Origin: [Clostridium] asparagiforme DSM 15981
GTDB taxonomy: Bacteria > Bacillota > Clostridia > Lachnospirales > Lachnospiraceae
DNA length: 64,000 nucleotides
Direction: 5' to 3'
NCBI GenBank assembly: GCA_025149125.1
Contig: CP102272.1
Location: 3,038,001 to 3,102,000, forward strand
Position 1 is the stretch's first letter; the number at the start of each line of letters is the position of its first letter. Under the pieces are notes generated by a model. That model was not told the origin of the DNA, did not search any database, and saw nothing but the letters and a program-made list of their open reading frames with translations. The translations under genes were made by a program, and so were the position numbers. Shown here in pieces: positions 1 to 64,000 of the stretch.

Positions 1-2154
1 GCGGAGAAGCTGCCCGGGGTAAAGTGTATCCTGACAGCGAAGGATTTTGAGTGGAAATCCCTGGTGGGAAACGGTGAGTTCGCGGCAGAGTTTGCGGATA
101 AGGAAGTGCTCTGCTCGGAAAAGGTACGCCAGGTTGGCGACGATATTGCTGCCGTCGCGGCGGTGGATGAAGAGACAGCCCAGAGGGCAGTGGACCTCAT
201 AAAGGTGGAGTACGAAGTGCTTCCCGGCGTGTTCGATCCGTTTGAAGCCATGGAGGACGACGCTCCCGAGGTGAACTGGGAGGGCAAGGGCATCCATAAC
301 ATCGGTATGCAGTCCGTGATGAAGGCGGGCACGGATATCGACCAGGAATTTGACAGCGCATCTTATGTGCAGCACAGGGATTATAAGACACACCGTATGG
401 TCCATGCTGCCATGGAGCCGCACGGAGCTGTAGCAACCTACCGAAATGGTACTTATACGATCTGGATGTCCACACAGATGTCCTTTGTGGATCAGTTCTG
501 GTATGCGCGCTGTTTGGGGGTGGGAGAGAACCAGGTTCGTGTGATTAAGCCGTTAGTAGGCGGAGGATTTGGCGGTAAGCTGGATTCCTACTCCTTCGGC
601 CTGTGCGCGGCCAAGATGTCCGAGATTACAGGACGCCCAGTGCGCATGATTCTGTCCCGAGAGGAAGTGTTTCAGACCACACGTAACCGCCATCCGATCT
701 ATATGCACATTGATACCGCATTCGGCGCGGACGGAAGGCTTCTGGCCAAGAAATGCTATCACGTGCTGGACGGCGGCCCTTACGGCGGTTCTGGTGTGGC
801 GGCGTGCGCGCAGTCTACGCTGTGGGCTAACTTCCCTTATAAGATGAATTCCGTGGATTTCCTGGCAAGGCGTGTGTATACCAACAACCCGTCGGCCGGA
901 GCCATGAGAGGATATACCGCATGCCAGGTGCATTTTGCCCATGACCTGAACATGCAGTTCGCTGCGGATCAGCTGGGCATGGACCCGGTGGAATTCCGCA
1001 AGATCAGCGCAGCAGACCCGGGCTATGTGGCGCCCGCCGGACTGGCCATCACCAGTTGTGCCTACAAGGAGACGCTGGATACGGCAGCCAGGGAAATTGG
1101 CTGGAATGAGAAGAAGGATAAGATGAAGAAGGGCGAAGGCATTGGCTTTGCCGGAACCGGGTTTGTGTCAGGAACCGGCTTCGCGGTGCTGGAAGCTCCC
1201 AACCAGAGCTCCGCATGCGTCACCCTTCGTATGAATAAACGTGGTATGGCGACCCTGTACATCGGTTCTCATGATATCGGCCAGGGCTCCGACACGGTTA
1301 TGACCGCTATCGTGGCAGAGGAACTGGGTCTGCCCATGAACATGGTAAAGACATTTATGTCCGATACCTTCCTGACACCCTGGGATTCCGGTTCATATGG
1401 AAGCCGCGTCACATTCCTTGCAGGCAATGCGGCCCGCCGCGCTGCCGTGGATGCCAAACGACAGCTGTTTGAGGTGATTGCTCCCATGTGGGGCGTGATG
1501 CCCGAAACCCTGGAGTGCCTGGACGGCAAGGTGATCAGCAGGGAGAACGCCCAACTTCAAATGCCCATCGGAGACGCTATGTTCAAGTACATGACCGTCA
1601 AGGGCGGGGATGAGCTGATCGGTGTGGGTTCCTACTACCACCGCACCGACAACTCCCAGTACAACGGAACCAATACCACCAACTACGCTCCTGCGTATAG
1701 CTTCTCCACTGGCGCGGCCCACCTGACCGTGGACGAGGAGACCGGCGTGCTGGATATCGACGAGTTCGTATTTGCCCATGATTGCGGCCGCGCACTGAAT
1801 AAGAGGGCTGTAGAAGGCCAGCTGGAGGGCTCCATCGGAATGGGCCTCGGATACGCGGTTTACGAACACAATGTAACGAAGGAAGGTAAGATCCTCAATC
1901 CCAACTTCCGCGATTACCGTCTGCCCACCGCTCTGGATATGCCCAAGATGCGCACGTTCTACGACTTTACGCCGGACGAGGAAGGACCGCTGGGCGCCAA
2001 GGAAGCCGGCGAAGGCTCCGCAGCGCCGGTGGCGCCGGCTATCGCCAACGCGGTTAACATGGCGACCGGAGTTTATTTTACCGAACTGCCCCTGGATCCG
2101 GAGCATATCTGGAGAGCGCTGCACGGAATGAAAGATGACAGGAACTCTAAATAA
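1..2154 (+). CDS. Xanthine dehydrogenase-family molybdopterin-binding catalytic subunit (5' partial)
   Basis: The frame is open from base 1 (717 codons seen), so the start lies before the window. This is the large molybdenum-cofactor subunit of an xanthine dehydrogenase/CO dehydrogenase-type hydroxylase, which inserts oxygen from water into a substrate C-H bond. Visible family motifs, in window numbering, are MEPHGAVA, GGGFGGK near residue 187, an MRGY loop near 302, a GQG cofactor loop near 428, and GAKEAGEGS near 665-673, whose Glu corresponds to the family's catalytic base. All key motifs are intact. There is no in-frame TGA to suggest selenocysteine. Its own Fe-S and FAD subunits may lie upstream of the window or be shared with the operon starting at 4699. 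The substrate cannot be read from the sequence; purines or related N-heterocycles are plausible. Confidence 0.93.
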   Translation, partial: AEKLPGVKCILTAKDFEWKSLVGNGEFAAEFADKEVLCSEKVRQVGDDIAAVAAVDEETAQRAVDLIKVEYEVLPGVFDPFEAMEDDAPEVNWEGKGIHNIGMQSVMKAGTDIDQEFDSASYVQHRDYKTHRMVHAAMEPHGAVATYRNGTYTIWMSTQMSFVDQFWYARCLGVGENQVRVIKPLVGGGFGGKLDSYSFGLCAAKMSEITGRPVRMILSREEVFQTTRNRHPIYMHIDTAFGADGRLLAKKCYHVLDGGPYGGSGVAACAQSTLWANFPYKMNSVDFLARRVYTNNPSAGAMRGYTACQVHFAHDLNMQFAADQLGMDPVEFRKISAADPGYVAPAGLAITSCAYKETLDTAAREIGWNEKKDKMKKGEGIGFAGTGFVSGTGFAVLEAPNQSSACVTLRMNKRGMATLYIGSHDIGQGSDTVMTAIVAEELGLPMNMVKTFMSDTFLTPWDSGSYGSRVTFLAGNAARRAAVDAKRQLFEVIAPMWGVMPETLECLDGKVISRENAQLQMPIGDAMFKYMTVKGGDELIGVGSYYHRTDNSQYNGTNTTNYAPAYSFSTGAAHLTVDEETGVLDIDEFVFAHDCGRALNKRAVEGQLEGSIGMGLGYAVYEHNVTKEGKILNPNFRDYRLPTALDMPKMRTFYDFTPDEEGPLGAKEAGEGSAAPVAPAIANAVNMATGVYFTELPLDPEHIWRALHGMKDDRNSK

Positions 2155-2170
2155 TTGTTAGATGGAAACG

Positions 2171-2196
2171 GAAGGCGGCTTTCATGCCGCCTTCTT
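2171..2196 (+). terminator. Hairpin after the first molybdenum hydroxylase gene
   Basis: Perfect 9-bp inverted repeat GAAGGCGGC/GCCGCCTTC with a 6-base loop, 16 bases after the stop codon. The T tract is weak (TT), so it may be a poor terminator or an mRNA-stabilising hairpin. Confidence 0.6.
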
Positions 2197-2254
2197 ACAA
2201 ACGCGTTCCGGGCCGGATGTATTTTCGGCCGGAATACTGGAAAGGAGGCCCTCA

Positions 2255-2530
2255 ATGAGCCGACAATTAAAGAAAATGCTTCTGCCGGGAGGCGTGAATG
2301 CAACAGAGAAAGCTTGCGGCGATTATGTCTGTAAATACTGTGGAGGAAGGGCCACTGCCTGTAATTTTGTGGCCAATATGTGCCTTCAGGTGTATGCCCG
2401 CCATCAGGGATTGTGCGGGGCTTATAGGGAAACTGAAACGTATATGGGCTATATCACGGAATGTAGTACCTGCGAATTTCAAGGGGTGTCCGGCGAGTGC
2501 CTGTATGAGGGAAAGGCAGCTATGGGATGA
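2255..2530 (+). CDS. Small cysteine-rich protein of unknown function (91 aa)
   Basis: I do not recognise a family. The start is set by a strong AAAGGAGG site 6-7 bases before ATG 2255. The protein has nine cysteines, with CxxC pairs near residues 26-29 and 70-73 and others near 21, 36, 43, 54 and 82, a pattern that suggests zinc or Fe-S binding. There is no signal peptide or membrane segment. It lies just downstream of a molybdenum hydroxylase gene and ends before its own terminator-like hairpin, so it may be a separate transcript or read-through product. A second open frame of 91 codons (2298-2573) overlaps it but lacks a ribosome site. A role in assembly or electron transfer for the hydroxylase is only a guess from position. 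Confidence 0.55.
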   Translation: MSRQLKKMLLPGGVNATEKACGDYVCKYCGGRATACNFVANMCLQVYARHQGLCGAYRETETYMGYITECSTCEFQGVSGECLYEGKAAMG

Positions 2531-2548
2531 CGTATCGCCCACGAAGAG

Positions 2549-2594
2549 AAAAGTCCATCAGGCCCTGTATTGACAGAAGCCGGTGGACTTTTTT
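2549..2594 (+). terminator. Terminator after the Cys-rich gene
   Basis: Arms AAAAGTCCA and TGGACTTTT with a loop of about 26 bases, followed by a run of T. The long loop lowers confidence. Confidence 0.55.
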
Positions 2595-2633
2595 GAGTCT
2601 GAAGCATGTAATTATAATATCGGAAGCGTATCC

Positions 2634-3164
2634 TTACGCCTGCGCATTCTGGGGAGAATGAGGTGATTTCAGCTCCCCAACCGCGCTTCTTGCGATTTTG
2701 ATGGCCGCCTTGGTCACAAAGAAAGCAAATATGTAACTGATGACGAACATGATGGGCCAGTCATGTATGACTCCCTGGACAAATACAGCTGATGTGCTGG
2801 GAAGAAATCCTGCTGCCACGGCTCCTTCAATCTCGGGATTGTTAAACACGTTCACCGCGGTCAGCACGATGGTTGCCGTGGTGTTAAAAAACAGAGTGGC
2901 AACAAAGTTCTCCAAAAGCACATGAGGCAGGGTCTCGGGCCGGAGTCCCAGCTTTCTTCCAAGGGCAAAGGACCAGTCCGTCAGCGGAAAAATCATGCCG
3001 GTCAGGGTGATTACCAGGAAAGCGGTTCCCCAGTTTTTAACGAGCAGCGGTACTGTAAATGTAAGTTTGTCTACAAAGATTGCTGATGTGGCCATGATTA
3101 AGGAGATGCAGATGGCAACAACGGAAGATATAATCATACCAAAATGATTTTTGTAAAAATTCAT
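2634..3164 (-). CDS. Small integral membrane protein of unknown function (176 aa)
   Basis: Start ATG 3164 follows an AGAAAGGACG ribosome site. The protein has about four hydrophobic helices: near residues 10-30, 42-60, 88-108 and 135-155. The two helix pairs look like a loose internal repeat, and the spacing resembles small DUF2798-type membrane proteins, but the resemblance is weak. The C-terminal tail is basic then polar (KSPHSPQNAQA). It lies on the strand opposite to the molybdenum hydroxylase genes and is followed on its own strand by no obvious terminator. No function can be assigned. Confidence 0.75.
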   Translation of the reverse strand: MNFYKNHFGMIISSVVAICISLIMATSAIFVDKLTFTVPLLVKNWGTAFLVITLTGMIFPLTDWSFALGRKLGLRPETLPHVLLENFVATLFFNTTATIVLTAVNVFNNPEIEGAVAAGFLPSTSAVFVQGVIHDWPIMFVISYIFAFFVTKAAIKIARSAVGELKSPHSPQNAQA

Positions 3165-3556
3165 ATCAATCGTCCTTTCTGGTTTTTCAAACGCATCTTA
3201 AGCCTGACGGACAGGTTTCCTGCTATTTTGTTTCTTTGAACCAGGGATGGATAACCGGAACTTTTTTGCGGGCCGGACCAGGTACAGGCAATTAAAACCA
3301 GGTCCGGGACAGTGTGCCGGTTTTATCGTTACAGCTCTGTAAAACGCACCCTTCCCTCCTTCCTTTATAACAGCGCATGACATATATTTCTAAATTTATG
3401 GAAACTATTCAGACGCCGTTTGATTTGGCGGCGGACATCACACCGTCCTTTTCCATCCTAAGGCTTGCACCGTGATACCAGGAGAACGTATATTGGGTAT
3501 GGAAAATGCAGCCTCGAGCCGTTTTGACCGTTGCAGTCATAGCGGATGAACCGTCA
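3165..3556. other. Non-coding gap of 392 bp
   Basis: No convincing gene on either strand. Short open frames here have no ribosome site and are partly shadows of the neighbouring gene. One imperfect hairpin is visible at 3273-3307, with arms CCGGACC-A-GGT and ACC-A-GGTCCGG (one A/A mismatch). The right part holds the 3' side of the minus-strand methyltransferase-like gene and shows no T-rich terminator. Confidence 0.6.
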
Positions 3557-4444
3557 TCACGGATGCACGATCATCACCGTTCCCTCCAGATCGCCCACAG
3601 GCAGCATCAGCAGGGCGCCGTATCGGGCCTCCAGATCTTCCACCGCTTTTGCAACGCCCCTGTATTTCTCGTGATCACACCCGGCCAGCAGAATGACGCC
3701 CCCTCTTGTCATACGCGGAAAGAAGAATTCCAGTCCGGACAAGGTGGGGTTATAGAGGCAGGCATCCATGTAGACCAGGGCAAACGTCTCCGCCTCAATG
3801 TCAAAGGCGGTCTCGGGAAACCAGCCTTTTTTGATGATGACCTGAGCTGCGGCAGGCATACGCTCCAGAAGCTTCGCCTCATCCGCGCCGGAAAACTGGC
3901 CAGGCGATGCATCCGAACATCCCAGTTCCAGCTCTTTGGCGATATCCCTTGGATCAAATCCCTGGAATGTATCGAACAGATAGAGCTTCCGGTCCGGCAT
4001 CAGCGCGTTTAACTGCCAGGAGGTGTCACCTCGCCAGCATCCAAGTTCCGCCACATTTCCCTCCACTCCTAAACCGTCAAGTCGGCTGCAGAGACGGCGA
4101 AGGACGCCGCAGCGGATGGAAAACTGTTCATGAATATCTTTGATAAATACAATGTCATTGAGAAATCCGGCCCGGATAGCCATGTATTCCAGCGCGTGGC
4201 TTTTTTCCGCGTCCGTAGTGGCGATGACAATCATATCCGGTTGGAATCCCACTGCCAGGTCCACCGGCATTACCGGCATACCGTCGATTTTCTCTTTCAG
4301 CTCCCCCTTTTGCGGATCGGAGAATACATTCCAGGTATCCGGCCTGGTATCTCCCAGACCAATCAGTTTCATTTCCTGTGGATTTAACATCTGCGCCACA
4401 GCCATACCCAGACTGTCTGCGCCCAGAATTACAACTGTTTTCAT
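3557..4444 (-). CDS. Rossmann + TylF-type methyltransferase-like protein, paralog 1 (metal site degraded)
   Basis: Two domains: an N-terminal Rossmann fold (MKTVVILGADSLGMAV, residues 1-115), like the nucleotide-binding modules of sugar-modifying proteins, and a C-terminal TylF/MycF-like SAM methyltransferase domain (VAELGCWRGDTSW near 138; YLFDTFQGFDPRD near 165). Start ATG 4444 follows GGGGGTG; an upstream in-frame ATG has no ribosome site. In TylF enzymes a D-x-D-x-Y motif and a later DDY bind the metal. Here these read DACLY and AGC, so the metal site appears lost, unlike the paralog at 10009-10890. It is transcribed divergently from the Fe-S/Mo operon at 4699. Function unknown; it may be a non-catalytic or altered-chemistry member. 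Confidence 0.82.
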   Translation of the reverse strand: MKTVVILGADSLGMAVAQMLNPQEMKLIGLGDTRPDTWNVFSDPQKGELKEKIDGMPVMPVDLAVGFQPDMIVIATTDAEKSHALEYMAIRAGFLNDIVFIKDIHEQFSIRCGVLRRLCSRLDGLGVEGNVAELGCWRGDTSWQLNALMPDRKLYLFDTFQGFDPRDIAKELELGCSDASPGQFSGADEAKLLERMPAAAQVIIKKGWFPETAFDIEAETFALVYMDACLYNPTLSGLEFFFPRMTRGGVILLAGCDHEKYRGVAKAVEDLEARYGALLMLPVGDLEGTVMIVHP

Positions 4445-4476
4445 TTGTCCGCACCCCCTTGCTAATTTTTTAACAA

Positions 4477-4504
4477 AATATTGCGGACCGTCCGCCCCAA
4501 TATT
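4477..4504. promoter_or_regulatory. Nested dyad in the divergent intergenic region
   Basis: Inverted repeat AATATTG / CAATATT (7-bp arms, 14-bp spacer) enclosing a second dyad CGGAC-C-GTCCG. It lies 33 bp upstream of the minus-strand start at 4444 and 195 bp before the Fe-S gene. It is placed to be an operator, but does not match a standard Crp/Fnr site. Confidence 0.4.
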
Positions 4505-4698
4505 GTTACCAACAGTGTAGGGGAGAAGGCACAAAATGGCAAGTAGCGCAGGTTACACCTGATACCATATTACAAGTGTTGTCTTGATTTCACATGTGGT
4601 CTGGCATACTTAAAGATTGGAGATGTGGATGGTATGATAAAGCCATATCAACCGGCGTAACGGGGCTTGGCCGGGAATAAGAGATACAGGAGGAAACT

Positions 4699-5214
4699 AT
4701 GGACAAGGTTTCAATTCGGGTTAATGGAGTGGTGCGGACATTTATTATCGATGAAGCGGAAGGATGTGTGAAGCCGTCCGAGACGCTGGTCCACACATTG
4801 AGGGACAGACTGAACCTGACAGGCACTAAGATCGGCTGTGATCACGGGGCCTGCGGCAACTGCACCGTGATCTTAAACGGGAATCCGGTGGCGTCCTGCA
4901 TGATTCTGACTGCTGATTGCGACGGCGCGGAGGTGACCACCATCGAAGGGTTGGAAAATCAGGATACAGGTGAACTTAGCATTCTGCAACAGGCGTTCGT
5001 GGACAACTCCGCCTTCCAGTGCGGTTTCTGCACACCGGGTATTATCATGTCGGCTAAGGCGCTGCTTGATAAAAATCCGAATCCCACAAAGGATGACATC
5101 AGGGAGGCGCTGTCCGGCAACTACTGCCGCTGCATCAGCCATTACCAGGTGGAGATCGCGATTGGGGACGCCATTGGAAGAATGAAAGATTTAAGGGCAA
5201 AGGGGGAGGCATAG
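4699..5214 (+). CDS. Molybdenum hydroxylase [2Fe-2S] subunit (CoxS/XdhC-like)
   Basis: Small electron-transfer subunit carrying two [2Fe-2S] clusters between the molybdenum centre and the flavin. The plant-ferredoxin-type domain has Cys at about 47, 52, 55 and 67 (CDHGACGNC and a later Cys). The helical domain has Cys at about 108, 111, 143 and 145 (CGFC and CRC). At 171 residues it is slightly longer than the usual 155-165. Start ATG 4699 follows AGGAGG. The next gene starts one base after the stop, so the Fe-S, Mo and FAD genes form one operon. All eight cluster ligands are present, so it should be functional. Confidence 0.95.
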   Translation: MDKVSIRVNGVVRTFIIDEAEGCVKPSETLVHTLRDRLNLTGTKIGCDHGACGNCTVILNGNPVASCMILTADCDGAEVTTIEGLENQDTGELSILQQAFVDNSAFQCGFCTPGIIMSAKALLDKNPNPTKDDIREALSGNYCRCISHYQVEIAIGDAIGRMKDLRAKGEA

Positions 5215-5215
5215 T

Positions 5216-7492
5216 ATGGATGACAATAACTACAGGTACATAGGAAAGCATGTAAGCCGCGCGGACGGCAGGGATCTTGTATCGGGCCGCCGTCCGTTCA
5301 TTGACGATGTGCGCATTCCCGGGATGCTCATGGCAAGGGTTCTCAGAAGTCCGTATCCCCATGCCAATATTGTGAAGATCGATACAACAAAGGCAAAAGC
5401 CGCCCCTGGGGTCAGGGCGGTTTTGACTTACAAGGACGCTCCTGACTGGAAATGCGGCCTGCCGCAGCACAGGAAGGTGCTGGACCAACGGGTGCGCTTT
5501 ACCGGAGACAGCGTAGCCTTGGTGGCTGCGGAAACGCTGGAGGCCGCCGACGAGGCGTGCAGACAGATCGAGGTGGAGTATGAGGAGCTTCCGTTTGTCC
5601 TGGACTGCGAGGAAGCGATTAAACCGGATGCGCCCCAGCTTTACGATGAGTTCCCGGGAAATGTGCTGCCAAAGGTGACGCCCTTCTCCGAGGAGCCATT
5701 TAACCAGATCCATGTGGGCGATGTGGAGAAGGCATTTGAGGAAGCGGCCTATGTGGCGGAAGGGTATTACTGCTATGATAAACTTCCCCACCCCCTGCCA
5801 CCGGAATCCCCGGGGGTTATTGCACAGTGGACCAGCCCAAGCGCCGTAACCCTGTACTACAACGGCGGCGCGCCCCACCTTCAGAAATTCAATACCGAGG
5901 CGTCCATTCCGGGCGTAGCCGTGCGGGTGATCGCATGCCATTCCGGCGGTTCCTACGGAAGCAAGCAGCTGATTCCCCATCTGGCGCTCCAGGCTATTGC
6001 GCTGGCGCGGGAGACAGGGCGGGCCGTGAAGCTGATGATGGACCGCACCGACCATATGCTCTCCTATGAACTTCGACAAGGCAGCCGCATCCGCGGCAAG
6101 GTGGGAATTACACAGGACGGCCTCATAAACGCGATCCAGGGAATGTGGTACATTGATTCCGGCATGTCTTCCACCTATGCCCAGGCCATGACGGCGGTCG
6201 GTCTTGGAGAAGCTCAGGCATTCTGCGGCAAATGTAAGAACTGGGATCTGGAGACCATGCTGATCGCCACCAACCACAGCTCCCAGGCGCCCATCCGCGG
6301 ATTTGGCGGCCAGGAATTAAAGGGCGCCCTGATCCCTCTCGTGTGTACGGCGATCCGGGCGGCCGGGATGGATCCATATGAGGTATTTAAGAAGAACTTT
6401 GTAAAGGCCGGGGACTCCTATATCTGGCGTGATTATAAGTGGTGGGACGTGCGCTCTGTAGATTTTACCGCTGCATTTGAGGAGTCGGCCGCCCGGTTTG
6501 GCTGGAAGGATAAGTGGAAAGGCTGGGAGAAGCCAACCTGGGTCAGCGAGGACGGCAAGCGCGCCGTCGGAGTGGGAGTGGGCGTCCACGGAAATGCCGA
6601 CATCGGCGAGGACCCCACCGAGGGCTTTGTGAAGCTCCATCCATTCGGAAGCGTGACGGTGGAAATGTGTATCGGAGAGACTGGAGGCGCCCAGCGTCAT
6701 GCCATCCAGAAGATGGTGGCCGAGATCATGAAGGTGCCCTTTGACGGTGTGCAGCTGGTGAACTCCGATACCCACGGAACTGGGTATGACGCGGGTATGA
6801 TCGGCTCCAGAGGCACCATCACCATGGGAACATGCGCGGTCCGAGCGGCGAAGGACGCCAGGAGAAAGCTGCTTATGATGGCTTCCGAGAAGCTGAATAT
6901 CGACGTGGATGAGCTGGATACGGAGGACTTCCTGGTATTCCAGAGATCCAAACCGCAGATGCGCCTTCCCTGGATTGCGATCACGGGAACACCGGAGATG
7001 ACTATCACCGGCATGGGAATTTACAAACAAAATTTTGACAAGCCCAACTTTGCCTTGTATTTTGCAGAAGTGGAAGTGAATCTTGAGACGGGGGAGACGA
7101 AGCTCATACGGGCGCTGGAAGGCACGGACGTGGGCCAGATTATCGATCCAGTTAATGTGCGGATGCAGGCCGAAGGCTCTTTTGGCGCGGCAGGCGCGGA
7201 CACGGCTCTCTTTGAGGAAATGGTCATGGACAAGAAGCTGGGACGGTTTGTCAGCGGAAACATGATCGATTACAAATGGCGTACATTCAACGAATTTCCG
7301 CCCTTTGACACCGTGATACTGGAAAGCCGGTTCGACACGGAATCCTTCCACGCTCTGGGATTCGGCGAGATTAGCGGCTCACCTGCGCCCTCCGCCATCC
7401 TGATGGCTGTCTCCAACGCCATTGGCGTCGAGGTGAAGGAATATCCGACCACGCCAACCGTTGTCTTAAAAGCCATGGGAAAGATTAAATAA
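5216..7492 (+). CDS. Molybdenum hydroxylase catalytic subunit with atypical cofactor loops (758 aa)
   Basis: Second xanthine-dehydrogenase-family molybdopterin subunit of the window, preceded by GGGGGAGG. Domain order is normal: a small N-terminal ald_Xan_dh_C-like domain (about 15-120), then the molybdopterin-binding domains. Motifs are GGSYGSK near 243, IRGFGGQE near 359 and a GFGE loop near 715 that keeps the presumed catalytic Glu. Two loops differ from the first subunit and from typical members: the MEP segment reads PPESPG, and the GQG cofactor loop reads GETGGAQ. This suggests a divergent substrate or electron-transfer arrangement. Its partners are the Fe-S subunit upstream and the FAD/GltD fusion downstream. 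Confidence 0.93.
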   Translation: MDDNNYRYIGKHVSRADGRDLVSGRRPFIDDVRIPGMLMARVLRSPYPHANIVKIDTTKAKAAPGVRAVLTYKDAPDWKCGLPQHRKVLDQRVRFTGDSVALVAAETLEAADEACRQIEVEYEELPFVLDCEEAIKPDAPQLYDEFPGNVLPKVTPFSEEPFNQIHVGDVEKAFEEAAYVAEGYYCYDKLPHPLPPESPGVIAQWTSPSAVTLYYNGGAPHLQKFNTEASIPGVAVRVIACHSGGSYGSKQLIPHLALQAIALARETGRAVKLMMDRTDHMLSYELRQGSRIRGKVGITQDGLINAIQGMWYIDSGMSSTYAQAMTAVGLGEAQAFCGKCKNWDLETMLIATNHSSQAPIRGFGGQELKGALIPLVCTAIRAAGMDPYEVFKKNFVKAGDSYIWRDYKWWDVRSVDFTAAFEESAARFGWKDKWKGWEKPTWVSEDGKRAVGVGVGVHGNADIGEDPTEGFVKLHPFGSVTVEMCIGETGGAQRHAIQKMVAEIMKVPFDGVQLVNSDTHGTGYDAGMIGSRGTITMGTCAVRAAKDARRKLLMMASEKLNIDVDELDTEDFLVFQRSKPQMRLPWIAITGTPEMTITGMGIYKQNFDKPNFALYFAEVEVNLETGETKLIRALEGTDVGQIIDPVNVRMQAEGSFGAAGADTALFEEMVMDKKLGRFVSGNMIDYKWRTFNEFPPFDTVILESRFDTESFHALGFGEISGSPAPSAILMAVSNAIGVEVKEYPTTPTVVLKAMGKIK

Positions 7493-7513
7493 ATAGAGAG
7501 GAAGGTGAGCCAC

Positions 7514-9946
7514 ATGAAACAATTTGAACATGTAAATGCCGCCAGCTTTGAGGAAGCCGGAAGGATATTAAAGGAATCAGGGGGAACGGCCCAGGCCATG
7601 GCCGGAGGTTCCGACCTGCTTGGAACATATAAGGACAATTTGTTAAAAACATATCCCGAAACCGTAGTCAACTTAAAAAAAATCCCGGGATTCGCGGCGC
7701 TTGAGGAAGAGGACGGCTGCCTGAAGGTTGGCGCCGGATGTAAACTGAACACGATCGCGCAGAACCAGGCCGTGCAGGAAGCCTGTCCCGCGCTGGCGGA
7801 GGCCGCCTATTCAGTTGCCTCTCCGCTGATCCGCTCTATTGGTACCATCGGCGGCAATATCTGCCAGGACGTGCGTTGCTGGTATTACCGATATCCTGAT
7901 TCCATGGGAGGGGCCATGGACTGCAAGCGCAAGGGCGGCGGGACCTGTTATGCCATCAACGGTGAGAACCGATACCATTCCGTATTTGGCGGCATGAGCT
8001 GCCACGGCACACCATGCGCCAAATCCTGCCCGGCAGGAACCGATGTGCCCGCCTACATGGCAAAGCTGCGGGAAGGGAAATGGGACGAGGCCGCAGAAAT
8101 TATCATGCGTTATAATCCCATGCCCATGATGACCTCCCGCATCTGCCCTCACCCGTGTCAAGATGACTGCAACCAGTGTACCTACGGGGACAGCGTTAAT
8201 GTCCACGGCGTAGAGCGCTCTCTTGGGGATTATATTCTGGAGCACGCGGACCGGTATTACTGCGCGCCTGAGCGCGAAACAGGAAAGCGCGCCGCCATAA
8301 TCGGCGCAGGCCCCGGCGGTCTGTCCGCAGCCTATTATCTGAGAAAAGCAGGCCACAGCGTGGTGGTTTATGACCGCATGGAGAAAGCAGGCGGCGTTCT
8401 GCGGTACGGTATTCCACATTACCGTCTGCCCAAGGACATGGTAGACGCCTATGTGAATGCGCTTTCTGCCATGGGTGTAAACTTCAGGCTGGGCGTTCAG
8501 GTGGGACAGGACATTACAGTGGAGGAGATACAACAAAGCTCCGACAGCATGTATGTGGGAACCGGCGCCTGGAAGCAGCCGGTGCTGGGACTGGAAGGAG
8601 AAAATCTTACGCAATTCGGCCTGGATTTCCTGACCCAGGTCAATATATACCTGGAGAAATCCATTGGAAACAAGGTGTTGGTATGCGGTGGCGGCAACGT
8701 GGCAATGGACGTGGCCCTGACGGCCGTCCGCCTGGGAGCAGGGCAGGTAAAGTTGGTATGCCTGGAACAGGAACATGATATGCCTGCCGCTTCCGAGGAG
8801 ATTGCAAGGGCCAGAGAAGAGGGGGTTGAGATCTGCAACGGCTGGGGGCTTGGACGCATCGTCACCGATGAGAACGGAAGAGTGGCCGGCCTGGAAGCGA
8901 AGCGATGCCTGGCCGTGTTTGATGAGGAGCACCGTTTCTCACCTGTGTATGATGAAGCCGACCGGATTGTGTTGGAAGCGGATACCATCATCCTTGCCAC
9001 AGGCCAGCGGGTGGACCTAAGCTTCCTGGGCGAACACTTTGGAGGGCAGCTAAAATCAGCCAGGGGACTGATTGACGCGGACACGGAGTCATTTAAGACA
9101 AAGAAGGACGGCGTTTATGCGGGCGGCGATGCGGTTACAGGGCCGGATATTGCCATCCGGGCCATACTGGCGGGCCGCGTGGCGGCAGCGGGAATGAACC
9201 GGGACCTGGGAGGCTGTGGGGAATGCGGCTGTGAGAAGGCCGGTTGCGAGGAAATCGGCCGGGAGAATCCATCTGCGGATGGGAATCCCCAGGAGGCAGC
9301 ATTTCTCCGCTTTGACCCCGGAGCAGTGGAAAACACTGAATCCCATAAGCTTAAGGAGATTCCCGCAAGCGAGCGCACTCTGATAAAAGAGGACGCTTCA
9401 TCCTTTGACCGGGAGACGGCCATGGCGGAAGCCGGACGGTGTATGAACTGCGGCTGTTATGCGGTCAGCCCGTCGGATATCAGCCCGGTGCTGGTGATGG
9501 CGGGGGCGGATATTGTCACCACAGAGCGGACCCTGACGGCAGAAGAGCTGTTTACAAAGAAACTGACGGTTCAGGATATTCTGACCCCGGGTGAATTGGT
9601 AAAGGAGATCCGGGTGCCGAAGCGGTCCGGCCAGATGCATTATGACAAGAAGCGTGTGAGAAATGCCATTGACTTTGCCATTGTATCCCTGGCGTCCTGC
9701 CTGGACGTTAAGGATAATGTGATACAGGACGCCCGCCTGGTATTCGGCGGTGTGGCCCCGGTGCCCCTTCGCGTGAAACACGTAGAGGAATTTTTAAAGG
9801 GAAAAGCGGTAACAGAGGAAACGGCGGATCAGGCGGCCGGACTGGCTGTCGGTGGTGCCAGTCCCATGGGCAAGAATGAATATAAGCTGTTTATGATGAA
9901 GGATCTGATGCGAAGCGCCGTTTTAAGGGCGGGACGCAGCAGCTAA
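7514..9946 (+). CDS. FAD subunit of molybdenum hydroxylase with an inserted GltD-like Fe-S/NAD(P) oxidoreductase (810 aa)
   Basis: A nested fusion. Residues 1-160 are the N-terminal part of a CoxM/YgfM-type FAD-binding subunit (AGGSDLLG; TIGGNICQDVRCWYYRYP; RYHSVFGG). Residues 161-645 are a GltD/YgfK-like module: Cys-rich Fe-S segment (CAKSCPAGTDVPAY; CPHPCQDDC), FAD motif GAGPGG near 263, NAD(P) motif GGGNVAMD near 390, GGDAVTG near 535, then Cys clusters CGECGC near 566 and CMNCGC near 642. The CoxM domain resumes at CYAVSPSDISP and runs to the end with its C-terminal domain. Start ATG 7514 has AGGTGA six bases upstream. In E. coli the corresponding parts, YgfK and YgfM, are separate genes in the xdhD cluster. 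It probably links NAD(P)(H) or another carrier to the hydroxylase. It is the last gene of the operon. Confidence 0.92.
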   Translation: MKQFEHVNAASFEEAGRILKESGGTAQAMAGGSDLLGTYKDNLLKTYPETVVNLKKIPGFAALEEEDGCLKVGAGCKLNTIAQNQAVQEACPALAEAAYSVASPLIRSIGTIGGNICQDVRCWYYRYPDSMGGAMDCKRKGGGTCYAINGENRYHSVFGGMSCHGTPCAKSCPAGTDVPAYMAKLREGKWDEAAEIIMRYNPMPMMTSRICPHPCQDDCNQCTYGDSVNVHGVERSLGDYILEHADRYYCAPERETGKRAAIIGAGPGGLSAAYYLRKAGHSVVVYDRMEKAGGVLRYGIPHYRLPKDMVDAYVNALSAMGVNFRLGVQVGQDITVEEIQQSSDSMYVGTGAWKQPVLGLEGENLTQFGLDFLTQVNIYLEKSIGNKVLVCGGGNVAMDVALTAVRLGAGQVKLVCLEQEHDMPAASEEIARAREEGVEICNGWGLGRIVTDENGRVAGLEAKRCLAVFDEEHRFSPVYDEADRIVLEADTIILATGQRVDLSFLGEHFGGQLKSARGLIDADTESFKTKKDGVYAGGDAVTGPDIAIRAILAGRVAAAGMNRDLGGCGECGCEKAGCEEIGRENPSADGNPQEAAFLRFDPGAVENTESHKLKEIPASERTLIKEDASSFDRETAMAEAGRCMNCGCYAVSPSDISPVLVMAGADIVTTERTLTAEELFTKKLTVQDILTPGELVKEIRVPKRSGQMHYDKKRVRNAIDFAIVSLASCLDVKDNVIQDARLVFGGVAPVPLRVKHVEEFLKGKAVTEETADQAAGLAVGGASPMGKNEYKLFMMKDLMRSAVLRAGRSS

Positions 9947-9964
9947 GAGGAAGTGTACTTAAAA

Positions 9965-10006
9965 GGACTCAGGGTCGGCGTTATTGGTTTCACCGGCCCT
10001 GAGTCC
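9965..10006. terminator. Bidirectional terminator between convergent genes
   Basis: Arms GGACTCAGGG and CCCTGAGTCC, extended by four further pairs (one wobble). The minus-strand copy is followed by TTTT and serves the gene ending at 10009; the plus-strand copy ends the molybdenum operon. Confidence 0.88.
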
Positions 10007-10008
10007 TC

Positions 10009-10890
10009 TTAAGGCCTGACGATAACCGCGCTTCCGTGCAGATCGCACAGGGGAACCAGAATCAGCCGGTGATGGCGTTTCTCATAGTCCGCCACCGCCT
10101 GTCTTGCGCCGCGGAAGCGCTCATTGTTATAATCGTGCATCAGAATCATTGCGCCTGGGGACAGGCGGGGATAGAAGTATTCAAGTCCTGCCAAGAGCGG
10201 GGCATAGAGATCCGCGTCCAGGCTCACCAGGGCGTAAGTCTCGGATTCCAGCCCGGATGCGGTTCCGGGGAAATATCCCTCCCGCACCACGGCCCGGTCC
10301 GGGAATGGAAGCCGGTTTAAAACCGCCTGCTTACTGGTATCGGAGAAATCCCCCTTTTTTGCGCGGGAACATCCATACGCTTCTTCTTTTTCAATATCTC
10401 TCGGATCAAATCCCTCAAAGGTGTCGAACAGATACAGAAACCTGTCTGGAAACAGGGCATTGAGCTTCCATGCCATATCGCCCCTGTAAACGCCAAGCTC
10501 CGCAATCTGTCCGGGTATCCCCTGCTCATGAAGCCGCGCGGCGATCTGCCTCAATGTGGCGCTGCGTATGTCAAAGTGCCGGTAGAGCTCCCCAAGGCAT
10601 ATAAAATCACCCTGAAAGCCCAGAGAGCGGGCCTGGTCCATGAGCTGTCCGGTTCTGGAACCATCCGTGACGCCGGTAAGGATATAGTCAGGTCTTATGG
10701 AGACAGCCTGTGCCACCGGCAGCACAGGAACATGGGCAGGGAATCCCATGCCGATTTTTTCTGTTTCGCTCATATGGTGAAGGCCGGTGTTATTGTCACC
10801 AAATCCAACCAATCGCAGTTCTTCCGTATTGATCAGCCTGGACACGGCGCGCCCGAACTGTCCGGCTCCTAATATTACAACTGTTTTCAT
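10009..10890 (-). CDS. Rossmann + TylF-type methyltransferase-like protein, paralog 2
   Basis: Paralog of the gene at 3557-4444, with the same layout: an N-terminal Rossmann module (MKTVVILGAGQFGRAV) and a C-terminal TylF-like methyltransferase domain (IAELGVYRGDMAW; YLFDTFEGFDPRDIEKEEAYG). The metal-site segment LDADLY is intact, and the second segment reads HDYNN where TylF has DDY, so this copy could be active. Start ATG 10890 matches the paralog's start; a longer upstream frame exists but is AT-rich and lacks a ribosome site. TylF enzymes O-methylate sugars, but the substrate here is unknown. It converges on the molybdenum operon and diverges from the Crp/Fnr gene at 11120. Confidence 0.85.
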   Translation of the reverse strand: MKTVVILGAGQFGRAVSRLINTEELRLVGFGDNNTGLHHMSETEKIGMGFPAHVPVLPVAQAVSIRPDYILTGVTDGSRTGQLMDQARSLGFQGDFICLGELYRHFDIRSATLRQIAARLHEQGIPGQIAELGVYRGDMAWKLNALFPDRFLYLFDTFEGFDPRDIEKEEAYGCSRAKKGDFSDTSKQAVLNRLPFPDRAVVREGYFPGTASGLESETYALVSLDADLYAPLLAGLEYFYPRLSPGAMILMHDYNNERFRGARQAVADYEKRHHRLILVPLCDLHGSAVIVRP

Positions 10891-10975
10891 CAACGAATCC
10901 TCATATTTCGTGAATATATATTTTATTATCATACCACACAGCCCTGTTCCATAAAAGGTGAAAATGCAACGGATA

Positions 10976-10996
10976 TAACATTTACAACAGATGTTA
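10976..10996. promoter_or_regulatory. Dyad in the divergent region before the Crp/Fnr gene
   Basis: Inverted repeat TAACAT-N9-ATGTTA, followed by a TATAAT box a few bases downstream (about 11004). The position between two divergent genes, one a regulator, suggests an operator, possibly autoregulatory. Confidence 0.4.
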
Positions 10997-11119
10997 AAAT
11001 TTGATATAATGTAGCATATACTACTGGCTGTTAAAAACATAACGGTGTTATAATTTTATTATAAGTAATAGGGGATCATCTGGGAACATTTTGGTAAAGA
11101 TTCATAAAATGGAGGGGTT

Positions 11120-11869
11120 ATGGGGAGTCGGGGATCAAATACTGTGGAAAGTCCGTTGTTTGACCAATCGGAAAAAGACGCTGTGCAGATGCCGCATGCG
11201 AATTTTGTTTCGCGTCTTTTATATCTTCCGAGAGGCATATCCAGATTAGAAAAGCTGGGACAGAGAAAAGTATATCCCAAGAACTATATGTTAGTCCAGG
11301 CGGGAATCAGGCCAAGCTACTGTTATATCGTGAAGAAGGGCAGGGTGGCTGCTTTTGAAACTACGGTTACCGGGGAGGAGCGCATCTATAACTTTAACGA
11401 GAGCAATTCCATCCTTTTGGAGGGGAATGTTCTGTTTGACCAGGAATCTGCGGTCAACTTTAAGACGGTACTGCCATCGGAGCTGATCCTGATAACGAAG
11501 GAGATGCTGCTGGAGGGCATTTCCAGGGATCCGCAGTTATCCATGGATATTATGGAATCCCTTTCTACCAAGTTCCTGTCATCCATGGAACAGATCCGCC
11601 ACAGTAATTTTCACAATGCCGCATGGAAGATCTGCGATCTGCTTCTTATATTTGCGGAGCATTACGGCGTGCCCTATGACGGCAAGATCCTGATCAAGGA
11701 GAAGATCAGCCAGCAGCTTCTTTCCAATTTGCTGGGCATCAACCGGGTGACGGCGGTGCGGGCGATCAAGGAGTTAAAGGAGATGGCTCTGATCGAACAG
11801 ATCAACGGATATTACTGTATCAGAAGCCTGGAACAGTTAAAGCGCCATCAGGAGAGGATTTGCCAGTAA
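11120..11869 (+). CDS. Crp/Fnr-family transcriptional regulator
   Basis: An N-terminal cyclic-nucleotide-binding-like beta barrel (about residues 40-150) is followed by a C-terminal winged helix (about 165-235) with recognition segment LSNLLGINRVTAVRAIKELKE. No Cys cluster of the FNR type is seen in the N-terminus, so oxygen sensing through Fe-S is unlikely. Start ATG 11120 has GGAGGGG upstream. It sits between the molybdenum hydroxylase operon and the MobA-like gene, so it is a good candidate for local regulator; that is inferred from position only. It ends at a strong terminator. Confidence 0.9.
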   Translation: MGSRGSNTVESPLFDQSEKDAVQMPHANFVSRLLYLPRGISRLEKLGQRKVYPKNYMLVQAGIRPSYCYIVKKGRVAAFETTVTGEERIYNFNESNSILLEGNVLFDQESAVNFKTVLPSELILITKEMLLEGISRDPQLSMDIMESLSTKFLSSMEQIRHSNFHNAAWKICDLLLIFAEHYGVPYDGKILIKEKISQQLLSNLLGINRVTAVRAIKELKEMALIEQINGYYCIRSLEQLKRHQERICQ

Positions 11870-11881
11870 GAAGCTTTATTG

Positions 11882-11915
11882 CGACTGCTGCACGTTTCGT
11901 GCAGCAGTCGTTTTG
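11882..11915 (+). terminator. Rho-independent terminator after the Crp/Fnr gene
   Basis: Perfect 13-bp stem (CGACTGCTGCACG and its complement) with a TTT loop, followed by TTTTGTTT. Confidence 0.96.
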
Positions 11916-11997
11916 TTTCCTTAAAGTGTAATCCACACTACTTATTTTCCTACCACGCCCCTGTTATAATTAAAACATCATGAAAGCGGGTGATTGG

Positions 11998-12609
11998 ATG
12001 AAGAAAACAGGTGCCGTGCTGGCAGCGGCGGGACTTTCCTCCAGAATGGGTGATTTTAAGCCCATGCTGCCATTTGGGGATTCCACGATTGCGCTGCATA
12101 TGGTTAACATGTTAAAGCGTATGAGCGTAGAGCCGATTGTGGTGGTGACCGGTTACCGGGCGGAGGAACTGGAGCGTCATCTTACCCATACCGGCGTCCG
12201 GTTTGTGAGGAATGACCGGTTCGGGGAAACACAGATGTTTGATTCGGTGAAGATGGGGGTCCGAGCGATTCTTTCTGACTGCGAGCGGATTATGGTGATG
12301 CCCCTGGATACGCCGGCTATCCTGCCGGAGACCATCCGCCAGGTGCTGACGATCGATGCCGGGATCGTGCGGACCATGTGCGGAGGGGAACCGGGGCATC
12401 CCATCATGTTCTGGCGGGAGACGGCAGAGCAGCTGTGCTCCTACACGGGGGACGGCGGACTGCGGGGCGCCATCGAGGCGTACGGCGCGGGCGTTACGGA
12501 TCTGGCGGTAAAGGACGAAGGAATCTACCGCGATGTGGATACGAAGGAAGAGTATAAAAAGCTGATCGAGTGGAGCTACAGGCGGGAAATGGGCGCGATT
12601 CCTGTCTGA
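11998..12609 (+). CDS. MobA-like molybdenum cofactor nucleotidyltransferase (MocA/YgfJ type)
   Basis: NTP-transferase fold with the signature LAAAGLSSRMGDFKPMLPFG at the N-terminus and a metal-binding D in MPLDTP near 101. Family members (MocA, YgfJ) attach CMP or a similar nucleotide to molybdopterin, making the cofactor form used by xanthine-dehydrogenase-type enzymes. This matches the neighbouring genes. I chose ATG 11998 because GGGTGAT precedes it; ATG 11980 has no ribosome site. A TATAAT box at 11965-11970 suggests transcription begins just upstream. The protein is about 203 residues, normal for the family, and the next gene follows after 13 bases. Confidence 0.88.
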   Translation: MKKTGAVLAAAGLSSRMGDFKPMLPFGDSTIALHMVNMLKRMSVEPIVVVTGYRAEELERHLTHTGVRFVRNDRFGETQMFDSVKMGVRAILSDCERIMVMPLDTPAILPETIRQVLTIDAGIVRTMCGGEPGHPIMFWRETAEQLCSYTGDGGLRGAIEAYGAGVTDLAVKDEGIYRDVDTKEEYKKLIEWSYRREMGAIPV

Positions 12610-12622
12610 CGGAGGATGTAGT

Positions 12623-13693
12623 ATGAGAACGGTGTATCTGGTGAGACATGGAATGGTGGAATTTCCGGAGGGTAAGAAGCGGTGTATTGGCCGCACGGAT
12701 CTTCCTTTAAATCATATCGGTATCCGCCAGGCTGAGGATCTGGGGGATTACTTTCGCGGCCGTCCTGTGGAGGCTGTGTTTTGTAGTCCGCTGAAGCGAT
12801 CCGTGCAGACAGCCGGGATCCTGGCGGGCGGAAGGCTTCCTGTGCTTAAGCGGCAGGGACTGGCAGAGCTGGATATGGGGGAGTGGGAAAACGTTCCTCT
12901 CTGCGACCTTAAAAAGGATCTGGAGTCAGAACCGTTGCACGGGGAAGGGAGGGAGCATGGGAGATGGCGCATGGATCGCGCCATCCGGGATATCCTGTCC
13001 CAAACGACAGGGGATGTAGTGGTGGTTGCCCATGCAGGGATCAACTGCAGCTATCTGGCCGGTCTGATGGGCCGTCCCCTGGAGACATCCAGAGCTTTAA
13101 GCCAGCCCTATGGAGGCTTCAGCCGGATTATGATAGACGACCGGGGAGTTGTCTTTGCCGCTGACTTCGGCAGAAAGCCCAGAATATATCCGGAGGACCG
13201 GGAATGCCGTGATATTTGGGACCGCTATGGGACGCCGGAGCACGTAAGGAGCCACTGCATAGCCGTGGCGCACCAAGCAGTCCGTCTTGGCATCGCGCTT
13301 TCGGACGCGGGCTGCAGGATTGATTTAGGGCTGATCCGAAGCGCAGCTCTTCTCCATGACGTGGTCAGGGATCGAAAGGATCATGCCGCGGAGGGCGCAA
13401 AGGTTTTGATGAGAGAGGGATACCCGCTCTTAGCCGAGATTATCCGCTGCCATCACGACCTGGAGCACGAAATTTTAAATGAAACCGCCGTGGTTTATCT
13501 GGCGGATAAGCGGACCCAGGGACAGCGGGAAGTGTCCCTGGATGAGCGGTTTGACAGAAGCCGGGCCAAATGCCAGGGAAACCCGGAGGCTATGGCCGCC
13601 CACGAACGCAGGTACCGGCAGGCCAAGGCTATCGAAACCATGGCGAGGGAGTGCCAAAGAACCGCCGGCCGGATGACCACGCTGACCGGATAA
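12623..13693 (+). CDS. Histidine phosphatase-HD domain fusion protein
   Basis: The N-terminal half (1-190) is a phosphoglycerate-mutase-like histidine phosphatase with the RHG motif (YLVRHGMVEFPEG) and a second His in VVVVAHAGINCSY. The C-terminal half (about 205-345) is an HD-type phosphohydrolase domain (HCIAVAH; LLHDVVRDRKDHA; IIRCHHDLEH). Both active-site sets look intact. It is 13 bases behind the MobA-like gene, with GGAGG before the ATG, so the two are co-transcribed. Such a pair would fit removing phosphate from nucleotides or cofactor precursors, but the substrate is unknown. The HD domain also resembles those of nucleotide hydrolases. Confidence 0.85.
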   Translation: MRTVYLVRHGMVEFPEGKKRCIGRTDLPLNHIGIRQAEDLGDYFRGRPVEAVFCSPLKRSVQTAGILAGGRLPVLKRQGLAELDMGEWENVPLCDLKKDLESEPLHGEGREHGRWRMDRAIRDILSQTTGDVVVVAHAGINCSYLAGLMGRPLETSRALSQPYGGFSRIMIDDRGVVFAADFGRKPRIYPEDRECRDIWDRYGTPEHVRSHCIAVAHQAVRLGIALSDAGCRIDLGLIRSAALLHDVVRDRKDHAAEGAKVLMREGYPLLAEIIRCHHDLEHEILNETAVVYLADKRTQGQREVSLDERFDRSRAKCQGNPEAMAAHERRYRQAKAIETMARECQRTAGRMTTLTG

Positions 13694-13841
13694 CAGTGGG
13701 CACAATGGTGGCGTAGCGTTTTATCAGGAACCCTTGGTGTGGATATGTGCGGCGTTATCAGAAACAACATTCAGGTGTCCGTGGGAATCTCTTATTTTGA
13801 GGGCCTCTGGATTCCAGGCTGTTTTTGGTGCAAGAAACTGC

Positions 13842-13870
13842 TTGACAAATTTGCAGATTGTCATTATCAT
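13842..13870 (+). promoter_or_regulatory. Sigma-A promoter of valS
   Basis: TTGACA, 17-bp spacer, TATCAT. It lies just upstream of the T-box leader. Confidence 0.9.
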
Positions 13871-13891
13871 GAGAAAGTATATATTGGAATA

Positions 13892-14158
13892 ATGGCAGTG
13901 ATGAAGAGGAGTACGCGCACGCCGCCGGCAGAGAGGACGGTTCACAGGCTGAAAGGCCGTCCCGGAGAGGCGCAGCGGAAGGTAGCTTCGGAGCCGGAAC
14001 ACTCAGAAAGGGCGGCGCGGCCGCAGCCATTTAGGTGTTCCCGGGCGGCCCCCGTTAAAAGCCCTAATGAGGCCGGAAGCACATTCCGGTGAACAAAGGT
14101 GGTACCGCGGTTTTGATCGCCCTTTGCAGACTTTAAACGGTTTGCAGAGGGCGTTTTT
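13892..14158 (+). promoter_or_regulatory. T-box leader of valS (tRNA-Val-sensing)
   Basis: The 5' stem I signature AGTGATGAAGAGGAGTA is at 13897-13913, and an AGAGAG bulge is at 13930-13935. The T-box sequence GGTGGTACCGCGG is at 14098-14110. It contains TGGT, which would pair with the ACCA end of tRNA-Val. The terminator stem (13 pairs with wobbles, CGCCCTTTGCAGA) occupies 14118-14153 and is followed by TTTTT. A GTA triplet at 13982-13984 is a possible specifier, not proven. Uncharged tRNA-Val should stabilise the antiterminator and raise valS expression. Confidence 0.95.
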
Positions 14159-14262
14159 GTAACCTGGGAAGGCCCGGAAGGAGATCTCAACCCTCTGCAG
14201 CAGAAACAGACAGCGGCGGAATATTTCGCCCCAAACCGAACAGAAAAGGAGATGTGAGATCA

Positions 14263-16905
14263 ATGAAAGAATTGGAAAAAACTTACAATCCGGCGGACAT
14301 TGAGGACCGCCTGTACCAGAAGTGGCTGGACGGAAAGTATTTCCACGCCAAGGTGAACAAGGACAAAAAGCCCTTCACCATCGTGATGCCCCCGCCCAAC
14401 ATCACCGGACAGCTTCACATGGGACACGCTCTGGACAACACCATGCAGGATATCCTGATCCGCTACAAGCGCATGCAGGGCTACGAGGCCCTGTGGCAGC
14501 CGGGTACGGACCATGCGGCCATCGCCACCGAGGTCAAGGTCATCGACAAGCTGAAGCAGGAAGGCATCGACAAGCACGATCTGGGCCGGGACGGCTTTTT
14601 GGAGAAGTGTTGGGAATGGAAAAAGGAGTACGGCACCCGCATCGTGAACCAGCTGCACAAGATGGGGTCCTCTGCGGACTGGGACCGGGAGCGGTTTACC
14701 ATGGACGAGGGCTGTTCCGACGCGGTGTTGGAGGTATTTATCAAGCTGTATGAGAAGGGATACATCTACAAGGGTTCCCGCATCATCAACTGGTGTCCGG
14801 TCTGCCAGACCTCCATCTCCGACGCCGAAGTGGAGCACGTGGAGCAGGAAGGAAAGTTCTGGCACATCAACTACCCGGTAGTGGGCGAGCCCGGACGCTT
14901 TGTGGAGATCGCCACCACCCGCCCGGAGACCATGCTGGGCGACACAGCCGTGGCGGTGAACCCGGAGGACGAGCGCTACAGGGACATTGTCGGGAAAATG
15001 CTGGAGCTGCCGCTGACCGGCCGTCAGATTCCGGTGGTCGCCGACGCGTACGTGGACCGGGAGTTCGGCACCGGCTGCGTGAAGATCACCCCCGCTCACG
15101 ACCCCAACGACTTCGAGGTGGGCAAACGCCACAACCTGGAAGAGATCGTGATCTTAAACGACGACGCCACCGTGAACGTGCCCGGCCCCTACTTCGGCAT
15201 GGACCGCTATGAGGCCAGAAAGGCCATCGTGAAGGATTTGGAGGACCTGGGCCTGTTGGTTAAGGTAGTTCCCCACTCCCACAACGTGGGCACCCACGAC
15301 CGCTGCAAGACCACGGTGGAGCCCATGGTGAAGCAGCAGTGGTTCGTAAAGATGGAGGAGATGGCAAAACCCGCCATCGAGGCGCTTAAGACCGGCGAGC
15401 TGAAATTCGTGCCCGAGAGCTTCGGAAAGACTTATCTGCACTGGCTGGAGAACATCCGCGACTGGTGCATTTCCCGCCAGCTGTGGTGGGGCCACCGGAT
15501 TCCGGCCTATTACTGCCAGGACTGCGGCGAGATCGTGGTAGCCAAGGAAGCGCCCTGCAAGTGTCCCAAGTGCGGCAAAACCTCCTTCGTGCAGGATGAG
15601 GACACCCTGGACACCTGGTTTTCCTCCGCGCTGTGGCCCTTCTCGACCCTGGGCTGGCCGGAAAAAACTGAGGACCTGGAGTATTTCTATCCTACGGACG
15701 TGCTGGTGACCGGATACGACATCATTTTATTCTGGGTCATCCGCATGGTGTTCTCCGGCCTTGAGCAGACCGGGAAATGCCCCTTCCACACCGTGCTGAT
15801 CCACGGTCTGGTGCGGGATTCCCAGGGCCGGAAAATGAGCAAGTCCCTGGGCAACGGCATCGATCCCCTGGAGGTGATCGATAAGTACGGAGCCGACGCC
15901 CTGCGCATGACGCTTCTAACCGGAAATGCGCCCGGCAACGACATGCGTTTCTACTGGGAGCGAGTGGAGAACAGCCGCAACTTTGCCAACAAGGTGTGGA
16001 ACGCCTCCCGCTTCATTATGATGAACATCGAAAAAGCGCCGGATGTGTCCGGCGTTACCCCGGACAGCCTGACCATGGCGGACCGCTGGATTCTCTCCAA
16101 GGTCAACACACTGGCGGGGGACGTGACGGAAAATCTGGACCGCTACGAGCTGGGCATCGCCCTCCAGAAGGTTTATGACTTTATCTGGGAAGAATTTTGC
16201 GATTGGTATATTGAAATGGTGAAGCCGAGGCTGTACAATGAAGATGACGCCACCAAGGCTGCGGCGGTATGGACCTTAAAGACCGTACTGATCAACGCGT
16301 TAAAACTTCTCCATCCCTTTATGCCTTTTATCACGGAGGAAATTTTCTGTAACCTCCAGGAGGAAGAGCAGACCATCATGGTGTCCCAGTGGCCGCTTTA
16401 CCGGGACGACTGGAATTTCAAAGAGGAGGAGAACGCCACCGAGACCATCAAGGAGGCGGTACGCGCCATCCGCGGCGTGCGTTCCGACATGAACGTTCCG
16501 CCCAGCAAGCGGGCCAAGGTGTACGTGGTCAGCGAGGACGAAGCGCTGCTCGGAATCTTCGAGCACAGCAGAAGCTTTTTCGCCTCCCTGGGTTATGCCA
16601 ATGAGGTGGTTCTGCAGAAGGACAAGGAGGGCATCGCCCCTGACGCCGTGTCCGCGGTGATCCCCAGAGCGGCCATCTACATGCCCTTTGCGGACCTGGT
16701 GGATATCAGCAAGGAGATCGAGCGCCTGCGCGGCGAGGAGAAACGGCTGGAGGGCGAGCTTGCCCGCTCCAATGGCATGCTGAACAATGAGAAGTTCGTC
16801 AGCCGTGCGCCTCAGGCCAAGATCGATGCGGAGAAGGAAAAACTGGAAAAGTATTCCCAGATGATGGAACAGGTGAAAGCGAGACTGGCCCAGCTGTTGG
16901 GATAA
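14263..16905 (+). CDS. valS: Valyl-tRNA synthetase
   Basis: Class I aminoacyl-tRNA synthetase that charges tRNA-Val in the cytoplasm. The HIGH-type motif ([13 protein letters not shown]) is near residue 45, the editing domain runs about 190-340 ([13 protein letters not shown]), and KMSKS is near 525. The C-terminus is a coiled-coil arm (about 805-880). Length is 880 residues, normal. I chose ATG 14263, 11 bases after AGGAG, over an in-frame GTG at 14254 that is too close to it. It is controlled by the T-box leader upstream. Confidence 0.98.
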
Positions 16906-16946
16906 TTGTAACATTTGGTTTTGACAAATAAGGGGGAAGATAAGAC

Positions 16947-18161
16947 ATGAATTATACATCAGAAGAACGGCCGGTGATCCAGGTCAACACATTGGGGGGA
17001 TTCTCCCTTACCCTTGGGGAGAAGAACATGGGGGACAACGACAACCGTTCCCGGAAGGCCTGGAGCCTGCTGTGCTTCCTGATCATGAACCGCAAAAAGG
17101 AGCTGGGAATCGGGGACCTATTCGCCGCCATCTGGCCGGACGAGAGCCAGGACAATCCCTACGGCGCTTTGAAAACCCTGGTGTTCCGGGTGCGCAAGAT
17201 GCTGGAAGCAGCGGGATTTCCGGCCCAGGAGCTGCTGGTGAACCGGCACGGCACCTACGCCTGGAGCTCGGAAAGCCTGGGCTGCCGGGTGGACGCAGAG
17301 CGCTTTGAGGAGCTCTGCCACCTGGTGCTGGACCCGGGAAGGCCCATGGCCGGGGTGTACGCGGAGGCCATGGAGGCGGTTGCGCTTTACCGCGGCTATT
17401 TCCTGCCCAAGTCCGGAGACGAGTCCTGGGTGATCCCCATCAGCGCCTATTATCACTCCCTTTACCAGAAGGTGGTGTGCCGGACGGCCACCTACCTGAC
17501 CGGGGAGAAGCGGTATGAGGAGACCGTGGACCTCTGCCGGAGGGCGGTGGCCATCGACCCCTACGACGAGCATTTTTACTACCACCTGATCTACGCCAGT
17601 TTTCTGGAGGGACGCCAGGAGGAGGCCTTAAAGCTCTACAACGAAACTACGGAAATGTTTTACCGCGACAAGCTGATCACGCCGTCGGAGTCCTTCAAGG
17701 AACTGTACCGGGTGATCAGCATCAGGGAGCGGCCGGCCTTAGCCCAGCTGGATCAGATCCAGAGGGAGCTGGGGGAGGCGATCTCCGGGCAGGACGGAGC
17801 GTACCTCTGCGAGTACGCGGTGTTCAAGCGGCTGTTTCAGATCGAGCAGCGGGGCGTGGAGCGCAGCGGGGATTCCATCTATCTCTGTCTTCTGACGGTC
17901 AGCGACCGGCAGGGGCGGATGCTGCGGCCGGAGATTCAGTCCCGGGCCATGGAGCGGCTGAAACAGTCCGTAAAGTGTTCCCTGCGCTCCAGCGATGCCT
18001 TCTCCCGCTACAGTGTCAGCCAGTACATCATTCTTCTGCCCACCACCACTTACGAGAACGGGGAGCGGGTGGTGCGCAGGATTTTGGGGAATTTCAACCG
18101 CAATTACGTGCGCAAGGATGTTGCGATCAATTACAGCCTGAGCCCGATTTTGCCGGGATAA
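16947..18161 (+). CDS. BTAD/SARP-like transcriptional regulator
   Basis: The N-terminal winged-helix region (about 10-100; LGGFSLTLGEKNM, then SRKAWSLLCFL) resembles OmpR/SARP DNA-binding domains. It is followed by a bacterial transcriptional activator (BTAD) helical repeat region (about 115-265). The last 110 residues have a degenerate GGDEF-like look (SDAFSRYSVSQYIILLP) without the catalytic signature. There is no P-loop ATPase domain, so it is a short, SARP-like form. Start ATG 16947 follows GGGGGAAG. It is close behind valS (41 bases), so read-through is possible. The target genes are unknown. Confidence 0.82.
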   Translation: MNYTSEERPVIQVNTLGGFSLTLGEKNMGDNDNRSRKAWSLLCFLIMNRKKELGIGDLFAAIWPDESQDNPYGALKTLVFRVRKMLEAAGFPAQELLVNRHGTYAWSSESLGCRVDAERFEELCHLVLDPGRPMAGVYAEAMEAVALYRGYFLPKSGDESWVIPISAYYHSLYQKVVCRTATYLTGEKRYEETVDLCRRAVAIDPYDEHFYYHLIYASFLEGRQEEALKLYNETTEMFYRDKLITPSESFKELYRVISIRERPALAQLDQIQRELGEAISGQDGAYLCEYAVFKRLFQIEQRGVERSGDSIYLCLLTVSDRQGRMLRPEIQSRAMERLKQSVKCSLRSSDAFSRYSVSQYIILLPTTTYENGERVVRRILGNFNRNYVRKDVAINYSLSPILPG

Positions 18162-18185
18162 CGGATTATAAAGGACGAGGAAAAC

Positions 18186-19091
18186 ATGAGACTGAAAAAT
18201 TCACTGCTGTTACTGTTGACCGCCACCATCTGGGGCGTGGCGTTTGTGGCCCAGAGCGCCGGAATGGACTACGTGGGGCCCTTTACCTTCAACTGCGCCC
18301 GCTGTCTGATCGGCGCCCTGGTGCTGGTTCCGTTAATCTTTTTCATGGACCGGGGGAAAAAACGGCAGAGGGAGATCCCAGTGGAAAATAAAAAAGTCCT
18401 GATTCTGGGCGGCGTCTGCTGCGGCCTTGCGCTGTTTCTGGCCAGTAACTTCCAGCAATTCGGCATCCAGTACACCACGGTGGGCAAGGCCGGATTTATC
18501 ACGGCCTGTTACATTGTGATCGTGCCGCTTCTGGGGCTGTTTTTCGGTAAAAAATGCAGCCCTCTGATCTGGGGAGCCGTGGTAATGGCCGTGGTGGGCC
18601 TGTATATGCTGTGCATGACGGGCGGCAGCGGCGGGATCAACCGGGGCGATCTGCTGATGCTGGTGTGCGCGGTGCTGTTCTCCGTGCACATTCTGGTGAT
18701 CGACTATTTTTCACCCATGGCGGACGGAGTCAAGCTCTCCTGTATCCAGTTTCTGGTAGCCGGAGTGCTCTCCGGGCTGTTCGGTTTTCTCTTTGAGGAA
18801 CCGAAGCTCAGTCAGCTTTTGGCGGCCTGGGTGCCGGTGCTCTACGCGGGCGTGATGAGCTGCGGCGTGGCCTATACCCTGCAGATCGTGGGGCAGAAGG
18901 GGATGAATCCCACCGTGGCATCCCTGATTCTGAGCCTGGAGTCCAGCATCGCGGTGCTGGCGGGCTGGTTCCTGTTGGGCCAGCAGTTAAACGCCAAAGA
19001 GATCACCGGCTGTGTGATCATGTTCGGCGCGATTGTGCTGGCGCAGGTGCCGGTGGGAAGCAAGCGGGAAAATACGGTGGCGGAGAATTGA
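18186..19091 (+). CDS. EamA-type (DMT) transporter
   Basis: Ten hydrophobic helices in two EamA repeats, about residues 5-140 and 150-290. The protein begins MRLKNSLLLLLTATIWGVAFVAQSAG, typical for drug/metabolite transporters. The 301-residue length is normal. It begins 24 bases after the BTAD regulator with a GGACGAGG ribosome site, so the two may form an operon. The substrate cannot be predicted. Confidence 0.92.
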   Translation: MRLKNSLLLLLTATIWGVAFVAQSAGMDYVGPFTFNCARCLIGALVLVPLIFFMDRGKKRQREIPVENKKVLILGGVCCGLALFLASNFQQFGIQYTTVGKAGFITACYIVIVPLLGLFFGKKCSPLIWGAVVMAVVGLYMLCMTGGSGGINRGDLLMLVCAVLFSVHILVIDYFSPMADGVKLSCIQFLVAGVLSGLFGFLFEEPKLSQLLAAWVPVLYAGVMSCGVAYTLQIVGQKGMNPTVASLILSLESSIAVLAGWFLLGQQLNAKEITGCVIMFGAIVLAQVPVGSKRENTVAEN

Positions 19092-19271
19092 CAGCGGGGG
19101 CCCGGGAGGGGACGGCGGGAAATTGGCCGGCCCTCCGGGCTCCGCGTGCATAGACGGCCGGCCCCACGGCTCCAGTGTCGAAGTCTGTCGGGAATATCCG
19201 GTTGCGCTTCGGGAAATTTTGGGGTAAACTGATAAAGGTCCGTGAGACGGACTGGAAAGACGGGTAGATTT
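19092..19271. other. GC-rich gap before folC
   Basis: No gene seen. The left half contains a GC-rich imperfect hairpin, GGGGCCCGGGAGGG pairing with CCCTCCGGGCTCC (about 19096-19142), without a T tract. An in-frame GTG at 19242 was not used as the folC start. Confidence 0.5.
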
Positions 19272-20570
19272 ATGGTGAATGCGGAGGAATATCTGCTGGA
19301 AATTCCGATGTGGACCAAACAGAAAAATTCACTTGAGGATGTGCGCGCATATCTGGAGGCCATGGGCAATCCGGACCGTGCCCTGAAGGCCGTTCATGTG
19401 GCCGGGACCAACGGGAAGGGCTCCGTATGCGCGTTTCTGACATGCGCGCTTAAGGAGGCGGGCTTCCGCACGGGCACCTTCGTCTCCCCCCATCTGGAGC
19501 AGGTGAGGGAGCGTTTTCTCATCAATGGGGAGATGGCGGACCGGGAGAGCTTTGAGCAAAGCTTTTCCACAGTGTTAGCCGTGACGGAGCGCATGGTGGG
19601 GCAGGGGAAATGCCACCCCACGTTTTTTGAGTTTCTGTTCTATATGGCGATGGTGCTGTTTCGGGAGAAGCAGGTGGATGTGGCGGTGCTGGAGACCGGT
19701 ATGGGCGGCCGCCTGGACACCACCAATGTGATCGAGTCCCCGCTGGCCTGCGTGATCACCTCCATCAGCCTGGATCATACCCAATATTTGGGAGATACCA
19801 TCTCCGCCATCGCGGCGGAAAAGGCTGGTATCATCAAGGAGCGGACGCCGGTGATTTTCGACGGCGGACAGCCCGAAGCCTCCGCTGTGATCGAGGGCAG
19901 GGCCTATTTTCTGGACGCGCCCCGATATCCGGTGGGGGAGGACGATTTTGCGATCCGCGGCAGCCTGGACGGCGGGACAGGCTTCCTTATGAGCGCCCGG
20001 ATGAGGGATGGCCGCAATCTGGATTTCGCGGTGCCCTTTGAGGCCCGCTATCAGGCCCGCAACGCCATGCTGGCGGTCCGCACCCTGGAGATCCTTCGGG
20101 GATCGGGGATTGCGGTGGACGACAGGGCTCTGCGGCGCGGCATCCGGGCCACCCGCTGGCCCGGGCGAATGGAGCAGGCGGCCCCTGGGCTTTATCTGGA
20201 CGGCGCCCACAATCCCGGTGGCATCGCAGCATTTCAGGAGGCGGTACGCGACGTGACCGGGCGGACGGAAAAAGAGCCGTACCTGCTGTTCGCCGCTGTG
20301 GCGGACAAGGATTACCGGAGCATGGCGGAAGCGATCTGCCGGGGAATTCCCTGGCGGGGGATCGGAATCGCTCGTATGAAGAGCAGCCGGGGATTGGACA
20401 CGGCCGAGCTTGCCGGGGTATTCCGGAGCTTTGCGGACTGCCCGGTGCGGGAGTATGAGGACGCCGAAACCGCCCTTGCGGATATGCGGGCGGCGGCTGA
20501 GGGACAGCTGTTGTTCTGCGCCGGTTCCCTGTATCTGATCGGAGAACTGAGAGAATTGCTGAATACATGA
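19272..20570 (+). CDS. folC: Folylpolyglutamate synthase / dihydrofolate synthase
   Basis: Mur-ligase-family enzyme that adds glutamate to folates. The P-loop is VAGTNGKGSVCAFL near residue 45, then GMGGRLDTTNVIE and SLDHTQYLG, and the C-terminal ligase domain has DGAHNPGG near 310. I chose ATG 19272 (432 residues). A GTG at 19242 is in frame and cannot be excluded. Just after the stop comes a 47-residue gene and then a TPR protein, all closely spaced. Confidence 0.95.
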   Translation: MVNAEEYLLEIPMWTKQKNSLEDVRAYLEAMGNPDRALKAVHVAGTNGKGSVCAFLTCALKEAGFRTGTFVSPHLEQVRERFLINGEMADRESFEQSFSTVLAVTERMVGQGKCHPTFFEFLFYMAMVLFREKQVDVAVLETGMGGRLDTTNVIESPLACVITSISLDHTQYLGDTISAIAAEKAGIIKERTPVIFDGGQPEASAVIEGRAYFLDAPRYPVGEDDFAIRGSLDGGTGFLMSARMRDGRNLDFAVPFEARYQARNAMLAVRTLEILRGSGIAVDDRALRRGIRATRWPGRMEQAAPGLYLDGAHNPGGIAAFQEAVRDVTGRTEKEPYLLFAAVADKDYRSMAEAICRGIPWRGIGIARMKSSRGLDTAELAGVFRSFADCPVREYEDAETALADMRAAAEGQLLFCAGSLYLIGELRELLNT

Positions 20571-20583
20571 GGAGTGAAAAATA

Positions 20584-20727
20584 GTGATAGACTTTGAAGA
20601 GGAAATCGAGCGTTTTAAACCCAGCCTGGACGTAGAGGATGTTGAGGATGCCATTGTCAAGAGCGATCTGACGGATATGACGGACATCATGATGGAACTG
20701 ATCAAGGAGAATATGAGCGACAAATAG
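20584..20727 (+). CDS. Small acidic protein (47 aa), unknown
   Basis: GTG start with AGGAG about ten bases upstream, between folC and the TPR gene, nine bases before the next ATG. The sequence begins VIDFEEEIERFKPSLDVEDV and ends with KENMSDK. It is strongly acidic, probably helical, with no membrane segment or Cys. The compact placement, ribosome site and clean frame support a real gene. No family is recognised. Confidence 0.65.
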   Translation: MIDFEEEIERFKPSLDVEDVEDAIVKSDLTDMTDIMMELIKENMSDK

Positions 20728-20736
20728 GCGGTGACT

Positions 20737-22041
20737 ATGGACATACAGAAAAGAAATGCCCAGATAGCCAACAGTTATTACAATCTGGGCCTGGAAAAGG
20801 CAAAAATGCGCGACCTGTCCGGGGCGGCCCAGTCGCTCAAGGACAGTTTGCATTTCAATAAATATCAGACGGATGCCAGAAATCTTCTGGGGCTGATCTA
20901 CTATGAGAGCGGGGAGGTCTCGGACGCCCTGGTCCAGTGGGTGATCAGCCTGAATCTGCAGCCGGAGAAAAACCTGGCGGACCACTACCTGGACGAGATT
21001 CAGCGCAAGCCCGGACAGCTGGAGATCGAGAGCCAGAACATCAAGACGTTCAACCAGGCGCTGTGGCACGCCCAGAACGGCAGCGACGACCTGGCCATCA
21101 TGCAGCTGGCCCGGGTGGTCCAGGCGAAGCCCCATTTCGTCAAGGCCCATCTGCTTTTGGCACTGCTGTACATGGGCCGGGAGGATTACACCAAGGCGGG
21201 ACGGTCCCTGTATAAAATCTTACAGATCGACAAGAGCAACCCCAAGGCCCTGTACTACATGTCCATTGTCAAGCAGAATACAGGGCGGGCGGAGGCAGAG
21301 AGAAAGCGCATGGCCAAGGCGTTCTCCCACCGCCAGATGCAGGACGACGACGTGATCATGCCGCCCACCTACAAGGAAAACACAGGGCTGTCCACGGTGC
21401 TGCACATCGTGATCGGTCTGGTGATCGGCGTGGCCGCATTCTTTTTCCTGGTGCTGCCGGCCAACGAGAAGGCGCTGAACGAGAAGCACAACCAGGAGAT
21501 GATCCCTTACCTGCAAAAGCTCAACAACGCCAGCCAGCAGTATGAGACCTTAAAGAACCAGTACGATGAGCTGGATGAGAGCGCCGCCAAGGTGCAGGCC
21601 CAGCTGGACGAGCTGGTGAACGGCAATACCTCCGTTATGGTGCAGTACCAGAGCCTGATCGGCGTGCTCCAGGCTTACCGGGCCGGGGATATGATCACGG
21701 CGGCAAAATCCTTTGCGGACGCGGATTTCTCCCTGATCACCGACGAGGCCGTTCAGGCCATTGTAAACGACGTGCGGGCGGATATGACGGCCAACGTGTA
21801 CCAGGTGCTGGTGACCAGGGGAACGGAGCTGTGGAACGCCGGCAACACGTCGGAGGCCATGGAATACTACCAGGCCAGCTTAAAGATCAAGCCGGACAAC
21901 CCGGAGGCCATGTTTTACGTGGGCCGCCTGTACCAGATCGCCGGGGATACGGACAACGCCAACGCCATGTTCGACCAGGTGGTAGGCAATTACCCCGATT
22001 CAGACTATGCCTCCAGGGCTCAAAACGCCAGAGGCTATTGA
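20737..22041 (+). CDS. Membrane-anchored TPR protein
   Basis: N-terminal tetratricopeptide repeats (about 10-190; ANSYYNLGLEKAKMRDLSGAAQSLKD style) are followed by one membrane helix near residues 222-244 (LHIVIGLVIGVAAFFFLVLP). A coiled coil (about 250-300) and two further TPR units near the C-terminus (ELWNAGNTSEAMEYYQASLKI) come after it. The orientation is likely N-terminus inside and C-terminal half outside. ATG 20737 is preferred to the GTG two codons earlier, which overlaps the AGGCGGTG ribosome site. It is probably a scaffold; its partner is unknown. It ends in a strong terminator. Confidence 0.85.
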   Translation: MDIQKRNAQIANSYYNLGLEKAKMRDLSGAAQSLKDSLHFNKYQTDARNLLGLIYYESGEVSDALVQWVISLNLQPEKNLADHYLDEIQRKPGQLEIESQNIKTFNQALWHAQNGSDDLAIMQLARVVQAKPHFVKAHLLLALLYMGREDYTKAGRSLYKILQIDKSNPKALYYMSIVKQNTGRAEAERKRMAKAFSHRQMQDDDVIMPPTYKENTGLSTVLHIVIGLVIGVAAFFFLVLPANEKALNEKHNQEMIPYLQKLNNASQQYETLKNQYDELDESAAKVQAQLDELVNGNTSVMVQYQSLIGVLQAYRAGDMITAAKSFADADFSLITDEAVQAIVNDVRADMTANVYQVLVTRGTELWNAGNTSEAMEYYQASLKIKPDNPEAMFYVGRLYQIAGDTDNANAMFDQVVGNYPDSDYASRAQNARGY

Positions 22042-22071
22042 CACCGGCAGCAAAAGACGATATTGGAATGA

Positions 22072-22117
22072 AAAGACACTACAAGAGATGAAACAGATCT
22101 TTTGTGGTGTCTTTTTT
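22072..22117 (+). terminator. Rho-independent terminator before the spoIIA operon
   Basis: 18-bp stem with two wobble pairs (5' arm 22072-22089, 3' arm 22097-22114), 7-base loop, followed by a T run. Confidence 0.96.
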
Positions 22118-22121
22118 TAAT

Positions 22122-22196
22122 GCAATGGGCCGTGGGCATAGCCTGCGGGCGATTGGTGTATGGAATGAGCTGCCGGCGCTGTCTGCGGCCCATTGC
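22122..22196. repeat. REP-like element with 11-bp terminal inverted repeats
   Basis: Ends GCAATGGGCCG and CGGCCCATTGC are perfectly inverted (75 bp in all). The interior contains CTGCGGGCGATTG, the signature of the dispersed repeat family seen at 35711, 46470 and 59640. It lies between the terminator and the spoIIAA ribosome site. Confidence 0.75.
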
Positions 22197-22227
22197 CTGA
22201 ACATAGAAGGAAAAAGGAGTGACAAAA

Positions 22228-22569
22228 ATGGAGCAGAAAACATTTGCCTATGAGGCCGCAGGGCAGACGCTGGTGATCCACCTGCCGCGCGAGATCGACC
22301 ATCACAACTGCAAGAAGTTAAAGATTGAGACCGATCTTCTGCTGGAGGAGAACTATATCCGGCGCATTGTATTTGATTTCTCGCACACACAGTTTATGGA
22401 TTCCTCGGGCATCGGCGTGTTGTTGGGACGCTACAAACAGATGAGGGCCAGCGGCGGCGCGGTGACCTACTACGGCGCGGGCGCGCAGGTGGCGCGCATC
22501 CTGACCGTGGGCGGGATGGCGAAACTGATCCGCGGATTTGAAGATAAAGAGTCAGCCATTAATGGATAG
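22228..22569 (+). CDS. spoIIAA: Anti-sigma F factor antagonist SpoIIAA
   Basis: STAS-domain protein of 113 residues. In the forespore it binds SpoIIAB and frees sigma F. The phosphorylation site is in FMDSSGIG (Ser 59/60), which SpoIIAB phosphorylates and SpoIIE dephosphorylates. ATG 22228 has AGGAG 8 bases upstream; the in-frame GTG at 22219 lies in the ribosome site and is rejected. First gene of spoIIAA-spoIIAB-sigF. No clear sigma-H promoter is seen. Confidence 0.97.
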   Translation: MEQKTFAYEAAGQTLVIHLPREIDHHNCKKLKIETDLLLEENYIRRIVFDFSHTQFMDSSGIGVLLGRYKQMRASGGAVTYYGAGAQVARILTVGGMAKLIRGFEDKESAING

Positions 22570-22582
22570 GAGGAAGGAAAAA

Positions 22583-23035
22583 ATGGAGGATAAGAGGATG
22601 GAGACGAAGAAGGAACATTTGCGGCTGGAGCTGGACAGCCTGTCGCAGAACGAGGAGTTTGCAAGGGTGGTGACCGCGGTGTTTATGAGCCGCTTAAACC
22701 CTACCCTGGAGGAGATCGACGACGTGAAGACCGCAGTCAGCGAGGCGGTGACCAACGCGGTGATCCACGGCTACAAGGGGGAGGCGGGGACCATTTACAT
22801 GGACATCACGGCCCAGTCCGGCGAGGAGACGAGCCTGACGGTTTGCGTCCGGGACGCGGGCGTGGGAATTCCCAATGTGAAACAGGCCATGGAACCCATG
22901 TACACCACTGACACCTCGGGAGAGCGGTCCGGAATGGGCTTTTCCTTCATGGAAGCATTTATGGACCAGGTGCAGGTGGAATCCGAGCCCGGCCGCGGAA
23001 CGCTGGTGACCATGAAAAAGTTCATCGGCAGGTGA
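22583..23035 (+). CDS. spoIIAB: Anti-sigma F factor / serine kinase SpoIIAB
   Basis: GHKL-type ATPase/kinase that holds sigma F inactive and phosphorylates SpoIIAA. Motifs are the N-box VSEAVTNAVIHGYKG near residue 55, G1 DAGVGIPN near 95, and G2 GMGFSFMEAFMD near 120. Start ATG 22583 follows a perfect AGGAGG at 22568-22573. It is 150 residues long, normal. It is spaced 13 bases after spoIIAA, and its stop overlaps the sigF ribosome site. Confidence 0.97.
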   Translation: MEDKRMETKKEHLRLELDSLSQNEEFARVVTAVFMSRLNPTLEEIDDVKTAVSEAVTNAVIHGYKGEAGTIYMDITAQSGEETSLTVCVRDAGVGIPNVKQAMEPMYTTDTSGERSGMGFSFMEAFMDQVQVESEPGRGTLVTMKKFIGR

Positions 23036-23040
23036 CGGCC

Positions 23041-23760
23041 ATGGATGAGACCTTAAAATTAATTTTGCGGGCTCACGAAGGGGATAAAACGGCCAGGGAT
23101 CAGCTGGTGATGGATAACGTAGGATTGATCTGGAGTATCGTCCGCCGGTTTGCCGGGCGGGGTTATGAGATGGAAGACCTGTTTCAGATCGGCAGCATCG
23201 GCCTGATGAAGGCCATCGACAAATTCGACACTACCTTTGAGGTGAAATTTTCCACCTACGCGGTGCCAATGATCACCGGGGAGATCAAGCGCTTTCTCCG
23301 GGACGACGGCATGATCAAGGTCAGCCGCTCCATCAAGGAGCTGGGGTTAAAGGTAAAGTGCGCAAGGGAGGAAATGACCTACGAGCTGGGCCGGGAGCCG
23401 ACCATCGAGGAGATCGCCGGGTCGGTAGGGGTCAGCCGTGAGGAGGTGGCGGCCTCCATGGAAGCCGGAGCGGAGGTGGAATCCCTATACCGCCCGGTGG
23501 GAGGAAGCGACGACAACCAGCTGTGTCTCATGGACCGGCTGGAGGAGGAGAACAACGAGCACGAGGCCCTGATCAACCGAATGGTGTTAAAGGAACTTTT
23601 ATCCTCCCTGGAGGAAGGGGAGCGGGAGATCATTGTGCGGCGCTATTTCCACAACCAGACCCAGACTCAGATCGCCCAGGATTTGGGGATTTCCCAGGTG
23701 CAGGTATCGCGTCTTGAAAAACGAATTTTAAAAGCAATGCGGAAACGTTTTGAGTCGTAA
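23041..23760 (+). CDS. sigF: RNA polymerase sporulation sigma factor F
   Basis: Sigma-70 family factor that drives early forespore genes. Region 2 shows MEDLFQIGSIGLMKAIDKFD and FSTYAVPMITGEIKRFLRDDG. Region 4 has the helix-turn-helix TQTQIAQDLGISQVQVSRLE. ATG 23041 (240 residues) is chosen; the earlier GTG at 23032 overlaps the AGGTGAC site. The stop of spoIIAB lies five bases before this start, so translation is coupled. No terminator follows; a sigma-G-like promoter for the spoVA genes comes next. Confidence 0.97.
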   Translation: MDETLKLILRAHEGDKTARDQLVMDNVGLIWSIVRRFAGRGYEMEDLFQIGSIGLMKAIDKFDTTFEVKFSTYAVPMITGEIKRFLRDDGMIKVSRSIKELGLKVKCAREEMTYELGREPTIEEIAGSVGVSREEVAASMEAGAEVESLYRPVGGSDDNQLCLMDRLEEENNEHEALINRMVLKELLSSLEEGEREIIVRRYFHNQTQTQIAQDLGISQVQVSRLEKRILKAMRKRFES

Positions 23761-23781
23761 CGCTTGATGTAGAAACGGTTC

Positions 23782-23811
23782 GTATAAAAAAATAAAAAGA
23801 CAACCATACTA
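23782..23811 (+). promoter_or_regulatory. Sigma-G (or sigma-F) promoter of the spoVA operon
   Basis: GTATA at 23782-23786, 18-bp spacer, CATACTA at 23805-23811, fitting the forespore consensus GHATR-N17/18-CATNHTA. A structured leader follows: outer arms CAGAAGC (23816-23822) and GCTTCTG (23869-23875), with an inner GGTTT/AAACC stem. Confidence 0.75.
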
Positions 23812-23903
23812 GTTTCAGAAGCCAATTAACCGAAACCGCAGAGTTGGTTTACGGGAAACCGGACCGCCGCTTCTGCGAGATGAACGAAAGGATGTGAAGT
23901 CAA

Positions 23904-24119
23904 ATGATGGGCTTTGGAAAACATGTATGGAGTCTGCTGGCCGTGGCGGCCGCACTGGTACTTGCGTGCGCAGCCGTCTGGTACTGCCTGTCCGGATTTG
24001 GCGGACGGGACGTGGAGCAGGAAGGCACCCTGGTGCGGATGGAAGCGCCCCTTGAGAGCGGATTGGTTCCCGCCTTTGTGACGAACCCCGCATCCGTTGT
24101 GGTGGACGAGGCGTTATGA
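23904..24119 (+). CDS. Small membrane protein of the spoVA operon (71 aa), unknown
   Basis: The ATG follows AAAGGATGTG, and the stop overlaps the spoVAA start by four bases (ATGA), so it is translationally coupled. It has a single hydrophobic segment near residues 8-30 (SLLAVAAALVLACAAVWYCL), which could be a signal peptide or membrane anchor, then a 40-residue polar tail. It is first in the spoVA transcript behind the sigma-G-like promoter, so it should be made in the forespore. No family is recognised; a role beside the SpoVA channel is inferred from position. Confidence 0.7.
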   Translation: MMGFGKHVWSLLAVAAALVLACAAVWYCLSGFGGRDVEQEGTLVRMEAPLESGLVPAFVTNPASVVVDEAL

Positions 24120-24742
24120 GCAAGACCGTCTATTTAAAGCTGAACCAGATCACGGAGATTCACCGCAAGGATGTGGCGTTAAAGGACGTGGCGGAGGTTT
24201 ACTGCGAAGATAAGAACATTCAGAATAAATGCAGCGCCATGAAGGTGAAGCATATCACCGGAGACCGGAAACACCGCTATGTGATGAGCGCTCTGGAGGT
24301 TATTGAAAAGCTGGAACAGCTGGATAGCGCCATACAGGTGAACAATGTGGGGGAGGTGGATTTTATTATCGCCTACCAGCCGCCAACTCCCCCCATGTAC
24401 GCCTGGCAGTGGGCCAAGACGCTGTTCGTCTGCGCTGTCTGCTTCTGCGGCGCGGCCTTTGCCATCATGACCTTCAACAATGATTCCAGCGTCACCGACG
24501 TGTTCGGCGAGGTGTACCGCCTGGTCATGGGACAGGAATCAAACGGCTTCACCATTCTGGAAATCAGCTATTCCATCGGACTGGCACTGGGAATCATCGT
24601 CTTTTTCAACCATGTGGCCGCGTTTAAGCTGAACACCGATCCCACCCCTCTGGAGGTGGAGATGCGCCTGTATGAGGACAACATCAGCAAGACCCTGATC
24701 GCGGAGAACGGGAGAAAGGAGTCGAAGATTGATGTTACTTAA
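24116..24742 (+). CDS. spoVAA: Stage V sporulation protein AA
   Basis: 208 residues with a soluble N-terminal domain (VYLKLNQITEIHRKDVALKDVAEVYC), then two membrane helices at about 103-122 and 148-168. SpoVAA is part of the forespore inner-membrane complex that takes up dipicolinic acid in sporulation and releases it in germination. Overlaps the upstream small gene by 4 bases and spoVAB by 11. Confidence 0.93.
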   Translation: MSKTVYLKLNQITEIHRKDVALKDVAEVYCEDKNIQNKCSAMKVKHITGDRKHRYVMSALEVIEKLEQLDSAIQVNNVGEVDFIIAYQPPTPPMYAWQWAKTLFVCAVCFCGAAFAIMTFNNDSSVTDVFGEVYRLVMGQESNGFTILEISYSIGLALGIIVFFNHVAAFKLNTDPTPLEVEMRLYEDNISKTLIAENGRKESKIDVT

Positions 24743-25172
24743 ACAGATATTTCTCGGTTTTACGGGCCTGTGCGCCGGCGGCATCATCGCGGCCGGCGTT
24801 TATGCATTTCTGGCGATCATCGGCGTGTTTCCCCGCCTGATGGGCCGGACCGGGACCAGAAGGCATCTGATCCTCTATGAAACCGTCATTGTGGCGGGAG
24901 GAATCCTGGGAAATGTGTCGGATCTGTACGAGATTCCCCTTCCCATGGGCAGTTTTTTCGGAACGCTGTTTCTGGGAATCTTCGGCCTCACCGCAGGTAT
25001 TTTTGTGGGCTGTCTGGTGATGAGCCTGGCGGAAACCTTGAAGGCTCTGCCGGTGATCAGCCGGAGAATCCACCTGGCGGTGGGACTCCAGTACATGATT
25101 ATATCCATCGCGGCCGGAAAGCTGATCGGATGCCTGACCTATTTCTGGAATGGATTCGGGGCCCAGAAATGA
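24732..25172 (+). CDS. spoVAB: Stage V sporulation protein AB
   Basis: Polytopic protein of about 146 residues with four hydrophobic helices, the partner of SpoVAA. ATG 24732 has AAAGGAG upstream (ten bases). The TTG at 24729 is in frame but less likely. It overlaps the end of spoVAA. Confidence 0.92.
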   Translation: MLLKQIFLGFTGLCAGGIIAAGVYAFLAIIGVFPRLMGRTGTRRHLILYETVIVAGGILGNVSDLYEIPLPMGSFFGTLFLGIFGLTAGIFVGCLVMSLAETLKALPVISRRIHLAVGLQYMIISIAAGKLIGCLTYFWNGFGAQK

Positions 25173-25205
25173 TGTGCGGCCCGTTGTTGAGAAAGGAGTT
25201 TAAAA

Positions 25206-25661
25206 GTGGAAGTTGACAAACAAAAATACGACCAATATGTCAAAGAAGTGACGCCTGTCCACAGTCTGGGTAAGAGTATGGCCTGCGCCTTTTTAGTGGG
25301 TGGAATCATCTGCTGTCTGGGCCAGTTTTTCAACACCTTTATGACGGACAAGATGGGGATGGAGAAGGAGGCTGCGGCGGCATGGACCTCCCTGGAGCTG
25401 ATTTTCCTCAGCGTGATCCTCACCGGGCTCAATATTTACCAAAAACTGGTAAAGTTCGGCGGCGCCGGTGCCCTGGTGCCCATCACCGGCTTTGCCAACT
25501 CCGTGGCCGCTCCGGCCCTGGAATTTCACGCCGAGGGCGAGGTGTTCGGCGTGGGCTGCAAGATCTTTACCATCGCCGGGCCGGTGATCCTCTACGGGGT
25601 GCTGACCAGCTGGGTGTTGGGGCTGGGGTACTGGATGCTCACATCCCTGGGAATTTTATAG
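25206..25661 (+). CDS. spoVAC: Stage V sporulation protein AC
   Basis: GTG start with AAAGGAG upstream. 151 residues with about four membrane helices. The start EVDKQKYDQYVKEVTPVHSL and GGAGALVPITGFANSVAAPALE are family features. SpoVAC is described as a mechanosensitive-type component of the DPA channel in the spore inner membrane. It is followed 70 bases later by spoVAD. Confidence 0.96.
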   Translation: MEVDKQKYDQYVKEVTPVHSLGKSMACAFLVGGIICCLGQFFNTFMTDKMGMEKEAAAAWTSLELIFLSVILTGLNIYQKLVKFGGAGALVPITGFANSVAAPALEFHAEGEVFGVGCKIFTIAGPVILYGVLTSWVLGLGYWMLTSLGIL

Positions 25662-25731
25662 AGGAAAAAACGACATGGCCGCCTTCCGGAAAAGGGACGG
25701 CAAAACGATAATAAAGATGAGGTGAATGTTA

Positions 25732-26754
25732 ATGGGAGAAATGAAAGGAAAGGCCAGTCTGGAATTTGAGCATCCGCCGGTGATCGTCAGCGCGGCCTCG
25801 GTGGTTGGCAAAAAGGAAGGGGAGGGCCCTCTGGGGCCGCTCTTCGACCAGGTGGAGCAGGACGACATGTGCGGCAAGGACAACTGGGAGCAGGCGGAGA
25901 GCGCCCTGCAGAAACAGGCCGCGGACAAGGCCATTGAGAAGGGCGGGCTGCGCAAAACAGACCTGCGATACCTGTTTGCCGGGGACCTGCTGGGACAGCT
26001 GATCGCCACCTCCTTCGGAACGGTGGATTTAGAAGTCCCCCTGTTCGGGCTTTACGGCGCCTGCTCCACCATGGGCGAGGCCTTAAGTCTGGGAGCCATG
26101 GCCGTGAACGCGGGCTACGCGAATCAGGTGCTGGCCATGGCCTCCAGCCACTTCGCCACAGCGGAGAAGGAGTTCCGCTTCCCGCTGGCGTACGGCAACC
26201 AGCGCCCCATGTCCGCCACCTGGACGGTCACCGGGGCCGGGTGCGTGGCTCTGGCCGGGGATCGGAAGGAGGGGCTTGCCAAGATCACGGGAATCACCAC
26301 GGGCCGCATGGTGGACATGGGGACCAAGGACTCCATGAACATGGGCGCGGCCATGGCTCCGGCGGCTTTCCATACCATCGAGCAGAACCTGGAGGATTTC
26401 CAGGTCAACGAAACCTGGTACGACAAGATCATCACCGGGGACTTGGGCGAGATCGGGCGGACCATTCTGCTGGATTTCATGAAGAATAAAGGCCGGGATC
26501 TCAGCGAGCTTCACATGGACTGCGGAATGGAAATTTATGATAAGGAGCAGCAGGACACCCATGCAGGCGGAAGCGGCTGCGGTTGCTCCGCAGTGACGCT
26601 GTGCTCTTATATTCTGCCGAAAATCCAGGACGGCACCTGGAAACGGGTGCTGTTTGTGCCCACCGGGGCGCTTTTGTCCAACATCAGCTTCAACGAAGGA
26701 CAGAGCATACCGGGGATCGCGCACGCGGTTGTCATCGAGCACATCGACGGTTAA
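25732..26754 (+). CDS. spoVAD: Stage V sporulation protein AD
   Basis: Thiolase-like fold protein of 340 residues, which binds dipicolinic acid in the SpoVA complex. It contains LFGLYGACSTMGEALSLGAM near 105 and FNEGQSIPGIAHAV near the end. ATG 25732 (8 bases after GAGGTG) is preferred to ATG 25726, which is only two bases from it. Thirteen bases separate it from spoVAE. Confidence 0.97.
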   Translation: MGEMKGKASLEFEHPPVIVSAASVVGKKEGEGPLGPLFDQVEQDDMCGKDNWEQAESALQKQAADKAIEKGGLRKTDLRYLFAGDLLGQLIATSFGTVDLEVPLFGLYGACSTMGEALSLGAMAVNAGYANQVLAMASSHFATAEKEFRFPLAYGNQRPMSATWTVTGAGCVALAGDRKEGLAKITGITTGRMVDMGTKDSMNMGAAMAPAAFHTIEQNLEDFQVNETWYDKIITGDLGEIGRTILLDFMKNKGRDLSELHMDCGMEIYDKEQQDTHAGGSGCGCSAVTLCSYILPKIQDGTWKRVLFVPTGALLSNISFNEGQSIPGIAHAVVIEHIDG

Positions 26755-26766
26755 GGAGGCAAAACA

Positions 26767-27120
26767 ATGGATTATGTAAAAGCATTTCTGGTGGGCGGAA
26801 TCATCTGCGCCCTGGTGCAGATCCTGATGGAGAAGACAAAGCTGATGCCGGGCCGCATCATGGTGCTGTTGGTGGTCAGCGGCGCGATTCTGGGCTGCAT
26901 CGGCTTATACCAGCCCTTTGTGGAGTGGGCGGGAGCGGGAGCCTCCGTACCCCTTCTGGGCTTTGGAAACGCTCTGTGGAAGGGCGTGATGGAAGGCGTG
27001 GGCAAGGACGGGCTTCTGGGCGTGTTTAAAGGCGGTTTCACCGCCGGATCCGCCGGAATCTGCGGGGCCCTGGTGTTCGGCTACCTGGCCAGCCTGGTGT
27101 TTAAGCCGAAAATGAAATAG
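26767..27120 (+). CDS. spoVAE: Stage V sporulation protein AE
   Basis: 117 residues with three or four membrane helices (VKAFLVGGIICALVQILME; AGASVPLLGFGNALWKGVM). SpoVAE completes the DPA channel with SpoVAC and SpoVAD. The ribosome site is AAGGAGG. Last clear member of the operon; no strong terminator follows. Confidence 0.96.
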   Translation: MDYVKAFLVGGIICALVQILMEKTKLMPGRIMVLLVVSGAILGCIGLYQPFVEWAGAGASVPLLGFGNALWKGVMEGVGKDGLLGVFKGGFTAGSAGICGALVFGYLASLVFKPKMK

Positions 27121-27141
27121 AGCAGGAACGGTAAATTTTGA

Positions 27142-27170
27142 TTGAAACAGGCGGCTAAAGCCGTTATAAT
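27142..27170 (+). promoter_or_regulatory. Sigma-A promoter of the receiver-protein gene
   Basis: TTGAAA, 17-bp spacer, TATAAT. The leader after it contains GC-rich arms GCGCGGC and GCCGCGC (about 27179-27227) and a GGCAG/CTGCC stem, so the mRNA leader is strongly folded. Confidence 0.88.
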
Positions 27171-27287
27171 AGAGAATAGCGCGGCCCGCCCGGTAAGCAA
27201 GAGCGGGCTGTTTGCCTGCCGCGCCCTGATTGGGAAGGGGCACGGCAGGGGGAATCTGCCAAATGATAAGGGGATATGGGAGGAACA

Positions 27288-27662
27288 ATGAGTATCAGAA
27301 CCGTAATTGTGGACAATGATCCGGAGCTGCTTGACAAGCTGACCGGCATTTTGGAGGACACGGAGGAGATCGAGCTGCGGGGAAGGTTCGAACACCCGGC
27401 GGACGTGCTTGCCATTGTGGAGCGGGAGCCGGTGGATTTGGTGTTTTCCGACGTGGTGATGCCGGATATTAGCGGGATCACCCTGGCGGCCCGGCTGGCG
27501 GAGGTTTCCCACCCGCCCAAGGTGGTGCTGCTGTCGGATATCCCGGGGCTGTCCATCAAGACCTGGAATATCAGGGCCTTCGGGTTTGTGCCCAAGCCGT
27601 ACACCAGGGGGGATATCGCGGGTATGGTCAGCCTGTACCGGGAGAGCGTGCAGGGCAGGTAA
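27288..27662 (+). CDS. Stand-alone response-regulator receiver protein (124 aa)
   Basis: A single CheY-like receiver domain without an output domain. Acidic residues are in VDNDPE, the phospho-acceptor is in FSDVVMPDISG near residue 50, the switch Ser in LLSD near 74, and the conserved Lys in VPKPY. It resembles the size and form of Spo0F. Start ATG 27288 follows GGGAGG; an in-frame start at 27276 is part of the ribosome site. It has its own promoter and a strong terminator, right after spoVAE. The partner kinase is not in the window. Confidence 0.85.
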   Translation: MSIRTVIVDNDPELLDKLTGILEDTEEIELRGRFEHPADVLAIVEREPVDLVFSDVVMPDISGITLAARLAEVSHPPKVVLLSDIPGLSIKTWNIRAFGFVPKPYTRGDIAGMVSLYRESVQGR

Positions 27663-27666
27663 ATGT

Positions 27667-27692
27667 AGGGGAGGGGGAACCTCCCCTTTTTC
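27667..27692 (+). terminator. Terminator after the receiver gene
   Basis: AGGGGAGG/CCTCCCCT with a five-base loop and a T run. Confidence 0.95.
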
Positions 27693-27730
27693 AGTATGAC
27701 GGGCCCTTCGCCGCCCACCCTGTCCTGGTT

Positions 27731-28201
27731 TTACCGCACCTTGTCCAACAGCTCCATCAGCTGTTTGCCAAAATGCCACTGTTTCACCTGGCCGATGACG
27801 ATCATAATCAGGCTGATCAGAATGACCACATTGCGGCGGACGGAGTCCGGGGCGGTCAGCATACCGATCAGAGAGCCGGTGCCGGCCCCGGTGAGAAAGT
27901 CGATCAGTTTATATTCCCGTCGCATCCGCCGGGCCTGGTCCAGGGAGAGCAGCAGATTGTTGTCGGCCTGCTGCCTGAAATCCGCCTCATCCAATCGCCT
28001 GCCGCTGATCATTTCATTGATATTCACATCCAATACGGCGCACAGGGACTGAAGGACTGCCAGATCGGGCATATAGTTGCCGTTCTCCCATCTGGAAATG
28101 GTCTTGTTGGTCACGCCCAGCAGGTCCCCCAGCTGCGCCTGGGTCAATGATTTTTCTTTTCGCAGTTCTGCGATAAATTTTCCGGTTTGCACTTGATCCA
28201 A
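27731..28201 (-). CDS. XRE-family helix-turn-helix protein with C-terminal membrane helix
   Basis: The helix-turn-helix lies at residues 9-62 (LTQAQLGDLLGVTNKTISRWENG). A linker follows, then one hydrophobic segment near 125-142 (NVVILISLIMIVIG), so it may be a membrane-tethered regulator. The start is TTG at 28199-28201, backed by AAGGAGGTGATC, almost complete complementarity to the 16S 3' end. It lies between convergent plus-strand genes and a penicillin-binding protein gene on the same strand, after that gene's terminator. Target unknown. Confidence 0.85.
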   Translation of the reverse strand: MDQVQTGKFIAELRKEKSLTQAQLGDLLGVTNKTISRWENGNYMPDLAVLQSLCAVLDVNINEMISGRRLDEADFRQQADNNLLLSLDQARRMRREYKLIDFLTGAGTGSLIGMLTAPDSVRRNVVILISLIMIVIGQVKQWHFGKQLMELLDKVR

Positions 28202-28273
28202 GAGATCACCTCCTTGAGAGAGATCGTACCACAGGGAGCGCTTTTTGTATTCCCCACAGACAGCGAATTGCTG

Positions 28274-28320
28274 AAAAAAAGACTGCTCTCAGAAATTCGC
28301 AAGGAATAGCTGAGAGCAGT
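28274..28320 (-). terminator. Terminator of the penicillin-binding protein gene
   Basis: Arms ACTGCTCTCAG and CTGAGAGCAGT, followed on the minus strand by seven T. Confidence 0.94.
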
Positions 28321-28323
28321 TCT

Positions 28324-31017
28324 CTACTGGATTCCGGGTCCGTATTCGGAGGAGGTCTCCCTGGAGGGCTGATAGCCCGGTCCCAGGGGGATCTCATATC
28401 CCGGTGACTCTCCGCCGTTTGATTCATTGGGCGGAACGATAATGGTGGAGGCATCCGTGTGGATCGGACACTCTCCGGGGATCGCGAAGTAGGAATCGTC
28501 CGTGGTCCCGTCCTCGCCGCTTGGGAGAACCATACAGATCCGCGTGGTCTTCTCCGGGCAGAAGGGAGTGGGGCGCATGCCGGACTCAGCGCACACCGTC
28601 ACGGCTACGTGCTTGTCGCAGACCTCCGTGGGCGCGGTTCCCTTGGCGAAATACTCGGTGTACACCGCATTGCCTCTGGGATCGTGGTCGCAGACGCCGG
28701 AGACGGCGCGTTTGCCGGATTTGCGGCAGATCTGCGCGGTCTCGATGCTGTCCGGGATCACAAAGCCCGGATCGGAAAGACCCTCGTGGATCCGGTTCAT
28801 GATTTTGCGCCAGATCGCCTTGTGGAAGGAGGTACCGCCGTTATTGACACTGCCGTCCTTTAACTTCTGGTTGCTGTCGCAACCGCCCCAGATGCCCGCC
28901 GTGTAATAGGGCGTGAAACCCTCAAACCAGACGTCCACATTGTTGGTGGTGGTGCCGCTCTTTCCTGCGGTGGTCATATTGTTTAAAGCCGCCGCCGTAC
29001 CGGTCGCGCTGATGGGGGAAACGCCCGGGCGCATAAACTTCCGGTTGCCCTTCATCACGTCGGTCATGGCGTCCGTCAGCAGGAAGGCGGTGGAATCCTT
29101 TAACACCTGGCGCGTCTCAGGCTGATTGTCGATGAGCACCTTGCCGTTGTGGTCCAGAATCTTGGTGTAGAACCGGGGACGGATGTAGGTGCCGCCGTTG
29201 GCGATGGAGGCGTAGGCCGCCGTTAAATCCAGGTTGGTGGTGCCAAGAGTCAGGCCGCCCAGAGCGGTAGCCGCGCCCAGATCGGTCTTGGTCATGGTGG
29301 AAATGCCCATATTTTCCGCATACTCCACGCCCAGCTGGGGTGTCACGGTCTCCATCAGGCAGCGCACGGCTACGATGTTCATGGAATAAATGATGCCGTC
29401 CCGGATGCTGGAGTAGCCGGTGTAACCACGGCTTTCGCCCCACCAGTTGCGGAAGGACTTCGTGCCAACGGTGTAGGGGGCGTCGTAGTAGACTGTTCCC
29501 AGGGTGGCGCCGCAGGCATCCAAGGCCGGCGCGAAAGCTGAGATCACCTTGAAGGTGGAACCGGGCTGCCGCGGCACGTTGGTGGCGCGGTTTAAGGTCA
29601 GACTGTCTTTTTTCTCACCGCGTCCGCCGCTTATGGCGATCACCTCGCCGGTGTGCTGGTCGATGAGCACGAAGGAAGCCTGAGGCTGAAGATTGGTGTT
29701 CAGGCGCTCGCCGATCACCTCATCACCCTCTTTTAACAGCCATGCCTTGTACTGGTCGATGTCCTGCTGAAGGGCGTCGGTGCTGGTGTAGAGCCCGTTG
29801 AAGTTCCTGTCTCCCAGCACGGATTTGCGCCACGCCTCCACGTTCTTGTTGGAGTAGTGCTGGGTGTCGCCGTTTGCGTGGGTGACGGAGAGGCGGTACT
29901 CCATGGAATACTTGGCCGCGTCATAGTTGTCCGGGTTGTTGATCTCCTCGTCCACAATGGCCTGGATGTCCGGGTCCTGGGTCGTGTAGATCTGCAGGCC
30001 ACCGGAGTAGAGCAGGTTGCTGGCCTGGCTCTCCGTATAGTCCAGCTTTTCCATCAGGTCCTGTATCACCTGCTCGATCAGCTCGTCCGTGAAATAGCTG
30101 TAGGGATTGACGCTCTCTTTTTTTACCGCGTCCACGTTCTGGATGCGGCTGTAGACGTCGTCGGCCAGGGCCTCTTCCTGCTGGGCTTTTGTGATTTTTT
30201 TCTGCTCGTACATGTACTGCAGTACGATAGCCCGGCGTTCCGCATTGGCCTCGGCCCCAGTGATGGGATTTAAGCGGGAGGGGTTTTTGGTGATGGAGGC
30301 TAACACCGCGCACTCCGATAAGGTCAGGTCGGAGACTTCTTTATTAAAATAGCGCCGCGCAGCCACCTTCACGCCCAGGGTGTTGCTTCCTAAGTTGATG
30401 GTGTTTAAGTAGCTGGTGATGATCTGTTTTTTGGTGTCCTCCTTGCTCATGCCGGAGTTTTTCTCCAGCTGCACGGCAAGGTACTGCTCCTGAAGCTTTC
30501 GCTCGATGCGGGGACCCCAGCCGGACTCCATGCCGCCGGCAAATACGTTGTTTTTGATCAGCTGCTGGGTGATGGTGCTTCCGCCGCCGGCGTAATCGTC
30601 GCTGATCAGGCCCTTGGCCGCGCGGGCGATGGAACGGATGTCAATGCCGTTGTGGGACCAGAAACGAGAGTCCTCGATGGCCACAAAGGCGTTGACCAGG
30701 TCCGGAGGAAGCTCGTCGTAGGTGGCGGCCTCACGGTTGGAACCGCTGGTCACCAGGGTATCGGTCAGATTGCCCTTTGCATCGTAGATGGTGGTGGCAA
30801 ACCGGTCCGGCTGTATGTTCAGGATGTCCACGGTGGGCGCATTGTCGATGATTCCCTTGACCATGCCAAACCCGATGCTGGCCCCCACCACCACACAGAA
30901 TAAGAACAGCACAAACAGCGCCTTGAATATGTTTAAAAACAGCTTGGACGTATATTTGGCTGACTTTGAGTGAAGAGACTTGAGCCTGCGCTCTGTCTCA
31001 TACTTCCCATAGTTCAT
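28324..31017 (-). CDS. Class A penicillin-binding protein (PBP1A-like)
   Basis: Bifunctional peptidoglycan synthase. One N-terminal membrane helix (about 28-52). A glycosyltransferase domain follows (EDSRFWSHNGIDIRSIAR near 110; GGSTITQQLIKN near 145). The transpeptidase domain has SxxK in PGSTFKVISAF near 480, SMN near 540 and KSGTTTN near 690. The C-terminal tail is long, with Cys-Asp-rich and Ser/Pro/Gly-rich segments ending SSEYGPGIQ. 897 residues, normal for Clostridia. Start ATG 31017 follows AAAGGAGC; a promoter is seen at 31130-31158. It acts at the outer face of the membrane. Confidence 0.95.
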   Translation of the reverse strand: MNYGKYETERRLKSLHSKSAKYTSKLFLNIFKALFVLFLFCVVVGASIGFGMVKGIIDNAPTVDILNIQPDRFATTIYDAKGNLTDTLVTSGSNREAATYDELPPDLVNAFVAIEDSRFWSHNGIDIRSIARAAKGLISDDYAGGGSTITQQLIKNNVFAGGMESGWGPRIERKLQEQYLAVQLEKNSGMSKEDTKKQIITSYLNTINLGSNTLGVKVAARRYFNKEVSDLTLSECAVLASITKNPSRLNPITGAEANAERRAIVLQYMYEQKKITKAQQEEALADDVYSRIQNVDAVKKESVNPYSYFTDELIEQVIQDLMEKLDYTESQASNLLYSGGLQIYTTQDPDIQAIVDEEINNPDNYDAAKYSMEYRLSVTHANGDTQHYSNKNVEAWRKSVLGDRNFNGLYTSTDALQQDIDQYKAWLLKEGDEVIGERLNTNLQPQASFVLIDQHTGEVIAISGGRGEKKDSLTLNRATNVPRQPGSTFKVISAFAPALDACGATLGTVYYDAPYTVGTKSFRNWWGESRGYTGYSSIRDGIIYSMNIVAVRCLMETVTPQLGVEYAENMGISTMTKTDLGAATALGGLTLGTTNLDLTAAYASIANGGTYIRPRFYTKILDHNGKVLIDNQPETRQVLKDSTAFLLTDAMTDVMKGNRKFMRPGVSPISATGTAAALNNMTTAGKSGTTTNNVDVWFEGFTPYYTAGIWGGCDSNQKLKDGSVNNGGTSFHKAIWRKIMNRIHEGLSDPGFVIPDSIETAQICRKSGKRAVSGVCDHDPRGNAVYTEYFAKGTAPTEVCDKHVAVTVCAESGMRPTPFCPEKTTRICMVLPSGEDGTTDDSYFAIPGECPIHTDASTIIVPPNESNGGESPGYEIPLGPGYQPSRETSSEYGPGIQ

Positions 31018-31129
31018 GAAACTGCTCCTTTTATGTTCGTTCTTGGAGGCGTGTCCGCAAATGGTCCGGGCCGGGACTGTGCCGGAATGTGGGTTTCCGA
31101 ACGGCCAAATGACCTCACCAAGTGCTCAT

Positions 31130-31158
31130 ATTATACAACAGTTTATCGGAAATGAAAA
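31130..31158 (-). promoter_or_regulatory. Sigma-A promoter of the penicillin-binding protein gene
   Basis: On the minus strand, TTTTCA, 17-bp spacer, TATAAT. The leader to the start codon is about 105 bases. Confidence 0.65.
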
Positions 31159-31270
31159 GGATTAAATAAGCCCTTGTCATCCGGGGTTATCTATATTATG
31201 ATTAAATTTATGAGTATTTAGACAAAAAGTGGGAAAATAATACCTGAAAATGTAAAAAGGAGCGGAATAA

Positions 31271-31927
31271 GTGGAAGAAGCCTACAAAATACTATACAGG
31301 GGCGGAAGCGGGGAGATTACGGAGAAGAAGTCGCGGTTTATCGCGGATTTAAAGCCTGTGTCAAGCGAGGAGGAAGCCCTTGCATTTATCGAGGAGATAC
31401 GGAAAAAATACTGGGACGCCAGACATCACTGCTACGTCTACCGCATCGGGGAGCGCAGCCAGACGGTGCGGTTCTCAGACGACGGGGAACCGGCCCAGAC
31501 CGCGGGAAAGCCCATGCTGGACGTGCTGGCGGGCCGGGATATCCACGACGTGTGCGCGGTGGTTACCCGGTATTTCGGAGGCACCCTGCTAGGCACCGGC
31601 GGCCTGGTGCGGGCTTACTCCCAGGCGGTCCAGGCGGGCCTGGAAAACTGCCTGGTGGTGGAGAAACGCCCGGGCGTGCGCCTGAGCGTGGACACGGATT
31701 ACAACAGCGTGGGAAAGATCCAGTACATTGCCGCCCAGACGGGCATCACGGCCCTGGAGAGCGTCTACACGGACCGGGCCAGCTTCACCTACATGGTGCC
31801 AGAGGAGCAGGCGGAGGACTTTGAGGCCCAGCTCACCGAGGCCACGGCCGGGCGGGCCGTTCTGCACAGGTCCGAAACGGTTTATTACGGTTTGGCGGAG
31901 GGAGAGCTGATCCTGTTCGAAAAATAG
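31271..31927 (+). CDS. YigZ/IMPACT-family protein
   Basis: 218 residues. UPF0029 signatures FSDDGEPAQTAGKPMLDVL near 70 and YFGGTLLGTGGLVRAYS near 100, plus a C-terminal DUF1949-type domain. GTG start with AAAGGAG 11 bases upstream. The bacterial family is tied to translation regulation, but its exact activity is not settled. It lies just before typA. Confidence 0.92.
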   Translation: MEEAYKILYRGGSGEITEKKSRFIADLKPVSSEEEALAFIEEIRKKYWDARHHCYVYRIGERSQTVRFSDDGEPAQTAGKPMLDVLAGRDIHDVCAVVTRYFGGTLLGTGGLVRAYSQAVQAGLENCLVVEKRPGVRLSVDTDYNSVGKIQYIAAQTGITALESVYTDRASFTYMVPEEQAEDFEAQLTEATAGRAVLHRSETVYYGLAEGELILFEK

Positions 31928-31958
31928 AGGAAAATACAGGCGCGGGCCTAATTTTTCC

Positions 31959-31987
31959 TTGCAATCCGGGAATACCAATGTTATACT
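31959..31987 (+). promoter_or_regulatory. Sigma-A promoter of typA
   Basis: TTGCAA, 17-bp spacer, TATACT, followed by a leader of about 70 bases. Confidence 0.8.
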
Positions 31988-32063
31988 AGTAAACCGTGAC
32001 AAATGTGTATATAAATAAGTAGATACCCGATTTTATCTGTAAAGTGAAGGAAGAGTACGCAGT

Positions 32064-33893
32064 ATGAAAATGAAAAGAGAAGATATTCGAAACATTGCAA
32101 TTATCGCCCACGTAGACCACGGCAAGACCACCCTGGTGGATCAGCTGCTGCGTCAGAGCGGCGTGTTCAGGGCCAACCAGGAGGTGCAGGAGCGCGTGAT
32201 GGACTCCAACGACATCGAGCGGGAGCGCGGCATCACCATCCTGTCCAAGAACACGGCGGTGTATTATAAAGACACCAAGATCAACATCATCGACACCCCC
32301 GGACACGCGGATTTCGGCGGCGAGGTGGAGCGCGTGTTAAAGATGGTGAACGGCGTAGTCCTGGTGGTGGACGCCTACGAAGGCCCCATGCCCCAGACTA
32401 AGTTCGTGCTGCAGAAGGCTTTGGAGCTGGATCTGTCCGTGATTGTGTGCGTGAACAAGATCGACCGCCCCGAGGCAAGGCCCGAGGAAGTGATCGACGA
32501 GACCCTGGAGCTGTTTATGGATCTGGACGCCTCCGACGAGCAGCTGGACTGCCCCTTTGTATTTGCCTCCGCCAGAGCCGGTTTTGCAAAGAAGGAGCTG
32601 GACGACCCGGAAGTGGACATGAGCCCGCTGTTTGAGACCATCATCAACTATATCCCCGCTCCTGAGGGGGACCCGGATGCGGAGACCCAGGTGTTAATCA
32701 GCACCATCGACTACAACGAGTACGTGGGCCGCATCGGCATCGGCAAGGTGGACAACGGCGGCCTTAAGGTCAACCAGGAGTGCGTGCTGGTGAACCACCA
32801 CGACCCGGACAAATTCAAAAAGATCAAGATCGGCAAGCTCTACGAGTTTGACGGGCTTAACCGGGTGGAGGTCCAGGAGGCGAAGATCGGCGCCATCGTG
32901 GCCATTTCCGGAATTGCGGATATCCACATCGGAGATACCATCTGTTCCCCGGCAAAGCCTGAGGCCATTCCTTTCCAGAAGATTTCCGAACCCACCATCG
33001 CCATGTACTTTATGGTCAACGACAGCCCGCTGGCCGGCCAGGAGGGAAAGTTTATCACCTCCCGCCATCTGCGCGACCGGCTGTTTCGGGAGCTGAACAC
33101 GGACGTCAGCCTGCGGGTGGAGGAGACGGACAGCGCGGACTGCTTCAAGGTGTCCGGCCGCGGCGAGCTTCATCTGTCCGTGCTGATCGAAAACATGCGC
33201 CGGGAGGGCTTTGAGTTTGCGGCCAGCAAGGCCGAGGTGCTTTACAAGTGCGACGAGCGCAACCGCAAGCTGGAGCCCATGGAGATCGCCTACATCGACG
33301 TGCCGGAGGAGTTCACCGGCGTGGTGATCCAGAAGCTGACCAGCCGTAAGGGTGAACTGCAGGGCATGAGCAAGGCGGCAGGCGGCTACACCCGCCTGGA
33401 GTTCTCCATTCCCTCCAGAGGACTGATCGGATACCGCGGTGACTTCATGACCGACACCAAGGGCAACGGCATCCTGAACACCATCTTCGACGGCTACGCT
33501 CCCTACAAGGGGGATCTGACCTACCGTCCCACCGGCTCTCTGATTGCTTTTGAGGCGGGCGAGGCCATCACCTACGGCCTGTTTAACGCTCAGGAGCGGG
33601 GCGCCCTGTTTATCACGCCCGGTACCAAGGTCTACGCCGGAATGGTGGTGGGGCAGAACCCCAAGGCCGAGGACATTGAGATCAACGTCTGCAAGACCAA
33701 GAAGCTGACCAACACCCGCTCCAGCAGCGCCGACGAGGCGTTGAAGCTGACTCCGCCCAAGATCATGAGTCTGGAGCAGTGTCTGGACTTCATCGATACC
33801 GACGAACTTTTGGAGGTGACCCCCAAGAGCCTGCGCATCCGCAAGAAGATCCTGGATCCCACCATGCGCAAGCGCGCCTCCTTCAACAAATAA
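32064..33893 (+). CDS. typA: Ribosome-binding GTPase TypA/BipA
   Basis: Translational GTPase that acts on the ribosome, linked to assembly and stress growth. G1 is [10 protein letters not shown] near 15, G2 ERGITI, G3 DTPGHADFG near 77, G4 NKID near 130. Domain II and the EF-G-like domains III and V follow, with a TypA-specific C-terminus ([21 protein letters not shown] type). 609 residues, normal. The start ATG has GAAGGAAGAG upstream. Strong promoter and terminator flank it. Confidence 0.97.
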
Positions 33894-33915
33894 GTTCCGT
33901 TTCATCGCACAATAT

Positions 33916-33959
33916 GGCGAATCCTGTCGAAATGTTTTTCAGGATTCGCCAATTTTTTT
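33916..33959 (+). terminator. Terminator of typA
   Basis: 11-bp stem GGCGAATCCTG/CAGGATTCGCC followed by AATTTTTTT. Confidence 0.97.
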
Positions 33960-34085
33960 GGTCTATTATCCGGAATCGCCTCATAAACTATTTATGTGCC
34001 GCAGAGGGACTGCTGCGGCGGAACGAAAACGGGCGGACCTCTGTCCGCGAACAAAAATAGAATCGAAGCGAAGAGGAGAAGTACA

Positions 34086-34724
34086 ATGTCAGAAAAAATG
34101 ATTGAGAACAACAAGGTAAGCGTGATCGGAAAAATCGTATCGGGATTTACTTTCAGCCATGAGGTATTCGGCGAGGGCTTTTATATGGTGGATGTGGCGG
34201 TAAACCGCCTCAGCGAGCAGGCCGATATCATACCCTTAATGGTGTCCGAGCGGCTCATCGACGTGCATGAGGATTACATAGGCTGCACCATTGAGGCTCT
34301 GGGCCAGTTCCGCTCCTACAACCGCCATGAGGGCGTAAAAAACCGCCTGATGCTTTCCATCTTTGTGCGGGAAGTTCATTTCATGGAGGAGTTCACGGAT
34401 TACACGAAAACCAATCAGATTTTTCTGGATGGATATATCTGCAAAGCGCCTATTTACCGGAAAACCCCGCTGGGCCGGGAGATCGCCGATATTCTGCTGG
34501 CGGTGAACCGCCCATACGGCAAGTCCGACTACATACCCTGCATCTCCTGGGGAAGGAACGCGCGTTTTGCCTCCAGCTTCACCGTAGGCACCAGGGTGCG
34601 GATCTGGGGCCGGGTTCAGAGCCGGGAATACACCAAAAAGATCAGCGAGACAGAATGCGAGAAGCGCATCGCCTACGAGGTGAGCATCAGCAAACTGGAG
34701 TGCGACGAGGTGGAATCAGTTTAA
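34086..34724 (+). CDS. Tandem OB-fold single-stranded DNA-binding-like protein
   Basis: Two SSB-like OB folds, about residues 8-100 (VIGKIVSGFTFSHEVFGEGFY) and 115-205 (IFLDGYICKAPIYRKTPLGREI). The usual bacterial SSB has one OB fold and an acidic tail ending DIPF. This protein lacks that tail and ends LECDEVESV. ATG 34086 (212 residues) follows GAGGAG; the upstream frame is not used. It probably binds ssDNA as a monomer or dimer in repair, competence or replication. It lies between terminator and promoter, so it is its own unit. Confidence 0.85.
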   Translation: MSEKMIENNKVSVIGKIVSGFTFSHEVFGEGFYMVDVAVNRLSEQADIIPLMVSERLIDVHEDYIGCTIEALGQFRSYNRHEGVKNRLMLSIFVREVHFMEEFTDYTKTNQIFLDGYICKAPIYRKTPLGREIADILLAVNRPYGKSDYIPCISWGRNARFASSFTVGTRVRIWGRVQSREYTKKISETECEKRIAYEVSISKLECDEVESV

Positions 34725-34817
34725 AAGCCGCCTACAAGCAAGCTTGACGCGGCTTCCCGCGCCAATTTTCCCGCCGTCTGAACCGTTACGAAAAATTAAA
34801 AAAAATGTAAGAAAAGT

Positions 34818-34846
34818 TTGCAAAAACAGAAAAACTGTGCTATTAT
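34818..34846 (+). promoter_or_regulatory. Sigma-A promoter before the CobA/BtuR-like gene
   Basis: TTGCAA, 17-bp spacer, TATTAT. An AAGCCGC/GCGGCTT stem further upstream (about 34729-34757) may be the end of the previous transcript. Confidence 0.75.
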
Positions 34847-34916
34847 GGGCCGTGTTCGCTAAGAATGATCTTTTAGTTTGAAAAAAGCTGTTTATCAGCA
34901 TACGAGGTGCAATACG

Positions 34917-35429
34917 ATGAAAGAAAGCATGATACAGGTGATCTGCGGACCGGGAAGAGGAAAGTCTACCGGCGCGCTTGGCCGGGGCATCAGCGCCCTG
35001 AATAAAGGCCAGTCGGTCATCATGGTGCAGTTTTTAAAAGGATCGCTGGATTTGCAAAACGCGGAGGTGATCAAACGGCTGGAACCGGAGTTCAAGCTGT
35101 TCCGCTTTGAAAAATCCTCTGTCATTTTCGACCGCCTGACGGACGAGGAGAAGAACGAGGCCTGCATCAATATCCGCAACGGCTTAAACTTCGCCAAAAA
35201 GGTGCTGGCCACCCGGGAATGCGACGTGCTGATCCTGGATGAGATTCTGGGCATTCTGGACGAGGGGATCATTTCCCTGGAGGAGCTGATCAATGTGATC
35301 GAGCAGGCCCGCCAGGTGGAGATCCGCCTGATTCTCACCGGCACGGTTTACCCTCAGGAGCTGGACGGCCGTGTGGACGAGGTTACCCGCCTTCAGACCC
35401 GCTACGAGGAAGTGAAGCCGGAAGAATAA
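34917..35429 (+). CDS. CobA/BtuR-like P-loop ATP:corrinoid adenosyltransferase
   Basis: 170-residue ATPase of the CobA/CobO/BtuR family, which attaches the adenosyl group to cobalamin. P-loop GPGRGKSTGALGRG is near residue 10 and Walker B-like DVLILDEILGILDEG near 104. ATG 34917 follows GAGGTG; an upstream in-frame ATG at 34878 lacks a site. Short family members in Clostridia may act on other substrates. No cobalamin riboswitch is seen upstream. The lysine-riboswitch promoter of dapA begins four bases after this gene's stop. Confidence 0.85.
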   Translation: MKESMIQVICGPGRGKSTGALGRGISALNKGQSVIMVQFLKGSLDLQNAEVIKRLEPEFKLFRFEKSSVIFDRLTDEEKNEACINIRNGLNFAKKVLATRECDVLILDEILGILDEGIISLEELINVIEQARQVEIRLILTGTVYPQELDGRVDEVTRLQTRYEEVKPEE

Positions 35430-35432
35430 TTG

Positions 35433-35461
35433 TTGACAAGAAAAAGGTTCAATGTTAATAT
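35433..35461 (+). promoter_or_regulatory. Sigma-A promoter of dapA
   Basis: TTGACA, 17-bp spacer, TAATAT, directly before the lysine riboswitch. Confidence 0.9.
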
Positions 35462-35476
35462 AGTACCAACAATCAT

Positions 35477-35660
35477 AGAGTAGAGGTTGCGTCAATCATC
35501 AGTAACAAGCCGGATGTGGCAGGCACAGAAGAAGGTTTGGGAAAGGGAACGACGCCGAAGAGAGGATGCGCCTGCGCGGCATGCTGCTCTGGGGATATGG
35601 CGAACAGCCATATAACTGTCATCCCGAGCGGATGGTGAGCTACCTGAAAGACGATGCGGA
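35477..35660 (+). promoter_or_regulatory. Lysine riboswitch (L-box) of dapA
   Basis: Conserved blocks in order: AGAGGTTGCG near 35483, an AGTA segment near 35501, GAAAGGGAACGACGCCGAAG near 35540, ACTGTCAT near 35617, and GAGCTACC near 35636. A terminator follows. Lysine binding should favour the terminator and lower dapA-dapB expression. Type assignment rests on these blocks and on the dapA context. Confidence 0.93.
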
Positions 35661-35680
35661 TTTATGGATCGAACGTATAA

Positions 35681-35707
35681 GGGCTGACTGACCGTCAGTC
35701 CTTTTTT
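35681..35707 (+). terminator. Riboswitch expression-platform terminator
   Basis: GGGCTGAC/GTCAGTCC stem (one wobble) with a TGACC loop and a T6 run. Confidence 0.95.
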
Positions 35708-35710
35708 GTT

Positions 35711-35826
35711 GAATGTAATGGGCCTCCGGCGCAGCCGGAGGGCGATTGCGGAATGTAATGGGCCGCAGGCGCAGTCAGCGGGCGATTGCGGAATGTAATG
35801 GGCCCCAGGCGAAGCCAGCGGGCGAG
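35711..35826. repeat. Three head-to-tail 40-bp repeat units
   Basis: Units begin at 35711, 35751 and 35791, each opening GAATGTAATGGGCC. Units 1 and 2 are exactly 40 bp and close with GGGCGATTGCG; unit 3 diverges after GGGCGA. The centre of unit 1 is a hairpin TCCGGC-GCA-GCCGGA. No spacers separate units, so it is not a CRISPR. It lies in the dapA 5' UTR after the terminator. Confidence 0.9.
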
Positions 35827-35902
35827 ACAAAAACGTTGATCCCGACATATACGGCAGAAGGGGCAAGCCCATGATTGATTCAAGAAAAAGGAGAGAAGGA
35901 TT

Positions 35903-36787
35903 ATGGCAATTTTTGAAGGAGCAGGAGTCGCGTTAGTCACCCCGTTTAAGGAGAACGGCGAGGTCAATTATGAGAAGCTGGAGGAGATCGTGGAGGAGCA
36001 GATCGCAGGGGGAACCGACGCGATCATTGCCTGCGGCACCACCGGCGAGGCGTCCACCATGTCCCACGAGGAGCATCTGGACGTGGTCCGCTATGTGTGC
36101 CAGGTGACCAAGAAGCGGATTCCCGTGATTGCAGGCACCGGCAGCAACTGCACGGAGACTGCGGTCTACCTGTCGGTTGAGGCGGAGAAGTTCGGGGCGG
36201 ACGGACTGCTGCTGGTTTCCCCCTACTACAATAAGGCCACCCAGAAGGGGCTGATCTGCCATTTCAGCGCGGTAGCGGAGGCCGTTAAGATCCCCATCCT
36301 GCTGTACAACATTCCCGGGCGCACCGGCGTGACGATCCAGCCCGAGACCATCGCCTCCCTGTGTAAGAACGTGGACAACATCGTGGGCGTCAAGGAGGCC
36401 AGCGGCAATTTCTCCGCCATGGCCACCATGATGAACCTGGCGGACGGCCGGGTGGATCTGTACTCCGGAAACGACGATCAGATCGTTCCCCTGCTGGCCC
36501 TGGGCGGCAAGGGCGTGATCTCCGTGCTGAGCAACATCGCCCCGGCTCAGACTCACGCCATCTGCCAGGCCTTCTTTGACGGGAATCCGGCTGAGAGCGC
36601 CAGACTTCAGCTGGCGGCCATCCCGCTGATCGCGGAGCTGTTCCGGGAGGTGAATCCGATCCCGGTGAAGGCCGCCATGAACCTGATGGGCAAGGGCGTA
36701 GGCCCTCTGCGCCTGCCTCTGACCGAGATGGAACCCCAGAACCAGGAGAAGCTGAGAGCCGCCATGACGGCTTACGGGCTTCTGTGA
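35903..36787 (+). CDS. dapA: 4-hydroxy-tetrahydrodipicolinate synthase
   Basis: Condenses pyruvate with aspartate semialdehyde, the first step of the lysine/DAP branch, and also feeds dipicolinate for spores. TIM-barrel of 294 residues; Schiff-base Lys in VGVKEASGNF near 163 and active-site Tyr in SPYYNKATQ. The ribosome site is AAAGGAG. Controlled by the lysine riboswitch; followed 28 bases later by dapB. Confidence 0.98.
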   Translation: MAIFEGAGVALVTPFKENGEVNYEKLEEIVEEQIAGGTDAIIACGTTGEASTMSHEEHLDVVRYVCQVTKKRIPVIAGTGSNCTETAVYLSVEAEKFGADGLLLVSPYYNKATQKGLICHFSAVAEAVKIPILLYNIPGRTGVTIQPETIASLCKNVDNIVGVKEASGNFSAMATMMNLADGRVDLYSGNDDQIVPLLALGGKGVISVLSNIAPAQTHAICQAFFDGNPAESARLQLAAIPLIAELFREVNPIPVKAAMNLMGKGVGPLRLPLTEMEPQNQEKLRAAMTAYGLL

Positions 36788-36815
36788 AGCGACGAGAGGG
36801 CGGAGGAAGAAGCAT

Positions 36816-37574
36816 ATGGTAAGAGTGATAATGCATGGGTGTAACGGCGCCATGGGACGGGTGATCACCGGCCTGGCCGCCGAGGATCAGGAACTTGAAA
36901 TTGTGGCGGGCATCGATGTGAACCCCGGCCCGGACCAGGGCTATCCGGTGTTCCCCTCCCTGAATGACTGTGATGTGCAGGCGGACGTGGTGGTGGATTT
37001 CGCCTCCGCGAAGGCGGTGGACGGACTTCTGGACTACTGTGAGGCCCACGGTATGCCCCTGGTGCTGTGCACCACCGGGCTGTCGGAGGAACAGATTCTC
37101 CGCGTGGGAGCGGCGGCTGAGAAAACGGCGATTCTGCGCTCCGCCAACATGTCCCTGGGCGTGAACCTGCTGATGAAGCTGGTGCAGGATGCGGTCAGAG
37201 TGCTGGCGGGGACTGGTTTTGACATTGAGATTGTGGAAAAACACCACCGGCGGAAAAAGGACGCTCCCAGCGGGACCGCTCTGGCTCTGGCCGATTCCAT
37301 CAACACCGCGATGGAGGACAAATACCGCTACACCTATGACCGCAGCGACAGAAGCGCGCCCAGGGATCCCGGGGAGATCGGCATCTCGGCGGTCCGGGGC
37401 GGCACCATTGTGGGCGAGCACGACGTGATTTTTGCGGGCACCGACGAGGTGATCACCTTCAGCCACACGGCGTACTCCCGGGCGATTTTCGCCAAGGGCG
37501 CCCTGTCCGCGGCTAAGTTTCTGGCCGGCAAGGGGCCGGGGCTGTACGATATGGCGGATGTGGTCGGCCTGTAG
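36816..37574 (+). CDS. dapB: 4-hydroxy-tetrahydrodipicolinate reductase
   Basis: Second enzyme of the DAP branch: NAD(P)H-dependent reduction. N-terminal Rossmann HGCNGAMGRVI and catalytic-domain signature EKHHRRKKDAPSGTAL near 140. 252 residues, normal. GGAGGAAG ribosome site. In operon with dapA. Confidence 0.98.
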   Translation: MVRVIMHGCNGAMGRVITGLAAEDQELEIVAGIDVNPGPDQGYPVFPSLNDCDVQADVVVDFASAKAVDGLLDYCEAHGMPLVLCTTGLSEEQILRVGAAAEKTAILRSANMSLGVNLLMKLVQDAVRVLAGTGFDIEIVEKHHRRKKDAPSGTALALADSINTAMEDKYRYTYDRSDRSAPRDPGEIGISAVRGGTIVGEHDVIFAGTDEVITFSHTAYSRAIFAKGALSAAKFLAGKGPGLYDMADVVGL

Positions 37575-37700
37575 CAGGGCATGAAGCTCCGACAGACCCG
37601 ATAACGGCTGTTTCCAATCAAAAAATTAGAAAATATTTCCACCATAATCCATTCTCCCGACGCACATAATAAGGGTAGAAATCGAAAGGAGAATGCGATT

Positions 37701-38039
37701 ATGAAAAAAATCAGACCTATTATTTTCACAATGCTGCTGATCGCTATGGTGATGACCGCCACAGCCTGCGGCAGCTCCAATAACAATTCCGGCCAGTCCA
37801 GCACCAGCACCAGCCAGTCCGCTACCCAGCAGTCCGGCACTGCCGCTCAGGAAACCAGCCGGGTAGGCGAGTCCGGTTCCGCTGCCGTTGACGGCACCTC
37901 GGAGGACGGCGGGATCATCGACGGCGTTGTCAACGATATTGAAAAAGGTGCCGACGACGTGAGAAACGGCATGGACGACATGGAGTCCACCAGTGCCGGC
38001 GACAATGCGAACACCTCCAGCAATGGAGCCAATGAATAA
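37701..38039 (+). CDS. Small Ser/Thr/Gly-rich lipoprotein
   Basis: Signal peptide with lipobox: MKKIRPIIFTMLLIAMVMTATAC, lipid Cys near residue 23. The mature part is low-complexity, Ser/Gln/Thr-rich (25-60) then acidic (60-112). There is no domain. Ribosome site AAAGGAG. A strong terminator follows. The function is unknown; it is probably a surface-exposed lipoprotein. Confidence 0.85.
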   Translation: MKKIRPIIFTMLLIAMVMTATACGSSNNNSGQSSTSTSQSATQQSGTAAQETSRVGESGSAAVDGTSEDGGIIDGVVNDIEKGADDVRNGMDDMESTSAGDNANTSSNGANE

Positions 38040-38058
38040 GCTGGTTTCAGATGTACGC

Positions 38059-38097
38059 GGACCTTTGCTCCTGTTAGCGGGAGCGAAGGTCCATTTT
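38059..38097 (+). terminator. Terminator of the lipoprotein gene
   Basis: 13-bp stem GGACCTTTGCTCC/GGAGCGAAGGTCC (one wobble), then ATTTT. Confidence 0.88.
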
Positions 38098-38154
38098 CTG
38101 CTTGTGCCCGAGGCGTCCTTCCGCTATAATGGGGGTGTGGCGGGAGGAGATCGG

Positions 38155-38481
38155 ATGATGATAACTGCGACGGTTTATGGAATGCAGCGGAGAAGGTGGC
38201 GCAGGGCAGAGGTGCGCCGGTGGAAAGAGGACCAAAGCCGGGGGCTTTGGCGCAGGAGTCTCTCCCTGCTGTTTAAATTTTGTCTGCTGGCCGCCCTTTT
38301 GGCGGAGACCTGTTGGTTCGCCGCTTCCTTCATCACGGTGGAGCGGGTGGAAGAAACGCAGGGGATTTACAAGACCGATCCGGGGCCGGAGAGAACCGGG
38401 CGGGGCATCCGCCTGCGGTTGGATGACGGGGCGGTGAGCCTCTTTGAGGTGGAAGAGCGGGCGGTTTTCGGGAGTGATTAG
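38155..38481 (+). CDS. Small single-pass membrane protein (108 aa), unknown
   Basis: ATG 38155 follows GGGAGGAG, and a TATAAT box sits near 38125. The N-terminus is Arg-rich (RRRWRRAEVRRW), then one membrane helix near residues 38-60 (LLFKFCLLAALLAETCWFAASFI). An acidic outside or inside tail of 45 residues follows. A longer upstream frame to 37993 runs through the preceding gene and terminator and is rejected. Codon use is similar to its neighbours. No family recognised. Confidence 0.6.
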   Translation: MMITATVYGMQRRRWRRAEVRRWKEDQSRGLWRRSLSLLFKFCLLAALLAETCWFAASFITVERVEETQGIYKTDPGPERTGRGIRLRLDDGAVSLFEVEERAVFGSD

Positions 38482-38525
38482 CTTTCGTGTATACAATTCA
38501 TTAGGAATTTTAATGATTGTCCGGC

Positions 38526-38554
38526 TTGTATTCACTGTGGGATTGTATTATAAT
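38526..38554 (+). promoter_or_regulatory. Promoter of the purC-purF-purB genes
   Basis: TTGTAT, 17-bp spacer, TATAAT. The -10 is perfect, the -35 weak. No purine riboswitch is seen between it and purC. Confidence 0.6.
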
Positions 38555-38631
38555 TTCTACTGAAAAGGCGCTCTTTTATAGCGTCAACTTATAAGTTAAT
38601 GGAATACATAGAAAAGGACAGGTGGATACCC

Positions 38632-39339
38632 ATGGAAAAGAAAGAGATGCTTTACGAGGGAAAGGCTAAGAAGGTCTACACAACGGAGGATCCGGATGTA
38701 TTAATCGTTTCCTACAAGGATGACGCGACCGCGTTCAACGGACTGAAAAAGGGAACCATCGTCGGCAAGGGTGCAATCAATAACCGCATGACCAATTTCA
38801 TTTTCAAGAAGCTGGAGGCCCAGGGCGTGCCGACCCACCTGGTTGAGGAATTAAATGACCGCGAGACCGCTGTTAAGAAGGTTGAGATCGTTCCCCTTGA
38901 GGTGATCATCCGCAACTACTCCGCAGGCAGCTTCGCCAAGAAGATGGGAATGGAGGAGGGCGTGAAGTTCAAATGCCCCACCCTGGAGTTCAGCTACAAG
39001 AACGACGATCTGGGCGATCCCTTCATCAACAGCTACTACGCGCTGGCTTTGGAACTGGCAACCCAGGAGGAAATCGATGACATCACCAAGTACGCCTTCA
39101 AGGTAAACGAGGTGCTTCAGCAGTATTTTGACGCCTTAAACATCGATCTGATCGACTTCAAGATCGAGTTCGGCCGCTACCACGGCAAGGTCATTCTGGC
39201 GGATGAGATTTCCCCGGATACCTGCCGTCTGTGGGACAAGGACACCCACGAAAAGCTGGACAAGGACCGCTTCAGAAGAGATTTGGGCGGGGTTGAGGAC
39301 GCTTATGAGGAAGTGTTCCGCAGACTGGGAATCCAGTAA
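38632..39339 (+). CDS. purC: SAICAR synthase
   Basis: Phosphoribosylaminoimidazole-succinocarboxamide synthase, eighth step of de novo purine synthesis. Begins [44 protein letters not shown] near 190. 235 residues, normal. ATG 38632 has AGGTGG six bases upstream; the upstream ATG 38599 lacks a site. First of the purC-purF-purB run. Confidence 0.98.
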   Translation: [235 protein letters not shown]

Positions 39340-39425
39340 AAATTGTATAATGAAAAGACCCATTCCCCCCTGTCGGACCGGCAGAGGGGATTAACCAATC
39401 CTACAGGCAGAAAGGACACGACCGG

Positions 39426-40868
39426 ATGAACGAGCTGGATTTTGACATTGGAGGGGACAAGCTGCGGGAAGAATGCGGGGTTTTCGGAATCTACGACCTG
39501 GATGGCGCAGACGTGGCATCGACCATCTATTACGGGCTTTTCGCCCTGCAGCACAGGGGGCAGGAGAGCTGCGGCATCGCAGTCAGCGATACGGAGGGAC
39601 CCAAGGGGAAGGTTTCCGCATACAAGGGAATGGGGCTTTGCAATGAAGTGTTTGAGACGGAGCATCTGGAGCGGATGCACGGAAATATCGGGGTGGGCCA
39701 CGTGCGCTACTCCACTGCGGGCAGCAGCACCCGTGAGAACGCCCAGCCGCTGGTGCTCAACTACGTGAAGGGCACCCTGGGGCTGGCCCACAACGGCAAT
39801 CTGGTGAACGCGCCCCAGCTGCGGAAGGAGCTGGAGTACACCGGAGCCATTTTCCAGACCACCATTGACTCCGAGGTGATCGCCTACCACATCGCCAGGG
39901 CGCGCATCGGCACCCCCAATGTGGAGAGCGCGGTGGCCGCCGCCATGAAAAAACTCTCAGGGGCTTACTCCCTGGTGATTATGAGCCCAAGAAAGCTGAT
40001 CGGGGCCCGGGATCCTTACGGCTTCAAGCCCCTGTGCATCGGCAGGCGGGACAACGCCTATATCCTGGCCTCCGAGACCTGCGCCCTGGAGACCATCGGC
40101 GCGGAGTTTGTCCGGGATGTGGAGCCGGGCGAGATCGTGGCCATCACCCGGGAGGGCATCGCCTCCAACCGGGAAATGTGCCTGCCGGATCCGGACAGAG
40201 AGGCCCGCTGCGTGTTTGAGTACATCTATTTCTCACGGCCGGACAGCGCCTTTGACGGCGTGGGCGTGTATCGGGCCCGGCTGCAGGCCGGACGCTTCCT
40301 CGCCATGGATTCGCCGGTGGAGGCGGATTTGGTGGTGGGTGTGCCGGAGTCCGGAAATGCGGCGGCCCTGGGTTATTCCATGGAGTCCGGGATTCCATAC
40401 GGCACCGCCTTTGTGAAGAATTCCTATGTGGGCCGGACGTTTATCAAACCCAAGCAGAGCAGCCGGGAGTCCGCGGTTCGGGTAAAGCTCAATGTGCTAA
40501 AGGAGGCGGTGGCCGGAAAGCGGGTGATCATGATCGACGATTCCATTGTCCGGGGCACCACCAGCGCCCTGATCGTGCACATGCTGCGGGATGCCGGGGC
40601 GAAGGAGGTGCATGTGAAAGTCAGTGCGCCGCCTTTCCTGCACCCCTGCTACTTTGGAACCGATATCCCGGACGAGGACCAGCTCATCGCCCACGGACGC
40701 TCTGTGGAGGAGATCCGGCGGCTTATCGGCGCGGATTCCCTGGCTTATCTGCGGATGGAGCGGCTTAAGGAGATGGCCGGGGGAAAGCCCATCTGCACCG
40801 CCTGTTTCAGCGGAATCTATCCCATCGAGCCGCCCAGGGAGGACATCCGGGGAAACTACGAGCGGTGA
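39426..40868 (+). CDS. purF: Amidophosphoribosyltransferase
   Basis: First committed step of purine synthesis: PRPP + glutamine to phosphoribosylamine. A 16-residue propeptide precedes Cys17 (EECGVFG), the glutaminase nucleophile. PRPP motif VIMIDDSIVRGTTSA is near 365. C-terminal Cys (HPCYFG; PICTACF) plus RCVFEYIYFSRPDS are the ligands expected for the Bacillus-type [4Fe-4S] form. 480 residues. RBS AAAGGA. Located 87 bases after purC. Confidence 0.97.
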   Translation: MNELDFDIGGDKLREECGVFGIYDLDGADVASTIYYGLFALQHRGQESCGIAVSDTEGPKGKVSAYKGMGLCNEVFETEHLERMHGNIGVGHVRYSTAGSSTRENAQPLVLNYVKGTLGLAHNGNLVNAPQLRKELEYTGAIFQTTIDSEVIAYHIARARIGTPNVESAVAAAMKKLSGAYSLVIMSPRKLIGARDPYGFKPLCIGRRDNAYILASETCALETIGAEFVRDVEPGEIVAITREGIASNREMCLPDPDREARCVFEYIYFSRPDSAFDGVGVYRARLQAGRFLAMDSPVEADLVVGVPESGNAAALGYSMESGIPYGTAFVKNSYVGRTFIKPKQSSRESAVRVKLNVLKEAVAGKRVIMIDDSIVRGTTSALIVHMLRDAGAKEVHVKVSAPPFLHPCYFGTDIPDEDQLIAHGRSVEEIRRLIGADSLAYLRMERLKEMAGGKPICTACFSGIYPIEPPREDIRGNYER

Positions 40869-40990
40869 GGAGTCGCCTCCACGGGGCTGTTCCTGGGGAC
40901 GTGTGAACATAAGAGAGAATCAGGACCGGCGGCGGGACAGCAAACCCGCGCCGCGCCGGCCGGAAAATAGAAGAGAGGACGAACTATCCC

Positions 40991-42427
40991 ATGAGTGAAT
41001 ACAACAAATATGTAAGCCCGCTGTCCGAGCGCTACGCCAGCAAGGAGATGCAGTACATTTTCTCGCCGGACAAGAAGTTCAAGACCTGGAGAAAGCTGTG
41101 GATCGCCCTGGCCGAGACCGAGCGGGAGCTGGGCCTTTCCATTACCCAGGAGCAGATCGACGAGCTGAAGGCCCACGCGGAGGAGATCAACTACGAGGTG
41201 GCCATTGCCAGGGAGAAGGAAGTGCGTCACGACGTGATGAGCCATGTGTACGCCTACGGCGTACAGTGCCCGGCGGCCAAGGGGATCATCCATCTGGGCG
41301 CGACCTCCTGCTATGTGGGGGACAACACGGACCTGATCGTCATGACCGAGGCCTTAAAGCTGGTGCGCAGCAAGCTGATCAACGTGATCGCCGAGCTGGC
41401 CAAATTCGCGGATCGGTACAAGGCTCAGCCCACTCTGGCGTTCACCCATTTCCAGCCGGCCCAGCCCACCACGGTGGGAAAGCGGGCCACTCTGTGGATG
41501 ATGGAGCTGAAGCTGGATCTGGACGATCTGGACTACCTTATCGGTTCCATGCGTCTTTTGGGCTCCAAGGGAACCACCGGCACCCAGGCCAGCTTCCTGG
41601 AGCTTTTTGACGGCGACCATGAGAAATGCCGCCGTCTGGACCAGCGAATCGCTGAGAAGATGGGCTTTTCCGGCTGCTACCCGGTATCCGGCCAGACCTA
41701 TTCCCGCAAGGTGGACAGCAGAGTCTTGAGCGTTCTCGCGGGTATCGCCCAGAGCGCCCACAAATTCTCCAACGACGTGCGGCTTTTGCAGCACTTAAAA
41801 GAGGTGGAGGAGCCTTTTGAGAAGAAACAGATCGGCTCCTCGGCCATGGCCTACAAGCGCAACCCCATGCGCAGCGAGCGCATCGCCTCCCTGGCCAATT
41901 ATGTGATGAGCGATATGATGAACCCCATGCTGGTGGCCTCCACCCAGTGGTTCGAGCGGACCCTGGATGACTCCGCCAACAAGCGACTGTCCGTGCCGGA
42001 AGGATTTCTGGCGGTGGACGGCATCCTGGATTTGTACTTAAACGTGGTGGACGGCCTGGTGGTGTACCCCAAGGTGATTGAGAAACACATGATGGCGGAG
42101 CTGCCGTTTATGGCCACCGAGAACATCATGATGGACGCGGTGAAAGCCGGCGGCGACCGCCAGGAACTGCACGAGCGTATCCGCGAGCTGTCTATGGAGG
42201 CGGGGCGGAACGTGAAAGAGAACGGGCTGGACAACAATCTGCTGGAGCTGATTGCCGCGGACCCGGCCTTCGGCCTGTCCTTAGATGAGCTGAAGCAGAC
42301 GATGGATCCCTCTCGCTACGTGGGACGCGCGCCCCGGCAGGTGGAGGAGTTCTTAAGCGAGGTGATCAATCCGCTGCTGGAGGAGAACCGCGGCCTTCTG
42401 GGGATGACCGCGCAGATTAACGTATAA
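40991..42427 (+). CDS. purB: Adenylosuccinate lyase
   Basis: Fumarase/aspartase-superfamily enzyme that cleaves SAICAR and adenylosuccinate. Signature GSSAMAYKRNPMRSERI near 280 and HLGATSCYVGDN near 98. 478 residues, normal. AGAGAGGA ribosome site. Third in the purine run; purA is about 2.6 kb downstream, behind a LysR/MATE pair. Confidence 0.97.
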   Translation: MSEYNKYVSPLSERYASKEMQYIFSPDKKFKTWRKLWIALAETERELGLSITQEQIDELKAHAEEINYEVAIAREKEVRHDVMSHVYAYGVQCPAAKGIIHLGATSCYVGDNTDLIVMTEALKLVRSKLINVIAELAKFADRYKAQPTLAFTHFQPAQPTTVGKRATLWMMELKLDLDDLDYLIGSMRLLGSKGTTGTQASFLELFDGDHEKCRRLDQRIAEKMGFSGCYPVSGQTYSRKVDSRVLSVLAGIAQSAHKFSNDVRLLQHLKEVEEPFEKKQIGSSAMAYKRNPMRSERIASLANYVMSDMMNPMLVASTQWFERTLDDSANKRLSVPEGFLAVDGILDLYLNVVDGLVVYPKVIEKHMMAELPFMATENIMMDAVKAGGDRQELHERIRELSMEAGRNVKENGLDNNLLELIAADPAFGLSLDELKQTMDPSRYVGRAPRQVEEFLSEVINPLLEENRGLLGMTAQINV

Positions 42428-42449
42428 AAAACGTGACAGAAATACAGCC

Positions 42450-42481
42450 AAAGGGCGTTCCGGTTTTGACGGGGCGCCCTT
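42450..42481 (+). terminator. Possible terminator after purB
   Basis: AAGGGCG ... CGCCCTT stem, few T after it. Weak candidate. Confidence 0.45.
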
Positions 42482-42544
42482 ACCTGTGGTATGATGGGAA
42501 ATATGGCGTGAGAGCGGAGGAACGAAGGATCGGGGGAAATGGCG

Positions 42545-43474
42545 ATGACCATTAATTTTGAGTATTACAAGGTGTTTTACTATGTGAGCCGCTACGGCAG
42601 CCTGACCGCGGCGGCAAAGGAGTTGTGTATCTCCCAGCCCGCGGTGAGCCAGGCGGTGCGGCAGCTGGAGAAGGAGGCGGGTACGCGCCTGTTTTCCCGC
42701 ACCTCCAAGGGCGTTTTGCTGACCCGGGAGGGGGAACTTTTGTACCGCTATGTGAAGAGCGGGGTGGAGAGCCTGCTGGAGGGGCAGCGGATGTTGGAGC
42801 GGATGCTGGGCATGGACATGGGCGAAGTGCGCATCGGGGCCAGCGATATGACCCTCCAGTTTTTTCTGCTCCCGTTTTTAGAACAGTTCCACCAGCAGTT
42901 TCCCAACATCAAGGTCAATGTCTCCAACGCGCCCACGCCGGAGACCATCGAGAGCCTGACCGAGGGGAGAATTGATTTCGGCGTGGTCACCACGCCCGTT
43001 GAGGCGGGAAAGGGGATCCGGCAGATTCCGGTGATGCCGTTTCGCAACGTGTTTATCGCGGGCAAGCGCTTCGGGTACCTGAAGGGAAAGGAGCTGGATT
43101 ACACGGTGCTGTCCGGTCTTCCCTGCATTTTTCTGGAAAAAAATACCAGCACCAGGACCTTCATGGACCGGTTTCTGGAAGAACATTCCATCCGTCTGAC
43201 GCCGGAGTTCGAGCTGGCCATCAGCGACATGGTGGTCCAGTTTGCCAAGCGCAACATGGGGGTGGGCTGCGTGATGGAGGGATTCGCCAGGGAAGCCCTG
43301 GAACGGGGGGAAGTGTTCGAGCTGAAATTCCGCCGGGAGATGCCCCAGAGGCAGATCTGCGTGGTGACCGGGGATGAAAATCTGATCTCCCTGGCCGGGC
43401 GGAGCCTGTTTCAGATGATCACCGGGGGAGAGCAGAGGAAATACGGGAATGATACAGAGGAGAATGGGAAATGA
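42545..43474 (+). CDS. LysR-family transcriptional regulator
   Basis: N-terminal helix-turn-helix (YYVSRYGSLTAAAKELCISQ) and a C-terminal substrate-binding domain (about 90-300). Typical 309 residues. ATG 42545 is 8 bases after GGGGG; ATG 42539 is too close. Stop overlaps the start of the MATE gene by four bases, so the regulator and exporter are co-translated. The inducer is unknown. Confidence 0.92.
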   Translation: MTINFEYYKVFYYVSRYGSLTAAAKELCISQPAVSQAVRQLEKEAGTRLFSRTSKGVLLTREGELLYRYVKSGVESLLEGQRMLERMLGMDMGEVRIGASDMTLQFFLLPFLEQFHQQFPNIKVNVSNAPTPETIESLTEGRIDFGVVTTPVEAGKGIRQIPVMPFRNVFIAGKRFGYLKGKELDYTVLSGLPCIFLEKNTSTRTFMDRFLEEHSIRLTPEFELAISDMVVQFAKRNMGVGCVMEGFAREALERGEVFELKFRREMPQRQICVVTGDENLISLAGRSLFQMITGGEQRKYGNDTEENGK

Positions 43475-44841
43475 TATTGCATAACACATACCGCTGGCTG
43501 GACAAGAACCGGGGGAGAATCCGCACGGCCATTGGCATGGCGTGGCCGTCGGTGCTGGAGTCCTTTTTGGTGGCGCTGGCGGGCATGGTGGACACCATGA
43601 TGGTCAGTTCCATCGGGGCCTACGCGGTGGCGGCCGTGGGCCTGACCACCCAGCCAAAATTCATCGGCCTGGCGCTGTTTATCGCCACCAACGTGTCGGT
43701 TTCGGCCCTGGTGGCCCGGCGAAAAGGGGAGATGGACGCTTACGGGGCCAACGAGACCCTGCTGACCGCCCTGGTGTTCACCGCCATTGCGGGGACGGTG
43801 GTCAGCGCGGTTTGCGTGTATCTGGCGGACCCCATTATCCGCCTGTGCGGCTCAGGGGCGGACACCCACGAGGGAGCGGTGCTGTATTTCCGCATCATCA
43901 TGGGCGGCATGATGTTCAACATCATCTCCCTGGTGATCAACGCGGCCCAGCGGGGGTCCGGTAACACCCGCATCGCCATGACCACCAACGTGACCTCCAA
44001 CCTGCTCAACATTGTGGGAAACTACCTGTTAATCGGCGGCCACTTCGGTTTCCCGGCCCTGGGGATCAAGGGGGCGGCTATCGCCACGGTGTTCGGCACC
44101 GTGGTGGCCTGCGTCATGAGCATCGCTTCCCTGCTGCGGAGAGACAGCTTTGTGAACATCCGAACCATGGTGCGGGACAAGGTGCGGCTGTCCCTGCGGC
44201 CGGTGAAAGCCATCGCAAAGCTCAGCTCCAGCGTGTTTCTGGAACAGCTTCTCATGCGGGCGGGCTTCATGTCCACCGCGGTGATGACCGCCAAACTGGG
44301 GACCGAGGCATTCGCGGCCCATCAGGCGGCCATGAACATTTTAAGCATCTCCTTCTCCTTCGGGGACGGCATGCAGGTGGCGGCAGTGGCCCTGATCGGC
44401 CGCAGCCTGGGGGAGAAGCGGCCTCAGCTGGCCCGCCTCTACGGGCAGATCTGCCAGCGCATTGGCAATGTGATCTCTCTGGCGGTCTCGGTGTTCTTTC
44501 TTCTGTGCGGGCGCTTTTTGTACCAGATCTATTTCGACGAACCGCACATTGTGGACATGGGCGTGACGCTGGTGCGCGTGATTGTGCTGATCGTGATCGT
44601 GCAGATCGCCCAGGTGATCTACATGGGCTGCCTGCGGGGCGCGGGGGACGTGATTTTCACCACCATCGCCTCCACCGTCAGCGTTACCATCATCCGGACT
44701 GCGGTCTCCTACGTCATGTGTTACGTGGCGGGTCTGGGCCTGATGGGAATCTGGCTGGGGATTCTGGCGGACCAGATCAGCCGTTTTCTGTTCACCAACT
44801 GGCGCTTCAAATCCGGAAAATGGACGAAAATCCGCATTTAG
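43471..44841 (+). CDS. MATE-family efflux transporter (first copy)
   Basis: 456 residues with 12 hydrophobic helices. N-terminal start MILHNTYRWLDKNRGRIRTAIGMAWPSVLES and the two-lobe MatE layout (helices 1-6, about 15-200; 7-12, about 245-445). Translationally coupled to the LysR gene. The substrate is unknown; family members export cationic drugs or metabolites by Na+ or H+ antiport. A second, different MATE gene is at 55413. Confidence 0.93.
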   Translation: MILHNTYRWLDKNRGRIRTAIGMAWPSVLESFLVALAGMVDTMMVSSIGAYAVAAVGLTTQPKFIGLALFIATNVSVSALVARRKGEMDAYGANETLLTALVFTAIAGTVVSAVCVYLADPIIRLCGSGADTHEGAVLYFRIIMGGMMFNIISLVINAAQRGSGNTRIAMTTNVTSNLLNIVGNYLLIGGHFGFPALGIKGAAIATVFGTVVACVMSIASLLRRDSFVNIRTMVRDKVRLSLRPVKAIAKLSSSVFLEQLLMRAGFMSTAVMTAKLGTEAFAAHQAAMNILSISFSFGDGMQVAAVALIGRSLGEKRPQLARLYGQICQRIGNVISLAVSVFFLLCGRFLYQIYFDEPHIVDMGVTLVRVIVLIVIVQIAQVIYMGCLRGAGDVIFTTIASTVSVTIIRTAVSYVMCYVAGLGLMGIWLGILADQISRFLFTNWRFKSGKWTKIRI

Positions 44842-45085
44842 GACGTTCGGTACGTCGCACCAGGACGTGCTTGCCGTATGTCCCGGGCCGCCCGCAGCAG
44901 GAACCTGGTTGATACAAATGATATAATCCTTGCTTATGGAAAATATAATAAAGACTGTCTTTACTTATGACAACCGCTGTAGTAAAGTATAAAAGGATTT
45001 GGTCCGGCGGTTTGGGCGGTCCAATGACAAGCGATACGGTTACACGACAAGGTTTGCGGGCTTTGCCCAAAGGAGGATTATCAAA

Positions 45086-46363
45086 ATGGTTCAAGCGATT
45101 GTAGGAGCGAACTGGGGAGACGAGGGAAAAGGCAAGATCACGGACATGCTGGCCAAGGAATCGGACATCATCATCCGCTTTCAGGGCGGCAGCAACGCGG
45201 GCCACACCATCATCAACAACTACGGTAAGTTTGCGCTTCACCTGCTTCCGTCCGGCGTGTTTTACCAGCACACCACCAATATCATCGGAAACGGCGTGGC
45301 GCTCAACATCCCCTATCTGGTTAAGGAGGTTCAGTCTCTGGTGGAGAAGGGCGTGCCTCAGCCCCACATCCTGGTATCGGACCGGGCGCAGATTCTGATG
45401 CCTTACCACGTGCTGTTTGACACCTACGAGGAAGCGCGTCTGGCGGGTAAGTCCTTTGGTTCCACCCAGTCGGGCATCGCGCCGTTTTATTCCGATAAAT
45501 ATGCCAAGACCGGCTTTCAGGTAAGCGAGCTCTACGAGGAGGAGAGCCTGAAGGAGAAGGTATACCGCGTCTGCGAGATGAAGAACGTGCTGCTGGAGCA
45601 CCTGTACCACAAGCCGCTTCTGGACCCGCAGGAGGTATTTGAGGAGATGCTGGAGTACCGCGCCATGGTGGATCCTTATGTGTGCGATACCTCCGCTTAC
45701 CTGTACGAGGCCATCCGTCAGGGCAAACGGATTCTGCTGGAGGGACAGCTTGGCTCCTTAAAGGACCCGGACCACGGCATCTATCCCATGGTCACTTCCT
45801 CCTCCACGCTGGCGGCTTACGGCGCCATCGGAGCCGGGATTCCGCCCTATGAGATCAAGGACATTATCACCGTGGTGAAGGCGTATTCCAGCGCCGTGGG
45901 CGCGGGCGCTTTTGTCAGCGAGCTTTTCGGCGACGAGGCGGAGGAGCTGCGCCGCCGCGGCGGTGACGGCGGGGAGTACGGGGCCACCACCGGACGTCCG
46001 CGCCGGGTGGGCTGGTTCGACGCGGTGGCCACCCGCTACGGCTGCCGCGTCCAGGGAGCCACCGAGGCGGCCTTCACGGTGCTGGATGTGCTGGGATATC
46101 TGGACGAGCTGTCCGTGTGCGTGGGTTATGAGATCGACGGACAGGTCACGAAAGATTTCCCGACCACAGGCAAGCTGAATCGGGCGAAACCGGTTTATGC
46201 CAAATTGCCCGGCTGGAAGTGCGATATCCGCGGCATCAAAAACTACAGGGATCTGCCCGAGAACTGCCGGGGCTATATCGAGTTCGTGGAGAAGGAGATC
46301 GGCGTGAAGATCACCATGGTCTCCAACGGACCGGGGCGCGAAGATATCATTCTGCGCAAGTAA
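45086..46363 (+). CDS. purA: Adenylosuccinate synthetase
   Basis: GTP-dependent step from IMP to adenylosuccinate. P-loop-like GANWGDEGKGKITDML at the N-terminus and GSTQSGIAPFYSDK near 135. 425 residues. ATG 45086 follows AAAGGAGG. The 244-base leader holds no clear riboswitch; a TATAAA box lies near 44989. Strong terminator follows. Confidence 0.97.
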   Translation: MVQAIVGANWGDEGKGKITDMLAKESDIIIRFQGGSNAGHTIINNYGKFALHLLPSGVFYQHTTNIIGNGVALNIPYLVKEVQSLVEKGVPQPHILVSDRAQILMPYHVLFDTYEEARLAGKSFGSTQSGIAPFYSDKYAKTGFQVSELYEEESLKEKVYRVCEMKNVLLEHLYHKPLLDPQEVFEEMLEYRAMVDPYVCDTSAYLYEAIRQGKRILLEGQLGSLKDPDHGIYPMVTSSSTLAAYGAIGAGIPPYEIKDIITVVKAYSSAVGAGAFVSELFGDEAEELRRRGGDGGEYGATTGRPRRVGWFDAVATRYGCRVQGATEAAFTVLDVLGYLDELSVCVGYEIDGQVTKDFPTTGKLNRAKPVYAKLPGWKCDIRGIKNYRDLPENCRGYIEFVEKEIGVKITMVSNGPGREDIILRK

Positions 46364-46407
46364 TATTCCCCGCAGGCAATACTCCCCGTGGCAGGGAGCA
46401 AAGGGTC

Positions 46408-46457
46408 AAAAAGGACGTCCCGCAGGCTTTGGTTACAGCCTGGGGGCGTCCTTTTTG
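46408..46457. terminator. Terminator of purA
   Basis: About 20-bp stem (AAAAAGGACG ... CGTCCTTTTT with internal mismatches), T run on both strands, so it may also act on the minus strand. Confidence 0.93.
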
Positions 46458-46469
46458 TCGCAGAGCGCC

Positions 46470-46521
46470 TTGCGGGCGATTGCGGAATGTAATGGGCCTC
46501 TGACGCGGCCTGCGGGCGATT
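46470..46521. repeat. REP-like repeat, one full and one partial unit
   Basis: A partial unit TTGCGGGCGATTGCG (46470-46484) joins a full unit opening GAATGTAATGGGCC (46485-46521). Same family as 35711-35826. It ends directly at the stop codon of the minus-strand gene. Confidence 0.85.
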
Positions 46522-46737
46522 TTAAGAGCGGTCCTTACCGTCCGGGTCCTCGTCCCGTTTTAACACCTTTCCGATCAGGTTCATGGCGTAGAAGAACACC
46601 GGCACCAGCACCAGGCAGAGCAGGGCGGCCATGAGATAGTTGGCCGGCGCGCCGGTGATGGCCAGCACCAGGATGGCGACGGACAGTGCGATGAACAGAA
46701 GAGCGGCAATCAGAGCCGCAACGCGTTTGAATTTCAT
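46522..46737 (-). CDS. Small membrane protein (71 aa), unknown
   Basis: Two hydrophobic helices (about 7-30 and 34-58), then a short charged tail (KRDEDPDGKDRS). AAAGGAG precedes ATG 46737. It starts 25 bases after the ABC-F stop, so it is probably co-transcribed with that gene. The function is unknown. Confidence 0.75.
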   Translation of the reverse strand: MKFKRVAALIAALLFIALSVAILVLAITGAPANYLMAALLCLVLVPVFFYAMNLIGKVLKRDEDPDGKDRS

Positions 46738-46762
46738 TGGATTCTCCTTTCAGCCGGCCGCA

Positions 46763-48772
46763 TCAGATTTCCTCGGCCAGCTCTTCCCAGCGGGCATAGA
46801 GCTCTTCCAGGCGGGAGGCACCCTCCTCCTTCTCCTTGTTCAGCTCCATCAGCCGGGCCACGTCGGTGTAGACTTCCTCCAGAGCCAGAAGGCCGTCGAT
46901 CTCGGCATCCCGGGTTTCCAGGCGGTGGATCTCGTCCTCGGTCTTTTTGAGATCGTTCTGGAGCTTGCGGATCCTGGCCTGCTCCTCCTTCTGGGCCTTC
47001 CATTCCAGTTTACCCGCAGGAGCGGCGCTTGATTCCTTCTCGGATAAAACCGGACCCGCCTCCGGGGCGAAGATAGCGGCTGCCGCCTTGCCGCCCGGGA
47101 TCAGGACGGAGCTGGGGACGGACCCGGGAAGCACAGAGGCCAGGCGCTGGAAGTGAGCGGCCTCCACGTCCTCCTTTTTCTCCAGATAATAGTCGTAGTT
47201 GCCGATATAGTTCACAAAGCTGCGCCCGGTCAGATCCAGAATCCGGGTGGCGGTGCGGTTGATGAAATAGCGGTCGTGGGACACGTACAGCACAGTGCCG
47301 GTGTAGCGGTTTAAGGCGCTCTCCAGAATCTCCTTGGAGGTGATGTCCAGATGGTTGGTGGGCTCGTCCAGGAGTAGAAAATTGGCGTCCGAGAGCATGA
47401 GTTTGGCCAAGGATACCCGGCCCCGCTCGCCGCCGCTCAAATCCCGGATCAGCTTGAACACGTCGTCCCCGGTGAACAGAAAGGAGGCCAAAGTGTTTCG
47501 GATCTGGGTGTTGTTCATGGTGGGGTATGTGTCCTGAATCTCGTCAAACAGGGTCTTTTCCATGTGCAGCACCTGGTGCTCCTGGTCGTAGTAGCCGATG
47601 TGCACCTTGGAGCCCAAACGGATCTCGCCGGTATCCGAGGGGAGCATCCGGTTGATGATCTTTAACAGGGTGGTCTTGCCCGTGCCGTTGTTGCCGATGA
47701 TGGCGATGCGCTCGCCGCGCTTGACCTCAAAATCCACGTGCTCGAACAGGAGCTGGGAGCCGAAGGATTTTCTTAAGTCCTTAACGGTCAGCACGTCGTT
47801 GCCGCTGACCACGTCCGGCTCCAGGCGGATGTCCATGGAGTCGTTGACCTCCACCGGCTTGTCGATGCGCTCGATTTTCTCCAGCATCTTCTCGCGGCTC
47901 TCCGCCCTGCGGATGGATTTCTCACGGTTGAAGGATTTGAGCTTGGTGATCACCGCCTCCTGGTGCCGGATTTCCTGCTGCTGGTTTAAGTAAGCGCGGA
48001 TCTGGGCGTCCCGGAGCATGGCCTTCTTGTCGGAGTAGGCGGAGTAGTTGCCCAAAAACACGGTGCCGACGCCGTTGTCCAGCTCCACGATCTTGGTCAC
48101 CACCCGGTCCAGAAAATACCGGTCGTGGGCTACGATCAGCACCGCTCCGGTGTAGCTCTTTAAGTAGGTCTCCAGCCAGGCGATGGACTCCATGTCCAGG
48201 TGGTTGGTGGGCTCGTCCAAGAGCAGGATGTCGGGCTTTGTCAGCAGCAGCTTTCCCAGGGACACCCGGGTCTTCTGACCGCCGGACAGGGCGGTGATGG
48301 GCTTGGTAAACTCATCCTCCTCAAAGCCCAGGCCCTTTAAGACGCCCGTGATCTCGCTGCGGCAGGCGTAGCCGTTGGCCATCTCAAACTCGTGGTTTAA
48401 GCGGCCGTACTGGGCCAGCTTGGCCTCCAGCTCGTCCCCGGAAGCGGATTTCATCTCCAGCTCCAGGCGGCGCAGCTGTTCCTCCATCTCCAGGATGGGG
48501 CGCTTGACCTCCAGCAGCGCGTCGTAGATGGTCTCGGCGCCCTCCAGGTCCTGGTGCTGGGCCAGATAACCGATGGTGGAGCCCTTGGAAACGGTGACGC
48601 TGCCCTCGTCGGGCGCCAGCTCTCCGATCATAATTTTGAGCAGGGTGGACTTGCCGGCGCCGTTTATGCCGACCACGGCTGCTTTTTCATGTTCCTCTAT
48701 ATGAAAGGATATGTGTTTTAAAATATCGTTGTCCCCGAAGGATTTGGTTATGTTGCTGCACGACAAAATCAT
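46763..48772 (-). CDS. ABC-F family ATPase
   Basis: Two ABC ATPase domains in one chain, without membrane helices. Walker A GINGAGKST near 37 and GNNGTGKTT near 352; LSGGQKTRVSL and LSGGERGRVSL; Walker B DILLLDEPTNHLD and NFLLLDEPTNHLD. The inter-domain linker has charged helices and the C-terminus is a coiled coil (about 570-669). 669 residues, YdiF/Uup-like. Members bind the ribosome, some give antibiotic resistance; the subfamily cannot be told here. AAAGGAG ribosome site. Confidence 0.95.
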   Translation of the reverse strand: MILSCSNITKSFGDNDILKHISFHIEEHEKAAVVGINGAGKSTLLKIMIGELAPDEGSVTVSKGSTIGYLAQHQDLEGAETIYDALLEVKRPILEMEEQLRRLELEMKSASGDELEAKLAQYGRLNHEFEMANGYACRSEITGVLKGLGFEEDEFTKPITALSGGQKTRVSLGKLLLTKPDILLLDEPTNHLDMESIAWLETYLKSYTGAVLIVAHDRYFLDRVVTKIVELDNGVGTVFLGNYSAYSDKKAMLRDAQIRAYLNQQQEIRHQEAVITKLKSFNREKSIRRAESREKMLEKIERIDKPVEVNDSMDIRLEPDVVSGNDVLTVKDLRKSFGSQLLFEHVDFEVKRGERIAIIGNNGTGKTTLLKIINRMLPSDTGEIRLGSKVHIGYYDQEHQVLHMEKTLFDEIQDTYPTMNNTQIRNTLASFLFTGDDVFKLIRDLSGGERGRVSLAKLMLSDANFLLLDEPTNHLDITSKEILESALNRYTGTVLYVSHDRYFINRTATRILDLTGRSFVNYIGNYDYYLEKKEDVEAAHFQRLASVLPGSVPSSVLIPGGKAAAAIFAPEAGPVLSEKESSAAPAGKLEWKAQKEEQARIRKLQNDLKKTEDEIHRLETRDAEIDGLLALEEVYTDVARLMELNKEKEEGASRLEELYARWEELAEEI

Positions 48773-48890
48773 GGTGTTTCTCCTTTACAAAGCCCCGGAT
48801 CAGATTGGGGTTGGGGGCTTTTTGCGGCTGTTTGGCCTATTCAAGTATAATATAGGGTTATATTTTTTTCAAGAACATCATGAAACGTGT

Positions 48891-48919
48891 TTGACATTTT
48901 TTTGACACGTGCGTATAAT
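48891..48919 (+). promoter_or_regulatory. Sigma-A promoter of rex
   Basis: TTGACA, 17-bp spacer, TATAAT. The spacer holds a second TTTGACA, and arms ACGTGT (48885-48890) and ACACGT (48905-48910) form a dyad over the -35, a possible operator. Confidence 0.9.
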
Positions 48920-48978
48920 AGAACTATTAAAATCATACAACGGATGACTATATTTTTTCAGGGAAGGTGACAAGATAA

Positions 48979-49638
48979 ATGGAACGGAAAGAAATCTCCA
49001 AGGCAGTGATCGGAAGGCTGCCGCGCTACTACCGATATTTGGGGGAACTGATCGAAGAGGGCGTGGAGCGGATTTCTTCAAATGAGCTGAGTGCCAGGAT
49101 GAAGGTGACCGCATCGCAGATCCGCCAGGACCTGAACAATTTCGGAGGATTCGGCCAGCAGGGGTACGGATACAACGTGAAATACCTGTACTCGGAGATC
49201 TCAAAGATCCTGGGAATCGACCAGCAGCACAATGTGATTATCATCGGAGCCGGAAATCTGGGCCAGGCGATCGCCAACTACACCAATTTCGAGCGCCGCG
49301 GTTTTGTGATCAAAGGAATGTTCGACATCAACCCCAAGCTGATCGGCCTGGTGATCCGTGGAATCGAGATCCGTTCCGTGGACGACCTGGAGACATTCAT
49401 CAAGGACAACGAGATTCAGATTGCGGCCCTGACCATCCCCAAGACGAAGGCCCCTGAGATCGCGGACCGTCTGGTGAACGCGGGAATCAAGGCGATCTGG
49501 AATTTCGCCCACACCGACCTGGTGGTGCCCGACGACGTGGTGGTGGAGAACGTGCATCTGTCCGAGAGCCTGATGCGCCTGTCCTACCGCGTGTGCAGCA
49601 TGCAGGACCAGGGCGACGGTGAAAAATCCTCCAAGTGA
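48979..49638 (+). CDS. rex: Redox-sensing transcriptional repressor Rex
   Basis: Winged helix at residues 1-80 (SSNELSARMKVTASQIRQDLNNFG), then a Rossmann NAD(H) domain (VIIIGAGNLGQAIANY near 87). Senses the NADH/NAD+ ratio and represses fermentation and electron-transfer genes. 219 residues, normal. Start ATG follows GGGAAGG. Downstream acpS follows after 16 bases. Confidence 0.97.
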   Translation: MERKEISKAVIGRLPRYYRYLGELIEEGVERISSNELSARMKVTASQIRQDLNNFGGFGQQGYGYNVKYLYSEISKILGIDQQHNVIIIGAGNLGQAIANYTNFERRGFVIKGMFDINPKLIGLVIRGIEIRSVDDLETFIKDNEIQIAALTIPKTKAPEIADRLVNAGIKAIWNFAHTDLVVPDDVVVENVHLSESLMRLSYRVCSMQDQGDGEKSSK

Positions 49639-49654
49639 CGGGGTGCCGTGAGCT

Positions 49655-50047
49655 ATGATACTGGGTGTTGGAACGGATTTAGTGGAAATTGACCGCGTCC
49701 GGAAGGCCTGTGAGCGGGATTCTTTTGTGGTGCGCACATTTACGGAACTGGAACGCCGGCAGGCGGGGGACAAAATCTCCCGCTTTGCCGGCAGTTTTGC
49801 TGTCAAGGAGGCTGTGGCCAAGGCGCTTGGTACGGGCTTTCGCGCGTTTATGCCCATCGATATCGAGGTGGCGCGGGATGAGCTTGGAAAGCCTTATGTG
49901 AATCTGTACCGGGGAGCCAAGGCATTGGCTCATGAGCTGGGCGTGGAGCGCATCGAGGTCTCCATCAGCAATACGGCGGAGCACGCCATGGCCTTCGCGG
50001 TGGCGGAGGGCGCGCCCCGGGCAGGTGAAAAGGAGGTTGGCGGATGA
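49655..50047 (+). CDS. acpS: Holo-[acyl-carrier-protein] synthase
   Basis: Phosphopantetheinyl transferase for fatty-acid ACP. Metal site GVGTDLVEIDRV at the N-terminus and FAGSFAVKEAVAKALGTG near 45. 130 residues. The stop overlaps the start of the next gene, so translation is coupled. Confidence 0.96.
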   Translation: MILGVGTDLVEIDRVRKACERDSFVVRTFTELERRQAGDKISRFAGSFAVKEAVAKALGTGFRAFMPIDIEVARDELGKPYVNLYRGAKALAHELGVERIEVSISNTAEHAMAFAVAEGAPRAGEKEVGG

Positions 50048-51702
50048 GAACATTGGTGACCGGAAAACAGATGAAGGCTGTGGACGCCCACGCCATCGTT
50101 ACCGTCGGCATACCGTCCATGGTGCTTATGGAGCGGGCGGCCTTTGCGGTGGCGCGGGAGGTCAAAGGGATATTGGAGGAGGGCGTTACGGGCCGCCCGG
50201 ACCGCGGCGCAGCGGTCTGGTCCGTATGCGGCACCGGGAACAACGGGGCCGACGGTATCGCCGCGGCACGGATGCTGTTTTTAGAGGGCGTGAGCGCCGG
50301 TGTAGTGCTCATTGGTCAGCCGGAGAAGGGTACGGAGGAATTTCTTCAACAGCTGAAAATTGCCCGTAATCTGGGGATGGAGATTCTCTCCCGGGAACAG
50401 TGGGAGGAGCTTTGCAGCCAGGGTGGGATGCAATGCCGGGTTTTGATCGACGCTATCTTCGGCGTGGGTCTGAGCCGTCAGGTGCAGGGCGCGTACGCGG
50501 AGTGCATCCGGCGGATCAACGGCCTGCGCCTGGACGGGACCGTTGAATGCGTAGCGGCGGTGGATATCCCCTCGGGCGTCCACTCCGACACGGGGCAGGT
50601 GATGGGGGAGGCGGTGAGCGCGGATTTGACCGTGACCTTCGGTTGGGAGAAGCGGGGCACGGTGCTCTACCCCGGGCGCAGCCTGGCCGGCCGTGTGGTG
50701 GTGGAGAACATCGGATTTCCGCCCCTGGATTCCCTGAAGCCCGAGGTCCGGGACGGGGAGGACGAGGAGGAAACCCCATACGCCTGTACCTACGGCCCCG
50801 GGGATCTGGAGCGTATTCCTGAGCGCGCGGCCTACTCCAACAAGGGGACCTTTGGCAAGGTGTTGATCGTTGCGGGCTCGGAAAATATGTGCGGCGCAGC
50901 GTATTTGAGCGCTCTGGCCGCCTACCGCACCGGCGCGGGGCTGGTGAAGCTTCTGACTGTGGAGGAGAACCGGCTGATTCTTCAGTCCAGGCTGCCCGAG
51001 GCCATTTTGGCCACCTACACCGCGGGGCAGCTGATGGAAGGGCGGGAGGAATTTCGCAAGCTGATCGACGAGCAGTGCCGGTGGGCCGACGTGGTGGTGC
51101 TGGGGCCCGGTCTGGGCTGCGGCGCTTATGTGGAGTACCTGGTGGAGGACATTCTCACCATGGCCTGCTCGCCGGTGGTGGTGGATGCGGACGGCCTCAA
51201 CACCATCGCGGCCCATCCCTACCTGACTTCCTACTATACGGAAAACATTATCATTACCCCGCACCTTGGGGAGATGGCCCGGCTGACCGGGCAGAGCATC
51301 CCGCAGATCCGGGAGAATCTGGTGGAGACGGCCGCCGAGTACGCGGCCCACTACGGACTCACCTGCGTGCTCAAGGATGCGGCCACGGTGGTCGCTTCCC
51401 GGGAGGGCGGCATCTACATCAATACCAGCGGCACCAGCGCCATGGCCAAGGCCGGTTCCGGCGACGTGCTCACCGGGATCATCGCGGGCCTTCTGGGCCT
51501 GGGCATGGATGAGACGGAGAGCGCCAGGCTGGGCGTTTATATCCACGGCCGGGCGGGCGAGGTGGCAGCGGTGAAAACCGGCTGCCACGGCATGCTGGCC
51601 TCGGATCTGGCGGAGGCCATCGGCAGCGCCATGGGCGGCAAAAAGGCCGGAAATGCGGCGGAGGCCGTTTTGCAGAGCAGGGATTCGGAGGAAAAAAGAT
51701 GA
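50044..51702 (+). CDS. nnr: Bifunctional NAD(P)H-hydrate epimerase / dehydratase
   Basis: Repairs hydrated NADH/NADPH. N-terminal YjeF-type epimerase domain (about 1-230; CGTGNNGADGIAAARML). C-terminal ADP-dependent dehydratase domain (about 245-545; VLIVAGSENMCGAAYLSALAAYRTGAG style, then KAGSGDVLTGIIAGLLG). 552 residues, usual length. Overlaps acpS and alr by four bases each. Confidence 0.96.
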   Translation: MRTLVTGKQMKAVDAHAIVTVGIPSMVLMERAAFAVAREVKGILEEGVTGRPDRGAAVWSVCGTGNNGADGIAAARMLFLEGVSAGVVLIGQPEKGTEEFLQQLKIARNLGMEILSREQWEELCSQGGMQCRVLIDAIFGVGLSRQVQGAYAECIRRINGLRLDGTVECVAAVDIPSGVHSDTGQVMGEAVSADLTVTFGWEKRGTVLYPGRSLAGRVVVENIGFPPLDSLKPEVRDGEDEEETPYACTYGPGDLERIPERAAYSNKGTFGKVLIVAGSENMCGAAYLSALAAYRTGAGLVKLLTVEENRLILQSRLPEAILATYTAGQLMEGREEFRKLIDEQCRWADVVVLGPGLGCGAYVEYLVEDILTMACSPVVVDADGLNTIAAHPYLTSYYTENIIITPHLGEMARLTGQSIPQIRENLVETAAEYAAHYGLTCVLKDAATVVASREGGIYINTSGTSAMAKAGSGDVLTGIIAGLLGLGMDETESARLGVYIHGRAGEVAAVKTGCHGMLASDLAEAIGSAMGGKKAGNAAEAVLQSRDSEEKR

Positions 51703-52889
51703 GACCATATAACAGGGTGTACGCCACCGTGAATCTGGACGCGGTGGCTGACAATATGAAGGAGATGGCGGGCAATCTGCCCTCCGGCACCGGGATGATC
51801 GGCGTGGTGAAGGCGGACGGCTACGGCCACGGCTCCGTTCCGGTGGCGATGGCCGTGGACCCTTACGTCAGGGGCTTCGCCGTTGCCACGGTGGAGGAGG
51901 GAGTGATCCTGCGGCGCCATGGAATCGGGAAAATGATTCTGGTCCTGGGTGTCACCCATCCGGACCAATACGGGGAGCTGATCCGTTATCAGATCCGTCC
52001 CACCGTGTTCACGCTCCGGCAGGCTGAGCGCCTCTCGGAGCTGGCGTGCCGGGAGGGCGTGCGGGCGAAGCTCCATCTGGCGGTGGACACGGGCATGAGC
52101 CGCATCGGCATGGAGCCGGACGAAACTTCGGCGGAGATGGTATTGTCCATGAGCCGTCTGCCCGGGATCGAGATCGAAGGCATGTTCACCCATTTTGCCA
52201 GGGCCGATGAGCGGGATAAGGAATCCGCCCGGGCCCAGCTGGCGGCGTACCTGAACTTCTCAGAGCTATTAAAGAGCCGGGGGATTGAAATCCCGCTTAA
52301 GCACTGCAGCAACAGCGCGGGCATCGTGGAGGGACTGCCCTCCAACAGCCTGGATCTGGTGCGCGCGGGGATTTCCATCTACGGGCTATACCCCTCGGAC
52401 GAGGTGGACCGGGAGACTGTACATCTGACCCCGGTCATGGAACTTAAGAGCCGTATCTCCTACATAAAGACCATCCGTCCGGGTACGCCGGTCAGTTACG
52501 GAGGCACCTTTGTGGCCCGCCGGCCCACGCGCATCGCCACCATCCCGGTGGGGTACGGGGACGGATATCCCCGCAGCCTCTCGTCCCGGGGAAGTGTGCT
52601 CATACGCGGACGGCGGGCGCCGATCCTGGGGCGGGTCTGCATGGACCAGTTCATGGTGGATGTGACGGATATCCCGGAGGCGGAGGAAGAGGACGTGGTG
52701 ACGCTGATCGGCCGGGACGGCGGGGATCAGATTTCCGTGGAGGAGCTGGCCCGGCTTGGGGGCGGATTCCACTATGAGCTGATCTGCGATCTGGGCAAGC
52801 GGGTGCCAAGGGTCTATCTGCGGGGCGGGCGCATCGCCGGAACAAAGGATTATTTTCAGGATGTCTATGAGGGCTTTCGCCGTCCGTAG
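51699..52889 (+). CDS. alr: Alanine racemase
   Basis: PLP enzyme making D-alanine for cell wall; in sporeformers also blocks L-alanine germination. The PLP Lys is in VVKADGYGHGS near 38 and the catalytic Tyr is in SYGGTF near 266. 396 residues. GGAGG precedes the ATG. The neighbouring order acpS-nnr-alr-mazF is common in Firmicutes. Confidence 0.97.
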   Translation: MRPYNRVYATVNLDAVADNMKEMAGNLPSGTGMIGVVKADGYGHGSVPVAMAVDPYVRGFAVATVEEGVILRRHGIGKMILVLGVTHPDQYGELIRYQIRPTVFTLRQAERLSELACREGVRAKLHLAVDTGMSRIGMEPDETSAEMVLSMSRLPGIEIEGMFTHFARADERDKESARAQLAAYLNFSELLKSRGIEIPLKHCSNSAGIVEGLPSNSLDLVRAGISIYGLYPSDEVDRETVHLTPVMELKSRISYIKTIRPGTPVSYGGTFVARRPTRIATIPVGYGDGYPRSLSSRGSVLIRGRRAPILGRVCMDQFMVDVTDIPEAEEEDVVTLIGRDGGDQISVEELARLGGGFHYELICDLGKRVPRVYLRGGRIAGTKDYFQDVYEGFRRP

Positions 52890-52940
52890 TTCCCGGGCGG
52901 TTCCGTTTTCACGTTTGAATCATATGTTAATAGTAGACCG

Positions 52941-52972
52941 CCGTTTCCGGGCGCAGGCTGCGCCTGAAACGG
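52941..52972. other. Hairpin between alr and mazF
   Basis: Arms CCGTTTC and GAAACGG, then a bulged C and seven further pairs including GGGCGCA (one wobble), with a GGC loop. No T run. Its centre CGGGCGCAGGCTGCG recalls the REP-like family. Confidence 0.6.
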
Positions 52973-53037
52973 AGTGAATATATGGTCGGAGAGTGTCAAT
53001 ACTAATGGTAAATATAGATTGACGGAGTGTGAAGACT

Positions 53038-53385
53038 GTGATAATCAAACGTGGTGATATTTATTACGCGGATTTAAGGCCGGTGGTGGGATCCGAGCAG
53101 GGCGGAGTCCGTCCGGTGCTGATTATACAGAACGATGTCGGGAACAAACACAGCCCCACGGTGATCTGCGCCGCCATCACCTCGAAGATGAACAAGGCGA
53201 AGCTTCCCACCCATGTGGAGCTGAACACCAGGCGATGCGCCATGGTGAAGGACTCGGTGATTCTGCTGGAGCAGCTGCGGACCATTGACAAGCAGCGGCT
53301 GAAAGAAAAAATATGCCATATCGACGATGAACTGCAGCAGCGGGTGAACGACGCGCTGCTCATCAGTCTGGCGCTGGATACATAG
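53038..53385 (+). CDS. mazF: MazF/EndoA-type endoribonuclease toxin without antitoxin
   Basis: PemK/MazF fold that cleaves [21 protein letters not shown] opens the protein, then [15 protein letters not shown] and [17 protein letters not shown] with conserved Arg and Thr/Ser. 115 residues, like B. subtilis EndoA. The GTG at 53038 is 10 bases after GGAG; the GTG at 53029 is in frame but too close. No antitoxin gene precedes it: the 148 bases after alr hold no usable frame. Confidence 0.92.
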
Positions 53386-53477
53386 GAAAAAACAGCGCTT
53401 GTTAAATTTCTGCTTTTCTTTTGCGGCTCTTTGCTATATAATGTGTTTGATCATTCTACAGGAGGAAGAGAAGAGAG

Positions 53478-53804
53478 ATGGCAGACAATTTGGAGTTGCA
53501 CGAGGGTGAGGTTGTGGAGAGCGAGGTAAAGGGAGACTACTGGGAGAAAACGCTCTGTATGTACAGCCAGAAGTCGGGAAAATACTGGTTTACCAACCAG
53601 CGAATTCTGTTCCGCGGAGGGTTTACCGCTTCCCTTGACCTGCCCTACGATGAGATTGACGATGTGAAGACCTGCAGCGTGGGCCCCTTTATCCCGTTCA
53701 TGCCCACCGGCGTCAAGGTGACGATGAAGAACGGCAAAAGCTACAAGCTGTCGGTTCTGGGCCGCAAGAAAATTGCGGAATATATTCAGTCAAAGCTGTC
53801 ATAA
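53478..53804 (+). CDS. GRAM/PH-like domain protein (108 aa)
   Basis: Beta-rich protein with the PH/GRAM-like order: YWFTNQRILFRGGF near 38-52 and IKSYKLSVLGRKKIAEYIQSKL-like end. No membrane segment. AGGAGGAAG site. TATAAT box near 53436 just upstream suggests its own promoter. Probably a small cytosolic or membrane-associated protein; function unknown. Confidence 0.75.
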   Translation: MADNLELHEGEVVESEVKGDYWEKTLCMYSQKSGKYWFTNQRILFRGGFTASLDLPYDEIDDVKTCSVGPFIPFMPTGVKVTMKNGKSYKLSVLGRKKIAEYIQSKLS

Positions 53805-53822
53805 TCGGGAAATGCCCGGCCA

Positions 53823-53851
53823 TTGACGAAAAGTGGTAATAATGTTATGAT
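53823..53851 (+). promoter_or_regulatory. Sigma-A promoter of the CNNM gene
   Basis: TTGACG, 17-bp spacer, TATGAT. Just after it, ACAGAG (53854-53859) and CTCTGT (53885-53890) followed by T5 look like an attenuator, but the 5' arm overlaps the likely start of transcription, so it is doubtful. Confidence 0.8.
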
Positions 53852-53977
53852 AAACAGAGTTATGCCGCGGATTACAGGGCAGAGCTCTGTTTTTCTGTGA
53901 ACGGGCGGGGAAACCGCCGGCGCAGGCTGCGGGAATTTTGGATCGTTTCATGAACGAAGGGAGTGTTTTTTACATCT

Positions 53978-55456
53978 ATGGACGATGGTTATTCGCCTGT
54001 CGGTATTTTGGTATTGATCGGCCTGATCTTTCTGGAGGCGGTGTTTTACGGTTTCGGTTCCGCTATCCAGAATGTGAACGAGGGAAAGCTGGAGGAGGAG
54101 ATGGAGAACGGCAATGAAAAGGCCGCCCGTCTGCTTCGGATCGTAAACCGGCCCACCCGTTTTGTGAACACCATCCAGATTACCACCCATTTGGTGGGAA
54201 TTATCACCGGTATTTTTATTCTGCCCGTTGTGGTGAACGCGGCGGCCGGTAAATTCAGGACCATGAACCTGCTTAGCTCAGCGCGGACCATGGAAGCGGT
54301 GGGGGGAACGGCTCCCGCCTGGTATGCGGACCCGCTGTGGTGGATGTGGGCGGGGCTTACGGTGCTGTTTACCGTGGCCGCGGTGGCGTTTATCGTCAGC
54401 TTCGGCATCATTATCCCCAAGCGTCTGGCCGCCAAGGAGCCGGAGAAATGGGGCTACCGCATGATGCCCATGGTGCTGTTTGTCGCGGCCATTCTGCTGC
54501 CGCTCACCAAGCTGATCAGCGCAATGGCGTGGCTGGTGCTCAAAGCCTTTGGCGTAGATATGACGGCCGACGATGAGAATGTGACGGAAGAAGACATTAT
54601 GTCCATGGTTAATGAAGGCCATGAGCAGGGCGTTCTGGAGGCCGGAGAGACGGAAATGATCACCAATATTTTCCAACTCGGCGACAAGGAAGCCTGGGAC
54701 ATCATGACCCACCGCACCAACATGGTGGTGCTCTCCGCGGATACCACGCTTCGGGAGGCGGTGGACTTCATACTGAAGGAAGGAACCAACACACGGTATC
54801 CCGTGTACGGGGAGGATATCGACGATATTGTCGGCATCCTGCACCTGCGGGATGCCATGGCGTATTTTGAAAAGCCGGAGAACAAGGAACGGCAGTTAAT
54901 CGGGATCCCCGGGCTTCTCAGGGAAGCCAGCTTTATTCCGGAGACGCGCAGCATCGATACGCTGTTCAAAGAGATGCAGTCCAACAAGATACATATGGAG
55001 ATCGTGGTGGACGAGTATGGACAGACGGCGGGCCTGCTGACCATGGAGGATATTCTGGAAGAGATCGTGGGCAATATCATGGATGAATACGATGAGGAGG
55101 AGGAGTTTATCACGCCTTTGGAGGACGGCAGCTTCAGCATGAGCGGCATGACTCCGCTGGAAGACGTGACGGCTGCCCTCAGCATCCGCTTCTCCGAGGA
55201 GGACAGCGACACCTACGACACATTGAACGGTTTTCTGATCTCCCGGCTGGACCGCATCCCCCAGGAGCACGAAAAGCCGCTGGTGGAATTTGCGGGCTGC
55301 CGCTTCCAGGTCACCAAGGTGGGCAACAAGATGATCGAGTCCGTCCATGTGAGCAGAATCTGCGGTCCAAAATCCGGCAAAGGGGAAACAGGAAAGGAAA
55401 TAAAGGATTCGGATGATGCAGATCGCACAGAACACAAAGGAGATGTTCCGGGATAA
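53978..55456 (+). CDS. CNNM/hemolysin-family membrane protein with CBS domains
   Basis: N-terminal DUF21 membrane domain (about residues 8-190, four helices), then a CBS pair (about 210-345; AWDIMTHRTNMVVL and VVDEYGQTAGLLTMEDILEEIVG) and a C-terminal CorC/HlyC domain (about 355-460). Members are linked to Mg2+ or other divalent-metal handling. ATG 53978 sits 14 bases after AAGGGAG, an unusual spacing; a GTG at 53963 overlaps the site. The end overlaps the next gene by 44 bases. Confidence 0.92.
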   Translation: MDDGYSPVGILVLIGLIFLEAVFYGFGSAIQNVNEGKLEEEMENGNEKAARLLRIVNRPTRFVNTIQITTHLVGIITGIFILPVVVNAAAGKFRTMNLLSSARTMEAVGGTAPAWYADPLWWMWAGLTVLFTVAAVAFIVSFGIIIPKRLAAKEPEKWGYRMMPMVLFVAAILLPLTKLISAMAWLVLKAFGVDMTADDENVTEEDIMSMVNEGHEQGVLEAGETEMITNIFQLGDKEAWDIMTHRTNMVVLSADTTLREAVDFILKEGTNTRYPVYGEDIDDIVGILHLRDAMAYFEKPENKERQLIGIPGLLREASFIPETRSIDTLFKEMQSNKIHMEIVVDEYGQTAGLLTMEDILEEIVGNIMDEYDEEEEFITPLEDGSFSMSGMTPLEDVTAALSIRFSEEDSDTYDTLNGFLISRLDRIPQEHEKPLVEFAGCRFQVTKVGNKMIESVHVSRICGPKSGKGETGKEIKDSDDADRTEHKGDVPG

Positions 55457-56795
55457 AATTTTTCTCAAAAAGGCCGTGCAGATTGCCTGTCCGGTGGCCC
55501 TGCAGGGGATGTTAAACACCGTGGTCAACCTGGTTGACACGCTGATGATCGGCACTCTGGGGGCCACGGCCATTGCGGCGGTGGGACTGGCGAACAAGGT
55601 CTTTTTTGTGTTTTCGCTGCTGGTATTCGGGATTGTCAGCGGCAGCGGCATCCTGGCGGCCCAGTTCTGGGGCAGCGGCGATGTAAAACACATCCGCAAG
55701 GTGCTGGGCCTGTCCGTGGTGCTGTCCATGGTGGGCGCAGCGTTTTTTGTGATCCCGGCGGTGGCCTTTCCGGACAAGGTGATGCGCATCTTCACCACCA
55801 GCGAGGCCAGCATCTCCCTGGGCGCGCGCTACCTTCGGGTGGCGGCCCTCACCTATCCCTTTATCGCGCTGACCAACGTGTTCGTGGCGCTGCTGCGGGC
55901 GGTCAACAAGGTGGTGGTTCCCGTTTGCACCAGCTGCATCGCCATTGTGATCAATATTATCCTGAACTATATCCTGATCTTCGGCGCCTTTGGAGCGCCC
56001 AGGCTTGGGGTGGTGGGAGCCGCTCTGGCAACCATGATCGCCCGCCTGATTGAGGTGGCGCTGGTGGTGGGCTATGTGTACGGAACCCGGTCCCCGATAG
56101 CCGGGACGTTTCGGGAGCTGTTCGGCTGGCCGGGGCCATTTATCCGCCGTTTCCTGGACACCGCGGCACCGGTGATCGCCAACGAGTTCATGTGGGGGCT
56201 GGGCACCACCATGTACTCCCTGGCCTACGGGCGCATGGGGGATAACGCGGTGGCCGCAATCACCATTGCCACCACCATCCAGGATATCGTGGTGGTATTG
56301 TTTCAGGGGCTTTCCGCCGCTACGGCCGTGATCCTGGGAAATGAGATGGGCGCGGGAAAGCTTAAGCGGGCGGAGCGGTATGCGGTGAATTTCTTCATTT
56401 TGCAGTTTATCATCACCCTGGCCGCGGCCGCGGTGGTGGTGGGAATCCGCTGGCCGCTCATCGGGCTTTACCGCATCACGCCGGAGGTGGCCCGGGACGT
56501 GAACCTCTGTATTTTGGTGTTCGCCCTCTATATGCCGGCCAAGATGTTCAATTTTGTGAACGTGGTGGGCGTGCTCAGAAGCGGCGGGGACACGAAGATG
56601 TGCCTGTTTCTGGACACCAGCGGCGTGTGGTTCATCGGCGTTCCCCTGGCCTTCCTGGGGGCGCTGGTCTGGCGGCTGCCGATCTATACCGTATACGCCC
56701 TGGTGATGTTTGAGGAGGTCTACAAGATGATTCTGGGGTACATCCGGTACCGGCAGAAAAAGTGGCTGCGCAACCTGGCGGTGGAAATCCGCTGA
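55413..56795 (+). CDS. MATE-family efflux transporter (second copy)
   Basis: 460 residues, 12 helices. Begins MMQIAQNTKEMFRDKIFLKKAVQIACPVALQ; two MatE halves (about 20-200 and 240-430). Overlaps the CNNM gene by 44 bases in another frame; AAAGGA is near the ATG. It differs from the 43471 copy in sequence. The substrate is unknown. Confidence 0.93.
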   Translation: MMQIAQNTKEMFRDKIFLKKAVQIACPVALQGMLNTVVNLVDTLMIGTLGATAIAAVGLANKVFFVFSLLVFGIVSGSGILAAQFWGSGDVKHIRKVLGLSVVLSMVGAAFFVIPAVAFPDKVMRIFTTSEASISLGARYLRVAALTYPFIALTNVFVALLRAVNKVVVPVCTSCIAIVINIILNYILIFGAFGAPRLGVVGAALATMIARLIEVALVVGYVYGTRSPIAGTFRELFGWPGPFIRRFLDTAAPVIANEFMWGLGTTMYSLAYGRMGDNAVAAITIATTIQDIVVVLFQGLSAATAVILGNEMGAGKLKRAERYAVNFFILQFIITLAAAAVVVGIRWPLIGLYRITPEVARDVNLCILVFALYMPAKMFNFVNVVGVLRSGGDTKMCLFLDTSGVWFIGVPLAFLGALVWRLPIYTVYALVMFEEVYKMILGYIRYRQKKWLRNLAVEIR

Positions 56796-56853
56796 AGGGT
56801 TCCGAAATGGGGAATTTCCGGCGAAAACCCGGTGAAAACCCTGTAATTTCCCC

Positions 56854-56882
56854 TTGTCATGGGCCAAAAATCGTGCTAAGAT
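56854..56882 (+). promoter_or_regulatory. Sigma-A promoter of the YebC gene
   Basis: TTGTCA, 17-bp spacer, TAAGAT, with a leader of about 90 bases. Confidence 0.75.
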
Positions 56883-56980
56883 GGAAAAGATGTTTACATG
56901 CCAGAGACAAAAGGCCCGCCGGTGTGCGCGGGGCCGATGTTGTGAAAAACAGAATTTAATGAAGAAAGGGTGTTATACGA

Positions 56981-57709
56981 ATGTCAGGACATTCAAAATT
57001 TGCCAACATTAAGCATAAGAAAGAGAGAAATGATGCGGCGAAGGGTAAAATCTTCACCGTGATTGGGCGTGAGATCGCCGTCGCCGTTAAGGAGGGCGGA
57101 GCGGACCCGGCCAACAACAGCAAACTGCGCGACGTGATCGCCAAGGCTAAGGCCAACAACATGCCCAACGATACCATTGACCGCGGGATCAAGAAGGCCG
57201 CCGGAGACGCGAACGCCGTGAACTACGAGGTGCTTACATACGAAGGGTACGGCCCCAGCGGTGTGGCCATTATCGTGGATACGCTGACCGACAACAAGAA
57301 CCGCACCGCCGCCAATGTGCGCAGCGCGTTCACCAAGGGCAGCGGAAACGTGGGAACTCCCGGAAGCGTTTCCTATATGTTCGATAAGAAGGGACAGATC
57401 ATCATCGACAAGGAAGAGTGCGAGATGGATCCCGACGATCTGATGATGCTGGCTCTTGACGCAGGCGCTGAGGATTTCTCTGAGGAGGAGGACAGCTATG
57501 AGGTTTACACTGCGCCCGAGGATTTCAGCAAGGTGCGCGAGGCCCTGGAGGCTGAGAACATCCCCATGCTGGAGGCGGATGTGACCATGATCCCCCAGAC
57601 CTGGGTGGAGCTCTCCGACCCGGAGGACATCAAAAAGCTGACCAGGATTCTGGACCTGCTGGACGAGGACGACGACGTGCAGGCGGTGTACCACAACTGG
57701 GACGAATAG
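56981..57709 (+). CDS. YebC/PmpR-family protein
   Basis: 242 residues, starting [22 protein letters not shown]. Family members bind DNA as regulators or, in newer work, help ribosomes through proline stretches. The start has GAAAGG upstream. The terminator follows within 60 bases. One of several YebC-type genes likely in the genome; no operon partner. Confidence 0.95.
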
Positions 57710-57723
57710 GATTAAACAGAAGG

Positions 57724-57770
57724 AGCTCTTCCCTGTTGTGCCGTAACGGCGCGCGGGGAGGAGCTTTTTA
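57724..57770 (+). terminator. Terminator of the YebC gene
   Basis: AGCTCTTCCC pairs with GGGAGGAGCT (one wobble), an inner GCCG/CGGC stem, then TTTTTA. A degenerate REP-like segment (GGCCGGCGCAGGCTGCGGGTGATTGCGG type) lies just after, at 57776-57813. Confidence 0.87.
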
Positions 57771-57877
57771 GGTGAATGCAGCGAGGGGCCGGCGCAGGCT
57801 GCGGGTGATTGCGGCGTACCCGGACGGCCGCGCCTCTGCGGCAGTATAAAAGCTGGGGATATAAAGGAGAACAGAAG

Positions 57878-58678
57878 ATGAAGATTCAGAATGAGATCAG
57901 ACAGTTTGAAGCGCAGTTTGAGGAAAGGACGGAGGAACTGCTGTTTTTGACCGGTCCAAACGGTTTTGGAGGGGGAAGGGTGCCGGGGGAGAAGCTCTGG
58001 TCCGCCTCCATCGGATTGGCGGCGTACAAGCGTTCCGGGGAGGAGGCGGTGCGGCAGGACGGAACTCTGACGCTGAAAGCGGACGACGATCTGCTCCACC
58101 GCCTGCAGGCGCAGGTGAAGCCGTACAGTGTGGTCCGCGCTGCAGTGCGGGCCGGCCGTGAGCGCCAGGCACGTTTTATGCTGGTGGGAGAAATCTCTCC
58201 GGCCCGGGATGGGGAGCTTGAGGCGATCCTGGAGGAGCTTAAAAAGCCGGTGTACTTAGAGGACGAGGTGTTGGGCCGCTTTACCCTGGACCGGCAGGTC
58301 AACTGGTTTGAGGCGGACGTGGACTGGCTGGGGCAGACGGTGCGCCTGTCCTTTGACTGGGATGAGGACGAGGCCATGGAGGACTCTCTCAGGACGGCGA
58401 AGGCCCTGATGGCGGATCAGGAGGAGTGGAACCGCCGCGTGCTGTCCCGGGCTTCGGAGGACCTTCTGGAGCTGAAGAATGACAGCTGGCTGGAGGAGGA
58501 CGAGGAGGAGCTTGACGCAGAGAAGTTCGAGGCTTGTCTGGAGCTGGAGAGCATCGAAGTGCGGCCTGAGGGAGAGTTCTGCTTCTGGTTTGCGGACGGG
58601 GAGCTGTTCTGGGGTCACTCCATTACGGTGGAGGGGACGCTGGAGGGCGGTCCTGAGCAGGCGGATATTCAGGGATAA
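57878..58678 (+). CDS. DUF2262-like protein (266 aa)
   Basis: C-terminal segment FCFWFADGELFWGHSITVEG matches the DUF2262 look; the whole protein is acidic, rich in Glu and Asp (DEDEAMEDSL, WLEEDEEELDAE). No membrane segment. ATG 57878 follows AAAGGAG; the upstream frame is not used. 70 bases precede the RDD gene, so the two may be co-transcribed. Function unknown. Confidence 0.75.
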   Translation: MKIQNEIRQFEAQFEERTEELLFLTGPNGFGGGRVPGEKLWSASIGLAAYKRSGEEAVRQDGTLTLKADDDLLHRLQAQVKPYSVVRAAVRAGRERQARFMLVGEISPARDGELEAILEELKKPVYLEDEVLGRFTLDRQVNWFEADVDWLGQTVRLSFDWDEDEAMEDSLRTAKALMADQEEWNRRVLSRASEDLLELKNDSWLEEDEEELDAEKFEACLELESIEVRPEGEFCFWFADGELFWGHSITVEGTLEGGPEQADIQG

Positions 58679-58748
58679 GAACAGATGAAAATGGAATCGG
58701 ATGGGCAGCCGGAACCGGCAGGGCGGCTCTCCGGGGAGGACAGGGAGT

Positions 58749-59582
58749 ATGAAGCGGATTTTCGCATTTTTGATTGACTATATGATTTTGCTGGCCGTTC
58801 TGATGGGACCGGTTTTTCTGGCGATTAACAGCGGCATATGGACAGGGGGAAGCTTGTCCCGGATCGGACTCCCGGCGGCGATGGCGGTCTATCTGGTATA
58901 TTTTTTCGCTGCTGATTACTGGTTTCAGGGAATAACGCTGGGCAAACGTTTCCTGGGACTGCACCTGATCTGGGACCAGGGAGAGGGGAATACCAGACTG
59001 GTCCGATCCATTCTGCACACGGTTTTGAAATGTCTGTTGATCATCGTCTGGCCCGCGACCCTGATCCTATACCTCTGCCTTGGCGGCCGGATGCCCTATG
59101 ACTTACAGCTGGGTCTCTGTTACGTGCAGGGCCGGAAGGCTCCGCTCTGGAAGACGCTGCTTAAAATTGCTGCGGGTGTGGTGATTTTCTTCGCGCTGGT
59201 GTTCTCCGCCGCCTCCCTGATGTTAAGCAGTGTGAATCAAGAGGCCTATTATACGGTGGGAGACGAGAAGATCCCGTCCGTCTACACGGTTTTGGGAAAA
59301 CATCGTCTGGCAGGATATTCCTCCTCCAGCAGCTCCGGCGTTTACGAGGCGCAGTACCAGTATGTGGTCCGGGGGAACGGAAATGAACTCCTGGAACAAT
59401 ATATGGAGTACCTGATCCAAAACGAGGGATTCGCACGGCATGAGGAGGACGAGTCCGGCTACAGGGGCAACGTCCGGGTTCTGAAGCGGGAGGCCCGGGA
59501 CGGGTATGAGACGACCGCTTTTCTGGTTTCATCCCGGGACGCCCTGACGGTGAAGCTGGTCTGTGAGAAGGCCGAAAATTGA
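58749..59582 (+). CDS. RDD-family membrane protein with extracytoplasmic domain
   Basis: RDD domain (residues 1-130, three helices; FLIDYMILLAVLMG; ITLGKRFLGLHLIWDQ), a further membrane helix near 150-172, then an outside domain (about 175-277) with a Ser-rich stretch. ATG 58749 has GGGAG before it. Function unknown; RDD proteins are often linked to transport or export of small molecules. The terminator follows. Confidence 0.83.
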   Translation: MKRIFAFLIDYMILLAVLMGPVFLAINSGIWTGGSLSRIGLPAAMAVYLVYFFAADYWFQGITLGKRFLGLHLIWDQGEGNTRLVRSILHTVLKCLLIIVWPATLILYLCLGGRMPYDLQLGLCYVQGRKAPLWKTLLKIAAGVVIFFALVFSAASLMLSSVNQEAYYTVGDEKIPSVYTVLGKHRLAGYSSSSSSGVYEAQYQYVVRGNGNELLEQYMEYLIQNEGFARHEEDESGYRGNVRVLKREARDGYETTAFLVSSRDALTVKLVCEKAEN

Positions 59583-59597
59583 GTGATCCAAATTGTG

Positions 59598-59636
59598 GCG
59601 GGCGGCTGCACCGATGGGTGCGGCCGCCTGCTTTTT
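59598..59636 (+). terminator. Terminator of the RDD gene
   Basis: About 15-bp GC-rich stem with a GAT loop, then TTTTT. Confidence 0.93.
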
Positions 59637-59639
59637 GAT

Positions 59640-59710
59640 GGATGTAATGGGCCACCTGCGGGCGATTGCCGGATGTAATGTGCTGCCTGCGCCGCCTGCG
59701 GCACATTGCC
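59640..59710. repeat. Two REP-like repeat units
   Basis: GGATGTAATGGGCC ... GGGCGATTGCC (59640-59670) followed by a second unit GGATGTAATGTGC ... GCACATTGCC (59671-59710) with perfect inverted ends AATGTGC/GCACATT. Same family as 35711-35826. Confidence 0.85.
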
Positions 59711-59816
59711 TTCCGGTCTCTTTAAATTTGTGTAAAAAGTTTTTTCAAATCTTCTATCTGTTCAAAATGCACGTCAGGCTTTATGATATCCCATGTAAGA
59801 GATAAACAGTTCTTCT

Positions 59817-59828
59817 TCAAGCGCTTGA
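59817..59828. promoter_or_regulatory. 12-bp palindrome upstream of the PTS operon
   Basis: Perfect palindrome TCAAGCGCTTGA, 47 bases before the IIA start. It has a LacI-type core AAGCGCTT, but does not match the cre consensus well. Candidate operator. Confidence 0.45.
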
Positions 59829-59874
59829 GAGAGACTTTAAAAAGATCCGGCGAGGCCGGGCAGGAGGTTATCAG

Positions 59875-60324
59875 ATGGGTAAATTAATCAACAAGAATTG
59901 CATCGTGTTTGACATCCGGGGAGATAAAAAAGATGTGATCCACAGACTGGCCGTAGAGCTTGGAAAGGCCGGGACGATCACGGACACGGAGGAATTTTAC
60001 AAGGACGTTCTGGCCAGAGAGGCCATTTCCCCTACCTTCGTAGGGTTTGACATGGGTCTGCCCCACGGCAAGACCGACCACGTGCTGGAAGCCAGCGTAT
60101 GTTTCGGCCGCACCGCAGAGCCGGTGATCTGGAATGAGGAGAGCGGCGAGACCGCGGACCTGATCATCCTCATCGCCTGCCCCCTGGCGGAGGCCGGAGA
60201 CACCCATATGAAGATCCTGGCGAATCTGTCCAGAAAGCTCATGCACGAGGAGTTCCGGGAGTCGCTGAGAAACAGCGATGAAGAGCAGGTCTATCAAATT
60301 TTAACGGAAGTTTTGGAGGGATAA
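59875..60324 (+). CDS. PTS fructose-family EIIA component
   Basis: 149-residue EIIA with the active His in GLPHGKTDHV near 63. It takes phosphate from HPr and passes it to EIIB. GGAGG site before ATG. First of IIA-IIC-IIB in separate genes, four bases before IIC. Confidence 0.95.
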   Translation: MGKLINKNCIVFDIRGDKKDVIHRLAVELGKAGTITDTEEFYKDVLAREAISPTFVGFDMGLPHGKTDHVLEASVCFGRTAEPVIWNEESGETADLIILIACPLAEAGDTHMKILANLSRKLMHEEFRESLRNSDEEQVYQILTEVLEG

Positions 60325-60328
60325 TGAG

Positions 60329-61393
60329 ATGAAAGAGCAGTTAAAAACACTGAAAAAGCACATTTTGACGGGCACGTCCCACATGATCCCGTTTATCGTG
60401 GCAGGCGGTATCCTGTTTTCCCTGGCGGTTATGTTAAACCCTGCGGGAGCGGCTACCCCGGAGACCGGCTGGCTGGCCGGTCTGGCGCAGATCGGTCTTG
60501 GCGGACTGACGCTGTTCGTTCCGATCCTGGGCGGCTACATCGCTTACTCCATCGCCGATAAGCCCGGTCTGGCGCCCGGCATGATCGGAGCGTACCTGGC
60601 AAAAGAGATGGGCGCGGGCTTTTTAGGCGGCATGGTGGCCGGCCTGATCGCCGGTGTGGTGGTAAAGCAGTTAAAACGGATCAAGCTTCCCATCGCGCTT
60701 AAGACGCTGGGTTCCATTTTCATCTATCCCCTGGTGGGCACCTTTATCACCGGCGGAATCATCGTGTGGGGCATCGGCGGACCCATCGCGGCTGTGATGA
60801 ACGGCCTGACGGGTTGGCTGTCCGGCCTGGGCGACGTGGGTAAGGTTCCGCTGGCTTCCATTCTGGGCGCTATGACCGCATTTGACATGGGCGGCCCGGT
60901 CAACAAGGTTGCAACGCTGTTTGCACAGACCCAGGTGGACACCCTTCCCTATCTGATGGGCGGCGTGGGCGTCGCCATCTGTACGCCTCCCATCGGTATG
61001 GGGATCGCCACATTGCTGGCGCCCAAGAAATACAACGCTGAGGAGAAGGAAGCAGGCAAGGCGGCCATTCTGATGGGCTGCGTGGGTATCACCGAGGGCG
61101 CGATCCCCTTTGCCGCCAATGATCCGCTGCGCGTAATTCCCTCCCTGATCGTGGGAGCGGTGGTCGGAAACATCATCCCCTTCCTGACCGGTGTGTTAAA
61201 CCATGCGCCCTGGGGCGGTCTCATCGTACTGCCGGTGGTCGAGGGCAGGATCTGGTACTTTATTTCCGTGCTTGTGGGTGGATTTGTGACTGCGATTATG
61301 GTAAACTTACTGAAGAAGAACAACATGGACGACGCGGTGGTCAAAGCCGTGGAGGAAGACGATCTGGACGAGATCACATTTGACGATTTATAA
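60329..61393 (+). CDS. PTS fructose-family EIIC permease
   Basis: 354 residues with about 9-10 membrane helices; GGILFSLAVMLNPAG, GAMTAFDMGGPVNKVA near 180 and GCVGITEGAIPFAANDPLRVIPSLI near 250 are family marks. It carries the sugar across the membrane while EIIB phosphorylates it. The sugar is unknown; fructose, mannose derivatives or a polyol are possible. Confidence 0.96.
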   Translation: MKEQLKTLKKHILTGTSHMIPFIVAGGILFSLAVMLNPAGAATPETGWLAGLAQIGLGGLTLFVPILGGYIAYSIADKPGLAPGMIGAYLAKEMGAGFLGGMVAGLIAGVVVKQLKRIKLPIALKTLGSIFIYPLVGTFITGGIIVWGIGGPIAAVMNGLTGWLSGLGDVGKVPLASILGAMTAFDMGGPVNKVATLFAQTQVDTLPYLMGGVGVAICTPPIGMGIATLLAPKKYNAEEKEAGKAAILMGCVGITEGAIPFAANDPLRVIPSLIVGAVVGNIIPFLTGVLNHAPWGGLIVLPVVEGRIWYFISVLVGGFVTAIMVNLLKKNNMDDAVVKAVEEDDLDEITFDDL

Positions 61394-61483
61394 GATCCGC
61401 CGTCAGCCGGGCAAAAGGCGCCGGGGGCGGTACACACAATGAATATAAAACTGTAAAACAGCAGAAATTTAGGAGGAAAAAAC

Positions 61484-61792
61484 ATGAAGGTAGTCGGTAT
61501 TACATCCTGCCCGTCGGGCGTGGCGCACACTTATATGGCAGCGGAGGCTTTAAAGCTCTCCGGCGAGAAGCTGGGAATCGAGGTTCTGATCGAGACCCAG
61601 GGCGGAGCGGGCGTGGAGAACCAGCTGAAGCAGAAGGACATCGACGAGGCGGCCTGCGTGGTTCTGGTCAACGACGTGGCGCTGGAGGGTCTGGACCGCT
61701 TCAAGGGCAAAAAAGTGCTCAAGATGGGCGTTTCCGATCTGATCAAGAAGTCCGACGCAGTGATGAAGAAGATTCAGGATACGTTCCAGTAG
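61484..61792 (+). CDS. PTS fructose-family EIIB component
   Basis: 102 residues; phospho-Cys in TSCPSGVAHTYMAAEAL (Cys9). RBS TTTAGGAGGA. It phosphorylates the incoming sugar. 90 bases after IIC. A hairpin follows before the regulator. Confidence 0.96.
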   Translation: MKVVGITSCPSGVAHTYMAAEALKLSGEKLGIEVLIETQGGAGVENQLKQKDIDEAACVVLVNDVALEGLDRFKGKKVLKMGVSDLIKKSDAVMKKIQDTFQ

Positions 61793-61839
61793 GCGCTGGT
61801 CAGGGGAGTATCGGAGCGATAAATGTTACATATGGGAAT

Positions 61840-61877
61840 CAGGACGAGGGGAGAGGGGAGCATCTCCTCTTGTCCTG
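61840..61877 (+). other. Long hairpin between EIIB and the PRD regulator
   Basis: 15-bp stem with two wobble pairs (arms 61840-61854 and 61863-61877) and an 8-base loop. No T run follows, so it may stabilise or attenuate mRNA rather than end it. A degenerate REP-like segment lies at 61891-61918. Confidence 0.7.
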
Positions 61878-61940
61878 TTGCAGGTAAAAAGCCGCTGGCG
61901 CAGCCCGCAGTGATTGCGCCGGCGGATGGGGGAGGCAGAT

Positions 61941-63977
61941 ATGTTTAATGGAAGAATGCTGAACATTATCCGTTACCTCAAATCCCACGGCCAGTCCTCC
62001 TACAAGGAGGTGGCAAGGGATTTGAACGTCTCCGAGCGGAGCGTGCGCTACGATGTGGACCGCATCAACGATATTCTGTCCCTGGAACGCCTGCCGGAGA
62101 TCGAAAAGCATTCCAAGGGCGTGCTCGTTTACCCGGAGCACCTGGATCTTAAGGGGATGGAGGATGGAAACGAGGTCATATACACCGGTAAGGAGCGCAT
62201 GTCCATCCTGCTTCTGATCCTGATGATCCGCAATGAGGACCTGAAAATCAACCAGCTGAGCGAGCAGTTTAGGGTATCCCGGTCCACGGTGAAGAACGAC
62301 ATGGCGGCCCTGGACGAGGAGCTGAAAAAGGATGGGATGGGCATCGGCTATTCCGGGCATTTCTACCTGGCCGGTCCAAAGATCAAGCGGGCCACCCTGC
62401 TGAACCAGGAGTTCCGCAAATACATCGAGTATCTGATCAACCCCTTCACCAGCTACAATTCCTACGAATTTTACTGCATTCATATCATTCACAAGGCATT
62501 TGAGGGCGTGTCCGTGGCCAATGTGGTGATGGCGGTGGACGATCTTTTGGAGGAGCTTCAGTGCACGCTGACCAGCAGCTCCTACCTGTGGTACATGTCA
62601 AACGTGGTGGTTCTGGTCTGGTATATTCTTCACGGCAAGGTCTATCCCCTGGACATCACCGTAGCCCCGGACTTCAACCGGGAAGCCTTCGGGCGATTCG
62701 GGAAGCGGCTGGAGGAGATCATCGGCCGGGAGGTCTCCGAAGAACACATCCGCATGATGGCGAAAATGTTCGATTTCACCAACAAGATCGCGGGGGGAAA
62801 TGCGGACGTGGACCCGGTGCAGGCGGAAGCGGTGACATTTTCCCTGATCTCCGCCATGTCCAAGCGGTTAAATATGCCCTTTGACAAGGACCGGACGCTG
62901 GTGGAAGGTCTGTTAAACCACATGATCCCCCTGATCCAGCGCATCAACAACCATGTGAGCATCCGGGACAATATGATCTCCCTGCTGCGGCCCCAGGACC
63001 GCCAGATGTACAACCTTATGGCGCAGGTGTGCGCGGAGACCGATATTTTAAAGGAGATCAGCAACGAGGACGAGATCGTCTACCTGACCGTATGCTTCAT
63101 GGCCAGCCTAAAGCGGATGAAGAGCGTGCCCTACAAGCGGGTGCTTCTGGTCTGCGGCCACGGCTACGGCACCACCACCATGCTGAAGGAGTCCCTGCTC
63201 AGCGAGTATCAGATCCATATACTGGACACCATTCCCATTTACAAGGTCTCCTCCTACCCGGACTGGGCGTCCATCGATTATGTGCTCTCCACCATCAAGC
63301 TGAACAACAGCCTGCCCAGGCCCTGTCTGGTGGTGAACCCCATCCTGCAGCCCGAGGACCGGGCCGCCATCGACCGGCTGGGCGTTCCGCGCAAGACAAT
63401 TCTATCCAGCTACTACGCCATTGAGGAAAAACTGGGGTTTCTGGACGAAGCCACCAGGGCCAGAGTATTGGATGTGATCGAGAAGGAGCTGGGATACCAG
63501 ACGGTCAAGCCCTTCACCAATCCCAAGAGCTTCAGCAGCTTTTTAAAGTACGACTGCATCCGCCTGTGCCGGGAGGAGCCGGATTGGAAAAACGCGGTTC
63601 GTTTAAGCGCGGAGCCGCTGTTAAAGCGGGGATTTATCGAGGAATGCTATGTGGAGAACATGATCGGCTTTATCGGGGAGCAGGGCTTTTACGCGGTATC
63701 GGACGACTCCTTCGCGCTGCTGCACGGAAAGGGCGTGGAGGGGATTCACCAGACCAGCTTAAGCCTGTTGATCACTGAAACACCGGTTCATTTCGGGGAA
63801 AAGAAGGTGCGGGTGATCTTCTGCCTGGCAAGCCGGGATTCCAAGGAGCACATCCCCGCGGTGGTGACCCTTATGCGCATGGTCAAGACCACGGGCCTGA
63901 TCCGGGAGCTGGAGGCGAGCCGGACCGAGGAGGAGGCGTACCAGAGCGTGTTAAACTGCGAGTTTGAGGTGTTGTAA
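61941..63977 (+). CDS. PRD-containing PTS regulator (MtlR/BglG type)
   Basis: N-terminal helix-turn-helix (residues 1-130; YKEVARDLNVSERSVRYDVDRI), two PRD domains (about 190-395), an EIIB-like domain with Cys in VCGHGYGTTTMLKESLL near 405, and an EIIA-like C-terminal domain with His in LLHGKGVEG near 598. It senses phosphorylation state and activates PTS operons. ATG 61941 follows GGGGGAGG. It most likely controls the PTS genes upstream, judging from position. 678 residues; ends with stop at 63977. Confidence 0.95.
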   Translation: MFNGRMLNIIRYLKSHGQSSYKEVARDLNVSERSVRYDVDRINDILSLERLPEIEKHSKGVLVYPEHLDLKGMEDGNEVIYTGKERMSILLLILMIRNEDLKINQLSEQFRVSRSTVKNDMAALDEELKKDGMGIGYSGHFYLAGPKIKRATLLNQEFRKYIEYLINPFTSYNSYEFYCIHIIHKAFEGVSVANVVMAVDDLLEELQCTLTSSSYLWYMSNVVVLVWYILHGKVYPLDITVAPDFNREAFGRFGKRLEEIIGREVSEEHIRMMAKMFDFTNKIAGGNADVDPVQAEAVTFSLISAMSKRLNMPFDKDRTLVEGLLNHMIPLIQRINNHVSIRDNMISLLRPQDRQMYNLMAQVCAETDILKEISNEDEIVYLTVCFMASLKRMKSVPYKRVLLVCGHGYGTTTMLKESLLSEYQIHILDTIPIYKVSSYPDWASIDYVLSTIKLNNSLPRPCLVVNPILQPEDRAAIDRLGVPRKTILSSYYAIEEKLGFLDEATRARVLDVIEKELGYQTVKPFTNPKSFSSFLKYDCIRLCREEPDWKNAVRLSAEPLLKRGFIEECYVENMIGFIGEQGFYAVSDDSFALLHGKGVEGIHQTSLSLLITETPVHFGEKKVRVIFCLASRDSKEHIPAVVTLMRMVKTTGLIRELEASRTEEEAYQSVLNCEFEVL

Positions 63978-64000
63978 ACAGGCAAAAACCGGGCGGATGC

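What the first reader, a model, noticed from the sequence alone, without database searches (positions are those of the whole stretch)
7514..9946. GltD-like oxidoreductase inserted inside a molybdenum-hydroxylase FAD subunit
The CoxM-type FAD domain is split exactly after its RYHSVFGG segment and resumes at CYAVSPSDISP. Between lie about 485 residues of an Fe-S/FAD/NAD(P) module like GltD or YgfK, with further Cys clusters at the exit. In E. coli the two parts (YgfK and YgfM) are separate neighbours in the xdhD cluster, so the fusion supports a direct electron link between them. One chain would carry two flavin sites and several Fe-S clusters, which allows NADPH coupling or even electron bifurcation. 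Seen: domains, order and motifs. Inferred: function.
Basis: partly seen in the sequence, partly recalled or inferred. Interest (0 to 1): 0.8.

Follow-up and report, generated by a model that had tools for sequence, protein, structure and literature searches.

The report
Molybdenum enzyme subunit with built-in NADH module
In a clostridial anaerobe and its relatives, the flavin subunit of a molybdenum enzyme carries a whole NAD(H)-type iron-sulfur module inserted inside its iron-sulfur loop, which probably wires NADH straight to the molybdenum site in place of a separate ferredoxin.

Summary
One open frame (window 7514-9946, 810 aa) encodes a CoxM/HcrB-type FAD subunit split after residue 160 and resumed at Cys648, with a 487-residue GltD-type module between. 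It is not an assembly join: 35 fused proteins (the window's included) from Bacillota and one Actinomycetota bin were aligned, and they form one clade in trees of both the host subunit and the insert. The nearest unfused sisters show the empty site (NRYHAIMGG-KK-CFAVCPSD in L116). The insertion lies inside the [4Fe-4S] loop typical of 4-hydroxybenzoyl-CoA reductase, between its third and fourth cysteine. The junction RC643-xx-C646-x-C648 appears to serve the insert's outer cluster and the host loop cluster together. Most likely mechanism: a linear wire, NAD(H) - FAD - two [4Fe-4S] - loop [4Fe-4S] - FAD - 2x[2Fe-2S] - Mo. Direction and substrate are unproven. Two papers on a related Enterocloster enzyme were not held, so its FAD subunit could not be compared. 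A new variant of a known kind.

The parts
7514..9946 (+). fused FAD/Fe-S subunit, 810 aa, ATG start with a GAGGAAGG stretch upstream
   Evidence: upstream sequence
7514..7993 (+). N-terminal half of CoxM/HcrB-type FAD domain (residues 1-160), with loop Cys122, Cys137, Cys145
   Evidence: PF00941 99 bits for the whole protein; residues 28-160 aligned to 1RM6_B 29-161; Cys conserved in 45 of 45 aligned subunits
7994..9454 (+). inserted GltD-type module (residues 161-647)
7994..8245 (+). Fer4_20 domain: presumed ligands of the two GltD-type [4Fe-4S] clusters, C168, C172, C211, C215, C219 and E234
   Evidence: kept in 35 of 35 fused; E234 aligns with NfnL E126
8288..9172 (+). FAD/NAD(H) two-Rossmann domain (Pyr_redox_2); Glu418 at 8765-8767
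   Evidence: E418 in 35 of 35 fused; Arg in E. coli GltD, Glu in E. coli PreT
9209..9403 (+). variable linker (residues 566-630) with non-conserved Cys568-578
   Evidence: alignment; pLDDT below 50 at 568-595
9437..9457 (+). junction motif RCMNCGC (residues 642-648): C643, C646 to the insert's outer cluster, C648 to the host loop cluster (inferred)
   Evidence: Cys in 35 of 35; RCxxC near the N-terminus in 9 of 9 stand-alone GltD/NfnL-type proteins, behind the module in L011-L021 and YgfK and in 9bov, 8oh5
9455..9943 (+). C-terminal half of the FAD subunit (residues 648-810)
   Evidence: PF03450 65.3 bits; aligns from 1RM6_B residue 154 on
4699..5214 (+). CoxS-type 2x[2Fe-2S] subunit
   Evidence: Fer2_2 4.7e-28
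5216..7492 (+). CoxL-type molybdenum (Moco) subunit
   Evidence: MoCoBD_1, MoCoBD_2, Ald_Xan_dh_C; best PDB 8uem_A, then 7dqx_A and 1rm6_A
11980..12609 (+). MobA/MocA-like nucleotidyl transferase, possible Moco maturation
   Evidence: PF12804; TIGR03310 124.7 bits, under its cut-off 186.45
11120..11869 (+). CRP/FNR-type regulator near the operon
   Evidence: recurs near several window-clade loci

Best explanation
The protein is the FAD subunit of a three-subunit xanthine-oxidase-family enzyme (gene order CoxS-CoxL-CoxM) of the 4-hydroxybenzoyl-CoA-reductase (HcrB/PaoB) kind, whose extra surface [4Fe-4S] loop has taken in an NAD(H)-oxidising GltD-type module. Electrons run in one line: NADH - insert FAD - proximal [4Fe-4S] (C172, C211, C215, E234) - distal [4Fe-4S] (C168, C219, C643, C646) - loop [4Fe-4S] (C122, C137, C145, C648) - host FAD - two [2Fe-2S] of CoxS - molybdenum. 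The built-in module stands where a ferredoxin would deliver electrons to the loop cluster in 4-HBCR, so the enzyme is NADH-linked. The favoured direction is reductive (dehydroxylation of an aromatic or acyl-CoA-type substrate), regenerating NAD+. Shown: the frame, domain order, insertion site, conserved residues, one fused clade, purifying selection, operon. Inferred: cluster assignment, NADH specificity, electron path, direction, substrate.
Against: No biochemistry was found for any fused member. The same Cys loop occurs in PaoB-type aldehyde oxidoreductases, which work oxidatively, so the loop does not fix direction. E. coli YgfK has YRR yet was assayed with NADH, so the motif rule is not strict. 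Six of 21 unfused GltD-type proteins also have CLE, so Glu418 is not special to the fusion. No CoA ligase, transporter or catabolic gene was recognised among the neighbours scanned beside the window's own copy; not every neighbour was scanned. The model is uncertain in the Cys loop (127-132 below pLDDT 50), no coordinates were available, and cluster distances were not measured. Host and insert trees disagree inside the fused clade.
Confidence: 0.62

Rival explanations
1. Same wire, opposite direction: an NAD+-linked hydroxylase or dehydrogenase. The Mo site oxidises a substrate and the insert reduces NAD+, because the Cys loop blocks direct NAD+ reduction at the host FAD (the blocking is a guess).
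For: 5y6q_B and PaoB (5g5g_B), subunits of aldehyde oxidoreductases with the same loop, are among the closest folds of the host part. Xanthine oxidation with NAD+ is thermodynamically favoured (PMC8097209 passage). FAD-site residues G31, G32, G114 and N115 are invariant in 33 of 33 (that they bind FAD is recalled).
Against: CoA-ligase neighbours of three sister loci and of one fused subclade look more like 4-HBCR-type chemistry. Ordinary XDH reduces NAD+ without any insert (recalled).
Confidence: 0.25
2. Flavin-based electron bifurcation or confurcation: the insert FAD splits NADH electrons between the Mo site and ferredoxin.
For: The insert is homologous to the bifurcating NfnL module and keeps a Glu at the position of the NfnL proximal ligand E126 (PMC9503767, passages).
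Against: All recognised clusters fit one line; no NfnS, Etf or HydBC partner among the neighbours scanned. The best solved relatives are NfnABC and StnC, and StnC's FAD is reported as non-bifurcating. E. coli GltD, not known to bifurcate (recalled), also has the Glu.
Confidence: 0.06
3. The insert is a separate activity or a structural part that is not electronically coupled to the Mo site.
For: Function is untested; the linker 568-595 is poorly predicted.
Against: Insertion exactly inside the cluster loop, with three junction cysteines kept in 35 of 35.
Confidence: 0.05
4. Assembly join or frameshift artefact.
For: None found.
Against: 35 different fused proteins from many assemblies, open frames, one clade, purifying selection.
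Confidence: 0.01

Closest known systems
4-hydroxybenzoyl-CoA reductase beta subunit HcrB (PDB 1RM6_B, TIGR03195)
   Same: FAD fold, four-Cys [4Fe-4S] loop, subunit set with CoxS- and CoxL-type partners
   Different: No insert; ferredoxin donor; the window protein scores 138.5 on TIGR03195 against a cut-off of 404.55
PaoB-type FAD subunits of aldehyde oxidoreductases (5g5g_B, 5y6q_B)
   Same: Same FAD fold and Cys loop
   Different: No insert; oxidise aldehydes
NfnABC subunit A (9bov, 9n5u) and StnC (8oh5)
   Same: GltD-type module with RCxxCGC at its C-terminal end, within a larger electron-transfer complex
   Different: StnC is fused to NuoG-like domains (PMC10482914, passages); NADP(H)-type YRR motif and Lys at the E234 position in 9bov, 9n5u and 8oh5
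NfnL/NfnB, GltD, PreT (GltD-like class)
   Same: Two [4Fe-4S], FAD and NAD(P)H sites; Glu at the E234 position in NfnL and GltD; Glu at the E418 position in PreT
   Different: RCxxC motif near the N-terminus in the stand-alone GltD/NfnL-type proteins checked (9 of 9); PreT has Gln at the E234 position
E. coli YgfK / YgfM (XdhD cluster)
   Same: Both domain kinds occur in one gene cluster, separated by ssnA
   Different: YgfK has YRR and its own reductase activity; YgfM lacks the loop; neither is a close relative
Ucdh, urolithin C dehydroxylase of Enterocloster bolteae
   Same: XO-family enzyme in what is probably a related genus, NADH donor (PMC12771579, passages)
   Different: Described there as a medium subunit with one FAD; its sequence was not seen and the two Pidgeon et al. 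papers are not held, so whether it carries this insert was not tested

Membership tests
Xanthine-oxidase-family FAD subunit (CoxM/XdhB type) | FAD_binding_5 and CO_deh_flav_C domains | tested here: met
   99 and 65.3 bits, over cut-offs 27 and 25.5
Xanthine-oxidase-family FAD subunit (CoxM/XdhB type) | encoded with [2Fe-2S] and Moco subunits | tested here: met
4-hydroxybenzoyl-CoA reductase beta (HcrB) | four-Cys [4Fe-4S] loop | tested here: met
   C122, C137, C145, C648 align with HcrB-type Cys; that these are the ligands in HcrB is recalled
4-hydroxybenzoyl-CoA reductase beta (HcrB) | TIGR03195 equivalog cut-off | tested here: not met
   138.5 against 404.55
4-hydroxybenzoyl-CoA reductase beta (HcrB) | ferredoxin-driven reduction of 4-hydroxybenzoyl-CoA | not testable with these tools
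   needs enzymology
GltD-like module | Fer4_20 and Pyr_redox_2 domains, two-cluster Cys set | tested here: met
   74.5 and 96.3 bits; Cys kept in 35 of 35
YgfK (TIGR03315) | equivalog cut-off | tested here: not met
   245.7 against 835.3
NfnL/NfnB bifurcating transhydrogenase | Glu ligand of the proximal cluster | tested here: met
   E234 aligns with E126 of 5jca_L; ligation itself not tested
NfnL/NfnB bifurcating transhydrogenase | NADP(H)-type YRR motif | tested here: not met
   CLE in 34 of 35 and ALE in 1
NfnL/NfnB bifurcating transhydrogenase | NfnS-type partner encoded nearby | tested here: inconclusive
   none among neighbours scanned; not searched genome-wide

The most novel reading that the evidence does not exclude
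A one-chain bifurcating or confurcating input: the inserted FAD, built like NfnL with its Glu-ligated cluster, splits NADH electrons between the molybdenum site (reductive dehydroxylation) and ferredoxin, so that a fermenting anaerobe gains low-potential electrons from removing an aromatic hydroxyl group.
Probability: 0.06. Interest if true: 0.85.

Novelty: new variant of a known kind. Interest (0 to 1): 0.6.

Why it matters
It shows how an enzyme class that takes electrons from ferredoxin could be made NADH-linked in one step: a whole NADH dehydrogenase module placed inside the cluster loop, with neighbouring residues serving two clusters. Up to three fused copies occur in one genome, with Mo subunits from about 94% down to about 27% identical to the window's, so they may account for undescribed reductive chemistry in anaerobes. 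It makes the donor question (ferredoxin or NADH) directly testable by comparing fused and unfused sisters.

Tried and rejected
Rejected: the assembly artefact; the YgfK/YgfM origin; a further cluster at C568-578 (not conserved); NADPH as the first choice. Led nowhere: substrate from the window's neighbours (TylF-type methyltransferase pair, CRP regulator, MobA-like, phosphatase). A weak lead only: B12-binding and URO-D-type genes 1-3 kb from the Acetobacterium tundrae copy. Against tidy evolution: host and insert trees agree on one fused clade but differ inside it (the L052/L068/L076/L077/L078 group is basal and nested; L074/L075/L080 are basal); I cannot say whether that is rooting, weak support or exchange. 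The separate phmmer piece that puts RCxxC at the N-terminus of 4ylf_B (residues 7-43) is very weak on its own (3.8 bits); one search carries that point. The cluster geometry could not be measured because no coordinates are released.

Rows left out: of the full-length fused genes fetched I left out of the 35 the second copies of loci already in (L002, L003, L008, L010, L067, L069, L070, L071) and L006, L007 and L040, which resemble included rows; partial genes L050, L051, L053, L054 and L055 were left out too. Further full-length matches were not fetched.

Literature: nine searches of the open library gave no paper describing this fusion in the listings and passages that I saw. Supplements, subscription papers and the two Pidgeon et al. 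papers on Enterocloster dehydroxylases (not held) were not read, so absence from print is not shown; if the FAD subunit of Ucdh proved to be of this kind, the architecture would be already described. PMC12771579 was read as passages, PMC12990295 as part 1 of 2 of its text; PMC12507026, PMC2276186, PMC10482914, PMC9503767, PMC3958847, PMC8097209, PMC10420851, PMC6637259, PMC9045290, PMC13236738 and PMC13415085 as passages. The GltD-like review PMC8097209 names GltS, DPD, Nfn and AegA as carriers in the passages seen. PMC6637259 and PMC9045290, found by domain names, hold the domains in separate proteins.

Full report
What is there. The window frame 7514-9946 (+) translates without stops into 810 residues. 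Pfam finds FAD_binding_5 (best stretch 3-118), Fer4_20 at 161-244, Pyr_redox_2 at 259-553 and CO_deh_flav_C at 715-805. It follows coxS (4699-5214) and coxL (5216-7492) with gaps of 1 and 21 bases to the next ATG; each of the three starts has a purine-rich stretch before it. The S-L-M order recurs at the fused loci whose flanks show it.

Exact insertion site. phmmer against solved structures aligns residues 28-160 with 1RM6_B (4-hydroxybenzoyl-CoA reductase beta) 29-161, and the piece after the insert with the same chain from residue 154 on. The two halves therefore meet inside HcrB's extra [4Fe-4S] loop. A search of 398 Bacillota genomes with the N-terminal piece found five close unfused subunits in four genomes (48-51% identity). 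In four of the five loci read, coxS and coxL precede them in the same order; L116 showed only the FAD subunit; in 0 of 5 was a GltD-like frame found at E 1e-4 in the 15-16 kb read. In the alignment of 35 fused and 10 unfused subunits the sister L116 reads NRYHAIMGG-KK-CFAVCPSD where the window reads NRYHSVFGG-[487 residues]-CYAVSPSD. The four loop cysteines (122, 137, 145, 648) are present in 45 of 45 rows. That C122/C138/C146/C155 are the HcrB cluster ligands is recalled, not read.

The insert. It is a GltD-type module. The best solved relatives are 9bov_A (NfnABC, 1.7e-87), 9n5u_A and 8oh5_C (StnC). C168, C172, C211, C215, C219 and E234 are kept in 35 of 35 fused proteins. By counting along the printed alignment, E234 falls on E126 of 5jca_L, which is the proximal-cluster ligand of NfnL (PMC9503767, passages). 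The RCxxC motif lies near the N-terminus in 9 of 9 stand-alone GltD/NfnL-type proteins and behind the module in L011-L021 and YgfK, in 9bov and 8oh5, and here. In the fusion it reads RC643-xx-C646-x-C648, with C648 serving as the host loop's fourth cysteine. By analogy with the DPD and NfnL ligand sets (recalled), I assign C643 and C646 to the distal cluster. That puts ligands of two clusters two residues apart, which should let electrons pass.

Origin and spread. Full-length fused genes occur in 10 of 17 genomes of the genus (16 genes, three in the window's own genome), and in 0 of 20 family-level and 0 of 24 order-level genomes of the same draw, judged by each genome's best match; fused frames in 2 of 295 order genomes and 4 of 398 phylum genomes, the own genome included in both. 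Named loci include [Clostridium] citroniae, Caproicibacter fermentans, Acetobacterium tundrae and Coriobacteriales bins. In the own genome 3 of 3 fused subunits have the Cys loop and 0 of 6 unfused ones. The fused rows form one clade in the host tree (97/93) with the five unfused sisters beside them, and one clade in the insert tree (100/100): most simply one insertion followed by spread. The two trees disagree inside the clade. Insert dN/dS is 0.056-0.116 over 8 pairs, much like the flanks (0.034-0.139 where not saturated); synonymous sites are near saturation in most pairs.

Which nucleotide. At the end of the second Rossmann strand the fused proteins have E418 in 35 of 35. Among 21 unfused GltD-type proteins 15 have YRR and 6 CLE. 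As controls, E. coli GltD (an NADPH enzyme, recalled) has YRR and E. coli PreT, annotated as NAD(+)-dependent, has ARE with the Glu in the same column. 5JCA, an NADP(H)-bound entry by its title, also has YRR. I infer NAD(H). Against a strict rule, YgfK has YRR but was assayed with NADH.

Function. GltD-like modules hand NAD(P)H electrons to a partner through [4Fe-4S] clusters (PMC8097209, passages). 4-HBCR accepts them from ferredoxin (PMC12771579, passages); that its loop cluster is the entry point is recalled. The fusion puts an NADH module at that point. CoA ligases stand beside 3 of 5 unfused sisters (L115, L118, L119) and 2 of 34 fused loci (L081, L082, with CoA transferase and MFS transporter), though many fused loci have short flanks. 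This suggests CoA-thioester chemistry in part of the group. The window's own copy has no such neighbour among those scanned, so its substrate is open. A reductive role that regenerates NAD+ fits a fermenting anaerobe and the NADH-driven Ucdh precedent, but the same loop in aldehyde oxidoreductases keeps the oxidative direction alive. Whether the FAD subunit of Ucdh itself has this insert I could not test: its sequence was not seen and two papers are not held.

YgfK and YgfM are not the parents: the score against YgfK is 245.7 (cut-off 835.3), YgfM lacks the loop, ssnA lies between the genes, and YgfK is an enzyme in its own right. Bifurcation has no support beyond cofactor homology; StnC, one of the nearest solved relatives of the insert, has a FAD reported as non-bifurcating.

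Noticed in passing
window 64-2154 and L072 8419-12151: A second molybdenum enzyme lies just upstream (FAD subunit of 288 aa without Cys loop, [2Fe-2S] subunit, Mo subunit of 787 aa) in M-S-L order; the 696-aa part of its Mo subunit in the window scores 555 bits on the 4-HBCR alpha model (cut-off 994.55).
   Followed up: partly
window 3557-4534 and 10009-11040 (-): Two TylF-type methyltransferase paralogs (43% identical) flank the operon in reverse orientation; TylF-type genes recur at many window-clade loci.
   Followed up: partly
L079 6148-7821 (-): A 558-aa shortened paralog beside a fused gene keeps the Cys junction RCLNCGC but, judged by eye, lacks the second, nucleotide-binding Rossmann part.
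   Followed up: no
L049 10292-13443: A second coxS-coxL pair follows the fused gene; no FAD subunit of its own was recognised in the stretch held, so one fused subunit may serve two Mo subunits.
   Followed up: no
L078 2191-4905 (-): The fused protein here has about 100 extra residues, partly glycine- and alanine-rich, between the GltD part and the junction.
   Followed up: no
L011, L012, L013, L014, L018: Proteins of about 900 aa carry the nearest unfused GltD-type module found here, with the same CLE motif, behind a roughly 350-residue N-terminal part (4Fe-4S domain in L011); role unknown.
   Followed up: partly
window 11980-13693: The NF045665 family (nucleotidyl transferase plus HD domain) seems divided here: the transferase is one gene and the HD part is joined to a histidine-phosphatase domain in the next.
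   Followed up: no
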